Assembly: GCA_947441065.1 (NCBI GenBank)
Contig: CANESI010000005.1
Coordinates: forward strand, 1-64,000
Length of the DNA: 64,000 nt
DNA from: Caulobacteraceae bacterium
GTDB taxonomy: Bacteria; Pseudomonadota; Alphaproteobacteria; Caulobacterales; Caulobacteraceae
Direction of reading: 5' to 3'
Position numbers and translations under genes: made by a program. Every line of letters starts with the position of its first letter. Positions within the stretch are counted from its first letter, which is position 1. This document shows, piece by piece, positions 1-64,000 of this stretch. Under the pieces are notes generated by a model. It ran no database searches. It saw nothing but the letters and a program-made list of their open reading frames with translations, and was not told the DNA's origin.

Positions 1-16
1 CGCCACCATTGGCGCT

Positions 17-763
17 TTGTCAACGGCCGGGCTGTTGATGCGCAATGCGCGGGGCTTGGGAATCGGGGTTCTTGCGGCCCTCTTTCTTTCCTTCTCCGGA
101 GCCTTTGGCACGGACGGCACCCCCGTTGCCCTGCGCCTCCTCTATTGGGCGGGGCTTATGATCGGCGGCAGCGCAATGGGAGCGGTCACTATCAGCCTGA
201 TCCAAAGGTTTGAAATTCTCGAAACACGCCCTTGGCTTCAAGGCCTGTTGATCGTGGCGATCATTACAGGGCCGATTGACCTGATGGTCTTTTACGCGTC
301 CACAATGATGTTGCCAAAGCCCAGCGAAAGCTTGACGGCTTTGACTTACCTGCCGCAGGTTCTGATCATCACAGCCGCCATGACCGCCCTGAACTATGCG
401 ACCGAAAGGCGTCAGCAATCGACCTCATCGCCTGCGGGGCGCACCGAGACCGTTCGGTTTCTAGGTCGTTTTCCCACCAAGCTTAAGGGCGCGACCCTGC
501 TAGCGGTCGAGGCCGAAGACCATTATCTGCGCCTTCATACCGACCGGGGGTCAGACCTGATCCTGATGCGCTTGGCCGACGCCATTGTTGAGCTTGATGG
601 CATTGAAGGCGCGCGAACCCACCGCTCTTGGTGGGTCGCCAAGGCGGGAATTGTCGAAGCGGCGCGCGGTGATGGCCGCGCCACCTTGACCCTAAAGGAC
701 GGGACAAAAGTACCGGTCAGCCGCAGCTATGCCGCGGGACTACGCGAGGCAGGCTGGTTCTAG
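17..763 (+). CDS. Membrane-anchored LytTR-domain regulator
   Basis: The N-terminal half (residues about 10-125) holds about four hydrophobic segments, typical of an inner-membrane anchor or sensor. The C-terminal part (about 145-245) reads as a LytTR DNA-binding domain, with the family-like stretches LLAVEAEDHYLRLHT and the closing VPVSRSYAAGLREAGWF. LytTR proteins bind DNA as transcription regulators; the membrane-bound form suggests response to an envelope signal, but target and signal cannot be read here. The frame is open to the left edge. The start given is a TTG, a Met also lies at residue 8, and the true start may lie outside the window. Next is a convergent flagellin gene. Confidence 0.75.
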   Translation: MSTAGLLMRNARGLGIGVLAALFLSFSGAFGTDGTPVALRLLYWAGLMIGGSAMGAVTISLIQRFEILETRPWLQGLLIVAIITGPIDLMVFYASTMMLPKPSESLTALTYLPQVLIITAAMTALNYATERRQQSTSSPAGRTETVRFLGRFPTKLKGATLLAVEAEDHYLRLHTDRGSDLILMRLADAIVELDGIEGARTHRSWWVAKAGIVEAARGDGRATLTLKDGTKVPVSRSYAAGLREAGWF

Positions 764-831
764 CCTCGCAAGAGACCTAATCGGCGGGGGCCAAGACCCC
801 CGCCGTCGGTTCGCTTACTGCGAAAGACGCC

Positions 832-1671
832 CTATCGGAACAGGCCGAGCAGGGCGGAGGTAGACTGGTTGGCAATAGATAGGGCCTGAACACCCAACTG
901 CTGTTTCGTCTGTAGAGACTGCAGCTTGGCGCTTTCCTTGGCCAGATCGGCATCGACGAGGTTGCCCACGCCACTGTCCAATGTGTCTTGAAGCTTCATA
1001 ATGAAGGACAGGTGCAGATCGAGCGCCTTAGAGCCAGTACCGATTTTTGCTAGGGCCGTACTGACCTTACCGATGGCAGTATTGACGGTCGCAATCATAG
1101 CTTGGGCTGTAGACGCAGTTCCAGTACCGATGCTCGACGTACTGGTAATACCAGTCAGGTTAGCACTGCCCAAGCCGAGAGACTGAGCCGCAACCGTAAT
1201 CTTGCTGGTGCCAGCGGCATTGGCAAGAGCCGCTAGGGAGGCGCCGCCCGTCTTGATCATGTTGGTGCCGTTGAAGTCGGCGTTAGAAACGGTCTTGGCC
1301 AACTGATCGCGCAGGGCCTTGAAGTCTTCGTTCAGGGCCGAACGGCCTGCCGTATCAAGGGTCGTGTCCGAAGCCGCAAGCGCCTTTTCCTTCATCTGCA
1401 AGAGCAGATCCGAAACGGACGAACCGGCAGCCAAAGCAACATCGAGGGTCGACTGCCCACGCTGTAGCGAATCTTTAACGGCATTAAGTGAGGTCGAGGT
1501 GGCCCGCATAGATTGGGCGATCGCCCAGGTCGAACCATTGTCTTTTGCACTATCGACCTTACGTCCGGTCGAGATTCTCTGTTGAGCAACACCGAGTTCC
1601 GAGCCCGTTACGTTCAGATTCTGAAGCGCAATCATGGCGTCTCGGTTCGTATTAACGCTATATAGCCCCAT
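832..1671 (-). CDS. Flagellin
   Basis: Structural subunit of the flagellar filament, 279 residues, close to the 270-280 residue flagellins of Caulobacter. The N-terminal D0/D1 region (VNTNRDAMIALQNLN, then QQRISTGRKV and AKDNG) and the C-terminal D0/D1 region (ADLAKESAKLQSLQTKQQLGVQALSIANQ, ending LLGLFR) are both present. The variable centre is very short, as in the Fla family of this order. A good Shine-Dalgarno (AAGGAG) sits upstream of the ATG. It lies alone downstream of purH on the same strand, without flaF, flbT or other flagellin genes nearby, so it is probably one of several flagellin paralogues. The leader is unusually structured (separate entry). Confidence 0.95.
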   Translation of the reverse strand: MGLYSVNTNRDAMIALQNLNVTGSELGVAQQRISTGRKVDSAKDNGSTWAIAQSMRATSTSLNAVKDSLQRGQSTLDVALAAGSSVSDLLLQMKEKALAASDTTLDTAGRSALNEDFKALRDQLAKTVSNADFNGTNMIKTGGASLAALANAAGTSKITVAAQSLGLGSANLTGITSTSSIGTGTASTAQAMIATVNTAIGKVSTALAKIGTGSKALDLHLSFIMKLQDTLDSGVGNLVDADLAKESAKLQSLQTKQQLGVQALSIANQSTSALLGLFR

Positions 1672-1695
1672 ACCGAAACTCCTTCTTCATGTTGA

Positions 1696-1752
1696 CCGGT
1701 TCCATTTTGGTACCGGGGGCATTTTGCCCATCGTCAGACCAGAGGTTCTGAC
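1696..1752 (-). promoter_or_regulatory. Three-hairpin leader of the flagellin mRNA
   Basis: Three inverted repeats follow each other on the flagellin-coding strand just before its ribosome binding site: GTCAGA-N8-TCTGAC (1752-1733), GGGCA-N3-TGCCC (1729-1717) and CCGGTaCC-N5-GGaACCGG (1716-1696). In Caulobacter the flagellin mRNA leader is the target of post-transcriptional control by FlbT, so this structure may play that part here. That link is inference. I did not find a convincing sigma-54 site at the right spacing. Confidence 0.45.
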
Positions 1753-1830
1753 AGACGATATCTACTATTATCGAAAAAGGTTGTCAGTAGTTTAATAGAT
1801 TAGAAACGCAAAAAACGCGCTCCGGGTGTT

Positions 1831-3441
1831 CTAGTGGCGAAACACCCGTACGCCGGTGAAGACCATGGCAATGCCCGCCGCATCGGCAGCGGCAATGACC
1901 TCGTCATCGCGAATCGAGCCGCCCGGTTGAATCACCGCCGTCGCCCCCGCCTCAATGGCTTGGATAAGACCGTCCGCAAAGGGGAAGAAGGCATCAGACG
2001 CACAGGCCGAATTGTGCGCCAAGGACTGGGGCAAGCCCGCCATCTCTGCCGCTTCACCGGCGCGAAGGGCTGCTATTCGCGCCGAATCCTTGCGGTTCAT
2101 CTGACCGGCCCCGATCCCTGCGGTCTGGCCATCCTTGGCGAAGATCACGGCATTGGACTTAACGTGCTTGGCGACCGTGAAGGCAAAAACCATGTCCTTG
2201 ATCTCCTGCTCGGTCGGCGCGCGCTTGGTCACCACAGTCAGATCAGCAGCCGTCAGGCGCGCATCGTCGCGGCTCTGGACCAAGAAACCGCCCGCGACGG
2301 ACTTGAAGCTATCACCCTTAGCCGTGGGGTCGGGCAAACCGCCGGTGACCAAAAGACGAAGGTTCTTTTTGGACGCAAACAGCGCAATGGCGTCATCATC
2401 CGCTTCGGGGGCAATGACCACCTCGGTAAAGATCTTGACGATCTCTTCGGCCGCCGCCAGATCGAGGCGGCGATTGACCGCGACAATACCGCCAAAGGCC
2501 GAAACCGGGTCGCACTGCAGGGCCTTCAGATAGGCGCTCTTCAGATCGCCAGCCACGGCAACGCCGCATGGATTGGCGTGCTTGATAATGGCCACAGCGG
2601 CCCCATCGGCCGGATTAAACTCAGCGACCAGCTCAAAGGCAGCATCTGTGTCATTGATATTGTTGTAGCTGAGCTCCTTACCCTGCAACTGCTTAGCGGT
2701 GGCCATGCCCGTTCGCGGGTTGGAGAAGGTATAGAAGGCCGCCGACTGGTGAGGATTTTCACCATAACGCGTGGTCTGGGCCAAGGTTGCGGCGATCACC
2801 TTGCGCTGCGGGCTCGTCTGCCCCAATTGCTCGGCAAACCAGCTGGAAATGGCGGCATCATAGGCCGCCGTGCGCGCATAGGCGCGGGCAGCCAAAGTCT
2901 TGCGTAGATCCAGTCCGGTGCTGCCATCAGCCTGCAGAGCGGCGATGACCTCGACCATATCCTGCGGCGCGGTGCAGACACAGACATAGCCGTGATTCTT
3001 AGCGGCTGACCGGATCATGGCCGGACCGCCAATATCGATATTCTCGATGCAGGTGGCAAAGTCGCCGCCCCCCGCGACCGTGGCCTCAAAGGGATAGAGA
3101 TTGACATAGAGCAGGTCGATACCGCCGATGCCGTGGTCCGCCATGGCCTTGGCATGCTCTGGCGCATCGCGAACGCCGAGCAGTCCGCCATGGACGACAG
3201 GGTGGAGGGTCTTGACCCGGCCATCCATCATTTCAGCAAATCCGGTCAATTCGGAAACATCCTTGACCGGCAAGCCCGCCGCCGCGATCGCAGCGCGCGT
3301 GCCACCGGTAGAGACCAGCTCAACCCCAAGGGCCGACAGGGCCGTCGCCGCCTCGATCAATCCGGTCTTGTCCGACACAGACAGGAGGGCACGGCCAATC
3401 TTGGCGCGGTCAGGTGCGGCGGGATAGGCTGGAGCGGACAT
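1831..3441 (-). CDS. purH: Bifunctional AICAR formyltransferase / IMP cyclohydrolase
   Basis: Catalyses the last two steps of de novo IMP synthesis: formylation of AICAR with 10-formyl-THF, then ring closure. It has 536 residues, the usual size. The N-terminal MGS-like cyclohydrolase domain (about 15-160) includes [15 protein letters not shown] and [14 protein letters not shown]. The AICARFT domain (about 165-536) shows [17 protein letters not shown] and the C-terminal [12 protein letters not shown]. The start at MSAPAYPA places the first conserved block 15 residues in. It follows a FlaA1/WbpM-type gene, a heparinase gene and rpe on the same strand, with about 75 bp before it. Confidence 0.97.
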
Positions 3442-3515
3442 GACGAGGGCCTTCGGTCAGGGGCGGATCACTGCGCGCCTGCTAACACGGACGGACCTTA
3501 GAATGAACCCTAAGA

Positions 3516-5408
3516 CTAGGGCTTTCGCGGATCCGGGCAGAACCCAGGCTCTAGCCCCATCAGACCCTCAATAACCGCCTGCTCATTGCGCGATTGGGCC
3601 GCCGCCATCAGTCCGTCAAAGGCCTCTTGCAGGTCCGACCATTGGGCGGGGTCCGTGCGGGCGGCCATCACCCCATCGGCGAGCGTCTGGCGAACATCTT
3701 CGGCGGCATAGAACACCTCTTCATAGAGCTTTTCGCCAGGTCGCAGGCCTGTATGGGACAAGATAATATCCCGATCAGGCCGCAGACCATGCAACTGGAT
3801 CATGCGCCGGGCCAGATCTTCAATCCGAACTGGCTCACCCATATCCAGCACATAGACCGCTGCAGAACCGGGCTCTTGCGGCAAGGCGGCGGCCTGCAGC
3901 ACAAGACCGGCAGCCTCCTGAACGGTCATGAAATAGCGAACCATGTCGGGGTGGGTCAGGGTCACAGGCCCGCCGGCCGCGATCTGGCGTTCAAAGAGGG
4001 GCACAACCGAGCCTGTGGACCCCAAAACATTACCAAACCGGACAATGGCAGCCTTCGCCTTGCCGCCGACCATCAGGGCTTGGATCGCTCGCTCCGCCGC
4101 CCGCTTGGTTGCGCCCATGACATTGGTCGGATTGACCGCCTTGTCGGTGGAAATGAACACAAAGGCTTCAGACAGGTCCCGCGCCAGCCGCGCCACCTGC
4201 ACTGCACCGCCCAAATTGGTCATGACGGCTTCAGAAGGATTAGCCTCCATCAGCGGGACATGTTTGAGGGCGGCGGCATGGACAACCACCTGTGGCCGTT
4301 CGCGGGCGAACAGTTCGCTCAAACGGCCCTGATCGCGCACATCGCCAAGCTCGACGCTCCAAGGCACCTCGATGCCCGATTCGGTCAACTCGCGATCAAT
4401 GGCGTAGAGATTATATTCCGAGGCATCGAACAGGATGACCCGCTCTGGCCCATAGTTGAGAATTTGCCGGGTCAGCTCAGACCCAATGGTCCCGCCCGCA
4501 CCGGTCACCAAGACCCGCTTACCCGCCACCAGATCAAGGGCGCGAATCGGATCGAGCACACGCGGGGGACGACCAAGAAGGTCGGCGGCTTGAACCGGGG
4601 CAAGCGCGGCGGCTCCGCCGACCATCGATCTTGCCCTTGCCACCCGAACGCCAGCCTCACCCGCCGCCCCCACGACCTGCTCCAGCAAAGCGCGGCTGGG
4701 CCTTGGATCGACGACGACAACCTGAGGAAGTTGGACATCGCGCTCAGACAGGCCGCGCAGAATAGAGGTCAGCCGGTTCAGCGCGCCCAAAACGGGGCGA
4801 CCATCAATGGTGCGGCCTGTTCCTCGGTTATCGGGGGTAACCAAGCCCGCAATGCGCATCGGCAGCGCCGCGCGGCGGTTCTCCCGCAAAAAATCTGCCG
4901 CATCCTGCTCTGTACCCACCAGCACCATGGCCGGTGCCGAACGATCTTCAAGCGACAGGGCGGCGCGAACATCTCCGCTGGCTAAGCCACTGGCAAGAAC
5001 CCGACCCAAACTCATAAACAGGACGGTCAAACCGATCACCAGAACCGGCGCAGAACGCGGGAAATCAACCAGCCTATTGACCAAGAACAACAGGGGCAGG
5101 ACCAAGACACTGGTTGCGGCGACAGCCTGGGCGATGCGCCAAATGTCATTCAGGGCCGTGAACCGCCAAACCCCCCGATGGAGCTTGAAGAACGGAAAGA
5201 CAAAGGCGGCGACCAAGGCAAAGGCGAGCGTCGCCTCCCAGATCATGCCATAGGGCGTAGCCTTGGTCTCAAACCGATAACGGCCCAAAAGAACCACCGC
5301 CATCGCTGCCGCCGCCATCAGCAGATCATGGAAATAGATCAACAGGGCGATCTGACGGACAGACCAAAGGGGGATCTTTTGAAAGGGATCGCGCGGCGCC
5401 TCACTCAT
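3516..5408 (-). CDS. Membrane-bound nucleotide-sugar 4,6-dehydratase (FlaA1/WbpM/CapD type)
   Basis: Acts on a UDP-sugar such as UDP-GlcNAc as a first step toward modified sugars for capsule, O-antigen or flagellin glycans. It has 630 residues. The first about 140 form four transmembrane helices; a CoA-binding-like Rossmann region (about 150-280) follows; the extended SDR domain begins at VLVTGAGGTIGSELTRQI. The motif STDKAVNPTNVMGATKR has Met where classic SDRs have the catalytic Tyr, a hallmark of the WbpM/FlaA1 group. The ATG overlaps the stop of the heparinase gene by 4 bp (ATGA), so the two are co-translated. The exact substrate is unknown. Confidence 0.9.
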   Translation of the reverse strand: MSEAPRDPFQKIPLWSVRQIALLIYFHDLLMAAAAMAVVLLGRYRFETKATPYGMIWEATLAFALVAAFVFPFFKLHRGVWRFTALNDIWRIAQAVAATSVLVLPLLFLVNRLVDFPRSAPVLVIGLTVLFMSLGRVLASGLASGDVRAALSLEDRSAPAMVLVGTEQDAADFLRENRRAALPMRIAGLVTPDNRGTGRTIDGRPVLGALNRLTSILRGLSERDVQLPQVVVVDPRPSRALLEQVVGAAGEAGVRVARARSMVGGAAALAPVQAADLLGRPPRVLDPIRALDLVAGKRVLVTGAGGTIGSELTRQILNYGPERVILFDASEYNLYAIDRELTESGIEVPWSVELGDVRDQGRLSELFARERPQVVVHAAALKHVPLMEANPSEAVMTNLGGAVQVARLARDLSEAFVFISTDKAVNPTNVMGATKRAAERAIQALMVGGKAKAAIVRFGNVLGSTGSVVPLFERQIAAGGPVTLTHPDMVRYFMTVQEAAGLVLQAAALPQEPGSAAVYVLDMGEPVRIEDLARRMIQLHGLRPDRDIILSHTGLRPGEKLYEEVFYAAEDVRQTLADGVMAARTDPAQWSDLQEAFDGLMAAAQSRNEQAVIEGLMGLEPGFCPDPRKP

Positions 5409-7132
5409 GTTGAAGGCTCCGCCGCCGCCAATTTCCAGCGAATGCGCGTGCGACCTTGGCGGGTCAGTGGACTGTGGAGAACCACCTTCATACAGCGCCT
5501 CGGCCGTCCGTCGAGAAAGTGAAAGCTCGGCTCGATGGTCACACTGGCCGCGTCATTTCGCAACCACCAGCCACTATTGGACGGGCCCATCAGCAAGACA
5601 CTGCGCCGGTCGCGGGCCAAGGTGGCTCGAACCTGAGGATGAAGGTGAAAATAGACCCCCACCTCAACCTGCCGCGAGGCGGAGCCACCCGGGGCCAAAG
5701 GAAAGACGTCCTCGCCGCGCATCTCGTCCAGACGGGTATCTAAGAACAGCCGACGCTCGTGCAGCAGGCCGTAACTATGGACCCAGCCATCATGAACCGC
5801 CTCAAGCCAGACCCCAGCTTCGGTTTCGCTGCGGCTACAATCGACCGTCAAGGCAGCGCCGTCCAGCCGAACCCCCAACCGATTGGCGGCGACGCCCCTC
5901 AAGGGCCAACCGGCAGACCCCTCGCCCAGACAGGCGGTCGAGCCCCCGTCACTCAAGCGCCAAGCCTGACCCTGAGGCAGGCGCGGGCTCCAGCCACTGT
6001 TGGTAATGAGCCGTTCGCGGCCCGTGATCACTTCGATGGCCAAGGGCTGGGCCGTGGCAGTCTGGCTCATGGCATCGCGCGCCGGGGCGCCCACATCCAT
6101 CATCACTGTCAAGGTTCGGCCTGACATGCGCTGATAGCCCGAATGCAGCGCCTGTTGCGGCTCACGCGCCTTTGGGTCACGATCCTCATGGGCCCGTGCC
6201 GCCGCCACATAGTCCGGATGGCTTTCTTCGCCGCCTTGGAAACAGGCCAGCCGACCGTCAGGCAAGGTAAAGAACCGAACCGCCGATGTGAGCCGATCAA
6301 TGGCTCTGGATATTTCGACCGGCGCTGCCAAGCCACGCTGAGACAGGGCATCATCAAGGGTCAGGAGATCATAGAGCAGTTCTAGGGTGGCTTCTGGCGA
6401 GCGGTTAATGTGCCCCCCATCAGTCAAGACCCTCTTGGGCAATAGGGCCGTCAGGATCGACAGGCCCTTGGCCATTAATCGGTCACCGGCAGGGCCGCTC
6501 AGGGCCGTTCCAGCGATGGCGGCGGCGGCGGCGCGCTCTGCCGCTCGCGGGTCAGTTTGGGGCAGGCACAGAAGGTGACGGGCTTGGCGCGCCACGCTGT
6601 TGCAAAGGGCGAGGGTCTCAAGTTCCGAAGCCACACCGGCCAGATATCTCAGGTGACAGGCAAGGTTAAAGACCCGCCGATCAAGAACATCGCCGTCCCA
6701 AGAGAAACTGTTCCACAGTCCGTAGGCGCGTCGCCAATCTAGGCAGAGCTGCAGACTATAGTCCAATCCGACGGGGCGCTCCTCCATCAGGGCGCTGAGC
6801 CATGAGAAGCGATGAAGCTCGACCGCAAAGGATCGACTGGGGCAAGGCTTGTCCCAAGGATCGCCGCCAGGCCCGACAGACAGGGTTTCTCCCGCCAGAA
6901 CAAACCGACCTTCAAGCAGGGCGGCCGCCACCCCGTTTCGAGGCGGGCGCAGATCGCGCGGTGCAGCTGCAACGCCCTGAACCTTTGGCCCACCCAGACC
7001 CCAAAGATGGAACGGCGTGCCGTACCAGTCAGAACTGACCAGATCGGTCGTCGTCTGCGCCACCATCTGGAACAGAAGCTTCAGGGGCCGCGGCTTGGCG
7101 GTCTTGAGGCGACGTGTGGGCAACAGGGCCAC
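5405..7132 (-). CDS. Heparinase II/III family protein
   Basis: Predicted polysaccharide lyase-like protein of 575 residues. The N-terminal half is an alpha-helical toroid-like region with SWLSALMEERP and NSFSWDGDVLDRR. The C-terminal half carries the heparinase II/III beta-sandwich features HSGYQRMSGR and VHDGWVHSYGLLHERRLFLD. No signal peptide is visible, so it may work on cell-derived or envelope polysaccharide; the substrate is unknown. It begins with GTG 13 bp after the rpe stop and overlaps the next gene by 4 bp. The rpe-heparinase-purH association is familiar in Caulobacter relatives; here a sugar dehydratase gene sits before purH. Confidence 0.88.
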   Translation of the reverse strand: MALLPTRRLKTAKPRPLKLLFQMVAQTTTDLVSSDWYGTPFHLWGLGGPKVQGVAAAPRDLRPPRNGVAAALLEGRFVLAGETLSVGPGGDPWDKPCPSRSFAVELHRFSWLSALMEERPVGLDYSLQLCLDWRRAYGLWNSFSWDGDVLDRRVFNLACHLRYLAGVASELETLALCNSVARQARHLLCLPQTDPRAAERAAAAAIAGTALSGPAGDRLMAKGLSILTALLPKRVLTDGGHINRSPEATLELLYDLLTLDDALSQRGLAAPVEISRAIDRLTSAVRFFTLPDGRLACFQGGEESHPDYVAAARAHEDRDPKAREPQQALHSGYQRMSGRTLTVMMDVGAPARDAMSQTATAQPLAIEVITGRERLITNSGWSPRLPQGQAWRLSDGGSTACLGEGSAGWPLRGVAANRLGVRLDGAALTVDCSRSETEAGVWLEAVHDGWVHSYGLLHERRLFLDTRLDEMRGEDVFPLAPGGSASRQVEVGVYFHLHPQVRATLARDRRSVLLMGPSNSGWWLRNDAASVTIEPSFHFLDGRPRRCMKVVLHSPLTRQGRTRIRWKLAAAEPST

Positions 7133-7145
7133 GGCGGGACCGGTC

Positions 7146-7811
7146 TCAGACGCCCCTTAGGGCGCGGATATTGTCGGCATAGGCCGAGGGGCCGCCCCGG
7201 AAGACGGCAGAACCGGCAACAAGGGCTGTCGCGCCCGCCGCGATGCAGAGGGGCGCTGTTTGCGGGGTCACGCCGCCATCCACTTCAAGGGGAATGTCGC
7301 GGCCGGTCGCATCAATCATGGCCCGCAGGCGCTCAATCTTCTTGAGTTGCGATGTCATGAAGCTCTGGCCGCCAAAGCCCGGATTGATCGACATGACCAA
7401 AATCAAATCGACCTCATCCATCATCCACTCAATGGTTTCAGGCGGGGTAGAAGGGTTAAAGACCACGCCCGCCTTCGCGCCTAGCTGACGAATGCGCTTG
7501 AGCGTGCGGTTCAGGTGCGGGCCCGATTCGGGGTGGACACTGATGATATCGGCCCCCGCCTCGCGGAAGGCTTCGAGATAGGGGTCCGCCGGCGCGATCA
7601 TCAGATGGACATCGAACGGGATCTTGACGTGCGGACGCAGGGCTTTGACGATATCTGGGCCAAGCGTGATGTTCGGCACAAAATGGCCGTCCATGACGTC
7701 AATATGCAGCCAATCGGCGCCTGCGGCCTCGATGGCGCGCGCCTCTTCGCCAAGCTTAGCAAAATCAGAGGCCAGCAGAGACGGAGCGATGATGGGACGG
7801 ATCTGTGTCAT
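7146..7811 (-). CDS. rpe: Ribulose-phosphate 3-epimerase
   Basis: Interconverts ribulose 5-phosphate and xylulose 5-phosphate in the pentose phosphate pathway. It is a 221-residue TIM barrel with the family signatures IAPSLLASDFAKLGEE, HIDVMDGHFVPNITLGP, DVHLMI, VMSINPGFGGQSFM and EVDGGV. Metal ligands (His in HIDVMDG and DVHLM, Asp in VDGG) are present. It is the first gene of the minus-strand block that continues with the heparinase and sugar dehydratase genes. Confidence 0.97.
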   Translation of the reverse strand: MTQIRPIIAPSLLASDFAKLGEEARAIEAAGADWLHIDVMDGHFVPNITLGPDIVKALRPHVKIPFDVHLMIAPADPYLEAFREAGADIISVHPESGPHLNRTLKRIRQLGAKAGVVFNPSTPPETIEWMMDEVDLILVMSINPGFGGQSFMTSQLKKIERLRAMIDATGRDIPLEVDGGVTPQTAPLCIAAGATALVAGSAVFRGGPSAYADNIRALRGV

Positions 7812-7922
7812 GGATAGGACTTAGCCCCGCTGGCCTTGTCCGCGCAAGCAAACAAGGGTTAAAACCGGTCCATTAGGTGGCCATAGGCGAGCGCACCGTC
7901 ATTTTTAGGGCAAGGCAAGACC

Positions 7923-8576
7923 ATGATCGAAGCGGTAATTTGGGACTTCGGCGGTGTTTTCACCACCTCGCCCTTCGAGGCCTTTAATCGGTATGAGACC
8001 CAGCGTGGCCTTCCGTTAGACTTTATCCGCACCGTCAATTCGACCAATCCCGACACCAATGCTTGGGCCCTGTTCGAACGGTCCGAAATCAATAGCGCCG
8101 CCTTTGACGTGATGTTCGCCAAGGAGGCTGAGGCCTTGGGTCAAACCGTTCGCGGCGCCGATGTTCTGCCGCTTCTGTCCGGCGATGTCCGCCCGGCCGT
8201 GGTCAAGGCCCTGATGCTCTGCAAGGCTCAGTTCAAGGTGGGCTGCATCACCAACAATGTCTCGGCGGGTGAAGGGGCGGGTATGGCCTCGACGGCCGAA
8301 AAGGCCCGCACCGTCGCGGGCATCATGACCCAGTTCGACGCGGTGATCGAAAGCTCCAAAGCTGGGGTCCGCAAGCCTGACCCCCGCATCTATCAAATGA
8401 TGTGCGCCCAATTGGACGTGGCCCCTTCGGCCTGCGTCTATCTGGACGATCTGGGAGTCAACTGTAAGCCTGCCGCCGCCTTGGGCATGAAGGCGATCAA
8501 GGTCTCGAACGAGGGCCAACTGCTGCGGGACCTTTCCGCCATTGTCGGCCTAACCTTTGAGGGGGCAGCCGCTTGA
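7923..8576 (+). CDS. HAD-superfamily hydrolase (epoxide-hydrolase N-domain-like phosphatase)
   Basis: 217 residues with HAD motif I as WDFGGVFTT, in which the second Asp of DxD is replaced by Gly, as in the subfamily related to the N-terminal domain of soluble epoxide hydrolase. Motif II is ITNN, the lysine is in [12 protein letters not shown], and motif IV is [11 protein letters not shown]. The missing second Asp makes phosphatase activity uncertain. The stop overlaps the start of phhB (TTGA), so the two are translationally coupled. Substrate unknown. Confidence 0.85.
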
Positions 8577-8860
8577 CCCGGCCCAGCAAAATCGGCGCGG
8601 CTGCGGCGCTTAGCCAACTGACCGGCTGGCAAGAGGTCGAGGGCCGCGACGCCATCGCCAAGACCTTCCGGTTCAAGGATTTCAACGCGGCCTTTGGCTT
8701 TATGACCTGCGTGGCGTTGGAGGCCGAGAAACGTGACCATCATCCCGAATGGTTCAATGTCTATAATCGGGTCGAGGTGGTGCTAACCACCCACGACGCC
8801 GATGGGGTCAGCGCACTGGATGTGGCCTTGGCGCAGTTTATGGACAGTTTAGCCGGTTAG
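8573..8860 (+). CDS. phhB: Pterin-4a-carbinolamine dehydratase
   Basis: 95 residues; dehydrates 4a-hydroxytetrahydrobiopterin, recycling the cofactor of aromatic amino acid hydroxylases. The signature [23 protein letters not shown] contains the catalytic His pair and Trp. It starts with TTG inside the stop codon of the preceding HAD gene. No phenylalanine hydroxylase gene lies in the window; in many alphaproteobacteria this protein has a broader or unknown role. Its 3' end overlaps the end of the convergent small gene by 4 bp. Confidence 0.93.
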
Positions 8861-9276
8861 TTGATCAAGATCGTGCCTAAGAGCAGCTTGGCTCCGCGCT
8901 GACCGACGATCCGGTCCGTTTCCTTTTGCAGAAGCTGGGCCAGATAGTCGGCATTGGGGATGGTCCCGGGGGGCAGCCCGACCACGTAGCCCCGAACGAC
9001 TTCGCCAAAGGCCGCTTGGAGCCGAGGGATAGAGGCATCTGTGCGCTTTAAGAGATTGGGGTCTGTGACAAAAATGCCAACCTCTAGGGTCACGACGGTG
9101 CGCGCGCCTGAACTGCGCAATATATTCACATTGAGGGCCCTCATCCGAACATAGGGCGTGGTGGGACCGGTCGTTTTCGCACTGCCGCCGCCAGCGGCTT
9201 GGACCGGGCCAGCGGACATCATCGGAAAGGCCAAAAGCGCGATGAGACCTAAAAGCTGTGCGCGGCGATTGAACAT
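8857..9276 (-). CDS. Small exported protein, FliL-like in size and layout
   Basis: 139 residues. A Sec-type signal peptide or single N-terminal helix (about 6-28, ending PVQAAGG) is followed by a compact domain with [30 protein letters not shown] and a C-terminal LLLGTILIN. The pattern of beta-strand, [13 protein letters not shown] and late helix resembles the stomatin-like region of FliL-type flagellar proteins, but identity is not clear enough for a symbol. It is transcribed away from the DUF983 gene. Confidence 0.7.
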
Positions 9277-9437
9277 GGTCCAGTCCTTAGGGGCGGGTCG
9301 TTCGGCTTGTTTACAACCTTCTTACAGTCGCCCCTAGCGCTTTTGGGGGCATGACCAAAGGTCACAGGGGCGCCCATTGGCCTTGACCTAAGGGTCTATC
9401 GCACGACATCACCCCGTGAGACGTGGAAGGACCGACG

Positions 9438-9794
9438 ATGAGTGGCGATAAGACTGTAGCGACCGGCCTAAAGCGGGGCCTCTTTCGCCGTTGTCCGAAC
9501 TGCGGCAATGGCAACCTGTTTCAAGGCTACCTCAAGGTGCGCAGTGAATGTGATGCTTGCGGGCACGATAATGGGCAATATCCGGCCGACGATGCGCCGC
9601 CCTATTTTACCATTCTGCTGGTCGGCCACCTGATCATAGCGCCGATGCTGTTCTTCCCGTTCATCTGGCAGTGGCCAGTCGGGCAGGTGCTCGCCCTAAC
9701 CATGCCGACCGTCATTTTTCTGACCCTTTGCCTCTTGCCCCTGGTTAAGGGCGCGGTGGTCGGGGTGCAGTGGGCGATCGCCAATCGGGGCTAA
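9438..9794 (+). CDS. DUF983 family membrane protein
   Basis: 118 residues. An N-terminal zinc ribbon (RRCPNCGNGNLF and ECDACGHDN, four Cys) is followed by two transmembrane helices (about 53-75 and 80-103). DUF983 proteins are conserved in alphaproteobacteria but their function is not established. The ATG at 9438 is preferred to an upstream GTG at 9423 because GGAAGG lies 7 bases before it. Convergent with typA across a hairpin terminator. Confidence 0.88.
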   Translation: MSGDKTVATGLKRGLFRRCPNCGNGNLFQGYLKVRSECDACGHDNGQYPADDAPPYFTILLVGHLIIAPMLFFPFIWQWPVGQVLALTMPTVIFLTLCLLPLVKGAVVGVQWAIANRG

Positions 9795-9806
9795 CTCCAA
9801 AAGCAA

Positions 9807-9828
9807 AACAGCCCCCGAGGGGGCTGTT
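9807..9828 (-). terminator. Rho-independent terminator of typA
   Basis: Perfect inverted repeat AACAGCCCCC-GA-GGGGGCTGTT. On the minus strand it is followed by TTGCTTTT, so it mainly serves typA; it may also stop transcripts of the DUF983 gene. Confidence 0.8.
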
Positions 9829-9856
9829 AAACTTGGATCTGAAAGGCCGCTAGACC

Positions 9857-11704
<1,848 letters not shown>

Positions 11705-12080
11705 GGTTTGGGAACCGATTTTGTGCGGGTGCGAAAGGAAACAGGCGCGCGGCTTGTACGCGACTGTGAGCAACAAAGCCACCCCGAGCGGCTCGAAACT
11801 CGATAATGGGTGCAGAACAGTCACCCTTTAGCGGCAATTTGACCCAAGGGGCTGCGAGATAAAATCAGACGCCCAACCTTGTTTTTCCCCGCTGCGCGCT
11901 CATCTGTGAGGCTGTTCGGTCGCCTTTGCCCCACCCGACGGCTCGAACCTGCCCAGCCAACAGAATTATATTGCGGCGCAACAATTCCATCGAGAATCGT
12001 TAGGATATTGATTTATATCGATAAATCGTCCCTACTGTTAAAAAAGTCGATAAAAATGCAATTCGAGCTTTGTTTTTCGC

Positions 12081-12109
12081 TTGTTATTTTGTGCATCGCA
12101 CATTAGATA
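12081..12109 (+). promoter_or_regulatory. Predicted sigma-70 promoter of a small RNA
   Basis: TTGTTA (12081-12086), a 17-base spacer and TAGATA (12104-12109), in an AT-rich stretch. It points toward the hairpins and strong terminator listed next; transcription would start near 12116. Confidence 0.5.
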
Positions 12110-12115
12110 GGTCTC

Positions 12116-12198
12116 GTGAGGCGTCTCTGATGCCTCTGCCCTTCCTGGGCGTTTCCTCCCTAATGACTGGCCGCGCCTGATTGGCGCGGCTTTTTTTT
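12116..12198 (+). ncRNA. Candidate small RNA with a CCUCCC anti-SD-like stretch
   Basis: No protein-coding gene on this strand accounts for the strong terminator that ends here, yet a promoter lies 80 bases upstream. The predicted RNA has hairpin 1 (GAGGCG-N7-TGCCTC, 12118-12136, loop TCTCTGA), hairpin 2 (GCCC-TTCCT-GGGC, 12138-12150), a single-stranded region with TTTCCTCCC, and a terminator stem. Pyrimidine-rich CCUCC motifs can pair with ribosome binding sites and recur in alphaproteobacterial small RNAs (CcsR-type in Rhodobacter, GsrN in Caulobacter). Kinship with those is not shown; the similarity is in motif only. Confidence 0.55.
12170..12198 (+). terminator. Strong Rho-independent terminator
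   Basis: GCCGCGCC-TGATT-GGCGCGGC followed by eight T residues on the plus strand. On the other strand no T run follows, so it does not serve the amidohydrolase gene. Confidence 0.85.
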
Positions 12199-12210
12199 GG
12201 CTAAAGTTCT

Positions 12211-13116
12211 TTAGGCCAACCGTTCGGCCCACGGGCATGCCGCCAAAATTCCGATCAATCGATCCAGATTGCGCTTCAAGCCGGCAAAGCCTTGGCTGAG
12301 GGTCAGATCGGCCTCGTTCAGATAGAGACGGCGATTGATTTCGATCTGAAGGGCGTGGATCCCCTGTGACGGGCAACCATAGTGCTCAGTCGTATAGCCC
12401 CCGGCATAGGGGCTGTTGCGCGCCACCTGATAGCCCATGCGGGTCAGGCTTTCATCGACCAGACGCGTCAGGCCAGAGCCACAGGATGTGCCGTGGCGGT
12501 CCCCCAACACAAAATCACTGCCCGCCCGCCCCCAGCCGCCGCCAGAGGCCGCAGAGGGCATAGAGTGCCAGTCGATTAGCACTGCCAGCCCGTGTCGCTG
12601 CTGTGCCTGTCCGAGCAATTCCCTGAGGGCCGCATGATAGGGCCCATGGACCGTCTCGAGACGAGTCTGAGCCTCGGTGGATGCGAGCCGATGGCGATAG
12701 ATCTCTTGGCCCTCTGCCACGACCTTGGCGATGACGCCAAGGCCTGCGGAGACACGTGCTGAGGGCCGCACCTGATCCATCGGCAGGACGCCGTCAAACA
12801 TATCGGGGTCAAGTTCGAGCGGGGATCGGTTCACATCCAGATAGGCCCGGCCATAGGTCGCCGCGATCAGGCTCGCCCCTTGCGCCGGTCCGCCCGCGAT
12901 CAATTGGTCAACATAGCCGTCCTCAGACTGACGAATGGACAGGCCATCCAGCCGGGTCGCCTCCATCAGGGATGCGGGATAGTGTCGGCCCGAATGGGGA
13001 GAGGCGAAAACCAGTGCCGTTGACCGCGCCGCCTGCGTCAGAACGAAGGGCGCAGGATCAGAGTCAAGCTCTGCGAAGATTAGAGGGTCGGGCGAGGTCA
13101 TTAACCCCATCATCAC
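12211..13116 (-). CDS. N-formylglutamate amidohydrolase family protein
   Basis: 301 residues. Features of the family (FGase) include FASPHSGRHYP, a DVNRSPLELDP block, the metal-site LIDWHSMP and HALQIEINRRLYL near the C terminus. Family members hydrolyse N-formylglutamate to glutamate and formate in histidine breakdown, but no hut genes are near, so the natural substrate is open. The start may instead be the ATG at 13101. It is divergent from cpdR, an arrangement I recall from relatives of Caulobacter. Confidence 0.88.
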   Translation of the reverse strand: MMMGLMTSPDPLIFAELDSDPAPFVLTQAARSTALVFASPHSGRHYPASLMEATRLDGLSIRQSEDGYVDQLIAGGPAQGASLIAATYGRAYLDVNRSPLELDPDMFDGVLPMDQVRPSARVSAGLGVIAKVVAEGQEIYRHRLASTEAQTRLETVHGPYHAALRELLGQAQQRHGLAVLIDWHSMPSAASGGGWGRAGSDFVLGDRHGTSCGSGLTRLVDESLTRMGYQVARNSPYAGGYTTEHYGCPSQGIHALQIEINRRLYLNEADLTLSQGFAGLKRNLDRLIGILAACPWAERLA

Positions 13117-13219
13117 GACCTTGGCCTAAGGGGTCAATGCAAGCCGCCCAAGACCATGGGATTTATCTCGGCTTTACACCTGCGGGCTTAAGCTTGGGCC
13201 AAGTGACGATGGATAGGAC

Positions 13220-13576
13220 ATGACACGAATTCTCTTGGCCGAAGATGACGAGTCCCTACGCGGCTTTTTGGCCCGGGCGCTCGAACGCGCCGGTTTTGAG
13301 GTCAAGGCCTGCGCCGATGGGGAAGAGGCGGTCGCCGAGCTGGACGACCGCTGGGACCTTCTATTGACCGATATTGTCATGCCCGGCATGGACGGGATTG
13401 AGGTCGCCCGCCTGGCCGCTGCGCGCCAGCCCGACATGCCCATCATGTTCATCACCGGCTTTGCCGCCGTCGCCCTGTCGGCGGGCAACCAGACCCCGCA
13501 GGGCTCTAAGGTGCTGTCCAAGCCCATCCACCTTCGCGAAATCGTCACCGAAGTTGAAAAGCTGATGGCCGCCTAA
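13220..13576 (+). CDS. cpdR: Single-domain response regulator CpdR
   Basis: 118-residue receiver domain with no output domain. The acidic pair EDDE, phospho-acceptor Asp51 (LLLTDIVMPGMDG), Thr79 (MFITGF) and Lys101 (VLSKP) are all in place, and the length and wording match Caulobacter CpdR. Known role there: unphosphorylated CpdR binds ClpX and brings the protease to the pole so that cell-cycle regulators are degraded; the CckA-ChpT relay phosphorylates and blocks it. With rcdA, also in this window, it points to a conserved CtrA-degradation module. It is followed by a tRNA gene. Confidence 0.93.
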   Translation: MTRILLAEDDESLRGFLARALERAGFEVKACADGEEAVAELDDRWDLLLTDIVMPGMDGIEVARLAAARQPDMPIMFITGFAAVALSAGNQTPQGSKVLSKPIHLREIVTEVEKLMAA

Positions 13577-13620
13577 GGGCCGCCCGTTCGGGGCCTTTCA
13601 CATTTCCCCACCAGAGCCGC

Positions 13621-13649
13621 TTGCCTTGAGCGCGCCGGGTCTGTATATC
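13621..13649 (+). promoter_or_regulatory. Predicted promoter of tRNA-Val
   Basis: TTGCCT (13621-13626), a 17-base spacer and TATATC (13644-13649) lie 30 bases ahead of the tRNA, giving a short leader. Confidence 0.5.
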
Positions 13650-13680
13650 CCCGCTTCCCGCTCCTCACCGGAGCCCGGTC

Positions 13681-13755
13681 GGACGCGTAGCTCAGCGGGA
13701 GAGCACCTCGTTGACATCGAGGGGGTCACAGGTTCAATCCCTGTCGCGTCCACCA
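13681..13755 (+). tRNA. tRNA-Val (anticodon GAC)
   Basis: Full cloverleaf: acceptor GGACGCG/CGCGTCC, D arm GCTCAGCGGGAGAGC, anticodon stem CCTCG/CGAGG with TTGACAT loop, T arm ACAGG-TTCAATC-CCTGT, and encoded CCA (13753-13755). Followed by a short T-rich run. Confidence 0.97.
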
Positions 13756-13795
13756 TTTTTCTTCTTATACCCTGACATTAGCATGATTAGACCAC

Positions 13796-14086
13796 GCGTC
13801 ATTGAGAGGCGCAGCGCGCCGAAGGACGAGGATGTCCCACTCTCTCCGCCGCGTCCCCCGCGAAGGCGGGGGTCCAGATCAGGGCTAACCGGCCGTGGGC
13901 GCTCCGCAGGTCTGGGTCCCCGCCTGCGCGGGGAACACGGATGTGGGGGCAAGCTTCGGCGCGCGCGGCGCGCAATGACGCGAGTAAAGAAAACAAGGCC
14001 CTCACCCAACCCTCTCCCACAGGGAGAGGTCTAAGAGGTGATAAGCCCTCGCCCCCTTTAGGGGGAGAGGGTTGGGTGAGGGGGTC
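13796..14086. repeat. Composite palindromic repeat, copy A
   Basis: This stretch between tRNA-Val and the DUF4019 gene holds no gene. Module 1 is an imperfect palindrome around CCCGCGAAGGCGGGGGTCC ... GTCCCCGCCTGCGCGGGG, with outer arms GCGTCATTG... and ...CAATGACGC. Module 2 is CCCTCACCCAACCCTCTCCC ... GGGAGAGGGTTGGGTGAGGG. The part from about 13855 to 14086 recurs almost unchanged, in the same orientation, at 14650-14879. Both modules resemble short intergenic palindromes found in many alphaproteobacterial genomes. Confidence 0.85.
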
Positions 14087-14189
14087 GTCCACGCCCTAAA
14101 GGCGGAAAATATAATAAACAATCTTGCGCTGTTTTTCGTTCAGGATTAGTCTTGTCTCCTATGAACTAGCCGTTCTAGGAGCGCGGCCT

Positions 14190-14600
14190 ATGATCAAAAA
14201 GTCAGTCTGCGCATCGGCCTTCGCCCTTGCCTTGGTCATGCCCCTTTCGGTTCAGGCGGAGCCAGTCGACGGGGCGACAGTGGCGAGATCTTGGTTGAGC
14301 CTCTTGGATCAATCGACCGCCGGTGCCTGTTGGGCCACCCCAAGCGCGACCAAAGAGGACGGCGTTAGCACCGATCACTTACTAGCGGTCGTCAAGGCGT
14401 TCCGTAGTCGATTCGGCGAGCCAGTCAGGCGGACCGTTGCCGCTGAAGAGAACAGCAAAAGTGTGCCGGGCATGCCCGATGGGAACTACAAGATCTTAAG
14501 CTTTAAAACGGTTTTCACCCACAAAAGCGATGTGATCGAGGCGGTTATCCTGTCCAAGGTAGCTGGAGACTGGCAGGTCTCGGGCTATTGCATCCGCTAG
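14190..14600 (+). CDS. DUF4019-like exported protein
   Basis: 136 residues with a Sec signal peptide (MIKKSVCASAFALALVMPLS, cleavage after VQA). The mature part has the DUF4019 pattern: an early Trp-rich segment (ATVARSWLSLLD, GACWATP), FRSRFGEPVRRTV in the middle, then PDGNYKILSFKTVFTHKS and a closing GDWQVSGYCIR. Function unknown; probably periplasmic. ATG 14190 is chosen because AGGAG lies 8 bases upstream and the signal peptide starts there. The gene sits exactly between two direct copies of a composite repeat. Confidence 0.75.
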   Translation: MIKKSVCASAFALALVMPLSVQAEPVDGATVARSWLSLLDQSTAGACWATPSATKEDGVSTDHLLAVVKAFRSRFGEPVRRTVAAEENSKSVPGMPDGNYKILSFKTVFTHKSDVIEAVILSKVAGDWQVSGYCIR

Positions 14601-14649
14601 GCTGGGCACACGGTGGAACGCGGCTGTGCGGCTCCCTCAACGCCGTCTT

Positions 14650-14879
14650 CCCCGCGAAGGCGGGGATCCAGATCAGGGCTAACCGGCCGTGGGCGCTCCG
14701 CAGGTCTGGGTCCCCGCCTTCGCGGGGAACACGGATGTGGGGGGTAAGCTTCGGCGCGCTTGGCTCGCAATGTCGCGATTAAAGGAAACAAGGCCCTCAC
14801 CCAACCCTCTCCCACAGGGAGAGGTCTAAGAGGTGATAAGCCCTCGCCCCCTTGGGGGAGAGGGTTGGGTGAGGGGGTC
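14650..14879. repeat. Composite palindromic repeat, copy B
   Basis: Near-identical direct copy of 13855-14086: same two modules in the same order, same spacer (AGATCAGGGCTAACCGGCCG) and the same GAGGTCTAAGAGGTGATAAG linker. Only scattered substitutions and a few small indels separate the copies. The outer arm found left of copy A is missing here. It fills the gap between the DUF4019 gene and the small gene ending at 14899. Confidence 0.85.
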
Positions 14880-14898
14880 ACCCCAGAACCTCACCGTC

Positions 14899-15069
14899 CT
14901 AATCCACCTTCAGATCCGGACGGCTGGCCAAGAAGGCGGCGCGTTCGGCGGGGGTCATGACCTTGCCGGGTTTGCGGCGGCTGACCTTGGGGGTCGGCGG
15001 CAGGAAGGCGGCGGGCTTGGCGTCCTTGCCCTTGAGGTCGGTCAGGCGGGTCTTGCTGGGCTTGGTCAT
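14899..15069 (-). CDS. Small basic protein of unknown function
   Basis: 56 residues, rich in Lys, Arg and Pro (TKPSKTRLTDLKGKD, PPTPKVSRRKPGK, TPAERAAFLASRPDLKVD). No domain recognised; likely disordered with a short C-terminal helix. AGGATGAG lies before the ATG at 15069; an upstream frame could add 7 residues. It lies between repeat copy B and the PhoD-like gene. Confidence 0.6.
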   Translation of the reverse strand: MTKPSKTRLTDLKGKDAKPAAFLPPTPKVSRRKPGKVMTPAERAAFLASRPDLKVD

Positions 15070-15123
15070 GATCTCATCCTGCTGCACCATTAGGGGGACT
15101 ATGGAGCCACCCCGGCCCCTTGG

Positions 15124-16197
15124 CTAGAGCCCGATCTGGCCGAAAGGAACGCTCAGGCCCTGCACCTCCGCCCCCTGTTCATTGCGGATCGACAGACGCA
15201 AGGACTTGGCCGCCCAATCGATCTCCATCAGGCCCGAATTGTTGAGGGCATAGGCCGGACCGATCTGCTGGCTGCTCATCTCATCATTGGTCGGTCTGAT
15301 GGTGCGGTTAAGCGCCGAGGCGGTCAGCTCGACCATCGGATAGTCCACCAGCCCCGCCTGCCGATAGAGCGCGGCCATGTGCCGGTCCCCCGACACCATT
15401 ACCACCCCCTTGGCCCGCGTCTGATTGATCAGGCGAAAGAGCCGCGCCCGCTCACGCGGCAGGGTATGCCACGCCTCATAGCCATGCCCATCGGCCAGCA
15501 CCTGCACCGACGAAACGATCAGGCGCAGGTCGGCGGGCTGCTTCAACTGCGCCGCCAGCCAGGCCCATTGGACCTCGCCCAGCATGGTCTTTGCGCCATC
15601 CTCGTCGGGAACATAACGCTCCTTGCCCTTGGCGCCCCTCTGATCTGTATCTTTCAAGTCGCTGCGGAAGGAACGGCTATCGAGCATGATGATCTGGACC
15701 CTCTGGCCCTTGGGGCCAAAGAGGCGCGCGCCATAGATGCCAGGATGGTCTAGGCCAAGAGCGCTATCACCCCAAAAGCCATCAAACAGGGCCTCGGCGC
15801 GGGCCTTACCGACATAGTGCGCCCCGGCATCATTGGCCCCATAATCATGATCGTCCCAGGTCGCCAAGATCGGCACGCTTTTGTTGAGGGCGGCAAAGTC
15901 TGGATTGAGCGCCAGATCACGATAGGCCTTGGTCAAGATCGGCAGGCTTGGATCAGCGGCGGGATCATCGCCATAAACATTATCGCCCAAGGCCAAGAAC
16001 AGATCGGGCCTAGAGGCCAGCACACCGTGCAGAGCCGGAACGGGCCAAGTTTCCTTCATACAGGAGCCAAAGGCGATGCGAGTTAGCACCGTTTCAGCCC
16101 CCAACATCTTAGCCGCCTCAGGACGTTTGACGATCTCTTGCGCCCCGACCGGATGGGCCAGCGATAGAAGGGCCACAAGGCCAAGGGTACGGATCAT
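15124..16197 (-). CDS. PhoD-like alkaline phosphatase / phosphodiesterase, exported
   Basis: 357 residues with a signal peptide (1-19, cut after VGA). Metallophosphatase motifs of the PhoD family are visible: FGSCMKE near the N terminus, LALGDNVYGDD, WDDHDYGAND, MLDSRSFRSD and VSGDRHMAA. PhoD enzymes bind Fe/Ca and cleave phosphate monoesters or diesters in the periplasm. Unlike classical PhoD, the signal lacks a twin-Arg motif, so export is probably by Sec. No Pho box was seen. Confidence 0.88.
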   Translation of the reverse strand: MIRTLGLVALLSLAHPVGAQEIVKRPEAAKMLGAETVLTRIAFGSCMKETWPVPALHGVLASRPDLFLALGDNVYGDDPAADPSLPILTKAYRDLALNPDFAALNKSVPILATWDDHDYGANDAGAHYVGKARAEALFDGFWGDSALGLDHPGIYGARLFGPKGQRVQIIMLDSRSFRSDLKDTDQRGAKGKERYVPDEDGAKTMLGEVQWAWLAAQLKQPADLRLIVSSVQVLADGHGYEAWHTLPRERARLFRLINQTRAKGVVMVSGDRHMAALYRQAGLVDYPMVELTASALNRTIRPTNDEMSSQQIGPAYALNNSGLMEIDWAAKSLRLSIRNEQGAEVQGLSVPFGQIGL

Positions 16198-16257
16198 GAA
16201 ACACCTCTAAGAACGGACGAGACTATTGTGCCGATGATCTATGACTGGGCCGTGACG

Positions 16258-16914
16258 TCAAACCGATTGCGCCAAGAGGCGGGGTAAATCGCGCATATGA
16301 TCAAAGACCTCAGCCCCAGCGTTGCGCAAGGCCGTCGCCGCGTGAGGCCCTTCGCCCGCATAGCCTAGAACCCGCATCCCCGCCGCCTTGGCTGCGGTCA
16401 CGCCGGTGACCGAGTCTTCGACAACGATACAGCGGGCAGGGTCCGTGCCGAGGGCCTGCGACGCATGGAGAAAGAGGCCCGGATCAGGTTTCCAGTGACC
16501 GACCTCATAGGCGCTAAAGATGCGGCCCTCAAAGCGGGTGTAAAGGTCGGTGAGGCTAAGCGTGTGGGACAGTTTTTCCAACGGGCCATTGGAGGCGACG
16601 CAATAGGGCTGGCGGATCAGATCCAGCGCCTCATGGACGCCCTCTACGGCCTTAAGGTCCTGATCAAAGGCCAAGGCCGTGGCGCGGCGCACCTCAACGA
16701 TGAAGCCATCGCCCAAAATCCGGCCAGAACGGCGCTCGATCTCCGCAACACAGAACGCGATCTTGCGGCCACGAAATAGCTCCATAGCCTCCTGAAGGTC
16801 CATCGGTGCCCCAGCCGCCGTAGCCGCCTCGGCCATGACCCGGTTGGCAATGATCTCGCTATCGACAAGGACACCGTCACTGTCGAAGATCACCAACTCA
16901 ATCGGTTGGACCAT
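16258..16914 (-). CDS. HAD-superfamily phosphatase (Gph / beta-PGM type)
   Basis: 218 residues. Motif I FDSDGVLVDSE, cap domain, motif II CVASNGPLEKL, Lys in GHWKPDPGLFLHA and motif IV VVEDSVTGVTAAKAAGM define a subfamily IA sugar-phosphate phosphatase or mutase. Substrate not predictable. The ATG at 16914 shares a base with the TGA of the acetyltransferase gene upstream (TGATG), so the pair is coupled. Confidence 0.88.
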   Translation of the reverse strand: MVQPIELVIFDSDGVLVDSEIIANRVMAEAATAAGAPMDLQEAMELFRGRKIAFCVAEIERRSGRILGDGFIVEVRRATALAFDQDLKAVEGVHEALDLIRQPYCVASNGPLEKLSHTLSLTDLYTRFEGRIFSAYEVGHWKPDPGLFLHASQALGTDPARCIVVEDSVTGVTAAKAAGMRVLGYAGEGPHAATALRNAGAEVFDHMRDLPRLLAQSV

Positions 16915-17459
16915 CAGCCCCTCCTCGCCCGCCACTGCTCCCGACTCTGGCCCCAGATGTCGATGGGGATTTCGATGGGGGGTGGCATCATATCTTGCCG
17001 CAGGATCGTCGAGCCCAAGCGCGCGGCCACGGCCTGCGAGGCGAGGTTGGCGGGATCGATACAGTGGATCACTTCGCTCCAGCCCAGATGGTCAAAGACC
17101 CAGTCGATGGCCGCTGTGGCTGCCTCGGCGGCATAGCCCTTGCCTTGAAAGGCCGCGCCCAAGCCCCAGCCAACCTCTGTCCCCGGCCAGCCTTCCGGCT
17201 GCCACGGCCCAATACGTCCGACCCACTGACCCGTCGCCCGTTCCACCACCGTAAAGATGGAGCAGCCGTTGATGGCCCAAGCCCCAGCGATGGTCATAAA
17301 GCCGCGCCAGGCCACAGAACGTGGTTGCACCCCGCCAATATAGCGGGCGGTGGCCTCATCGGCCATCAGTTGGGCATAGGGGTCGAAATCCTCGGCCACA
17401 GGGGGACGAAGGATCAGGCGCTCGGTGATCAGGGTGGGTCCAAGATCGCTGCTGACCAT
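16914..17459 (-). CDS. GNAT-family N-acetyltransferase (RimJ/RimL-like)
   Basis: 181 residues. Starts with the typical TERLILRPPVAEDFDPYAQLM; the acetyl-CoA loop is in LGAAFQGKGYAAEAATAAIDW, and VIHCIDPANLASQAVAARLG follows. This group acetylates protein N termini or small amines; target unknown. ATG 17459 has GGAG 7 bases upstream and is preferred over a start 15 bases earlier. Confidence 0.87.
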   Translation of the reverse strand: MVSSDLGPTLITERLILRPPVAEDFDPYAQLMADEATARYIGGVQPRSVAWRGFMTIAGAWAINGCSIFTVVERATGQWVGRIGPWQPEGWPGTEVGWGLGAAFQGKGYAAEAATAAIDWVFDHLGWSEVIHCIDPANLASQAVAARLGSTILRQDMMPPPIEIPIDIWGQSREQWRARRG

Positions 17460-17481
17460 CGCAAGGCTCCGCAAAAGAAAA

Positions 17482-17507
17482 AGGCCGCCAGATCGCTCTG
17501 ACGGCCT
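17482..17507 (-). terminator. Rho-independent terminator of mdh
   Basis: AGGCCG-C-CAGA-TCGC-TCTG-A-CGGCCT stem with one mismatch; on the minus strand TTTTTCTTTT follows. It lies 25 bp past the mdh stop and before the acetyltransferase gene. Confidence 0.8.
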
Positions 17508-17531
17508 CTATCATAGGATGTTTCTAGGCCT

Positions 17532-18572
<1,041 letters not shown>

Positions 18573-18645
18573 TCAAGGTAGCAAACGCAATAGACGCCCG
18601 GCGATCTGACGCTTAAAAGCTGTCCGAACATTTACGAGGCGCACC

Positions 18646-19701
18646 ATGTCCAAGACCAACCCCGGCCGCTATTTCGAAGATTTCCGTCTGGGCGAGGTTC
18701 TGGCCCACGCCACGCCGCGCACCCTCACCGCCGGGGATGTCGCCCTCTATACCGCCTTTTATGGCCCACGCTTTGCCCTCTTTAGCGCCGACAGCTTTGC
18801 CCAGAGCTGCGGCCTTGGCCAAAGCCCCATCGATCCTGTGGTGGTCTTCCACATGGTGTTCGGCAAGACCGTGCCCGATGTGTCGCTCAATGCCGTGGCC
18901 AATCTGGGCTATGCGGATGGCCGGTTCCTCTGTCCCGTCCATGCCGGGGATACGATCACCTCGCGCTCTGAGGTCATTGGCCTGAAGGAAAATTCCAACC
19001 GCAAGACCGGCGTGGTCTATGTGCGCACCACTGGCGTCAACCAGCATGGCACAGCGGTGCTGACCTATGTGCGCTGGGTCATGGTTCGCAAACGCGATGA
19101 GGCCGCCCCTATCGCCCAAGAGGCGGTCCCCGCCCTGCCCGCCTGCGTCTCTGCAGCCGATCTGGTGATCCCAGCGGGCCTGTCCTTTGCTCACTATGAT
19201 TTTGCCTTGGCAGGCTCTGCCCACGCCTTTGAGGACTATGAGATCGGCGAGAAGATCGACCATGTTGACGGCATGGCCATCGAAGAGGCCGAGCACCAGA
19301 TGGCCACCCGGCTCTATCAGAACACGGCCAAGGTCCATTTCAATCAATATGAGCGCGCCAAGGACCCGACGGGCCGCCGGCTCGTCTATGGCGGCGTGGT
19401 CATATCCACCGCCAAGGCCCTGTCGTTCAATGGGCTGGAAAATGCCGGTCTGATCCTTGGCATCAATGGCGGACGGCATGTGAACCCCTATTTTGCCGGG
19501 GCCACGATCTTTGCCTGGAGCGAGGTTCTGGACCGTGCCGAGATTGCGGGCCGCAGCGATGTTGGGGCCCTGCGCCTGCGTCTGGTCGCGACCAAGGACC
19601 GGCCCTGCAGCGATTTCCCGGATAGGGACAGCGAGGGGAAATATCCCCCCGAAGTCATTCTTGACTTCGATTATTGGGCAGCGGTGCCGCGTAAACGCTA
19701 A
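18646..19701 (+). CDS. mch: Mesaconyl-CoA hydratase (MaoC family)
   Basis: 351 residues, two tandem MaoC-type hot-dog domains (about 8-155 and 180-345). It hydrates mesaconyl-C1-CoA to beta-methylmalyl-CoA in the ethylmalonyl-CoA pathway. GRYFEDFRLGEV is typical of the first domain and YEIGEKIDHVDGMAIEEAEHQMATRLYQNTAKVHFN of the second. Length and the tandem form match Mch of Rhodobacter. With ccr, ecm and a CitE-family gene within 8 kb the assignment is well supported. Confidence 0.9.
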   Translation: MSKTNPGRYFEDFRLGEVLAHATPRTLTAGDVALYTAFYGPRFALFSADSFAQSCGLGQSPIDPVVVFHMVFGKTVPDVSLNAVANLGYADGRFLCPVHAGDTITSRSEVIGLKENSNRKTGVVYVRTTGVNQHGTAVLTYVRWVMVRKRDEAAPIAQEAVPALPACVSAADLVIPAGLSFAHYDFALAGSAHAFEDYEIGEKIDHVDGMAIEEAEHQMATRLYQNTAKVHFNQYERAKDPTGRRLVYGGVVISTAKALSFNGLENAGLILGINGGRHVNPYFAGATIFAWSEVLDRAEIAGRSDVGALRLRLVATKDRPCSDFPDRDSEGKYPPEVILDFDYWAAVPRKR

Positions 19702-19729
19702 TTTTCTTAGCCATAGCTAAATTTCGACC

Positions 19730-19780
19730 TAAAGCGATTGCGAACTGGGCTGCGATCCGAGATAGGTTTGCAGCGCTTTA
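19730..19780. promoter_or_regulatory. Long inverted repeat between mch and the HIT gene
   Basis: TAAAGCG at 19730 and CGCTTTA ending 19780 mirror each other; the inner TTGCGAAC and GTTTGCA extend the symmetry. A separate TTAGC-CATA-GCTAA hairpin is at 19707-19720. These may form an operator for the HIT gene or a terminator for mch. Confidence 0.3.
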
Positions 19781-19792
19781 AGAGAGATTCAG

Positions 19793-20236
19793 ATGACCTT
19801 CGTGCTCGATCCGGCCTTTGACGAGACCTCTGAGTTTCTGTGCGACCTGACCCTTTGCGAAGTACGCCTGCAGTTGGATGCCCGTTATGGCTGGATCGTG
19901 CTGATCCCGCGCCGCGACGACATGCGCGAGCTTGAAGACCTGTCGATGGCCGAGCGTCTGGTCTTGATGGAAGAGATCGTCTTGGCCAGCCAAGCCGTTC
20001 GGGTGATCAGCGACGCCATCGGTCTGGCGACCGAAAAGCTCAATGTTGGGGCCTTGGGCAATGTCACCGCCCAACTCCATGTTCATATTGTCAGCCGCCG
20101 CAGCGATGATGCGGCTTGGCCCGGTCCGGTCTGGGGCCATAGCGCTGCTGCGTCCTATAGCCCTGAGTTGCTGGCCAAGGCCCGCGCTGGCGCCCTAGCC
20201 GTCTTTGAAGAGGCTGGATTTTTCAGCGCTGCATAG
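19793..20236 (+). CDS. HIT-family protein
   Basis: 147 residues with the histidine triad QLHVHIVSR (H-x-H; the third position is not His but the family allows variation) and IVLIPRRDDMRELEDLS. HIT proteins hydrolyse nucleotide phosphoramidates or similar. The divergence at the third His weakens a catalytic claim. It follows mch by about 90 bp with an inverted repeat in between, and its 3' end overlaps the convergent gene by 14 bp. Confidence 0.85.
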   Translation: MTFVLDPAFDETSEFLCDLTLCEVRLQLDARYGWIVLIPRRDDMRELEDLSMAERLVLMEEIVLASQAVRVISDAIGLATEKLNVGALGNVTAQLHVHIVSRRSDDAAWPGPVWGHSAAASYSPELLAKARAGALAVFEEAGFFSAA

Positions 20237-20741
20237 TCACGGGGACCTTGCGACTTTCGTCCCAAAGATTGCCGGTCCATTGGCCTGATCCTGTCGGGGT
20301 CAAGACAATCTCAGTCGGCCCCTGACCTTCACGCTCATAGAAGTTCATCCGCAGGCTATCCTCGTCGCGATAGATCACGGCGATAAAGCCGGAGCCGCCG
20401 AGCGCCGATGGACGGCGAAGATCGCGCCAAGCCCCCTCGACCCCGCCGCGCGGCAGGTCCGCCAACTGGAATCCGAACAGAGGCTTGCCATCCGCCGCCA
20501 GAAGCCGCCAAGCCCCCTCGAGAGGCCCCTGTTGCTGATCCACCACCGAATAGGACTGACGCAGCTGTTTGTCGAAGGCCTCCTCCTGCGGGGTCAAGGG
20601 TCCGCCGGGGGTCCTGCCCACCTGATCGATGGTCACAGGTGCCGGATCAGGCTCGGCCGGGACGGGCTGAGCGCAAAGGACCACAGGCATGGCGACCAGC
20701 GCCACACCCGTTAGGACTGTTGCCGCCCAGCGACGCATCAT
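20223..20741 (-). CDS. Exported protein of unknown function
   Basis: 172 residues with a signal peptide (cut after VLCAQP region, about residue 24) and a Pro-rich stretch. The mature domain (GPLEGAWRLLAADGKPLFGFQL, DRRD-free, IVLTPTGSGQWTGNLWD) looks like a small beta-rich domain; not recognised. It starts 2 bp after the stop of the CitE-family gene and is probably co-transcribed with it. Confidence 0.7.
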   Translation of the reverse strand: MMRRWAATVLTGVALVAMPVVLCAQPVPAEPDPAPVTIDQVGRTPGGPLTPQEEAFDKQLRQSYSVVDQQQGPLEGAWRLLAADGKPLFGFQLADLPRGGVEGAWRDLRRPSALGGSGFIAVIYRDEDSLRMNFYEREGQGPTEIVLTPTGSGQWTGNLWDESRKVPVTMQR

Positions 20742-20743
20742 GG

Positions 20744-21622
20744 CTAGGCGGCTGCCGCTTCGGCGATCGCAGCAGCGACAGCCACAAGGCTCTCAGCCTG
20801 CACCAGATGCAGCAACTCAGCCATGCGGCCCTCGACGCGGATCGCGCCCTTGCCCTGATTTTCCGGCAAGGCGAAGGCGGCGATAACGGCCTTGGCCCAA
20901 GCGACCTCGGCCTCGGACGGCGAGAAGATTCGGTTACAGATCTCAACCTGCTTGGGATGGATCAGGGTCTTGCCGTCAAAGCCAAAATCGACACCCTGCT
21001 CGCAGATGGCGCTCAGCCCCTCTTCATTGTCGATATCGTTGTAGACGCCGTCCAAGATGGTCAGGCCATAGAGACGCGCCGCCGCAACCGACAGGGACAG
21101 GGCGGCGTGGAAGGGGGCGCGGTCTGGCGTCTGGCGCGCGCGCATCTCCTTGGCCAGATCATTGGTGCCCATCACCCAGGTGGTCATGCGGCTGGAGGTG
21201 CTGGCCTCAGCGATCTGGGGCAGGTTGAACAGGCACCGGCAGGTCTCGATCATGGCCCAGAGCTGGGTTGAGGCCGGAGCCGCTGCGATGGCGCTATTGT
21301 AGGCCGCGACATCAGCCGCATCATTGACCTTGGGCACCAAAATGGCGTCGGGACCGGCTGCGGCTGCCGCGGCCAAATCCTCAGCGCCCCAAGGGGTATC
21401 CAAGCCATTACAGCGAATGACCAGCTCGCGCCGACCAAAGCCGCCCGCCTTCACCGCTGCCACCGCCTGCTCACGGGCCAGAGCCTTAGAGTCGGGGGCC
21501 ACCGCGTCTTCGAGGTCCAAGATCACCACATCGCAGGGCAGAGTGCGGGCCTTATCGATGGCCTTGGCATTGGAGGCGGGCATATAGAGGGCGCTACGGC
21601 GCGGCTTGGAGGTCTTGGACAT
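20744..21622 (-). CDS. CitE-family malyl-CoA thioesterase or lyase
   Basis: 292 residues of the HpcH/HpaI-CitE family. RSALYMPASNAKAIDKA, VILDLEDAVAPDSK (metal site), VIRCNGLDTPWG, WAMIETCRCLFN and GFDGKTLIHPKQVEICN are present. In the ethylmalonyl-CoA pathway two such enzymes act: the (methyl)malyl-CoA lyase Mcl1 and the (3S)-malyl-CoA thioesterase Mcl2. The opening looks more like Mcl2/CitE than Mcl1; a lyase may be coded elsewhere. AAGGGAA precedes the ATG. Confidence 0.8.
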   Translation of the reverse strand: MSKTSKPRRSALYMPASNAKAIDKARTLPCDVVILDLEDAVAPDSKALAREQAVAAVKAGGFGRRELVIRCNGLDTPWGAEDLAAAAAAGPDAILVPKVNDAADVAAYNSAIAAAPASTQLWAMIETCRCLFNLPQIAEASTSSRMTTWVMGTNDLAKEMRARQTPDRAPFHAALSLSVAAARLYGLTILDGVYNDIDNEEGLSAICEQGVDFGFDGKTLIHPKQVEICNRIFSPSEAEVAWAKAVIAAFALPENQGKGAIRVEGRMAELLHLVQAESLVAVAAAIAEAAAA

Positions 21623-21697
21623 GGATCGGTTCCCTTGGATCGAATGGGGACATTATCAGGCTTTTATCAGACGCCTCTTAGCCTCTAAGATAGGGCC

Positions 21698-22081
21698 ATG
21701 ACCACCCGTTATGACGAGACCGCACTGAACGTTTTAGGGCAAGAGCTTTTGCCCTGTTCCAACGCGCCCCTGACCGGATTTTTCCGCAATGGCTGTTGCG
21801 AGACCGGACCCGATGATCTGGGGCTCCATACGGTCTGCGCGGTCATGACCGCTGAGTTTCTGGCCTTCAGCAGGCGGGCGGGCAATGACCTATCAACGCC
21901 GCGTCCGGACCTGCATTTCCCAGGCCTCAAGCCCGGCGACCGCTGGTGCCTGTGTGCCCCGCGCTGGAAAGAGGCGCTGGATGCAGGGGCTGCCCCCGGT
22001 GTGGTGCTCGAAGCCACGCACGAGGAGACCTTGACGATTGTCACCTTGGATGTGCTCAAGGCCTATGCGGTAGCGGCCTAA
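21698..22081 (+). CDS. DUF2237 family protein
   Basis: 127 residues that match the DUF2237 pattern throughout: NVLGQELLPCS, PLTGFFRNGCCETGPDD, VCAVMT, GNDLSTPRPDLHFPGLKPGD, RWCLCAPRW and VVLEATHEETL. Small, cytosolic, Cys-containing; function not established. A short CCGCG-CGAA-CGCGG hairpin follows the stop (22082-22095), between it and the convergent SDR gene. Confidence 0.9.
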   Translation: MTTRYDETALNVLGQELLPCSNAPLTGFFRNGCCETGPDDLGLHTVCAVMTAEFLAFSRRAGNDLSTPRPDLHFPGLKPGDRWCLCAPRWKEALDAGAAPGVVLEATHEETLTIVTLDVLKAYAVAA

Positions 22082-22109
22082 CCGCGCGAACGCGGCTAGG
22101 CCTTCTCCA

Positions 22110-22874
22110 TCAGGCGATGGTCGCGCCGCCATCAACCACGATGTTCTGACCGGTCATGAAGGACCCCGCGGCTGAGGCCAAGAACACGGCCGCCCCGGCG
22201 ATCTCATTGGGCTCCCCAATCCGGCGCAGCGGGCTGCCGCTGGTGGCACGCTTGAGGGTTTCAGGATTTTCCCACAGGGCCTTGGCAAAGTCGGTGCGGA
22301 TAAGGCCCGGCGCGATACAGTTGACCCGGATATTGCTGGGGCCATATTCGCAGGCCAGATTGCGGGCCAACTGGAAGTCCGCTGCCTTAGAGATATTATA
22401 GGCCCCGATCACGGTCGAACCGCGCAGGCCGCCGATGGAGGAGATGATGGTGATCGAGCCATCCTTGCGCTCGGTCATTTCCGGAATCACCATCTGGATC
22501 AGCCAGTGATTGGCAATGACGTTATTTTCCAAGATCTTGCGGAACTGATCATCGGCAATCCCGGCCATGGGGCCGTAATAGGGATTGGAGGCGGCGTTAC
22601 AGACCAGAATATCGATCTTGCCAAAGGCCTTGCGGGTCTCGTCGACCAGGCGCTGAAGGTCTTCCTTCGAGGAGATATTGGCGGGCACAGCAATGGCGGC
22701 GCCGGGATGGGCGACATTGATCTCAGCAGCCACCTCTTCGCAAGGTCCGGCCTTACGAGAAGAAATCACCACCTTGGCCCCATGGTCGGCCATACGTTCA
22801 GCCACAGCGCGGCCAATGCCGCGCGACGAGCCGGTGATGATGGCGACCTTACCGGTCAGATCGAAGAGGTTCAT
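22110..22874 (-). CDS. Short-chain dehydrogenase/reductase
   Basis: 254-residue classical SDR: TGSSRGIGRA cofactor motif, NAASN, Ser in IISSIGG, YNISK active site and a PLRRIGEPNEIAGAAVFLAS tail. Substrate unknown. It lies directly downstream of ethylmalonyl-CoA mutase on the same strand (about 85 bp), so a role in acyl-CoA metabolism is possible but not shown. AGGGAA precedes the ATG. Confidence 0.9.
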   Translation of the reverse strand: MNLFDLTGKVAIITGSSRGIGRAVAERMADHGAKVVISSRKAGPCEEVAAEINVAHPGAAIAVPANISSKEDLQRLVDETRKAFGKIDILVCNAASNPYYGPMAGIADDQFRKILENNVIANHWLIQMVIPEMTERKDGSITIISSIGGLRGSTVIGAYNISKAADFQLARNLACEYGPSNIRVNCIAPGLIRTDFAKALWENPETLKRATSGSPLRRIGEPNEIAGAAVFLASAAGSFMTGQNIVVDGGATIA

Positions 22875-22959
22875 GGCGTTTCCCTAATGAGATTTTTTGT
22901 TTCAAACCGTTGTTGGAGCCAACTTGGCGGCAGGCTGGCGACAGGTCAAGTCTGAGCGG

Positions 22960-24960
22960 TTAGGCGTCCGGCGTCAGGCGCGCCTCAACCGCGGCAAGGG
23001 CCGTGCGGGCCACATCACCCATCATCGGCGTGATCTTAAAGTCCTTAGGCGTATAGACCCGGCGAACCCCCATCTGCTTGAGCATCATGGCGTCCTGCGG
23101 CGGGATGATACCGCCGACGATGACCGGCACATGGTCCATTCCCTCGATACGCATCAGGCGCACAACCTCCTGCACCAGATCAAGATGCGAGCCCGACAGG
23201 ATCGACAGGCCGATCACATGGGCGCGAGTGTCCTTGGCCCTTTGCACGATCTCGGCAGGGGTTGAGCGGATGCCGTCATAAAAGACCTCCATACCCACAG
23301 CGCGGGCGCGGGTGGCGATCTGTTCGGCGCCGTTGGAGTGACCATCAAGGCCCGGCTTGCCGACGAGGAAGCGCAGGGTTTCGCCTAAGGCCGCGCTGAC
23401 GCGGGCCACTTCCTTTTGAACCTCTTCCTCATCCGGATCGGTGCCGGACGAGACCACCACCGCCACGCCGGTTGGGCCACGATATTCCCCGAACACATTG
23501 CGCAGGGCATCGGCCCATTCACCGGTCGTCACCCCAGCCTTTGCCGCCGCCAGCGAGGCGGGCATCAGGTTGCGACCTTCCTTGGCGGCGCTGTCCAGGT
23601 CGGCGAGAGCAGAGATCACTGCCGCGCCATTGCGGTCGGCCTTCCATTGTTTCAGGCGGCCAATGACCTCGGCCTCTAGGCGCGGATCAACCGTCTCGAT
23701 GGAGCCTTCGCCCGCCGACAGGGGCGAGACCTCGGTTTCAGGATAGCGATTGACGCCGATGACGGTCATGCCGCCGGTCTCGACCCCGCGCACGCGTGCG
23801 GCATTGGAGGCGACCAACTGGCCCTTCATATAGTCGATGGCCGCAGCGGCCCCGCCCATGGCGTCGATCTTGGCCAGCTCATCAATGGCTTGGGTCTTGA
23901 GTTGCGCGACCTTGGCGGCGACGACGTGCGAGCCGTCAAACAGGTCTTCATATTCCAGAAGGTCGGTCTCAAAGGCCAAGACCTGCTGCATGCGCAAGGA
24001 CCATTGCTGATCCCAAGGACGCGGCAGGCCAAGGGCCTCGTTCCAAGCGGGCAGTTGCAGCGCGCGGCAGCGGGCGTCCTTGGACAGGGTCACGGCCAGC
24101 GCCTCGATCAGGATGCGATAGACGTTATTTTCCGGCTGCTGTTCGGTCAGGCCCAGCGAATTGACCTGAACACCATAGCGGAAGCGGCGGGCCTTATCGT
24201 CGGTAATGCCATAGCGCTGTTGCAAGAGCTCATCCCAAAGCTCGGTAAAGGCCCGCATCTTGCAAAGCTCGGTCACGAACCGGATCCCGGCATTGACGAA
24301 GAAGCTGATGCGCGACACCACGACGGTAAAGTCCGCCTCGGGCACCTGACCCCCGGCCTTGACCGCATCCAGCACCGCCACCGCTGTGGCCAGCGCATAG
24401 GCCAGTTCCTGCTCCGGCGTCGCACCGGCCTCTTGCAGATGGTAGGAACAGATGTTGGTCGGGTTCCATTTGGGCGTCTCAACATAGGCCCAAGCCACCA
24501 TGTCGCTGATAACCCTCATCGAAGGCGCAGGCGGATAGATATAGGTCCCGCGCGACAGATATTCCTTCATCAGATCGTTCTGGGTCGTGCCCTGCAAGGC
24601 CTTGGGCGAGACGCCCTGCTCCTGCGCCAGACCCACATAGAGCGACAATAGCCACGCCGCCGTCGCATTGATGGTCATGGAGGTGTTCATGCGATCGAGC
24701 GGGATCTGGTCGAACAGGGCGCGCATATCGCCCATATGGCTGACCGGCACCCCGACCTTGCCGACCTCACCGCGCGCCAAAATATGGTCTGGGTCATAGC
24801 CGGTTTGGGTCGGCAGATCGAAGGCCACCGACAGTCCCGTCTGACCCTTGGCCAAATTGGCGCGGTAGAGGGCGTTGGACTTGTCCGCCGTCGAGTGGCC
24901 AGCATAGGTGCGGATGATCCACGGGGCGTCTGGCGCATGTTGGAACGGCTTGGCGGACAT
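22960..24960 (-). CDS. ecm: Ethylmalonyl-CoA mutase (B12-dependent)
   Basis: 666 residues; turns (2R)-ethylmalonyl-CoA into (2S)-methylsuccinyl-CoA with adenosylcobalamin. The substrate-binding TIM barrel (about 10-500) has WIIRTYAGHS, FDLPTQTGYDPD and ATPEQELAYALATAVAVLDAV. The C-terminal B12 domain carries LDGHSNG near residue 541 (DxHxxG) and SGSH and GGIIPP after it. Single-chain form with both domains and divergence from ccr separate it from ordinary methylmalonyl-CoA mutase. Divergent from ccr. Confidence 0.92.
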   Translation of the reverse strand: MSAKPFQHAPDAPWIIRTYAGHSTADKSNALYRANLAKGQTGLSVAFDLPTQTGYDPDHILARGEVGKVGVPVSHMGDMRALFDQIPLDRMNTSMTINATAAWLLSLYVGLAQEQGVSPKALQGTTQNDLMKEYLSRGTYIYPPAPSMRVISDMVAWAYVETPKWNPTNICSYHLQEAGATPEQELAYALATAVAVLDAVKAGGQVPEADFTVVVSRISFFVNAGIRFVTELCKMRAFTELWDELLQQRYGITDDKARRFRYGVQVNSLGLTEQQPENNVYRILIEALAVTLSKDARCRALQLPAWNEALGLPRPWDQQWSLRMQQVLAFETDLLEYEDLFDGSHVVAAKVAQLKTQAIDELAKIDAMGGAAAAIDYMKGQLVASNAARVRGVETGGMTVIGVNRYPETEVSPLSAGEGSIETVDPRLEAEVIGRLKQWKADRNGAAVISALADLDSAAKEGRNLMPASLAAAKAGVTTGEWADALRNVFGEYRGPTGVAVVVSSGTDPDEEEVQKEVARVSAALGETLRFLVGKPGLDGHSNGAEQIATRARAVGMEVFYDGIRSTPAEIVQRAKDTRAHVIGLSILSGSHLDLVQEVVRLMRIEGMDHVPVIVGGIIPPQDAMMLKQMGVRRVYTPKDFKITPMMGDVARTALAAVEARLTPDA

Positions 24961-25097
24961 GTTCGATCATCCTAGGCGGTGGGCTGCAGAGCAATTGTCC
25001 GGACTTTATCATTCACCGAGGCTGCGGCAATCCACTGTCTTGATGAGGGAAGGCGACCGCGGCGCACAATTTCTTGTGCTGCGTTGCAAAAAAGCCT

Positions 25098-25114
25098 CTT
25101 GCCAGCCTCGCAAG
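25098..25114. promoter_or_regulatory. Inverted repeat between ecm and ccr
   Basis: The 322-bp divergent gap 24961-25282 contains no convincing gene. CTTGC-N7-GCAAG (25098-25114) is followed by the overlapping palindrome CAAGCTTG (25111-25118), with TTGCAAA close by (25084-25090). TTGC/GCAA sites are the sort bound by short-chain acyl-CoA regulators such as RamB, so this could coordinate both genes. Function is inferred only. Confidence 0.3.
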
Positions 25115-25282
25115 CTTGTCCCACGGTAATGACCGGACAATTGAGGCAGGGCCCCTCTAAGGGCACGGTCTTGCTTGAAACCACCCAAAACAAGTGGGTC
25201 AGGGGCTGACTATTGTCGGGCAGCCTTAAGATCTGCGGGGTTACAGCCCCAATCGACGCCACGCCAAGACCGGAACCGCGCC

Positions 25283-26557
25283 ATGACCAGCACCGCTATG
25301 ACTGCCCCAGCCTTGAAGGACCTCTATGAGATCGGCGAGATTCCGCCGGCCTATCATGTCCCTGCCCGCATGCATGCCTGGACGATCCGCAAGGAACGCC
25401 ATGGCCGCCCGAACAAGGCCATGCAGCTCGAGGTCGTGGAGACCCCAACCATTGGCGAGGATGAGGTTCTGGTCCTCGTGATGGCCGCTGGCGTCAACTA
25501 TAACGGCGTTTGGGCAGCCCTCGGCGAGCCGATCAGCCCGCTCGATGGCCACAAGCAGCCCTATCACATTGCTGGGTCTGATGCCTCGGGCGTGGTCTGG
25601 GCCGTCGGCTCAAAGGTGCGCCGCTGGAAGCCTGGAGACGAGGTGGTCATCCACTGTAACCAAGATGATGGGGACGACGAGGAGTGCAACGGCGGCGATC
25701 CGATGTATTCCACATCCCAGCGCATCTGGGGCTATGAGACCCCGGACGGCAGCTTTGCCCAGTTCACACGGGTTCAATCCCGCCAGCTGATGCCGCGTCC
25801 CAAGCACCTGACCTGGGAAGAGAGCGCCTGCTATACCCTGACGCTCGCCACCGCCTATCGCATGCTGTTTGGCCACCGCCCCCATATCATCCGTCCCGGT
25901 GACAATGTCCTAATTTGGGGCGCCTCGGGCGGCCTCGGCGTCTTTGCCACCCAACTCTGTGCCGTTTCGGGTGCCAATGCCATCGGCGTGGTCTCCTCCG
26001 AAGATAAGCGTGATTTCGTCATGTCGATGGGGGCCAAGGCGGTTCTCAATCGCAGCGACTTCAACTGCTGGGGCCAACTGCCCACGGTCAATGGGCCGGA
26101 ATTTAACGACTATATGAAAGAGAGCCGCAAGTTCGGTAAGGCCCTGTGGCAGATCACCGGCGGCAAGGATGTCGATATGGTGTTCGAACATCCCGGCGAG
26201 GCCACTATCCCGGTGTCGGTCTTTGTCGTGAAGCGCGGCGGCATGGTCGTGATCTGCGCGGGAACCTCCGGCTTCAACCTGACCATGGATGCCCGCTTCC
26301 TGTGGATGCGTCAAAAGCGCGTTCAGGGCAGCCACTTCGCCAACCTGGCCCAAGCCTCGGCCGCCAACCAGCTGGTCATTGAGCGCCGGATTGATCCTTG
26401 CCTGTCGGAAGTGTTCGGCTGGGACGGCATTCCTGATGCTCACGAAAAGATGCTCGATAACAAACACCTTCCCGGCAATATGGGCGTTCTGGTCAATGCC
26501 CAGCGCCCCGGCCTGCGGACCGTCGAAGAGGTTTTGGAAATTTCGAACGGCGGCTAA
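25283..26557 (+). CDS. ccr: Crotonyl-CoA carboxylase/reductase
   Basis: 424 residues of the medium-chain dehydrogenase family; reductively carboxylates crotonyl-CoA to ethylmalonyl-CoA with NADPH and CO2, the key step of the ethylmalonyl-CoA pathway. Features: MAAGVNYNGVW (Asn near 72-74), an inserted acidic loop CNQDDGDDEECNGGD, Glu152 in GYETPDGSF, NADP motif IWGASGGLG, and His351 in GSHFAN. These match the CO2-binding residues (Asn, Glu, His) known in Ccr. ATG 25283 fits the family; a longer frame from 25175 is not supported. Confidence 0.95.
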   Translation: MTSTAMTAPALKDLYEIGEIPPAYHVPARMHAWTIRKERHGRPNKAMQLEVVETPTIGEDEVLVLVMAAGVNYNGVWAALGEPISPLDGHKQPYHIAGSDASGVVWAVGSKVRRWKPGDEVVIHCNQDDGDDEECNGGDPMYSTSQRIWGYETPDGSFAQFTRVQSRQLMPRPKHLTWEESACYTLTLATAYRMLFGHRPHIIRPGDNVLIWGASGGLGVFATQLCAVSGANAIGVVSSEDKRDFVMSMGAKAVLNRSDFNCWGQLPTVNGPEFNDYMKESRKFGKALWQITGGKDVDMVFEHPGEATIPVSVFVVKRGGMVVICAGTSGFNLTMDARFLWMRQKRVQGSHFANLAQASAANQLVIERRIDPCLSEVFGWDGIPDAHEKMLDNKHLPGNMGVLVNAQRPGLRTVEEVLEISNGG

Positions 26558-26571
26558 GCCTCTGATCGTGA

Positions 26572-26615
26572 GGGATTAAGGGGCGTCAAAACCCCTTGAT
26601 TCGGCCCCTTAACCC
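26572..26615. terminator. Shared hairpin between ccr and rcdA
   Basis: GGGaTTAAGGGGC pairs with GCCCCTTAACCC across a 19-base loop; the stem overlaps the rcdA stop codon. It probably ends both convergent transcripts, though no long T run follows. Confidence 0.5.
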
Positions 26616-27130
26616 TTGGGCCCAAAGGCATCATTGAGCCGTTGAAACTGGCTCAGCACAGGATTGGGCTCAGCCACCACCTCGGCCTCGACATATAGTC
26701 GCCGGTCCAGATGCAGGACGTGCCCATAGAGCCGTTCGGATCGCTCCAACAGATCAACCAGTCCAGCCGGTAAATCGTCTGGCAATGGATCTAGAACGCG
26801 CTCGGCGGGCTCAGGCGCGAGGCGATAGCGCTCTTCGCAGGCGTCAGAGGCGGCGATCTCACCGTCTCGCACAGAGCGCTGGACCAGAAGCCAAGAGACC
26901 ACCTGCATCAGCTGCGTGGTCAGGCGCATGCTCTGACCCGCATAGGCCAACGCCGTATTGCGCGACAGAAGTTTAGAATCATGACGCCCGCCGCCGTCCA
27001 GATAGGCGGCCGCCTCTTCGACCAGATCCATACCCTCAGCAAAGGTCCGGGCAAACAGCTCCGATCGGGTGAAGTCCTTCACCTGACTGGCCCGCCAATC
27101 AATGACTGCCGCTGTGCCCAAATCGCTCAT
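26609..27130 (-). CDS. rcdA: RcdA, regulator of CtrA degradation (DUF1465)
   Basis: 173 residues, all helical. FTRSELFARTFAEGMDLVEEAAAYLDG, then GRHDSKLLSRN, SMRLTTQLMQVVSWLLVQRSVRDGE and RSERLYGHVLHLDRRLYVE match Caulobacter RcdA across its length. Known role there: adaptor that joins CpdR-primed ClpXP to CtrA with PopA and cyclic di-GMP. AGGA precedes the ATG at 27130; the 19 extra upstream residues in the open frame do not match. An ordinary Caulobacterales feature that, with cpdR and dnaA, places cell-cycle control in this window. Confidence 0.93.
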   Translation of the reverse strand: MSDLGTAAVIDWRASQVKDFTRSELFARTFAEGMDLVEEAAAYLDGGGRHDSKLLSRNTALAYAGQSMRLTTQLMQVVSWLLVQRSVRDGEIAASDACEERYRLAPEPAERVLDPLPDDLPAGLVDLLERSERLYGHVLHLDRRLYVEAEVVAEPNPVLSQFQRLNDAFGPKG

Positions 27131-27211
27131 TGCCGTCCTAGTCTTGCCAAAGTCCGGTCGCTTAGAGCAGCAGACGGCACTGTACAAGCAACCTATATGC
27201 CAAAACCGTCC

Positions 27212-27433
27212 TTAAGCGGAGGGGTCATCGGATTTGAAGCTGAACAGGGCATCGGCGGAGGAGCGGACATTGGCCTTTTTGGCCATCTGGGCCTCGATCC
27301 GCACGATCTCGGCCTTGAGATCAGCGATCCGCGCGGTCAATTCCTCGGCGCTATAGAGCTCAAGATCCTCGCGGCCCAAGGCCAATAGGATCTGGCCACG
27401 ACCGGTGCGGGGTTCTGCAGCGTCTTCGTTCAT
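27212..27433 (-). CDS. DUF1192 family protein
   Basis: 73 residues. EDLELYSAEELTARIADLKAEI is a helical/coiled-coil core seen in DUF1192, followed by AQMAKKANVRSSADALF. Small cytosolic protein widespread in alphaproteobacteria; function unknown. It is probably in the same transcript as rcdA (about 80 bp apart). Confidence 0.88.
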   Translation of the reverse strand: MNEDAAEPRTGRGQILLALGREDLELYSAEELTARIADLKAEIVRIEAQMAKKANVRSSADALFSFKSDDPSA

Positions 27434-27534
27434 GGCCTCATCCTCCCTTAGTCACAGTCGCGCCCTTGTGTTTGGCGCGCAAGCCCGTCTATCTGTGACC
27501 CAACAGATCGCCGATGCAAGCCCATGGGGACATT

Positions 27535-28518
27535 ATGGACGACACTATGATCGCCGTTTCGATTGAAGGCGGCAAGGGCCCGGCCTCGGCTCTGGTCCCT
27601 GAACAGCGCCCCATTCCCAAGGCGGGCCCAGGCGAAATCCTCATCAAGACCCGCTCGGCCGGGGTCAATCGCCCGGATATCTTGCAGCGGATGGGCTTCT
27701 ATCCGCCGCCTCCCGGCGCACCCGACATTCTGGGCCTAGAGGCCTCAGGCGAGGTTGTCGCCGTCGTTGAGGGCACCAAGCGCTGGAAGGTCGGGGATCA
27801 GGTCACCGCCCTGCTTGGCGGCGGCGGCTATGCGCAATATTGCGTGGTCGATGGTCGCCACGCCCTGCCCGTGCCCAAGGGACTGGACCATGTGCAGGCC
27901 GCAGCCCTGCCCGAAACCGCCCTGACTGTCTATGTCAATGTCTTCGAACATGGTGCCCTTAAGGCTGGTGAGACCCTGATGATCCACGGGGCCACCTCTG
28001 GCATCGGCGTCATGGCCATTCAAATGGCCAAGGCGGCGGGCGCTAGGGTCATCGTCACGGCAAGGAGCGCCGAGAAGGCCGCTCAAGCTCTGGTCTTGGG
28101 CGCAGACATTGCCGTCAATTCCAGCTCGCAAGATTTCGTCGCTGTGGCCCAAGCGGCAGGCGGCGTCGATGTGATCTTGGACATGGTGGCCGGTCCCTTT
28201 TTTGCTCAAAATATCGAGGCCCTGAACACCGGTGGGCGTCTCGTCCACATCGCCACCCTGTCGGGGGCTAATGTCGAGCTGAACATTATGAAGGTGATGC
28301 AAAAGCGTCTGATCATCACCGGCTCGACCCTTCGCCCGCGTAGCGCCGACGAAAAGGCCCGCATCACGGCGGCGGTCGAGGCCACCGTCTGGCCGTGGAT
28401 CGAATCGGGCAAGATCAAGGCGGTGGTCGACAAGACCTTCCCCCTCGAACAGGCCGCTGAGGCCCATGCCTATCTCGAGGCCGGAGCCCATGTCGGCAAG
28501 GTTATGTTGGTGGTCTAG
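27535..28518 (+). CDS. NAD(P)H quinone oxidoreductase (zinc-free MDR, PIG3-like)
   Basis: 327 residues. RSAGVNRPDILQRMGFYPPPPGAPDILGLEASGEV is typical of the PIG3/QOR group; the NADPH loop is IHGATSGIGVMAIQMA, and no structural zinc Cys cluster is present. Substrate could be quinones or enals. ATG 27535 has GGGGAC upstream; other in-frame Met codons lie at 27514 and 27547. Confidence 0.88.
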   Translation: MDDTMIAVSIEGGKGPASALVPEQRPIPKAGPGEILIKTRSAGVNRPDILQRMGFYPPPPGAPDILGLEASGEVVAVVEGTKRWKVGDQVTALLGGGGYAQYCVVDGRHALPVPKGLDHVQAAALPETALTVYVNVFEHGALKAGETLMIHGATSGIGVMAIQMAKAAGARVIVTARSAEKAAQALVLGADIAVNSSSQDFVAVAQAAGGVDVILDMVAGPFFAQNIEALNTGGRLVHIATLSGANVELNIMKVMQKRLIITGSTLRPRSADEKARITAAVEATVWPWIESGKIKAVVDKTFPLEQAAEAHAYLEAGAHVGKVMLVV

Positions 28519-28585
28519 CTCAAGACCGGGCGAAAGCCGCGACGGGCTCTAGACGGTTCTGGCCGGATCAGGTCATACCCGCTTC

Positions 28586-30421
28586 GTGACCCCAGAAGCC
28601 CATCTTGATCAAGCCCGTGACACCCTGCGCCGCACCTTTGGGCATGGGGATTTTCGGGGTTTGCAGGCGGGCGTCATAGCCGAGGCCCTCGCCGGACGCA
28701 GCGCCTTGGCCGTGCTGCCCACCGGCGGCGGCAAGAGCCTTTGCTATCAGATCCCCAGCATGATCCGGCCCGGCCTCGGCATTGTGGTCTCGCCGCTCAT
28801 TGCCCTGATGGCTGATCAGGTGGCGGGGCTGCAGCAGTCGGGCGTGGCGGCAGAGCGGCTCGATTCGGACACGATGATGGACGACCGCTCGCGCATCTGG
28901 CGACAGATCGAGGCGGGAGAGCTGGACCTGCTCTATATGTCCCCCGAAGGCCTGATGCAGAGCCATATGCTGGACCGGCTGGCCCAAGTCCAGATCGCCC
29001 TGATTGCCGTCGACGAGGCCCACTGTGTCAGCCAATGGGGCCATGATTTCAGGCCCGAATATCGCACCCTTGGCCGCCTGGCTGAAATCTTTCCGACCGT
29101 GCCAAGGCTGGCGGTCACGGCCACCGCCGATGCGCGGACCAGAGACGATATCCGCGCTGAGCTTCACCTGACCGATGCGGCCGAGTTTGTGGACAGTTTC
29201 GCACGGCCCGAACTGGCCCTCAGCGCCGAACGCAAGCGCGGGCGCGGTCATGAGCGGGTCATCGAACTGGTCAAGGAGCGCCGGGGTCGGGCAGGCGTGG
29301 TCTATGCCGGATCGCGCGAGGGCACTGATCTTTTAGCGCAGAAACTCTGTGATCAGGGCATCCCCGCCCTCGCCTACCATGCGGGCCTTGACCGCAAGGT
29401 GCGTGAAGAGCGTTTGACCCGGTTCCTTGATGAGGACGATGCGGTCATGGTCGCCACCATCGCCTTTGGCATGGGCGTCGATAAGCCAGACGTCCGCTTT
29501 GTCATCCATGCCGATCCCCCCGCCTCCATCGAGGCCTATTGGCAAGAGATTGGCCGGGCTGGACGCGACGGCGACCCCGCCGAGGGCATCACCCTCTATG
29601 GCTCTTCGGACATGGCCTGGGCCCTGCGCCGCAGCCAAGGGCGCGATGTCGATGAGGCCGTCAAGCAGGTGCAGGGCCGCAAGCTGCGCCAACTCTATGC
29701 CATGCTCGACGGTATGACCTGCCGCGCCGCCGCCGTGCGCCGCTATTTTGGTGAGACCGGGGCCGAGCCCTGCGGTGTCTGCGATCTTTGCCTGTCGCCG
29801 CCCGTCGGGGTCGATGCCACCGAGGCGGCGCAAAAGGCCCTGTCGGCGGTCCATCGGCTTGGCGGGCGCTATGGCCGAGGCCGGGCCATCGACCATCTCT
29901 TGGGTAAGACCAAGGACCCCGATGCCGTCGAGGTCAGCATGACCACCTTTGGCATTGGCAAGGACCTCAGCGCCGTGGCTTGGCGCGACCTGATGGATCA
30001 GCTTCTGTTCGAAGGGCTCTTGGCGGAAGACCCCAATGATGGCCGCCCCCTGATCCGGCTGGGCGATGCCGAGGGCGTGCGGGCGGTCTATCGCGGCGAG
30101 CGGCGGGTGATGTTGCGCAAACTGACCGAAGATGCCCCCGCCCGCGCGGGCAAGACCCGCCAGACAAGGATGGGCGGCGCCTCGCTGGAGGTGCCGGTCC
30201 ACGACCGCGCCCTGTTCGAGGCCCTGCGCAACTGGCGAAAGTCAGAGGCCGCGCGCCAGCACGTACCGCCCTATGTCATTTTCCATGACCGCACCTTGCT
30301 GGACATCGCCAGCGGCAGACCGACCACGTCATCGGCTCTGGCCAAGACCGGCGGCGTCGGCCAAGGCAAGCTGGACCGCTATGGCGAGGCGGTCTTGAAG
30401 GTGGTTCGCGATACTGAATAG
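28586..30421 (+). CDS. recQ: ATP-dependent DNA helicase RecQ
   Basis: 611 residues; 3'-5' helicase in recombination and fork repair. Helicase core: LPTGGGKSLCYQIP, DEAHCVSQWGHDFRPEY (motif II plus aromatic-rich loop), GMGVDKPDVRFV and QEIGRAGRDG. The RQC zinc site is CGVCDLC after RRYFGE; the HRDC domain (about 525-605) begins near LFEALRNWRKSEA. Starts with GTG; no clear Shine-Dalgarno. Confidence 0.95.
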   Translation: MTPEAHLDQARDTLRRTFGHGDFRGLQAGVIAEALAGRSALAVLPTGGGKSLCYQIPSMIRPGLGIVVSPLIALMADQVAGLQQSGVAAERLDSDTMMDDRSRIWRQIEAGELDLLYMSPEGLMQSHMLDRLAQVQIALIAVDEAHCVSQWGHDFRPEYRTLGRLAEIFPTVPRLAVTATADARTRDDIRAELHLTDAAEFVDSFARPELALSAERKRGRGHERVIELVKERRGRAGVVYAGSREGTDLLAQKLCDQGIPALAYHAGLDRKVREERLTRFLDEDDAVMVATIAFGMGVDKPDVRFVIHADPPASIEAYWQEIGRAGRDGDPAEGITLYGSSDMAWALRRSQGRDVDEAVKQVQGRKLRQLYAMLDGMTCRAAAVRRYFGETGAEPCGVCDLCLSPPVGVDATEAAQKALSAVHRLGGRYGRGRAIDHLLGKTKDPDAVEVSMTTFGIGKDLSAVAWRDLMDQLLFEGLLAEDPNDGRPLIRLGDAEGVRAVYRGERRVMLRKLTEDAPARAGKTRQTRMGGASLEVPVHDRALFEALRNWRKSEAARQHVPPYVIFHDRTLLDIASGRPTTSSALAKTGGVGQGKLDRYGEAVLKVVRDTE

Positions 30422-30427
30422 CGGGCC

Positions 30428-31231
30428 TTAGCCCACAAAGGCCCGTTCGATGACGAAATCGCCGGGTTCAGCATTAGAACCCTCGACCAGGCCATGGGCC
30501 TCTAACATGGCCGCCACATCCTTGATCATGGCCATACTGCCGCAGATCATGGCCCGGTCTTCGGCGGCATCGAAGGTCGTCCGATCAAGGCCCAGGTCGC
30601 GGAACAGTTCCCCGCTGGCGGCACGATCCGTGATCCGGCCCTGACGCTCAAAGGGCTCGCGGGTGACGGTGGGGTAATAGACAAGCTGGGTTCTGGCCTG
30701 CTCGCCGACCAGCTCATCCTCGAAAATGTCCTTCTCGAACAGGTCGCGATAGGCCAGCTCGGCCACTTCGCGCACCGTATGGACGATAATGACCTGTTCA
30801 AACCGCTCATAGGTTTCCGGATCGCGCGCGACGCTGAGGAACGGGGCAAGGCCAGTGCCGGTGCTGATCAAGAACAGCCGCTTGCCGCCCTTGAGCGCGT
30901 CGAGCACGAGCGTTCCGGTCGGCTTCTTGCCCATCAGCACCTCGTCGCCGGGCTGGATGTTCAAGAGGTGCGAGGTCAGCGGACCGTCGGGAACCTTGAT
31001 CGACAGGAACTCGATCTCGTCGGCAAAGCCGGGACTGGCGATGGAATAGGCCCGCAGGATCGGCTTGGGCTCCAGCGCCAGCCCGATCATGATGAACTCA
31101 CCCGAGCGAAACCGCAGGCTCGCCGGACGGCTAATGGCAAAGCTAAACAACCGGTTCGTCCAGTGCTTCACCCACAGAACAGTCTGATGATTATAGGGCG
31201 AAGGCTTGGCCTCAGGCGCAGGGGTGGTCAT
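30428..31231 (-). CDS. fpr: Ferredoxin--NADP+ reductase
   Basis: 267 residues; flavoenzyme passing electrons between NADPH and ferredoxin/flavodoxin. FAD motif LRAYSIASP, phosphate loop LTSHLL, NADP site STGTGLAPFLSVARDP and the C-terminal ERAFVG typical of the bacterial Fpr subclass. Close to the Rhodobacter-type enzyme in size. The leader upstream contains a hairpin with T6 on the same strand (31333-31356). Confidence 0.93.
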   Translation of the reverse strand: MTTPAPEAKPSPYNHQTVLWVKHWTNRLFSFAISRPASLRFRSGEFIMIGLALEPKPILRAYSIASPGFADEIEFLSIKVPDGPLTSHLLNIQPGDEVLMGKKPTGTLVLDALKGGKRLFLISTGTGLAPFLSVARDPETYERFEQVIIVHTVREVAELAYRDLFEKDIFEDELVGEQARTQLVYYPTVTREPFERQGRITDRAASGELFRDLGLDRTTFDAAEDRAMICGSMAMIKDVAAMLEAHGLVEGSNAEPGDFVIERAFVG

Positions 31232-31332
31232 GGACGGTCTTTCGATATCGGAGCCTTGGGAGTTAAGGGCCCATCCCTATTGAACAGTTCTAAACCTCAA
31301 GGCCTTGCGCCAAAGGCGCTGTGACCCCTAAC

Positions 31333-31356
31333 AAAAAACCCGCCAGTCCGGCGGGT
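31333..31356 (-). terminator. Terminator or attenuator on the minus strand, ahead of fpr
   Basis: ACCCGCC-AGTCC-GGCGGGT with TTTTTT following on the minus strand. No annotated minus-strand gene lies upstream of it; the nearest coding sequence there is on the plus strand. It could end an unseen minus-strand small RNA from within 31357-31660 or act as an attenuator in the fpr leader. Confidence 0.6.
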
Positions 31357-31442
31357 CTTGCAATTCCAAAGTCCTCAGGGGGAGATTTTACCCAGCAAAG
31401 GCCCGAGGTACTACGCAGTTTTTCTATGAGCGAAGCGAGCAA

Positions 31443-31562
31443 ATGTCAAACTTTCAGACCTTGGCGGAGGCCGGAAAGAACCTGTCAGAGGCACGAGTGG
31501 AAAGGGCCTACGTGCCCGAGCTGGTTCTGAAAATTGATGCAACAGAGAAAACTTCGCTTTAA
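31443..31562 (+). CDS. Possible 39-residue small protein
   Basis: Open frame MSNFQTLAEAGKNLSEARVE... ending KIDATEKTSL, mixed charge and helical in look, with only a weak purine-rich sequence upstream. The frame stays open about 60 bases further 5'. It may be a real small gene, a remnant of a larger one, or chance. The rest of the gap 31232-31671 is AT-rich toward its right end and shows no other gene. Confidence 0.22.
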   Translation: MSNFQTLAEAGKNLSEARVERAYVPELVLKIDATEKTSL

Positions 31563-31671
31563 ACTCCTCGAAAGTGTTAAATTATTTTTTCATACGGGAG
31601 TTGTATTTATATGCGAAAATGCCATCATGGCGTGAAAATTTATTCTTTGTATCTAATTTTAGGAGATGGTT

Positions 31672-32904
31672 ATGGTTCGCTCAACTCTGCGCCCACTCTT
31701 GGCTGCAAGCTCGGCTGTGGTTCTGTCTGCCTGCGCCTTCGCAAAGCCCTATGAAATGTCCTTCCCTAAACCGGCGGGGAATACAGCAGCGCTTCGATCT
31801 AGTGCTACAATTTGCGAAGCGGCCTTCTCGGCACCAGGAGACTCTGACAAGGTCCTGATGTGTCTTCAGGCCCGTGGCTATGACTGGGACGTTAGAGGCT
31901 TTACCATCCGCCAACAGTCCGGACTTGCCGGACATATGTCCATTCCGGCGGCGGCTATGGCCGTTGGTCTGGCGGCGGCTGGTAACACCAGTGATATTGT
32001 TCCCATAATGGGCATTGCCGGTGGTTCTTACCTTGCACATGCTGGGTCCTATGCGAGACCTGATCAGGCACAGGTCTATGAACTGGCGGCTGACGCTTAT
32101 CGGTGTTTGGTGGCTGGTGCTGCGGACTGGAAATCAGATGGTCTTGATGATGCGTACAAAGACTTGAAATCTGTATCAGAAGTAATAAAGAATTTATCTA
32201 TAAAAACCGATAAAAGTACTGAGGCTCAAAAAAGATTTGCAGATGCAAATGTTATTTACGGTCGAGTTAAAGGTGCCAATGGATTAATACTTCTTCGGCA
32301 ATCTAATGCTGTAGAGACAGCGGCACGCACAGCAATAGGCGACAGACTGCCTTCTGCTCAGGCCGTAGCCGCCAGTGTGGGCTTTGTGACGAAAATTCCA
32401 ACGCCGGTAGCCATTAGGAACGAAATTCCGCCAACGGGCAGCGATTTATTAGACACCAAAGAAAAATCTTTTGACGGCAAGCTAAAAAGCCTCACCTCGA
32501 ATCAGTACCAAAAAGAACATGATGCAGTTGATAGATTTAATAAGGCGGAAGAGTATTTTTACATTGTCCTAAAAGCTCATCAACTCAACCCTCAAAAAAT
32601 TACCATAGACTGCCGGTTTAATCCTTCAAGCACCCCGCAGTTAACGGCACCGGCAGAAATAGTTTTAGATGCCACTAACAAAGCTGGCTTCGTGCTTAAG
32701 GGCGGGGTTCCCCCCTATGGTTATCTTCCTCTGCCCGACAAGGTTAAGGTCACTATTACCCCCCTAACGGCTAACGCCGCTCACATAGCGATAGATTTGA
32801 ACGGGTTTAGCGGAGATGGGCCGTGGGAAGTCACGATTATCGACGCCTCTCAAGCCGGGGATACTCGAACCATTTTGGTCAAAAAACCCGCAAAGACGGA
32901 ATAG
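31672..32904 (+). CDS. Lipoprotein of unknown function in an AT-rich islet
   Basis: 410 residues. Signal peptide with lipobox LSAC (Cys about 22). Segments seen: a small Cys-containing domain with CLQARGYDWDVRGFTIRQQ (about 60-80), a Gly/Ala-rich hydrophobic stretch with MSIPAAAMAVGLAAAGNT, a charged helical middle (about 160-320), and a C-terminal beta-rich domain with LKGGVPPYGYLP and GPWEVTIIDAS that recalls bacterial Ig-like folds. AGGAG precedes ATG 31672. The gene and its upstream region are clearly richer in A and T than both neighbours, suggesting acquisition by transfer. I do not recognise the family. Confidence 0.8.
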   Translation: MVRSTLRPLLAASSAVVLSACAFAKPYEMSFPKPAGNTAALRSSATICEAAFSAPGDSDKVLMCLQARGYDWDVRGFTIRQQSGLAGHMSIPAAAMAVGLAAAGNTSDIVPIMGIAGGSYLAHAGSYARPDQAQVYELAADAYRCLVAGAADWKSDGLDDAYKDLKSVSEVIKNLSIKTDKSTEAQKRFADANVIYGRVKGANGLILLRQSNAVETAARTAIGDRLPSAQAVAASVGFVTKIPTPVAIRNEIPPTGSDLLDTKEKSFDGKLKSLTSNQYQKEHDAVDRFNKAEEYFYIVLKAHQLNPQKITIDCRFNPSSTPQLTAPAEIVLDATNKAGFVLKGGVPPYGYLPLPDKVKVTITPLTANAAHIAIDLNGFSGDGPWEVTIIDASQAGDTRTILVKKPAKTE

Positions 32905-32946
32905 TTAGCCTCGTCAGTCCACGGGCAAGATCACGACTCCCGCCGC

Positions 32947-36584
<3,638 letters not shown>

Positions 36585-36598
36585 AGCTGGCGCCGCGA

Positions 36599-37717
36599 TC
36601 AAACCCGCAGCGGCATCAGCACGTAGCGCACGCCCGCATCGGCGGGGTCGAGCACGAGGGTTGGCGAGGCGGGATCAGCAAAGCGGAACTCGGCCGTATT
36701 TTCCTGAATCTGACCGGCGACATCGAGCAGATAGCGGGCATTAAAGCCAATCTCGAAGCCTTCACCCTCATAGTCGACCTCGACCTCTTCGACGGCCTGA
36801 CCGGCTTCCATATTGCGCACGGTCAAGATCACGCGTCCGGGCTCAACCGCCATCTTCACCGAGCGGGACTTCTCCGCCGAGATGGTGGCCACGCGGTCAA
36901 CGGCGGCTGCGAACAGAGCATTATCGACGATCAGGACGCGGTTATTGTCGCGCGGAATGACCCGGGCATAGTCAGGGAACGAGCCATCAATGACCTTAGA
37001 GGTCAGGGCCGCACGGCCAAAGTTGAAGCGAACCTTGGCGGGCGACAGATGCAGCTCAACCGTCTCGCCAGCCGTTTCCAAGAGGCGGCGCGCCTCCTGA
37101 ACGGTCTTGCGCGGCACGATCACGCCGGGCGAGCCTGCGGCTCCCTCAGGCGCTGGCATTTCGGCCAAGGCCAGACGGTGTCCGTCGGTGGCCACAGCGC
37201 GCAGCTTGGTCTCGCCGTTCTCGACCACCGTGTGCAGATAGAGGCCATTGAGATAGTATCGGGTCTCTTCGGTCGAGATTGCAAAGCGGGTCTTGTCGAT
37301 CAAGCGCATCAGATCGCCCGTATCGACCAACAGGTGGCTCGACAGGCCTTCGGACGACATGACCGGGAAATCACCCGCAGGCAGGACCGGCAGATTAAAG
37401 CGCGAGCGGCCCGCCGACACGGTCAGGCGCGGATCGTCACCGTCGAAGGACAGCTCGACCTCGGCGCCATCGGGCAGCTTGCGGACAATTTCGTAGAGGG
37501 TATGGGCCGGGGCGGTGATCTGACCGGGGACCTCGACACGGGCCGAGACCTCGTCGGTGATCTCCATATCCAGATCGGTGGCCGAGAAGGTCAGGGCCCG
37601 GTGGCTGGCCGACAAAAGGACGTTGGAGAGAATGGGTATGGTGTTGCGGCGCTCAACAACGCTTTGCACATGTCCCAGAGCCTTAAGTAGGGCTGCCCGT
37701 TCAATAGTCAGCTTCAT
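36599..37717 (-). CDS. dnaN: DNA polymerase III beta clamp
   Basis: 372 residues, three repeated clamp domains. [30 protein letters not shown] at the start and YVLMPLRV at the end are diagnostic. Sliding clamp for Pol III; also regulates DnaA via RIDA. About 180 bp separates it from dnaA. Confidence 0.98.
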
Positions 37718-37901
37718 CTTGTCTTCCGATCCGCAGGCCTAGGAAAATCTCTCCTGAGGCCATGAGAAATGCTTCCCTGCGGAACGACCGGAAAGGATAA
37801 GAATCCTGTCGGCAGGGTTACCGAGATTAGCTGAAATGACGCGTTGGGGAAGGGGGGCGAGCGCGGAATCTCGCTCCTATCCCCCAAGGTTAACAGTTTC
37901 T

Positions 37902-39401
37902 TTAGCCGCGCAGCTTGCGGATAAGGGTTTCGAGGTCGCGTGCCAACTGTGGATCTTCGGCGCGGAGGGCCTCAATACGGCGCACAGCGTGCAAAACCGT
38001 CGTGTGATCGCGGCCCCCAAAACGGCGCCCAATGTCAGGCAAGGAGCGCGTGGTCAATTGCTTGGCCAACCACATGGCCGCCTGCCGAGGGCGGGCGATG
38101 GAGCGATTGCGGCGCTCGGAGATCAGGTCGACCTGCTTGAGACCGAAATGTTCCGAGGTGGCCTTTTGGATATCATCAATGGTGATGCGCTTTTCCCCGC
38201 CGCGCAGATGCGGGCGAAGGATGGCTTGGGCCTCATCCAAGGTCAGGCGCGACACGCCTTCGCCAACGCGGGCCACCAGGGTGTTGAGCGCGCCCTCCAA
38301 TTCACGCACGCTTTCGGTAAAGCGATCGGCGAGAAATTGCAGAACCTCTGGACGGGCGCTGGCCCCGATCAGGCCCTGCTGACGACCCAGAAGGTCGAGC
38401 TTCTTTTCCAAAATGCCCAGACGCAAGGTGCGGTCTGCCGGTTCAATGCCGCAGACCAGACCCGCTTGCAGATGGGAGCGAAGGCGCGCATCGATCTCGT
38501 CAAGGGCCGCTGGGGCCCGATCCGATGAGAAGACCACCCGGCGACCATCTTCCATCAGGGCGGTCAGGGTGTGGAACAGTTCTTCTTGGGTCGACTGTTT
38601 GCCACCGACAAAATGGACATCATCGATCAAGAGAAGGTCAGCCGCGCGCAGCTCTTCCTTGAAGGCCGCCGTCTGCTTGTCCATCACCGCGCGCACGAAG
38701 GTCGAGAGGAACCGTTCGGCGGTCAGATAGATGACCCGCTTGTCCGGTGCCGTCCGCATGGCTTCCCAGGCCATGGCATTGAGCAGGTGGGTCTTGCCAA
38801 AGCCATAGGGCCCATGGATCAGGACGGGATTGAAGTGCCCATCACTCCAAGAGGCCACGCGCTTGGCAACCGCAAGCGCAAATTCATTGGCTGGCCCGGC
38901 AACGAAGCTGTCGAAGGTGAACCGTTCCTGCAGACCGGCCATGCGAGGCGCGCGCACATCGCCTGAAACGGTAGGCGCCGATGAGGTCGGCATGTCCGAC
39001 GAGACGGGCTCAATAAATTCGATCAGATCTTGGTTGGCCAGGTCCAAGCTGGCGCTGGCGGCCTGACGGGCAGCACCGGCCAAACCAACATCGGCTTCAA
39101 ACTCTACGCGTGACTTAAGATCCAAGCGGCGGCCTTCGGGATCATTCATCGCCCAAAGTTCGCAAATCCGGCGCCAAGCATTGCGGCGGATCCAGTCCCG
39201 CGCAATGCCGGTTGGCGTCACAATGACAAAATGTCCGCTGCTCGATTCGCGCAAGGCCGCTTGAGACAGCCAAGAGCCGTAGGTGTCGTCGCCCAATTCA
39301 GATTTCAAAGCCGCACAGGCCCGGTTCCACAGGGTTCCTGCCTTGGTGACCGTTGGGGACTCCGCCTGAATCTGAATTGCCGCCCCCTTTGAAACCGTCA
39401 T
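37902..39401 (-). CDS. dnaA: Replication initiator DnaA
   Basis: 499 residues. Domain I (about 20-100) holds WNRACAALKSEL and WIRRNAWRRI; a Ser/Ala-rich linker follows; the AAA+ domain starts at FTFDSFVAGPANEFA with Walker A GPYGFGKTH and Walker B LLIDDVHFVGGK; domain IV ends with RSLPDIGRRFGGRDHTTVLHA, the DnaA-box reader. The phosphate loop reads GPYGFGKT where GGxGLGKT is usual. The upstream region carries a probable promoter with GANTC sites, in line with CcrM/GcrA-timed expression in Caulobacterales. Confidence 0.98.
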   Translation of the reverse strand: MTVSKGAAIQIQAESPTVTKAGTLWNRACAALKSELGDDTYGSWLSQAALRESSSGHFVIVTPTGIARDWIRRNAWRRICELWAMNDPEGRRLDLKSRVEFEADVGLAGAARQAASASLDLANQDLIEFIEPVSSDMPTSSAPTVSGDVRAPRMAGLQERFTFDSFVAGPANEFALAVAKRVASWSDGHFNPVLIHGPYGFGKTHLLNAMAWEAMRTAPDKRVIYLTAERFLSTFVRAVMDKQTAAFKEELRAADLLLIDDVHFVGGKQSTQEELFHTLTALMEDGRRVVFSSDRAPAALDEIDARLRSHLQAGLVCGIEPADRTLRLGILEKKLDLLGRQQGLIGASARPEVLQFLADRFTESVRELEGALNTLVARVGEGVSRLTLDEAQAILRPHLRGGEKRITIDDIQKATSEHFGLKQVDLISERRNRSIARPRQAAMWLAKQLTTRSLPDIGRRFGGRDHTTVLHAVRRIEALRAEDPQLARDLETLIRKLRG

Positions 39402-39704
39402 AAACCCGCCCCGTCAGCCGTCCAAACTCCACCCCCAAGGATGAAATCTTATTTTAAAACCTAAGGGTTTTGTTTTCGGCCGAACGCAGCAGAAAAGCCG
39501 CATTCAAAATCCAGCCAAAAAAACCCGCCCTCCTCCAGTCGATGAGGCCTACTCGAAATGGAGGCCTCAATCCCATCCAGCACCGAAGCGCGGCGGCAAC
39601 TCGAAGATAAACCCAAAAAAACATACAGTTAGCCCTCGCAGAACTGACTATAGCTCCGCGTCGTCGTTTTCATCCGTGGTGAGATGGAAGACGTTAGTGA
39701 AGCA

Positions 39705-39741
39705 ACATTAGCCTCGCCGCCGGGCCGGTCAACGGGGATTC
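39705..39741 (-). promoter_or_regulatory. Predicted dnaA promoter with a CcrM (GANTC) site
   Basis: On the minus strand TTGACC (39732-39727), a 16-base spacer and TAATGT (39710-39705). GATTC at 39737-39741 lies 5 bases upstream of the -35 box and a second GANTC (GACTC) at 39769-39773. Transcription would start near 39698, leaving a leader of about 300 bases. The remainder of the 536-bp gap 39402-39937 is AT-rich and shows no gene and no cluster of DnaA boxes. Confidence 0.5.
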
Positions 39742-39849
39742 TTCGCTTTTTTTGGTGATATTTTTGTTGACTCTAAAAAGCTCCACAAATGCCTAGGGCT
39801 AACAAAATTACTCTCTGTTCACGGCTCAATTTTTTCACGCAAACAAGCA

Positions 39850-39881
39850 AAAGCCGACGGTGCAGGCGCACAGTCGGCTTT
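39850..39881 (-). terminator. Rho-independent terminator of rpsT
   Basis: AAAGCCGAC ... GTCGGCTTT with a nested GTGC-AGGC-GCAC stem; on the minus strand TTTTGCTTGTTT follows. Confidence 0.8.
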
Positions 39882-39937
39882 AAATTACTGAATAATTACT
39901 TAGCTTTAGCTAAAGTACGACCCAGAGTCGGTACGGC

Positions 39938-40207
39938 TTAAGCTGCGTCGAGCTTCTTAAGTTGTGCGGCTAAACGTGACACCTTCCGTGAGCCGGTGTT
40001 CTTGTGAACAACGCCCTTGGACACGGCCCGCATCAGCTCCGATTGAGCCTCAACAAAGGCACCCTTAGCAGCGGCGACATCACCAGCCGACAGGGCCTCT
40101 TCAAACTTGCGCAGGAAGGTGCGAACGCGCGAACGACGCGCCTTATTGACCTCAGTGCGGTGCTCAATCTTGCGGATCGCCTTCTTGGCGCCGGGCGTAT
40201 TGGCCAT
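39938..40207 (-). CDS. rpsT: 30S ribosomal protein S20
   Basis: 89 residues, basic and helical: [32 protein letters not shown], and [21 protein letters not shown], the full S20 signature. Binds 16S rRNA. Its place upstream of dnaA is conserved in Caulobacterales. Confidence 0.98.
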
Positions 40208-40353
40208 GTGTTTAGAACCTTCGATGCGGACAAGCGCTTATCGCGTCGTGCGAGGGCGCTGAATTCAAGAGTGCGCGGATATACTGAAAGCCAAGGCCCA
40301 CGTCAACGCAGCAGTCTAAGCTTCTTTTCAGAATCTCGGTCAAGCCCCGCGGA

Positions 40354-41247
40354 TCACGGCCCCTCGACCCGATAGCCGAGCCGTCGAAGCCGCTCTGGCA
40401 CGCCGTCCTTGCCCAGCAAATGACCAACCCCGACAATCATGACGGTTCGGCCACCGCTAGCCATACGCTGCTTAATCGCCTCGACCCAGCGCAAATTGCG
40501 CTCACGGATCAGGGTCTCATAGAGCCTTGGGGTCTGCGCTCTGATCGGCAGCAGGGCTTGGCGCTCAAGGGCCTGAAGATCCGCCGCCATCCACGAGGCC
40601 AGAAGGGCCTCATAGGTGTCGGGCTCCTCATCCATTCGCCTCAAGGCCTCTTCAACCGAGGCGATCTGGTCGGCTTCGCTGACATTGGCCATGAAATCGA
40701 TCTGCTGCTCCGGCGTCTCAAAGGCGCGGCGCTCTATGTCTGGGCCCAGTTCAGCAGCAAGGACCTGCTCAACCCCCGTCGTTGCCCGCGCACCCTGACG
40801 CTGGAAATCAGCAACCGATAAGGAGGCCTCCGCCAACCAGGGCCGAAAGGGCTCAAGCTGCTCAGGTCGAAGGCCCGCGCGGACCGCGACCCGGCCTAGC
40901 CGTTCGCGCCCCACCGCCGAAAGCTTGTGGCTTAGAGAAACGCCCTTTGGCAGAAGGCCCTTTTCGAGGGCCAACTGCGCCGCGCGCGATTGGGTCCCCG
41001 GATCAATGGGAAGCTCAAACCAAACATCATCAGCCTTGCCAAGGGCCGCGCCAAGGGCCCGTGGCTGCCACTCCAAATCGCTGGGCAGGACATGGACGGA
41101 CCCAAAGAGCACAAGTTCTGAATCGGCATCTCGCACGATCCAGAGGGGCGGTAAGGCAAGGCAAGGCCCCGCCATCAAGGCCATCACACCGCCAAGCGCG
41201 ATGATGCGCGCACGCCAATAGGCCAAGGGGGTCTCAAACAGGGTCAA
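40354..41247 (-). CDS. TraB/GumN family protein, exported
   Basis: 297 residues. A TTG start gives a signal peptide ending CLA (about residue 31). LVLFGSVHVLPSDLEW carries the conserved GSxH; FELPID, MIVGVGHLLGKDGVPERLRRLGY at the C terminus (second conserved His) complete the Tiki/TraB-like metal site. Bacterial GumN proteins are thought to be periplasmic metalloproteases; substrate unknown. Confidence 0.85.
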   Translation of the reverse strand: MTLFETPLAYWRARIIALGGVMALMAGPCLALPPLWIVRDADSELVLFGSVHVLPSDLEWQPRALGAALGKADDVWFELPIDPGTQSRAAQLALEKGLLPKGVSLSHKLSAVGRERLGRVAVRAGLRPEQLEPFRPWLAEASLSVADFQRQGARATTGVEQVLAAELGPDIERRAFETPEQQIDFMANVSEADQIASVEEALRRMDEEPDTYEALLASWMAADLQALERQALLPIRAQTPRLYETLIRERNLRWVEAIKQRMASGGRTVMIVGVGHLLGKDGVPERLRRLGYRVEGP

Positions 41248-41283
41248 ACGGGCGCGCTCACTGCCGACCTTGCGGCCGGTCCC

Positions 41284-42150
41284 CTATAGCTGACAGACAG
41301 GGCAGAAAAATGTCGAACGCCCTGCCTGGACGGTCCGCTCAATCACGCCCCGGCAGGATGGCGTCACACAGGCCTCACCCTCCCGGCCATAGGCGCGGAA
41401 TGTGTGCTGGAAATAGCCCAGCGCCCCATCGGCCCCGGCATAGTCACGTAAGGTCGAGCCGCCCGCCTTGATGGCCTCGGCCAGCACGTCCTTAATGGCC
41501 GCCGTCAAGATCTTGATCTTGGCCTTAGAAATCAGGGCCGCGGGCTTGATCGGCGAAATCCCTGAACGATGAAGTGCCTCGCAAACATAGATATTGCCCA
41601 GACCTGCCACCACGCGCTGATCCAAGAGCAGGGTCTTTGCCGTCTGTTTGCGCCCCTTGAAAGCCGCGACCAGAACGCCTGCGTCAAAGTCAGGTCCCAA
41701 GGGCTCAGGTCCCATGGCGGAAAACCATGGATGCTGATCGAGCCGCGCCGTCTCAACCAGCCCCATAAAGCCAAACCGCCGGGGGTCCGAATAGGTCACG
41801 GTGGCCCCGGCCTCGGTCATGAACAGCACATGGGCATGTTTGGGATCAGAGGCAGGCGCATGGACAAAATCACCGGGCCTTTGCCTCGGACCGCCCGGCT
41901 CATCAATCTCAAAGCGGCCGGTCATGCCCAGATGCATGACCAAGGTGTCGCCTCGGTCCAGTTGCGCCAGCAGATATTTGGCCCGCCGCTCTAGGGCGGT
42001 GATGGTCGCCCCCGTGAGGCGCTGCACAAAGCCGTCAGGAAAGGCAAAGCGCAGATCCGGGCGGCGCTGCTCGACCCGCGACAGGCGCGCGCCCTCGAGC
42101 ACCGGCTGAAGCCCTCGGCGGACGGTCTCGACCTCTGGCAACTCAGGCAT
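41284..42150 (-). CDS. mutM: Formamidopyrimidine-DNA glycosylase
   Basis: 288 residues; removes 8-oxoG and FapyG. Catalytic PELPEVETV directly after Met, KYLLAQL, HLGMTGRF, and a C-terminal Cys4 zinc finger (CVTPSCRG ... FFCPVCQ). The start follows from the required N-terminal proline. A 16-bp tandem duplication covers the start region and creates a second out-of-frame ATG 16 bases upstream (separate entry). Confidence 0.96.
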   Translation of the reverse strand: MPELPEVETVRRGLQPVLEGARLSRVEQRRPDLRFAFPDGFVQRLTGATITALERRAKYLLAQLDRGDTLVMHLGMTGRFEIDEPGGPRQRPGDFVHAPASDPKHAHVLFMTEAGATVTYSDPRRFGFMGLVETARLDQHPWFSAMGPEPLGPDFDAGVLVAAFKGRKQTAKTLLLDQRVVAGLGNIYVCEALHRSGISPIKPAALISKAKIKILTAAIKDVLAEAIKAGGSTLRDYAGADGALGYFQHTFRAYGREGEACVTPSCRGVIERTVQAGRSTFFCPVCQL

Positions 42151-42173
42151 GGGGCAACTCAGGCATGGGGCAA
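42139..42173. repeat. 16-bp tandem duplication over the mutM start codon
   Basis: CAACTCAGGCATGGGG occurs twice in a row (42139-42154 and 42155-42170), plus CAA of a third copy. On the minus strand each copy contains ATGCCTGAGTTG. The upstream ATG (42166) opens a 7-codon frame whose TGA at 42145-42143 overlaps the real mutM start. Confidence 0.9.
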
Positions 42174-42265
42174 ATGGTCCATATTGGGGCTCTGCAAACG
42201 CAGGAATGTTCCTAAGACGCTTTGTCCGGTTTGCGGCAGAACGCAACCGGGTTTAAAGCAGAGCC

Positions 42266-43036
42266 ATGAGCAAGCCTTCCCCCCACCCCACAGCCACCTT
42301 TGGATTCACCGACGTCGCGGCGTCCGACAAGCCGGGCCTCGTGCGCGGTGTGTTTGATCGGGTGGCCAAACGCTATGACCTGATGAACGACCTGATGAGC
42401 GCAGGGGTCCATCGGCTCTGGAAGGATGCGGTGGCCTCGCGGCTCAATCCGCAGCCAGGCGAAGTGATCATCGACTGCGCAGGCGGCACCGGCGACATGG
42501 CGCGGCGCTTTGCCAAGATGGCCCGGGCGGCCAAGCAACGGCGCGGAGGCGAAGATGCCCGCATCTATGTGATGGATTACAATGCTGAGATGGTTGGCGC
42601 GGGCCGCGAGCGCGGCGGCGAGCCAGAGATCGTCTGGTCCGTTGGTGATGCCCAACGTCTCGCCCTGCCAGATGCTTGCGCCGATGCCTATGTCATCTCC
42701 TTTGGCATTCGCAATGTCACCGACATCTTGGCGGCCTTGAAAGAGGCCCGGCGGGTCTTGAAGCCGGGTGGACGGTTCCTCTGTCTGGAATTTTCCCATC
42801 CCGTCACCGAGGCCCTGCGAAAGGCCTATGACGCCTATTCCTTTGCCGTCATCCCCGCCATTGGCGAGTGGGTGGCCAAGGATCGGGCCTCCTATCAATA
42901 TCTGGTCGAGAGCATTCGCCGCTTCCCAGATCAGGTGGCCTTCGCGGCCCTGATGCGCGAGGTTGGCTTTTCGCAAGTCAGCTGGACCAACTTTACCGGC
43001 GGCGTCGCGGCCATGCACCAAGGCCGCGCTGTTTAA
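42266..43036 (+). CDS. ubiE: Ubiquinone/menaquinone C-methyltransferase UbiE
   Basis: 256 residues; SAM-dependent C-methylation in ubiquinone synthesis. [36 protein letters not shown] (SAM site), [11 protein letters not shown] and the closing [12 protein letters not shown] are diagnostic of UbiE/COQ5. Its TAA shares bases with the ubiB start (TAATG). About 115 bp divergent from mutM. Confidence 0.97.
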
Positions 43037-44541
43037 TGGCTCTCTTGCGTCTTCTGGGTGCGGGTTGGGTTCTGGTGCGGGCCGACGCGCTTTTGCCACG
43101 TGAGGCGCAAGGCCTGATGCCCGCGCCGTTGGTGGCGCTGGGTAAGATATTGCGACTGTTGGCGGGGCCTCAATCGCGCCGAGGAAGGCCGGGCGAACGT
43201 CTCGCCAAGGCTCTCGAAGGGCTTGGCCCGGTCGCGATCAAGCTCGGTCAGCTTCTATCCACGCGAGCCGATATTTTGGGCGCCGATTTCGCCGATGATC
43301 TGGCGCGGCTCAAGGATCAGCTCCAGCCTTTTGATACCAAGCTGGCCACCGCGGTGGTTCAAGCTGGTATTGATCGGCCCATTTCGGACCTGTTTGTTGA
43401 GTTTGGACCTGCCGTGGCCGCAGCCTCCATCGCTCAGGCTCACCGCGCGGTTCTGGCCGATGGGCGCATCGTTGCGGTCAAGGTTCTTCGGCCCGGTATC
43501 GAGCAAGATGTGGCCAAAGATGTCGCGGTGCTGACCCTTGCCGCCGATCTGGCCCACCGGCTGGTTCCGCTCAGCCGCCGCCTTGCGCCGCGCGATCTGG
43601 CCGCCACCGTCTCACGGTCCTTGACCCTAGAGCTTGATCTGCGGCTCGAAGCGGCCGGCGCTGACGAGCTGGGCGAGGTCATGGCCAAGGATGGCTGGAT
43701 GAGCGCGCCCAAGGTGGTTTGGGAGGGGGTCGGCAAGCGCTTCTTGACCCTGACCTGGGCTGAGGGTCAGCCCCTCTCATCGGCCCAATCGCTCGAACAG
43801 CCGGGTCTGGACCGCCCAGCCTTGGCCAATGGCCTGATGCGCGGCTTTTTGGCCCAAGCCCTCGATCACGGGGTTTTTCATGCCGATCTGCATGAGGGAA
43901 ACCTGTTTGTCGGTCCACCCTCCGCCATCGTCGCGGTCGACTATGGCATTATGGGGCGGATTGGACCGGACGAGCGACGCTATCTGGCGGAGATTCTCTG
44001 GGGCTTTTTGCGCCGGGACTATCGGCGGGTCGCAGAAATCCATTTCGAGGCCGGTTATGTGCCCGCCGTCCATTCGGTCGACGCCTTCGCCCAAGCCCTG
44101 CGCGCCGTGGGCCAACCGATCTTTGGCCGCAGTGCCAAGGATGTGTCGATGGGTAGGCTCTTGGGGCAACTGTTCGAGATCACCGCGCTCTTTGACATGC
44201 ACCTTCGGCCCGAACTGGTCCTGCTGCAAAAGACCATGGTCACGGTCGAGGGTGTGGCGCGGCGTATTGATCCTGATCATGACATCTGGGCCGCCGCTGA
44301 GCCCGTCGTGCGCCGCTGGATCGCCCGGGAACTATCGCCGACCGAGAAGGTCAAGAGCCTCGTCCAAGACGCCATCGGAGCGCTGCAATCTCTTGCCCGC
44401 TTGGCCGAGGCCGAACGCAAGGCTCAGCCCGCGCCAGTGCTTCCCACTGCCCCTAGCATCAGCCCCTTCTGGTTGGCCCTAAGCGTCAGCACCGCCCTGA
44501 CCTTGGCCGCGATCTTGGTGTTCAAAGCTCTGAACGGCTAG
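43036..44541 (+). CDS. ubiB: Ubiquinone biosynthesis kinase-like protein UbiB
   Basis: 501 residues of the ABC1/ADCK/UbiB family; atypical ATPase needed for ubiquinone synthesis. LGPVAIKLGQLLSTRADI (KxGQ motif), AAASIAQAHRAVL (Ala-rich loop in place of the Gly-rich loop), HADLHEGNLFV and VDYGIMGR. The C terminus has one or two membrane helices (FWLALSVSTALTLAAILVF). Start set by the UbiE stop overlap. Confidence 0.95.
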   Translation: MALLRLLGAGWVLVRADALLPREAQGLMPAPLVALGKILRLLAGPQSRRGRPGERLAKALEGLGPVAIKLGQLLSTRADILGADFADDLARLKDQLQPFDTKLATAVVQAGIDRPISDLFVEFGPAVAAASIAQAHRAVLADGRIVAVKVLRPGIEQDVAKDVAVLTLAADLAHRLVPLSRRLAPRDLAATVSRSLTLELDLRLEAAGADELGEVMAKDGWMSAPKVVWEGVGKRFLTLTWAEGQPLSSAQSLEQPGLDRPALANGLMRGFLAQALDHGVFHADLHEGNLFVGPPSAIVAVDYGIMGRIGPDERRYLAEILWGFLRRDYRRVAEIHFEAGYVPAVHSVDAFAQALRAVGQPIFGRSAKDVSMGRLLGQLFEITALFDMHLRPELVLLQKTMVTVEGVARRIDPDHDIWAAAEPVVRRWIARELSPTEKVKSLVQDAIGALQSLARLAEAERKAQPAPVLPTAPSISPFWLALSVSTALTLAAILVFKALNG

Positions 44542-44548
44542 AGCGCCG

Positions 44549-44821
44549 CTAAAACCGCGCCTTTAAACTCCGCCAAACCCAATAGAGCCCCAGGACATAG
44601 AGGGCCATGCCCGCCAGATAGCTGACCCAGGTCGCGATCCGGGCCCAGCGCAAGATCATCCCCGTCTCATCGGTGTAATGGGACAGGATACCGGGTGCGG
44701 CCAAGACCAAGACTATAGACACAAGGATCCAACCGGCGGCTTGCCATCGCGCCCTTACCAATCGCGCTCGGTTCTTTCTTTCCCAATCTTGGAATTCCGG
44801 ATCGGATGAGGTCTTGAGCAC
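44549..44821 (-). CDS. Small two-helix membrane protein, unknown function
   Basis: 90 residues with a charged N terminus (about 1-28) and two transmembrane helices (ILVSIVLVLAAPGILS and ATWVSYLAGMALYVLGLYW). Starts with GTG 3 bp after the preceding stop, so it is probably co-transcribed with the lipoprotein gene upstream. Not recognised. Confidence 0.65.
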   Translation of the reverse strand: MLKTSSDPEFQDWERKNRARLVRARWQAAGWILVSIVLVLAAPGILSHYTDETGMILRWARIATWVSYLAGMALYVLGLYWVWRSLKARF

Positions 44822-44824
44822 GAT

Positions 44825-45382
44825 CTAGCGGCCCGTTGGGTCGTCGGCCTGGTTCTTTTGTCGATCCACCTGTTGTTGCCAATAGTCAGCCCCGTCATCG
44901 GGTTTGAAGAAGGCCTTTGGGGCACCGCTCTTGGCCATCACCGCAAAGCTGTTGGTCTTGGCATCATAGATCAGGGTATCGCCATTGGGCCGCGACAGGG
45001 TCTGGGATCCCTTGGGTGGACGGCTGGTAAAGGCGTGGGCCTTGGCGACATAGTCATCCAGACGGTCGGCATTGAAAGCCTTACCATTACGCTCGAACTG
45101 GCGCTCGGCGCTTTCTTGGGCGCTATAGCGGCGGGTTTCACCCCACATGGGCACGCCATCGACGAGGGGCACATCGTCCGCCGCTGCTCGTTCGCGCTGA
45201 GGCCGACGCCCGCCTTGAACATCAGATTGATCTTGAGGCTCAGCCCGACTGTCACGGTCGTCCATGCGCGCCTCACCCCTGTCGCGGCTCGGAACAGCAG
45301 ACGGGCCTGCATCGCACGACCAGAGACCCCCTAAGGTTAGAACGGCAAAGGCCGATAGGGCGACGCCCTTGGTTATACGCAT
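44825..45382 (-). CDS. Predicted lipoprotein, unknown function
   Basis: 185 residues. Lipobox LWSC at about residue 23, then a charged low-complexity stretch (DRGEARMDDRDSRAEPQDQSD), then a compact domain with YDAKTNSFAVMAKSGAPKAFFKP. The C-terminal part with DTLIYDAKTNSFAV looks like a small beta domain; not recognised. Divergent from coaBC. Confidence 0.7.
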   Translation of the reverse strand: MRITKGVALSAFAVLTLGGLWSCDAGPSAVPSRDRGEARMDDRDSRAEPQDQSDVQGGRRPQRERAAADDVPLVDGVPMWGETRRYSAQESAERQFERNGKAFNADRLDDYVAKAHAFTSRPPKGSQTLSRPNGDTLIYDAKTNSFAVMAKSGAPKAFFKPDDGADYWQQQVDRQKNQADDPTGR

Positions 45383-45530
45383 TTTTAGCCCCCCAATTTC
45401 ACCATCTGAAGTAGATTGACTCCGATATTCGACCTTGTCAAACGCGGGGCTTAGAGGGCGAACCCTCGCACCATTTGCCCGCCTGCCCGCAAAGCGCTAT
45501 GCAACCGACTTGGCTTGGGAGCACAGCACG

Positions 45531-46748
45531 GTGAGTGACAAACGGGTCCTGTTGATCGTGGGCGGCGGCATCGCCGCCTACAAATGCCTTGAGCTGGTGC
45601 GCCTGCTGCGCAAGTCCGGCATTGCGGTGCGCTGCATCCTGACCAAGGGCGGTGAGGCCTTTGTCACCCCCCTGTCGCTGGCGGCCCTGTCCGAAGATCG
45701 GGTCTATCAGGAGCTATTCTCGCTGACCGATGAGGCCGAGATGGGCCATATCCAGCTGTCGCGCTCTGCCGATCTGGTGGTGGTGGCCCCGGCGACCGCA
45801 GACCTGATGGCCAGAGCGGCCAATGGCCTGGCCAATGATTTGGCGACCACAGCCTTGCTGGCCACCGATAAGCCCGTCCTGATGGCCCCGGCCATGAATG
45901 TGCGGATGTGGAACCATCCCGCCACCCAGCGCAATATCGCGACCCTCGCTGGCGACGGTATCAGCTTTGTTGGACCTGACGAGGGCGCCATGGCCTGTGG
46001 TGAATTTGGACCGGGCCGGATGGCCGAACCGGCCGCCATCTTTGTTGCCATCATGGAGCGCTTTACCCAAGAGCCTGCGCCTCAAGAGATGGCTGGCGAC
46101 CTGCCGCTCAAGGGGCGTCGCGCCCTGGTCACGGCCGGTCCAACCGTCGAGCCCATTGATCCCGTCCGTCTGATCACCAACCGCTCAAGCGGCAAGCAGG
46201 GCTTTGCGATTGCACAGGCCTTGAGCGCGCTCGGGGCCGAGGTGACGCTCGTCGCCGGACCCGTTGCCCTGCCCACCCCGCCCGGCGTGCACCGCGTCGA
46301 TGTCGAGACCGCGATCCAGATGCAGGCCGCCTGCCAAGCGGCGCTTCCCGCCGATGTCGCCATCTGTGTGGCCGCCGTCGCCGACTGGCGGCCCGCTGAA
46401 GAAGGCACCCTCAAGATCAAGAAGGGGCCAGACGGCCCGCCTGCCATCAACCTGATCGAGAACCCGGACATATTGGCTGGCCTCGCGGCCCAAGGTCCAA
46501 ACCGTCCCAAGCTGGTCATCGGCTTTGCGGCGGAAACCAACGATGTCGAAGCCCATGCCCGCGCAAAACTGACGAAAAAGGGCTGCGACTGGGTCATCGC
46601 CAATGATGTGACCCAACCCGGCGTCATGGGCGGCGAGGACAATACGGTTCTGCTCGTCACGCCTGAGGGTACCGAACGCTGGGAAAAGGCTCCCAAGTCT
46701 GACGTTGCTAAACTGATCGCCATCCAAATTGCCAAGGCCCTGAAATGA
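45531..46748 (+). CDS. coaBC: Bifunctional phosphopantothenoylcysteine decarboxylase/synthase
   Basis: 405 residues; makes 4'-phosphopantetheine for CoA. Coa[31 protein letters not shown] and PAMNVRMW. Coa[36 protein letters not shown] and ANDV. The GTG at 45531 with GGGAG upstream gives the usual length; the frame is open further 5'. Overlaps dut by 4 bp (ATGA). Confidence 0.96.
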
Positions 46749-47218
46749 CCCTCGCCACTGGACTTGCCGCCCCCACCATCGCCGTTGTGCAGATGGCCCA
46801 TGCTCAAGGCCTGCCCCTGCCAGCCTATGAGACCTCTGGCGCTGCCGGGATGGATCTGCGCGCCGCGGTCGAGGATGAGGCCCCTGTGGTCCTGCGCCCC
46901 GGATCACGCGCTATGGTCCCGACGGGGCTCTGTATCGCGGTTCCGGCAGGCTTTGAGGTCCAGGTCCGGCCTCGGTCGGGCTTGGCGGCTAAGGCTGGCA
47001 TCACCTGCCTGAACAGTCCCGGCACGGTCGACAGCGACTATCGCGGCGAACTGAAGGTCATCTTGATCAATCTTGGGGCAGAAGACTTCATCATTCGGCG
47101 CGGCGAGCGCATTGCCCAGATGGTGGTCGCGCCCGTTGTGCAGGCCGCTTGGCAACAGGTCGACAGCCTCGATGAGACCGCGCGCGGCGCTGGCGGCTTT
47201 GGCTCGACAGGGGTCTAG
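46745..47218 (+). CDS. dut: dUTP diphosphatase
   Basis: 157 residues, trimeric dUTPase with its five motifs: [44 protein letters not shown] and [10 protein letters not shown]. Keeps uracil out of DNA and supplies dUMP. The dfp-dut pair is common in alphaproteobacteria. Confidence 0.98.
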
Positions 47219-47221
47219 ACC

Positions 47222-48046
47222 CTAGGCCTTTAGACCCAAGACATCTTGCATATCATAGAGGCCGGGCTTGGACTGGGCGACGGCCCAGAGGGCGGCCTCA
47301 ACCGCGCCCCTTGCAAATAGGCCTCGGTCACGCGCCGAGTGGGACAGGGTCAAGATCTCGTCTTCAGCCGCAAACAGCACACTATGCTCACCGACAATGC
47401 CGCCGCCGCGCAGGACGCCAAAGCCGATATCGCCTTCCTTGCGCGGCCCGGTCAGGCCATCGCGGCCTCGGTCTGAGTGGCCGGCCAGATCAATGCCGCG
47501 CCCGACTGCTGCCGCCTCACCCAACATCAGGGCGGTCCCAGAAGGCGCATCGATCTTTCGGCGATGATGGGCCTCTAGCACCTCAATATCATAGGCCTTT
47601 GGGCCCAGCGCCCGCGCGGCCTGACGCACAAGACCCAGCAGCATATTGACGCCGAGCGAAAAGTTGCCCGAACGGACAATGACGATCTGGGTTGCCGCCG
47701 CTGCGAGCATCGCCTCGTCTTCGTCGTCAAATCCGGTCGAGCCTATGATCAGGGCCGGACGAACGGTGCCGACCGCGCGAGGCTCGGCGCAGGACCGCGC
47801 CAAGGCGGCAGAGGCCTTGGGCAGGGTGAAATCAATAATGACGCGGCTGGCCTCAATGGCCTCAAGGGCAGAGGTCAGGATGCGTGACCCACTGAGGCTA
47901 CCCTCGGTGCCCACGCGATCAAAAAGGGCGCTGACGGTCACATCGCCTTGGGCTTCACTGCGGCTATCCAACGCAGCGGTCACGACCTGCCCCATACGCC
48001 CAAGGGCCCCGGCAACACCGATGGTGACAGCTGATGACGAGGCCAT
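47222..48046 (-). CDS. dapB: 4-hydroxy-tetrahydrodipicolinate reductase
   Basis: 274 residues; NAD(P)H reduction in lysine/DAP synthesis. GVAGALGRMGQVV, STGFDDEDEAML, HHRRKIDAPSGTAL and the GEHSVLFAAEDEILTLSHSA block. Convergent with dut, divergent from maeB (about 230 bp gap). Confidence 0.97.
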   Translation of the reverse strand: MASSSAVTIGVAGALGRMGQVVTAALDSRSEAQGDVTVSALFDRVGTEGSLSGSRILTSALEAIEASRVIIDFTLPKASAALARSCAEPRAVGTVRPALIIGSTGFDDEDEAMLAAAATQIVIVRSGNFSLGVNMLLGLVRQAARALGPKAYDIEVLEAHHRRKIDAPSGTALMLGEAAAVGRGIDLAGHSDRGRDGLTGPRKEGDIGFGVLRGGGIVGEHSVLFAAEDEILTLSHSARDRGLFARGAVEAALWAVAQSKPGLYDMQDVLGLKA

Positions 48047-48275
48047 AACGAACCGCTTTCCTTGAACAATGGATCAATTGATAGACCGCCATCTGTCGCA
48101 ACATCAATGGCACAAAACCCTAAACAGATGTTTGAATAGGCCCCCATCAGGATATTTACCCTATTTATTCGGTAGAATTTGCCTCAACCCCTCATGGATG
48201 CGGTTGTGACAGGGGGGCGGCGCCGTTAGGGTGCGGCCTCAATTTGAACCTGGCTTGCAAGATCCGCGGGACATC

Positions 48276-50567
<2,292 letters not shown>

Positions 50568-50574
50568 AGACTAT

Positions 50575-50608
50575 CCCTCCATAGGCACCCTTGGCTGCCT
50601 GTGGAGGG
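50575..50608. terminator. Hairpin between maeB and the CobW gene
   Basis: CCCTCCA-t-AGGCA ... TGCCT-g-TGGAGGG, 12 paired bases with one mismatch, between convergent genes. No T run, so Rho-independence is unsure. Confidence 0.55.
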
Positions 50609-50622
50609 GTCTATCCTTCAGC

Positions 50623-51693
50623 CTAGGCCGCGCAGGCCTCAAAACCTGCCCGCAGCTTGGCCTCGTCAAGATCGCGTCCAATAAAGACCAGACGGCTATG
50701 GCGCTGATCGGTGGCATTCCAAGGCCGCTGGAAGTCGCCCTCTAGGATCATGTGCACGGCCTGGAAGACCAGACGTCGCTCATCGCCCGCCACATCGATA
50801 ATGCCCTTGGCCCGCAAGATGTCGGGGCCTTGCGCTGCGAGCAGGTCGTTGAGCCAGGTCGTAATCTTGCCCCCATCGACCGGGCGGTCGAGACGCAGGC
50901 TGATGCCGCGAATATCGTCATCATGGATATCGGAGGCCTTGGCGTGATCGTAGTCGTGATGATGGCGATGGCCGTGGTCATGCCCATGATCATGGTCACA
51001 ATGTTCGTCGTGGACGTGGCCATCCTCGCCATGGGCAGGGTTGAGGAACTCTGGCTCGATGGAGACGATACGCTCCAGATCAAAGCCGCCTCGCCCCAAA
51101 ATCGCATCGAGCGGCACATTCGAGCGCTGAGCCCGGTGGATCGGCGCAAGGGGATTGAGACGGCGCAGGCGGGCCTCGACCATGCGCAGATCCTGCTCGG
51201 ACACCAGATCGGTCTTGTTCAAGACAATCTGGTCGGCAAAGGCGATCTGCTCTCGCGCCTCGCGGCTGTCGGAAAGGCGCAGGAGCACATGTTTGGCGTC
51301 AACCACGGTGGTGACACTATCGAGCTGGGTGCGGGCCTTGACGTCCTCATCGACAAAGAAGGTCTGGGCGACCGGCCCCGGATCGGCCAAGCCTGTGGTT
51401 TCAACAATGATGGCGTCAAAGCCGCCCTTGCGCTTCATCAGGCCCGACAGCACCCGGATCAGATCGCCGCGCACCGTGCAGCAGACGCAGCCATTGTTCA
51501 TCTCAAAGACCTCTTCGTCGGCCCCGACGATCAGGTCATTGTCGATACCGATCTCGCCAAACTCATTGACGATCACCGCATAACGCTTGCCGTGATCCTC
51601 CGACAGGATGCGGTTGAGCAGGGTGGTCTTACCGGCGCCGAGATAGCCGGTCAGAACGGTAACGGGTGTCTTTGAGACAGGAGCTTGGGTCAT
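50623..51693 (-). CDS. CobW/ZNG1-type GTPase with His-rich metal-binding region
   Basis: 356 residues. Walker A GYLGAGKTTLL, NEFGEIGIDN, metal motif NNGCVCC, ETTGLADP and NKTDLV. Residues about 220-255 form a His/Asp-rich run (EDGHVHDEHCDHDHGHDHGH-like), then a CobW C-terminal domain. Such COG0523 proteins are zinc metallochaperones made under zinc limitation. It follows znuC-znuB behind a probable Zur site, which supports zinc over cobalt. Confidence 0.92.
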   Translation of the reverse strand: MTQAPVSKTPVTVLTGYLGAGKTTLLNRILSEDHGKRYAVIVNEFGEIGIDNDLIVGADEEVFEMNNGCVCCTVRGDLIRVLSGLMKRKGGFDAIIVETTGLADPGPVAQTFFVDEDVKARTQLDSVTTVVDAKHVLLRLSDSREAREQIAFADQIVLNKTDLVSEQDLRMVEARLRRLNPLAPIHRAQRSNVPLDAILGRGGFDLERIVSIEPEFLNPAHGEDGHVHDEHCDHDHGHDHGHRHHHDYDHAKASDIHDDDIRGISLRLDRPVDGGKITTWLNDLLAAQGPDILRAKGIIDVAGDERRLVFQAVHMILEGDFQRPWNATDQRHSRLVFIGRDLDEAKLRAGFEACAA

Positions 51694-51735
51694 GGGGAAA
51701 CTCTTACAGACAAGGTCGCATCAGGAAAAGCGGCT

Positions 51736-52593
51736 TCAGCCTTCCAGATGGGTACGCCCGGGCAGGTTTTGAAGCAGACCATTGTTAGACCCAACCAGCG
51801 CCGACAGGGCAAAGAGGCTCGCCGCCGTCAAGGTCATGGTCGCGCCGGGTTCAGCCCCGAACCGATGGGCGAGGAACAGGCCCGCGCCGCTGGACAGGGC
51901 CGAGATCAGCACCGCCGTCCCCGCCTGCCCGACATAGGTGCGAGCCCAAAACCGAGAGGCGGCGGCAGGGATCATCATCAGGCCAACCGTCATCAGGGCC
52001 CCAAAGGCCCTAAAACCCGCCACCAGATTAAGGGCCACCAACAGCATCAAAAGCAGATGGAGTAGGCCGCCCGGCAGGCCTGAGGCCCGCATAAAGACCG
52101 GATCAGCACTCTCAGCCAAAAATCCCCGAATAAAGAGGGCAAGGGCAAAGAGGGTTGCCGTCGCAGCCCCCGCTGAGACCAGAAGGGCGGTGGTATCCAG
52201 CCCCTTGGCGGCGCCGAACAGCAGATCAAACACCATTTCGGCATTGGCGTTGCGTCCCAAGATCAAGACGCCAAGGGCCAGAGCGCTGAGATAGAAGACC
52301 GCAAAGGCGGCATCCTCGGGCAAGCGCTTGGTCCGGGCCAGCAGACTGGACAGACCGGCAACGACAAAGCCCGCGAGGAGCGCCCCAATCGTCATGGCCA
52401 CAGGATCAGGACCGGCAATCAGATAGGCGAGGGCGGCGCCCGGCAAGATGCCATGGGACAGGGCGTCACCGACCAGACTCATACGCCGTGCGATCAACAG
52501 AACCCCAAGCGGCGCACCGCCCAAGGCGAGGGCAAGCCCCCCCGCGAGGGCCATGGGCAGGGCAAATTCGGCACCAGAATGGACGGCGCTCAC
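51736..52593 (-). CDS. znuB: Zinc ABC transporter permease
   Basis: 285 residues with about eight to nine membrane helices of the ABC-3 family: GGAPLGVLLIARRMSLVGDALSHGILPGAALAY region and AFGALMTVGLMMIPAAASRFW. Starts with GTG overlapping the znuC stop. Moves Zn(II) across the inner membrane. No binding-protein gene (znuA) is in the cluster. Confidence 0.93.
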   Translation of the reverse strand: MSAVHSGAEFALPMALAGGLALALGGAPLGVLLIARRMSLVGDALSHGILPGAALAYLIAGPDPVAMTIGALLAGFVVAGLSSLLARTKRLPEDAAFAVFYLSALALGVLILGRNANAEMVFDLLFGAAKGLDTTALLVSAGAATATLFALALFIRGFLAESADPVFMRASGLPGGLLHLLLMLLVALNLVAGFRAFGALMTVGLMMIPAAASRFWARTYVGQAGTAVLISALSSGAGLFLAHRFGAEPGATMTLTAASLFALSALVGSNNGLLQNLPGRTHLEG

Positions 52594-53333
52594 GCGGCAT
52601 GGTCCCGATGACAGATCCCAGCGCCGTCGCTCCAGGCCTCAGACAGGCGCCGTGCGGTCAAGAGGTTCTCTGGAGCCAAGGCCTGCTCGGTCGGGGCCCA
52701 GGAGACCTTTTCACGGGCAAGAAGCAGGGTATCGGCGCAGGTGTCTCGCACCATATCCAGATCATGCAGGACCATCACCACGGTCCGGCCCTCGCTCGGC
52801 CAGCGCTTGACGAGGGCAATCAGGTCGTCGGTCGTGCGCGCATCGAGCGCAGTGAAGGGCTCATCCAACAGGATCAGCCGCGCATCTTGCACCAGAACCC
52901 GGGCAAAGAGGGCGCGTTGAAGTTGGCCGCCGGACACAGACCCAAGGGCGCGATCCTCAAAGCCAGACAGGCCCACGGCGCTCATGGCGTCTTCGATCCT
53001 ATGACGGTCCTGATGGGTTACCGCCCCGAAGAGGCCCCGCCGCCCCCAAAGGCCCAAACCAACCAACTCGCCAATGGTCATGGGAAAATCGCGGTCCACA
53101 CCATGATCTTGCGGCAGATAGGCGATCTGGTTGGGCTTTAGACCGCTGCGGTCCACGCGGCCCGATAGGGGGGCTAGCGCGCCCGCTAGGCCCTTGAGCA
53201 GGGTCGACTTGCCAGACCCGTTCGGACCCACCACCGCCGTAACCCGCGCCTCATCAAAGGCTCCATCCAGATGATGGACCGCTGGACGGCGCTCATAGCC
53301 GAGGGTCAGATCGTGAAGACGCACCAGACTCAT
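52590..53333 (-). CDS. znuC: Zinc ABC transporter ATPase
   Basis: 247 residues. Walker A GPNGSGKSTLL, Q-loop YLPQDHGVDRDFP, signature SVSGGQLQRALFARVL, Walker B LILLDEPFTALD and H-loop VLHDLD. The YLPQ motif and adjacent permease mark a Znu/Mnt-type metal ABC system. Start at 53333, with GGAA 5 bases upstream; the longer open frame reads through the micro-ORF region and is not supported. Confidence 0.93.
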   Translation of the reverse strand: MSLVRLHDLTLGYERRPAVHHLDGAFDEARVTAVVGPNGSGKSTLLKGLAGALAPLSGRVDRSGLKPNQIAYLPQDHGVDRDFPMTIGELVGLGLWGRRGLFGAVTHQDRHRIEDAMSAVGLSGFEDRALGSVSGGQLQRALFARVLVQDARLILLDEPFTALDARTTDDLIALVKRWPSEGRTVVMVLHDLDMVRDTCADTLLLAREKVSWAPTEQALAPENLLTARRLSEAWSDGAGICHRDHAA

Positions 53334-53341
53334 GAGGTTTC

Positions 53342-53455
53342 CTACGCGGCCAAGGACCAAAAGACCGCCGCCCACACTAGAGCGGACGCCGCAGCGGCCA
53401 GCACCAGGCGGGAAAAGACGCTCATATTGACAAGATCTAGGCTAAACTTTCGCAT
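53342..53455 (-). CDS. Possible 37-residue membrane peptide upstream of znuC
   Basis: MRKFSLDLVNMSVFSRLVLA... ends in a hydrophobic helix (LVLAAAAASALVWAAVFW) and stops 8 bp before the znuC ATG. It lies directly behind a Zur-like box, so it would be the first gene of the zinc operon. The ribosome binding site is weak, and an internal Met at 53425 is an alternative start. It could be a small membrane protein, a leader peptide or chance. Confidence 0.35.
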   Translation of the reverse strand: MRKFSLDLVNMSVFSRLVLAAAASALVWAAVFWSLAA

Positions 53456-53470
53456 GGGCACCGTTTAGCA

Positions 53471-53485
53471 CGTTATAGTGTAACA
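53471..53485. promoter_or_regulatory. Probable Zur box of the znu operon
   Basis: CGTTATAGTGTAACA differs at few positions from the TGTTATAnTATAACA palindrome attributed to alphaproteobacterial Zur. TATAAC on the minus strand within it would serve as -10 box, so bound Zur would block the promoter when zinc is plentiful. The consensus is from memory. Confidence 0.6.
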
Positions 53486-53556
53486 TGCGAGGCCATGGTT
53501 TTAGCGCCCATTCGGCCCTCAATCGGCAGAACCTTCACCGTCTTGCATGGCTGGCG

Positions 53557-53584
53557 TTGACTCAGCAAAAGACGGCTGTATAAG
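53557..53584 (+). promoter_or_regulatory. Predicted rplU-rpmA promoter
   Basis: TTGACT (53557-53562), a 16-base spacer and TATAAG (53579-53584). GACTC at 53559-53563, a CcrM methylation site, overlaps the -35 box. Transcription would start near 53591. Confidence 0.55.
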
Positions 53585-53594
53585 TCCTGCCTCC

Positions 53595-53627
53595 GCCCGC
53601 TGGACCACTAGCGGGCCCATCTTTTTT
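53595..53627 (+). terminator. Attenuator-like hairpin in the rplU leader
   Basis: GCCCGCT-N8-AGCGGGC, then CCATC and six T residues, right at the predicted 5' end of the rplU transcript and 70 bases ahead of its ATG. Its position suggests attenuation, possibly by ribosomal protein L21, rather than ordinary termination of an upstream gene, since none precedes it on this strand. Confidence 0.5.
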
Positions 53628-53695
53628 GCGAATAGGGTCTAGGCCTCGCCGGTACGTCAAGGCGCGACTAGACTGCACCAGAGAGGCCTAATTCG

Positions 53696-54220
53696 ATGTA
53701 CGCGGTGATTAAGACCGGCGGGAAGCAATACCGGGTTCAAGCAGGTGACCTGCTTGTGGTCGAGAAGCTTGACGGCGAACCTGGCGCAGAAGTCGCCTTC
53801 AATGAAGTTCTGATGCTCGGTGAGGGCGCGGACGTCATCGTTGGGGCCCCTGTGGTCGAAGGCGCATCCGTTAAGGGCGCTCTGATTGAAACCCGCAAGG
53901 GCGTCAAGGTTAAGGTCTTCAAGAAGATCCGCCGTCAGGGCTATCGCCGCACCGGCGGTCATCGCCAGCTCGAAACGGTCATTCGCGTGACCTCGGTCAG
54001 CGGCGCTGGCCTGAGCGAAACCTGGGACGGCACCGTGGACTTTACCCCACGCGCCATTCTCAACGCCAAGGCTCGTGGCCTGACCAATCTGGTCGCCGAG
54101 CTGGAAGCTGCCCACGCTCCCGTGGTTGCGGCCCCAACCGCTGACGCCGCCCCGGCAAAGAAACCCCGTGCAAAGAAGGCGGCTCCAGCAGCAGACGCCT
54201 CCGAAGGCGCCGAAGCCTAA
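53696..54220 (+). CDS. rplU: 50S ribosomal protein L21
   Basis: 174 residues. MYAVIKTGGKQYRVQAGD at the start, then KVFKKIRRQGYRRTGGHRQLET is the L21 core (about 1-103). The rest is an Ala/Lys/Pro-rich tail (KKPRAKKAAPAAD), longer than in E. coli but common in alphaproteobacteria. Binds 23S rRNA. Confidence 0.97.
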   Translation: MYAVIKTGGKQYRVQAGDLLVVEKLDGEPGAEVAFNEVLMLGEGADVIVGAPVVEGASVKGALIETRKGVKVKVFKKIRRQGYRRTGGHRQLETVIRVTSVSGAGLSETWDGTVDFTPRAILNAKARGLTNLVAELEAAHAPVVAAPTADAAPAKKPRAKKAAPAADASEGAEA

Positions 54221-54248
54221 GGCTTCGAGACAGATTTAGGAGTTCCAG

Positions 54249-54524
54249 ATGGCTCATAAGAAATCAGGCGGTTCTTCGCGCAACGGTCGCGATTCCGACG
54301 GTCGGCGCCTTGGCGTCAAGAAGTTCGGCGGCGAGAAGGTCCTCGCCGGCAACATCATCATTCGTCAGCGCGGAACCAAGTTCTTCGCCGGTGAGAACGT
54401 GGGCATGGGCAAGGATCACACCCTGTTCGCCCTTGAACACGGCAATGTAAAATTCATCACCAAGCGCAACGACCGAACCTTTGTTACGGTCGTTCCGGCT
54501 CAGGAAGCCTTGGCCGCCGAATAG
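54249..54524 (+). CDS. rpmA: 50S ribosomal protein L27
   Basis: 91 residues: [29 protein letters not shown] is the L27 signature, and no N-terminal cleavable extension is present. Near the peptidyl transferase centre. 28 bp after rplU, preceded by TTAGGAG. Confidence 0.98.
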
Positions 54525-54583
54525 GCACCAACCCCTTCCCCCGGATCGCGCCAAGTTCGCTGCGGTCCGGAGACAAAACACCC

Positions 54584-54623
54584 AAGCGGGGAGTCCGGAC
54601 CACGGACTCCCCGCTTTTGTTTT
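54584..54623 (+). terminator. Strong terminator after rpmA
   Basis: AAGCGGGGAGTCC-N7-GGACTCCCCGCTT (13 perfect pairs) followed by TTGTTTT. Ends the rplU-rpmA transcript; the next gene starts 18 bases later, so that gene needs read-through or its own promoter. Confidence 0.9.
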
Positions 54624-54640
54624 GGACCAAGAGGCCAGCC

Positions 54641-55180
54641 ATGGGCCAGACCCTCGAACGGATTAGGACTGATATTCAAACCCAGCGCCTGCGGCTTCGA
54701 ACCCCTGTCGCCGCAGATGCGGCCGCTATCGCGTCGCTGGCCGGTGATTTTGACGTAACCCGCATGACCGCGCGCATGCCGCATCCCTATTTGCGCATCG
54801 ATGCCGAGGGCTTTATCAGCCGTGCGGCACAATCGGCCTCGTTCGACAATCAGACCCTCGTCATTGAGCATCAAACTGAAGGGCCTATCGGCTCGATCGG
54901 TCTGTTCCAGAGCGAAACCGGCCAGCCTGAGATCGGCTATTGGATCGGCAAGCCCTATTGGGGACAGGGCCTCGCCTCCGAGGCCCTGCGCGGCCTGCAA
55001 GATTGGGTCAAGAACGTGCAGGGACGGCGCTATCTGACGGCCGGGCACTTTGCCGACAATCCGGTCAGTGGCCAGGTGCTGATCAAGGCGGGCTTTCTCT
55101 ATACCGGTGAGGTCCGCACCCTCTTTTCTCAGGCCCGAAACACGACGGTGCCGTCGCGCATGATGGTGTGGCTGGCCTAG
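54641..55180 (+). CDS. GNAT-family N-acetyltransferase
   Basis: 179 residues. TQRLRLRTPVAADAAAIASLAG, IGYWIGKPYWGQGLASEALRGLQDW (acetyl-CoA loop) and GHFADNPVSGQVLIKAGF. RimJ/RimL-like; target unknown. AGAGG lies 6 bases before ATG 54641. A GNAT gene at this point between rpmA and obgE is a usual Caulobacterales arrangement. It overlaps the convergent hydrolase gene by 4 bp. Confidence 0.87.
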   Translation: MGQTLERIRTDIQTQRLRLRTPVAADAAAIASLAGDFDVTRMTARMPHPYLRIDAEGFISRAAQSASFDNQTLVIEHQTEGPIGSIGLFQSETGQPEIGYWIGKPYWGQGLASEALRGLQDWVKNVQGRRYLTAGHFADNPVSGQVLIKAGFLYTGEVRTLFSQARNTTVPSRMMVWLA

Positions 55181-55962
55181 AGGGCTAATTTCAGATGGGC
55201 AATGACCTCGTCCACCGCCGCGCGGGTGGGCTCACCGGCGGCATCGATCAGATCGCCGGTAAAGACGCTGTGGGGCGGAACCATGCCGCGCGGGTTACCG
55301 CCAGTGTCAGGAAGGCTTTTGCCGACAAAGCCATCGCCCAGCGCCGCCTGAAGGGCCTCAAAGCGCGCCGGGCGACAGAGGCGGTCGCCGTCAAAGCGGT
55401 AGCCCCGGACCACCAGTCCCTCATCGCGAATACGGGCCTGAACCTTGGCAAGATCGGCGGGCGAAATATCGATCTGGCCATGATCGCTAACGGGCATGCT
55501 GGGCTGGCTCAGGATCGGCACCCTGACCACCGGATCAACGGCCATGGACAGGGCAAAGCCGCCGGTCAGGCACATGCCCACCACCCCGACCCCCTTGCCG
55601 CCGCACTCCTCATGGGCCTGCGCTGCCAAGGGTCGCAGCCATTCCACCACCGGACTGGAGGCTCCGGTCTTGAACAGATGAAATTCCCGCGAGATGCACA
55701 GCCCAGCCACCAGGCCCAAACTCGGCTTGGCCCTATTGCTGGCATCGGGCCGTCCCAAAAGGATCGGCGCATAGACCCGAAGGCCAGATGCAGCGAGCCA
55801 ACGGCAAAAACGCGCCACCGGCGGGGTGAAGCCATAGACCTCGTGAATGACGATGACGGCAGGCCCCGACTCGCCCAAAGTCAGCACGGGCTTGGTTTTT
55901 CCGTTGTATTTCAGGTCCCGACGCGAAAAATCGTCAATGTCAGTGCTCAGAAGCGTCGTCAT
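55177..55962 (-). CDS. Dienelactone hydrolase family protein
   Basis: 261 residues, alpha/beta hydrolase. VIVIHEVYGFTPPVARFCRWLA carries the DLH-type Glu; the nucleophile is Cys in VVGMCLTGGFALS; the C-terminal His is in VPPHSVF. Substrate unknown; dienelactone is not implied. The ATG at 55962 has GGGGA upstream. Confidence 0.85.
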   Translation of the reverse strand: MTTLLSTDIDDFSRRDLKYNGKTKPVLTLGESGPAVIVIHEVYGFTPPVARFCRWLAASGLRVYAPILLGRPDASNRAKPSLGLVAGLCISREFHLFKTGASSPVVEWLRPLAAQAHEECGGKGVGVVGMCLTGGFALSMAVDPVVRVPILSQPSMPVSDHGQIDISPADLAKVQARIRDEGLVVRGYRFDGDRLCRPARFEALQAALGDGFVGKSLPDTGGNPRGMVPPHSVFTGDLIDAAGEPTRAAVDEVIAHLKLAL

Positions 55963-55994
55963 CTCTTTCCCCATCCGCCCATTTGTCGATATGA

Positions 55995-58198
<2,204 letters not shown>

Positions 58199-58282
58199 GC
58201 CCAACCTTCCGAACACCGCCAATTCCAGCGCCTTACGCTTGTTCCACTTGCCAAGCTCGCTTTCAGGCGGCAAAGCGGAGTT

Positions 58283-59572
58283 ATGATCGAAGAGAGCAAA
58301 AGCCTTGATGGGGTGATGGCAGCGATGGGCGAAGAGGCCCGGCGCGGCGCTGAGGCCTTGCGGCTCTCCTCTGCCGAGACCCGGACGGCTGCGATCCTGG
58401 CCATGGCCGGAGCGGTGCGCGCCTCTGCAGACACCATCTTGGCCGCCAATGCCAAGGATCTGGCGGCGGCGGAAGTCAACGGCGTCACCGGACCGATGTT
58501 AGAGCGCCTGATGCTCAATCCTGACCGGATCGAGGCCATGGCGGCGGGGCTAGAAGCCGTTTCAAAGATCCCCGATCCGCTGGGCCGGGTCACCGACCAC
58601 TGGATCCGTCCCAACGGCCTAGACTTTAGCCGGGTGCGCACCCCCATCGGCGTCATTGCCATCATCTATGAGAGCCGCCCCAACGTCACGGCGGATGCTG
58701 CGGCCCTTTGCATCCGTTCGGGCAATGCCGCCGTCCTGCGCGGCGGGTCCGAATGTCTCGCCTCCAATATGGCCATACACGCCGCCGTAACCAAAGGCCT
58801 TGAGGCGGCTGGCCTGCCGGCCGCCTGCGTCCAGACCGTACCCACCACCGACCGCGACGCGGTGGGCCTGATCCTTGCGGGGTTGAAGGACACAAGAGGC
58901 CATCGCTGCCTTGACCTGATCATTCCGCGCGGCGGCAAGAGCCTTGTCGCGCGCGTGCAGGCCGATGCCCGCGCGCCCGTTCTGGGTCACCTTGAGGGCC
59001 TGTGTCACACCTTCGTCCACCAAGATGCCGACCTCGCCAAGGCCAGAGCCATCGTGGTCAATGCCAAGCTGCGCCGGGTCTCGGTCTGCGGCTCATTGGA
59101 GACCTTGCTGATCGATAGCATCGCCGCCGAGCGCCTGCTGGTGCCCATCGCTGCTGACCTTTTGGCAAAGGGCTGTGAGCTTCGCGGCGACGCGGCGGCC
59201 TGCGCCCTTGTTCCCCAGATGATCCCCGCGACGCTCGAAGACTGGACCACCGAATATCTGGCTCCGATCTTGGCCGTGAAGATCGTCGATGGGGTCGCCG
59301 GTGCCGCCGACCATATCCGTCTCTATGGCTCTGGCCATACGGACGCGATCATCACCGAAAATAGTGCTGTGGCTGAAGCCTTCATCGCTGAGGTCGATTC
59401 AGCCATCGTGCTGGTCAATGCCTCGACCCAGTTTGCCGACGGCGGCGAGTTTGGTTTTGGGGCAGAGATCGGCATCGCCACTGATAAGTTACATGCAAGG
59501 GGGCCCGTTGGGGCCGAGCAACTGACGACGTTCAAATATGTGGTTCGCGGGACAGGCCAGACGCGGCCCTGA
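58283..59572 (+). CDS. proA: Glutamate-5-semialdehyde dehydrogenase
   Basis: 429 residues; second step of proline synthesis. RVRTPIGVIAIIYESRPNVTADAAALCIRSGNA, IPRGGKSLV, the active Cys in RRVSVCGSLETLL and DGGEFGFGAEIGIAT. In the family the Cys is usually followed by Asn; here Gly follows. CGGAG precedes the ATG. Its end overlaps nadD by 35 bp. Confidence 0.96.
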   Translation: MIEESKSLDGVMAAMGEEARRGAEALRLSSAETRTAAILAMAGAVRASADTILAANAKDLAAAEVNGVTGPMLERLMLNPDRIEAMAAGLEAVSKIPDPLGRVTDHWIRPNGLDFSRVRTPIGVIAIIYESRPNVTADAAALCIRSGNAAVLRGGSECLASNMAIHAAVTKGLEAAGLPAACVQTVPTTDRDAVGLILAGLKDTRGHRCLDLIIPRGGKSLVARVQADARAPVLGHLEGLCHTFVHQDADLAKARAIVVNAKLRRVSVCGSLETLLIDSIAAERLLVPIAADLLAKGCELRGDAAACALVPQMIPATLEDWTTEYLAPILAVKIVDGVAGAADHIRLYGSGHTDAIITENSAVAEAFIAEVDSAIVLVNASTQFADGGEFGFGAEIGIATDKLHARGPVGAEQLTTFKYVVRGTGQTRP

Positions 59573-60209
59573 CGCCGGTCGTCCCAAGGCGCTGCGTCCC
59601 GGGTTTCACCTGGAGCGGGGCCAAAGGGTCGGTCTGTTCGGTGGCTCCTTTAATCCCCCACATTCGGGCCATGCCCATGTGGCCCGCACGGCTATGGCCC
59701 ATCTCGACCTGGACCGGGTGCTGTGGCTGGTCTCACCGCAAAACCCGTTGAAGCCCGCTGGCCAAACGGCAGACCTGTCCGAGCGCATGGCCCAGACCCG
59801 GGATGTCGCCAAGACAGCCAGCCAAGGCCTGTCGATGATCGTCTCGGATGTGGAGTCCCGCATCGGGGCCAGCTTTACGATCGACACCCTGCGCGCCCTC
59901 AAGGCCCGCCATCCGGGGGTCCAGTTTGTCTGGATCATGGGGGCCGACAATTTGGCCCAGTTCCATCGCTGGCGCGGCTGGTTACAGATCATGCAGCTCA
60001 TGCCCGTCGCGGTCATTGCGCGCCCGGGCAGCTTGCTGCGTAGCCGCTTTGCGCCCGCAGCCAAGCGCTTTGCCTCATCGCGCATTGATGACGCCGCCAG
60101 CCACGGCCTTGCCAGCCGCACAGCACCGGCCTGGGTCTATCTCAATGCGCCGCTCAATCACGTCTCCTCCTCGGCCATCCGAGCGGGGCACCGGGGCGCA
60201 AAAAGCTGA
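59538..60209 (+). CDS. nadD: Nicotinate-nucleotide adenylyltransferase
   Basis: 223 residues; adenylates nicotinate mononucleotide in NAD synthesis. VGLFGGSFNPPHSGHAHVA (T/HxGH site), LVSPQNPLK, WIMGADNLAQFHRW and SSSAIR. The only in-frame ATG lies inside proA, giving an N-terminal extension of about 30 residues; no ribosome binding site supports it, so a later start such as CTG is possible. Confidence 0.93.
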   Translation: MWFAGQARRGPDAGRPKALRPGFHLERGQRVGLFGGSFNPPHSGHAHVARTAMAHLDLDRVLWLVSPQNPLKPAGQTADLSERMAQTRDVAKTASQGLSMIVSDVESRIGASFTIDTLRALKARHPGVQFVWIMGADNLAQFHRWRGWLQIMQLMPVAVIARPGSLLRSRFAPAAKRFASSRIDDAASHGLASRTAPAWVYLNAPLNHVSSSAIRAGHRGAKS

Positions 60210-60403
60210 TTCAGATCAACGGTGACCCCGGCGCTTAGATGTGATAGGATGCCTCTTCATAGTGATCAAAAAGGAGTTTCACGCTGAATCGTGAGACCGC
60301 GCCAAGCGCGACCGAGACCTCGGCAAACCTCGCCGACGCCTCATCAATAGACCCCTCGACTGACAGCGCCCCTGCCCTGTCGTCAGATTTTCCCGCCGGT
60401 TCT

Positions 60404-60736
60404 GTGGAAGCTCTGATCCTTGCCCGTCTCGAAGACGACAAGGCTGAAGATCTCGTCTGCATCGACCTAGCGGATAAGAGCTCGGTGGCTGACTGTATGG
60501 TCGTGGCCTCTGGGCGTTCGCACCGCCACGTCGGGGCTATGGCCGACCACCTGATCCGCTCCCTCAAGGAAGCCGGATTTGGTAAGGCGCGCGTCGAGGG
60601 TATGCCCCATTGCGATTGGGTGCTGATCGATGCCGGGGACGTCATTGTCCACCTGTTCCGGCCCGAAGTGCGCAGCTTCTACAATATCGAGAAGATCTGG
60701 TCGGTTGAGCCTCCGGCTCGCCCCATCGCCATCTGA
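60404..60736 (+). CDS. rsfS: Ribosomal silencing factor RsfS
   Basis: 110 residues from a GTG start. DDKAEDLVCIDLADKSSVADCMVVASGRSHRHV and EGMPHCDWVLIDAGDVIVHLFRPEVRSFYNIEKIW are the full RsfS core. Binds L14 and blocks subunit joining in starvation. The frame is open 40 codons further upstream to a CTG at 60284 that has a perfect AAGGAG 7 bases ahead, so translation may start there and add an Ala/Ser/Thr-rich tail. Confidence 0.95.
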   Translation: MEALILARLEDDKAEDLVCIDLADKSSVADCMVVASGRSHRHVGAMADHLIRSLKEAGFGKARVEGMPHCDWVLIDAGDVIVHLFRPEVRSFYNIEKIWSVEPPARPIAI

Positions 60737-60783
60737 TCAGGACCCCTCGGATCTGATCCGAGGGACCTTAAACAAGTCCGCCC

Positions 60784-61257
60784 ATGAAGATCACCCTTCT
60801 GACGGTCCATCGCCTTGGCACCTCACCTGAGGCGTCGCTGGCGCGGGACTATGCCGCGCGGGCCACGGCGACAGGCCGCGCCTTGGGTCTGGGCCCCGTC
60901 GAGATCATCGAGGTTGAGAGCCGCAAGCCCGGCAAGGCCGCCGAGGCTGAGGTTCTGATGGCCCAGATCACCGCCTTGGGTCCAGCTTGGCTGGCTGTCT
61001 GTGACGAGCATGGCACCGCCCGCAAATCTCGTGATCTGGCCAGCCATATTGGCCGCCTGCGCGATGATGGCCATCGGCGGATGATCCTCATCATTGGCGG
61101 TGCCGATGGGCTAGATGCAAGCCTTCTGGCCAGCGCCAGAGAGACCATCGCCTTTGGCATCCAGACCTGGCCCCATGCTCTCGCGCGGGTCATGCTGGCC
61201 GAGCAGATCTACAGGGCCACCACCATCCTTGCCGGTTCGCCCTATCATCGCGACTGA
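60784..61257 (+). CDS. rlmH: 23S rRNA pseudouridine-1915 N3-methyltransferase
   Basis: 157-residue SPOUT methyltransferase: CDEHGTARKSRDLASHIG, IIGGADGLD, ISFG-like IAFGIQTWPHALARVMLAEQIYRA and GSPYHRD at the end. About 50 bp after rsfS. Confidence 0.97.
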   Translation: MKITLLTVHRLGTSPEASLARDYAARATATGRALGLGPVEIIEVESRKPGKAAEAEVLMAQITALGPAWLAVCDEHGTARKSRDLASHIGRLRDDGHRRMILIIGGADGLDASLLASARETIAFGIQTWPHALARVMLAEQIYRATTILAGSPYHRD

Positions 61258-61312
61258 AAACGGGGCGACTGACAACTGGGCGAGCCTGCGCAGATCGGCT
61301 AGGCTCGGGTCC

Positions 61313-62488
61313 ATGCAGCTTCGCTTCGGTGCCCCCTTGACCGTGATCCTCGTTCTGACCGCCGGAGCCGTGGTTGGGGCTGCCCCGTCGCGCGAGGACC
61401 TTGCCCGCATCGAGGCCCGCGCTAAGGCCAGGCAGCGCGACCTCGACACCCTCCGCACTCAAGCCACTGAGGCACGCCGTGACGTCAACAGCCTGCGCAG
61501 TCAACTGATCCAACTGGCCGCCGAGCAAAACCGCAGTGAACAGACCGCCAGCGATAGCCGCGCCAAGCTGGTTCAACTGAACCTGCGCGAAAGTCAGTTG
61601 GCCAACAGTCTGGGCCAAAATCAAAACCAGCTTTCGCGGCTCTTGGCCGCCCTGCAACTCTATGGCCGCAACCCGCCGCCAGCCCTGCTGGTTCACCCCT
61701 CGAACGCGAGGGATGCGGTCCGGGCGGCGATCCTCATGCGCGCTGTGACCCCCGAACTCCACAGTCGGGCCAAGGGCTTTAGCGCTGAGGTTCAAGAGAT
61801 CGCGCGGGTGCGCCGAGAGACGGCGGCAGCCAGTGAGACCCTGTTCACAGCCGAAAGCGACATTGCCGACCGCCGCGCCAAGATCGAGGCCCTGTTGCAA
61901 GAAAAGGCCGCGCTGGAACAGGCCGTGACCGCCGATGCGCAACTGGCCAGTGAGGACCTCAAGAAGCTCGCGGCGCGGGCCAAGAGCCTGCGTGAACTGC
62001 TTCAGGGCCTGCCGCGCCAAGCCAGCCCATCGGCCAAGGGCGAGCCGCAAGGCCAGACGGCCGGACCGGAGATCCGCAATAGCCGCTTCATCAACCCCTC
62101 GGCAGGCACATTGATCCGCCGCTTTGGTCAGACTGCGCCCCGCACCGGCGCGGCGGGCGGCGGACGATCTGAAGGCTGGACCTGGCGCACCGAAAAGGGG
62201 GCCAGCGTTCGCGCGCCGACCCAAGGCACGGTGGAATATGCTGGCCCGCTCAAGGGCTGGGGGATGGTTCTGATCCTGCGACTGGGCGGTGGCTATCATC
62301 TGGTCTTGGCAGGCATGGATCAGACCACCGCTGAAGCGGGACGCACCCTGTCGGCGGGCGAACCGGTGGGCCGCATGAGCGATCAAGACCGGCCAACGCC
62401 AGAGCTCTATATGGAGATCCGCCGCGACGGCTCGCCCGTCGATCCCGCCCGCTGGATGGCGAGCCTGCGCGCCACCGGCGCGGGATAG
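61313..62488 (+). CDS. EnvC-type divisome factor with degenerate LytM domain
   Basis: 391 residues. Signal peptide (about 1-23), long coiled coil (about 25-255, rich in Gln/Arg/Leu), and a C-terminal LytM/M23 domain (about 275-390: TQGTVEYAGPLKGWGMVLILRLGGGYHLVLAGMD, ELYMEIRRDGSPVDPARW). Zinc-ligand His residues of active M23 enzymes are mostly absent, as in EnvC, which activates amidases rather than cutting peptidoglycan itself. The Caulobacter counterpart is the LdpF type. The ATG at 61313 begins the signal peptide. Confidence 0.92.
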   Translation: MQLRFGAPLTVILVLTAGAVVGAAPSREDLARIEARAKARQRDLDTLRTQATEARRDVNSLRSQLIQLAAEQNRSEQTASDSRAKLVQLNLRESQLANSLGQNQNQLSRLLAALQLYGRNPPPALLVHPSNARDAVRAAILMRAVTPELHSRAKGFSAEVQEIARVRRETAAASETLFTAESDIADRRAKIEALLQEKAALEQAVTADAQLASEDLKKLAARAKSLRELLQGLPRQASPSAKGEPQGQTAGPEIRNSRFINPSAGTLIRRFGQTAPRTGAAGGGRSEGWTWRTEKGASVRAPTQGTVEYAGPLKGWGMVLILRLGGGYHLVLAGMDQTTAEAGRTLSAGEPVGRMSDQDRPTPELYMEIRRDGSPVDPARWMASLRATGAG

Positions 62489-62686
62489 GACCGCCAAACC
62501 CACAGATCACGGATCTATTATCGTTAACCAGACTGAAATAGGCAGGCTGCAGGCTCGATCTTGACCACACGCCCTTTCGCTTTTGCTCAAATCGGTTATC
62601 GATCTTTCCAGTGCCCTAAAGATGCGGCGTCTTAGAAAAGACGCACTGTCCAAACAGGGTGCCTCACTCGCTATTTCAAGGTCGCC

Positions 62687-64000
62687 ATGCGCAAGTCCCT
62701 CCTGATCGGTGTTTCCTGCTTTGTCCTCGGCGCGGGGAGCATGGCCTATATCAGTCAGGCCGCTCTGGCCTCGGCCAACGCGCCGCGCGGCGATACCTTC
62801 AGGATGCTGGAACTGTTCAGCGATGTCCTGTCGACGGTGCAGAGCCAATATGTCGCCCCGACAGAAGACAAGAAGCTGATCGAGGCGGCCATCGACGGCA
62901 TGCTGACCTCGCTGGATCCCCATTCAGGCTATCTCAATGCGCAAAGCCTCACCGAAATGCGCGATCAGACGCGCGGCGAATATGGCGGCCTGGGCATTGA
63001 GGTGACCAGCGAAGAGGGCGCGGTGAAGATCATCTCGCCGATGGACGACACCCCCGCCGCACGGGCCGGTTTGCAAGCGGGCGACTATATCACTGCGATC
63101 AATGGCCAGAGCCTTTTGGGCCTCGCCCTCAATGACGCGGTCAAGCAGATGCGCGGCAAGGCTGGTGAGGCCCTGACCCTCACGGTCGTGCGCGGCAAGA
63201 CCGAGCCCTTTGATGTCAAGCTGGTTCGGGAAATCATCAATGTGAAGTCCGCCAAGGCGCGGATGGAAGGCGACTACGGCTATCTGCGGGTCTCGGCCTT
63301 CAATGAAAAGACCACCGCTGAGGCGACCGCCGCCCTGCAGGACCTGATGGCCAAGAACCCCAACATGAAGGGTCTGGTCCTCGACCTGCGCAACAATCCC
63401 GGCGGCTTGCTCGATCAAGCGATCGGCATTTCCGACATGTTCCTCAGTGGCGGCGAAGTGGTGTCCCAGCGCGGGCGCGATGCCAAGGACATTGAACGCT
63501 ACAATGCGCAAGCGGGCGACCTGACCGGCGGCCTGCCCATGACCGTGCTGATCAATTCCGGCTCGGCCTCGGCGGCGGAAATCGTTGCCGGCGCTCTGCA
63601 AGATCGCAAGCGCGCTGAACTGGTTGGCCTAACCAGCTTTGGTAAGGGCTCGGTCCAGACGGTCATCCCCCTTCGCGGCGGTGCCGATGGTGCTTTGAAG
63701 CTGACCACAGCGCGCTATTACACCCCCTCGGGCCGCTCGATCCAAAAGACCGGCATCGAGCCGGACCTTGAGGTCGCCGTCAGTCAAGAACAGGCCGAGT
63801 TGCTGGCCAACCGAACCTTCCAGTTTAGCGAAGCCAGCTTCTCAAATGCGCTTGACGCCCAAGAGGGCAAGACCCGCCGTGGGGCCCACAAGCCTGCCGA
63901 AGCGCCGCCCGCTGGGTTTGACTTAAAGACGGGTGACTTCCAGCTCACGCGCGCCATCGATGTGCTGAAAAATGGCGGCGTGGCCAAGACGCCGAAAATG
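62687..64000 (+). CDS. ctpA: C-terminal processing peptidase, S41 family (runs off the window)
   Basis: 438 residues visible, 3' end beyond the window. Signal peptide or anchor (about 1-28), N-terminal helical part (LIEAAIDGMLTSLDPHS), PDZ domain (about 95-180), and the protease core with GLVLDLRNNPGGLL, catalytic Ser in INSGSASAAEIVAGAL and Lys in SFGKGSVQTV. Periplasmic tail-specific protease. It follows envC as in many alphaproteobacteria. AAGG precedes the ATG. Confidence 0.96.
   Translation, partial: MRKSLLIGVSCFVLGAGSMAYISQAALASANAPRGDTFRMLELFSDVLSTVQSQYVAPTEDKKLIEAAIDGMLTSLDPHSGYLNAQSLTEMRDQTRGEYGGLGIEVTSEEGAVKIISPMDDTPAARAGLQAGDYITAINGQSLLGLALNDAVKQMRGKAGEALTLTVVRGKTEPFDVKLVREIINVKSAKARMEGDYGYLRVSAFNEKTTAEATAALQDLMAKNPNMKGLVLDLRNNPGGLLDQAIGISDMFLSGGEVVSQRGRDAKDIERYNAQAGDLTGGLPMTVLINSGSASAAEIVAGALQDRKRAELVGLTSFGKGSVQTVIPLRGGADGALKLTTARYYTPSGRSIQKTGIEPDLEVAVSQEQAELLANRTFQFSEASFSNALDAQEGKTRRGAHKPAEAPPAGFDLKTGDFQLTRAIDVLKNGGVAKTPKM

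Follow-up and report, generated by a model that had tools for sequence, protein, structure and literature searches.

A small RNA gene of the alphaR8 family adjoins an N-formylglutamate amidohydrolase (FGase) gene in a Caulobacteraceae bacterium, with a conserved palindrome between its promoter boxes. Positions are those of the window, the whole 64,000-nt stretch of DNA that was analysed. We regard it as very probable that this FGase-linked RNA acts in trans, from a promoter that PhaR blocks and polyhydroxybutyrate (PHB) induces, through Hfq-aided pairing with ribosome binding sites and under the restraint of a CrfA-type sponge. PhaR on TTGTGCATCGCACAT, which fills the gap between the -35 and -10 boxes, would block the promoter, and PHB granules would titrate PhaR away and let the RNA be transcribed. 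The single-stranded UUUCCUCCCU would then pair, with Hfq, to ribosome binding sites resembling GGGAGGAAA and lower translation. A sponge RNA of the CrfA type, whose hairpin is GUUUC-GGGGAG-GAAAC, would pair with the same stretch and so remove the RNA. Neither the operator between the boxes nor the FGase linkage figures in an earlier sequence-only reading of this DNA.

Anatomy, family and conservation of the RNA gene

The gene has the layout of a compact, independently transcribed small RNA (Table 1). The sequence-only reading had listed a promoter, two hairpins, a pyrimidine-rich stretch and a terminator ending in T8 at 12081-12198, and sequence and fold bear out all of them; the T8 stands as given, while the terminator stem, put at 8 bp, folds with 9 pairs. 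The fold energy of the 84-nt strand is -40.4 kcal/mol, against -22.3 +/- 2.9 for 200 dinucleotide shuffles (z -6.3), none of which was as stable. UUUCCUCCCU is unpaired in both the minimum-energy and the centroid fold and lies 3' of the GCCC/GGGC hairpin. A scan of 11500-12700 gave four terminator-like sites against 1.1 expected, among which the RNA's own ranks first both in pairs (9) and in the length of its T run. As that reading held, no coding gene is seen on this strand: the open reading frame listing shows short frames, and three small frames over the region (75, 112 and 41 aa, on either strand) have no Pfam match.

Table 1. Features of the RNA gene, of its neighbours in the window and of the sponge hairpin elsewhere in the genome.
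Feature	Position	Strand	Remarks
-35 element TTGTTA	12081-12086	+	TTG kept in 33/35 operator-bearing FGase-linked f1 loci
Spacer TTTTGTGCATCGCACAT, 17 nt	12087-12103	+	between -35 and -10; contains the predicted PhaR (AniA) operator
Predicted PhaR (AniA) operator core TGCATCGCA	12092-12100	+	palindrome form TGCRNYGCA
-10 element TAGATA	12104-12109	+	
Predicted transcript, ~83 nt	12116-12198	+	probable 5' end G12116
5' hairpin GAGGCGUC-UCU-GAUGCCUC	12118-12136	+	8 bp, 3-nt loop in fold
Hairpin 2, UGCCC-UUCCU-GGGCG	12137-12151	+	GCCC/GGGC stem; paired columns invariant in 21 relatives
alphaR8 10-mer UUUCCUCCCU, anti-SD seed	12152-12161	+	sequence, fold, PMC12559287
Intrinsic terminator	stem 12169-12191, T8 12191-12198	+	scan, fold, covariation
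Rfam RF00519 (suhB/MmgR, alphaR8) match	12131-12205	+	57.5 bits, cut-off 41
FGase, N-formylglutamate amidohydrolase	12211-13116	-	PF05013, 240.6 bits; convergent; marks the sisA/mmgR locus
typA/bipA, divergent upstream neighbour	9857-11824	-	context only
Single-domain response regulator, CpdR-like	13220-13576	+	NF046022, 178.4 bits, just under cut-off 180; context only
CrfA-type sponge hairpin	G000:C30:31200-31216 (L042/L209)	-	GGCGUUUC-GGGGAG-GAAACGCC, then a terminator-like stem

The RNA matches a known family over the full length of its model. The covariance model of RF00519 (Rfam 15) is matched above its gathering cut-off (E 3.2e-9) over positions 1-77 of 77, and on this match 12131-12205 belongs to a known small-RNA family and the predicted RNA is itself of a known kind. 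Matches to GcvB, anti-hemB, the betaproteobacterial toxic sRNA, SorX, Hrs1, rli32 and rli42 all fell under their own cut-offs. The earlier prediction of a roughly 80-nt RNA under a promoter of its own thus finds its counterpart in the RF00519/alphaR8 anatomy. In the available text of PMC12559287, alphaR8 RNAs carry a single-stranded UUUCCUCCCU after a hairpin and then a terminator, and most species have a single alphaR8 RNA beside FGase, sisA being that copy in Caulobacter. The RNA resembles SisA of Caulobacter crescentus in each of these respects: family, UUUCCUCCCU after a hairpin, terminator and an adjoining FGase gene. Between the T run and the stop codon of that gene are 12 nt. If promoter spacing follows that of SisA, in which G33-C45 is GGCGUUUCCUCCC, the 5' end would be G12116, 7 nt past the -10 box.

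Likeness to CcsR- or GsrN-type RNAs had been suggested earlier, and the pyrimidine-rich anti-SD stretch and the hairpins do recall them. CcsR RNAs, which act in stress, carry a CCUCCUCCC motif and have a DUF1127 gene (ccaF1) upstream; GsrN has a sigmaT-dependent promoter. Here CCUCCUCCC does not occur in 12081-12198, the motif is UUUCCUCCC, single and between hairpins, the upstream gene is typA and not DUF1127, the small frames have no Pfam match and the region matches a different Rfam family, RF00519; no GsrN appears among the Rfam names matched in the region. An RNA of either type is highly improbable, and the CcsR comparison was given up. Nor did we find evidence here for pairing by the loops UCUCUGA and UUCCU, which had been proposed alongside; loop 1 varies among relatives.

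The promoter draws its support from conservation rather than from a consensus scan. Such a scan of 11500-12700 returned no promoters (0.3 expected); it leaves out the TAGATA promoter because its rule demands a -10 box ending in T. Among FGase-linked loci of family f1, which the genus names of sponge-hairpin matches suggest to be Caulobacteraceae, 33 of the 35 with a strict operator have it between a TTG and a TA....(A/T) box, and the predicted spacer is 17 nt long in 26 of those 33.

The RNA and its linkage to FGase are widespread. With the organism's own genome (G000) counted each time, over-cut-off RF00519 matches occur in 52 of the 60 relatives scanned; for the order the figure is 96 of 120 genomes, and for the class 44 of 96. 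We examined 153 loci, a part of the over-cut-off matches among relatives and order genomes, with the weak second copy (L002) and the pattern loci L033-L042 set aside; three had no core. FGase is convergent and downstream in 100 of the 150 loci with a core, one per genome, and the others comprise 45 copies without FGase and five with a more distant one. The sequence-only reading had looked to the typA locus for conservation, and this held in part: the RNA is conserved, and typA lies upstream in 26 of the 100 FGase-linked loci. The typA/bipA start is probably over-extended, TypA homology beginning at residue 48.

The predicted stems are kept among relatives through compensatory changes, the check that had been proposed for them. 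In 21 same-family loci, 99.3% of cells are paired and 8 of 20 pairs have changed on both sides (three in the 5' hairpin, four in the terminator stem and one inner terminator pair), a level reached by none of 500 shuffles, although the set was picked by eye, which favours the structure. Sliding the partner strand drops pairing in these loci to 35-53%, and the GCCC hairpin shows no variation among them. This set, in one register, replaced an alignment of 40 sequences in which the 5' hairpin shifts position from genus to genus and escaped RNAalifold. Only the 3' portion of that hairpin is covered by the RF00519 match, so that, unlike MmgR as modelled in RF00519, the RNA here has a covarying 5' hairpin lying mostly outside the family match. 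Shuffle figures, and the Markov figures below, overstate significance because related species are not independent; the family split of the operator counts and a class set with one locus per family give fairer views. That a terminator and promoter-like noise merely happen to lie between typA and FGase, with no functional RNA, is hardly credible given the Rfam score, the covariation, the conserved operator and promoter and the FGase synteny across families.

Two further features of this part of the window may be recorded. The CpdR-like regulator at 13220-13576 is divergent from FGase, and the pair is kept together in many of the relatives examined. Beyond it, a repeat of about 240 nt occurs in two copies (13842-14086 and 14636-14879, about 795 nt apart) that are 91-94% alike over three pieces, with inverted-repeat arms and a 158-aa frame between them.

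A predicted PhaR operator in the promoter

The spacer palindrome is most simply read as a predicted PhaR operator, because it fits the published consensus, has a precedent in Sinorhizobium meliloti, is conserved, recurs before phasin and PhaZ genes and occurs in a genome that encodes PhaR. The consensus is TGCRNYGCASMA (PMC6201568, as far as its text was available), and TGCATCGCACAT within the spacer fits it save at the last position. The precedent is MmgR, which like the RNA here has an RF00519 match over the cut-off and a PhaR palindrome in its promoter: in the available text of PMC12542648, MmgR rises on loss of PhaR (AniA), and the PhaR palindromes of the mmgR promoter are shifted in EMSA. 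Control of MmgR by NtrC has likewise been published, in sources available in part.

Conservation singles this palindrome out. Of the 100 FGase-linked copies of the order (100 genomes), 80 have TGCRNYGCA no more than 110 nt upstream of the core; 200 Markov runs gave a mean of 3.8 and at most 11. All 64 palindromes of this form were counted, and the runner-up occurs in 6 copies. By family, the operator is found in 35 of 40 FGase-linked loci of f1, 21 of 23 of f2 (by genus names, apparently the Hyphomonas group), 4 of 16 of f3, 1 of 1 of f4 and 19 of 20 of f5, where it often lies further upstream and in two copies. Copies outside this linkage have it too, 14 of the 45 that lack FGase and 2 of the 5 whose FGase is more distant, and it is therefore not exclusive to the FGase-linked copy. 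In the class set, 24 of 28 loci have FGase and 14 have the operator, while the next best palindrome reaches 3; its 28 loci come from 28 other families and are the best-scoring of 44 over-cut-off genomes, the organism's own and G007 apart.

The same motif marks PHB genes in the organism's own genome. TGCRNYGCACA followed by TA occurs in five places, against one for a reversed control. One is the promoter of this RNA; others lie upstream of a phasin gene (PF09361), on whose opposite side a peptidase gene starts, just upstream of PhaZ (PHB depolymerase; TIGR01849, 628 bits) and upstream of a 126-aa frame weakly like PhaH (32 bits, cut-off 250). The genome encodes PhaR itself (107.4 bits), beside a thiolase gene, so that palindrome and regulator occur together. 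The fifth of these places, a PhaR-like site (L033 1501-1514, G000:C3:47207-47220), is followed after 335 nt by an ExbB/TolQ-type gene; a link between PHB state and TonB energy supply is possible there.

The palindrome of an alphaR8 RNA might instead be bound by another regulator or be a mere part of the promoter, with near-constitutive expression. We think this rather unlikely. It draws on PMC12559287, whose available text describes SisA of C. crescentus as nearly constitutive, and on family f3, in which 12 of 16 copies have no strict motif although 23 of 24 genomes encode PhaR. Against it, the motif differs from the published PhaR consensus in its last letter alone and resembles the bound sites of S. 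meliloti, it marks the phasin and PhaZ genes of the same genome, and it is conserved far beyond other palindromes. Altogether 20 of the 100 FGase-linked loci have no strict operator, the 12 in f3 among them, and 7 of the 20 keep a relaxed form. Of ten PhaR-less genomes of the order, only G053 has the RNA over the cut-off, and it is uninformative on the link because its PhaR-bearing genus-mates also have no operator. By eye, f3 copies without TGCRNYGCA at FGase-linked loci (L016, L026, L056, L064, L068, L072, L104 and L118) share a palindrome-like box, roughly YGCANNTGCGA, at about the same place.

The predicted PhaR operator would link this RNA family to PHB in an order for which we did not find such a reading of the promoter in the open-licence literature. 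There, as far as its texts were available, PhaR is tied to the family in S. meliloti only, and the name PhaR has no occurrence in the text of the SisA paper (PMC12559287). The link looks old, since the operator precedes 80 of the 100 FGase-linked loci of the order and half of the class-set loci from other families.

A sponge hairpin and candidate targets

A hairpin with the features of the C. crescentus sponge CrfA occurs elsewhere in the same genome. CrfA sponges SisA in C. crescentus; its G49-C63 (15 nt) is protected by SisA-D, and G49-G54 has been swapped for a tetraloop (PMC12559287, available text). The 6-nt loop of the hairpin here fits the letters given for G49-G54 and its 15-nt stretch those for G49-C63. 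RGGGAGGAAAC has three sites in the genome, and one, G000:C30:31201-31211 (-), forms the loop and 3' arm of the hairpin. The 15-nt GGGGAGGAAACGCCC of the sponge pairs with GGGCGUUUCCUCCCU of the RNA at all 15 positions, 14 of them Watson-Crick and one G-U. Over the whole length, the sponge duplex comes to -60.6 against -51.5 +/- 5.5 for shuffles, modestly beyond them, with -69.6 the lowest of 500.

The hairpin recurs in families that carry the RNA. The exact form GTTTC(G/T)GGGAGGAAACG is present in 24 of 25 f1 genomes (among them the organism's own), all 24 f2 genomes and none of the 71 other genomes of the order; a wider pattern is found in 58 of 120 genomes, against 3 for its reversed form. 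A scan of named genomes gave at least 118 hairpin stretches. The 80 matches listed fall in Caulobacter, Brevundimonas, Phenylobacterium, Asticcacaulis, Hyphomonas, Henriciella and scattered other genera, which we take for mostly chance.

Its genomic setting may also match that of CrfA. In the organism's own genome the hairpin lies downstream of hisG, and a Caulobacter vibrioides MAG has the same hairpin (L283) downstream of a gene 70% identical to that hisG; L283 is presumably the crfA locus. The likeness to CrfA is drawn from the residue letters named in PMC12559287, available in part, together with L283. The neighbourhood varies: among 24 loci, a hisG-like gene is close upstream in 13, a peptidase-like gene downstream in 16 and either in 22, and one or the other accompanies 51 of the 80 matches listed. 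In C. crescentus the sponge belongs to the SisA system, and the hairpin here would have the same part. Its presence in Hyphomonas-type genomes may widen the known reach of CrfA.

The anti-SD stretch is the likely pairing region, as the sequence-only reading had proposed: in the available text of PMC12559287, SisA represses a TonB receptor mRNA through the same 10-mer, as judged by a point change in the seed and its compensation. The genome also encodes Hfq (112.5 bits), which may assist such pairing. TonB receptor starts as a class pair no better with the RNA than other starts (median -10.9 kcal/mol for 33 receptors and -11.1 kcal/mol for 48 other genes, p 0.57) in a rough comparison based on 35 stretches for 38 receptor matches, two of them without a start in range, with starts picked by hydrophobicity, several of which look internal, and with the first ATGs of long window frames as background. 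Single strong pairing sites do exist. A genome scan for GGGAGGAAA found eight sites, as many as its reversed control. Two lie just before start codons, those of an MFS_2 sugar transporter (L346) and of an Lrp/AsnC regulator that starts with TTG (L343), and these two genes are candidate targets only.

Sibling copies and carbon signals

C. crescentus has four sibling RNAs, SisA-D (PMC12559287, available text), whereas in the genome here a single RF00519 copy exceeds the cut-off and a second candidate is weak. The weak candidate (L002 1501-1582, G000:C43:16902-16983, +; 31.9 bits, under the cut-off) precedes the gene of a class II tRNA synthetase, read as prolyl, and has GTTTCTCCCGA in place of the core.

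Some copies without FGase carry palindromes of another kind, all of them in family f1. GGTAGCGCTAAC or a close form lies upstream of 6 of the 45 (L043 and L055, both with variant letters, and L058, L059, L069 and L151), and TGACAACGTTGTCA stands at a similar place in four (L092, L103, L110 and L134). Of the 45 unlinked copies, 6 contain the inner TAGCGCTA and 4 the inner GACAACGTTGTC; among the 100 linked ones the numbers are 0 and 2. These counts were made after the LacI-type motifs had been spotted by eye. GGTAGCGCTAAC fits the xyl-box, TGGTAGCGCTAACA; in Caulobacter the LacI-type XylR binds a xyl-box (PMC10380989, available text). One genome (G144) has four copies over the cut-off with four different upstream sequences: the PhaR form with a distant FGase (L074), a xyl-box-like palindrome (L043), TGACAACGTTGTCA (L134) and none of these (L114). 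At the sponge locus this genome and the C. vibrioides MAG share about 90-92% identity.

We see about an even chance that alphaR8 RNAs are interchangeable reporters of carbon state, with a shared seed and CrfA sponge and a separate carbon-sensing repressor for each copy. The FGase-linked copy would answer to PhaR, and thus to stored PHB, in much of the class, and other copies in Caulobacter-like genomes to repressors at LacI-type palindromes. Distinct repressor sites for each copy would account for two observations in the available text of PMC12559287: the four C. crescentus siblings differ in expression, and no motif is common to the upstream regions of sisA-D.

The palindrome offers a testable input signal for the sisA locus of the order and suggests how the cell switches the RNA on. 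If the carbon-state reading is true, the siblings would combine different carbon signals in a single post-transcriptional output.
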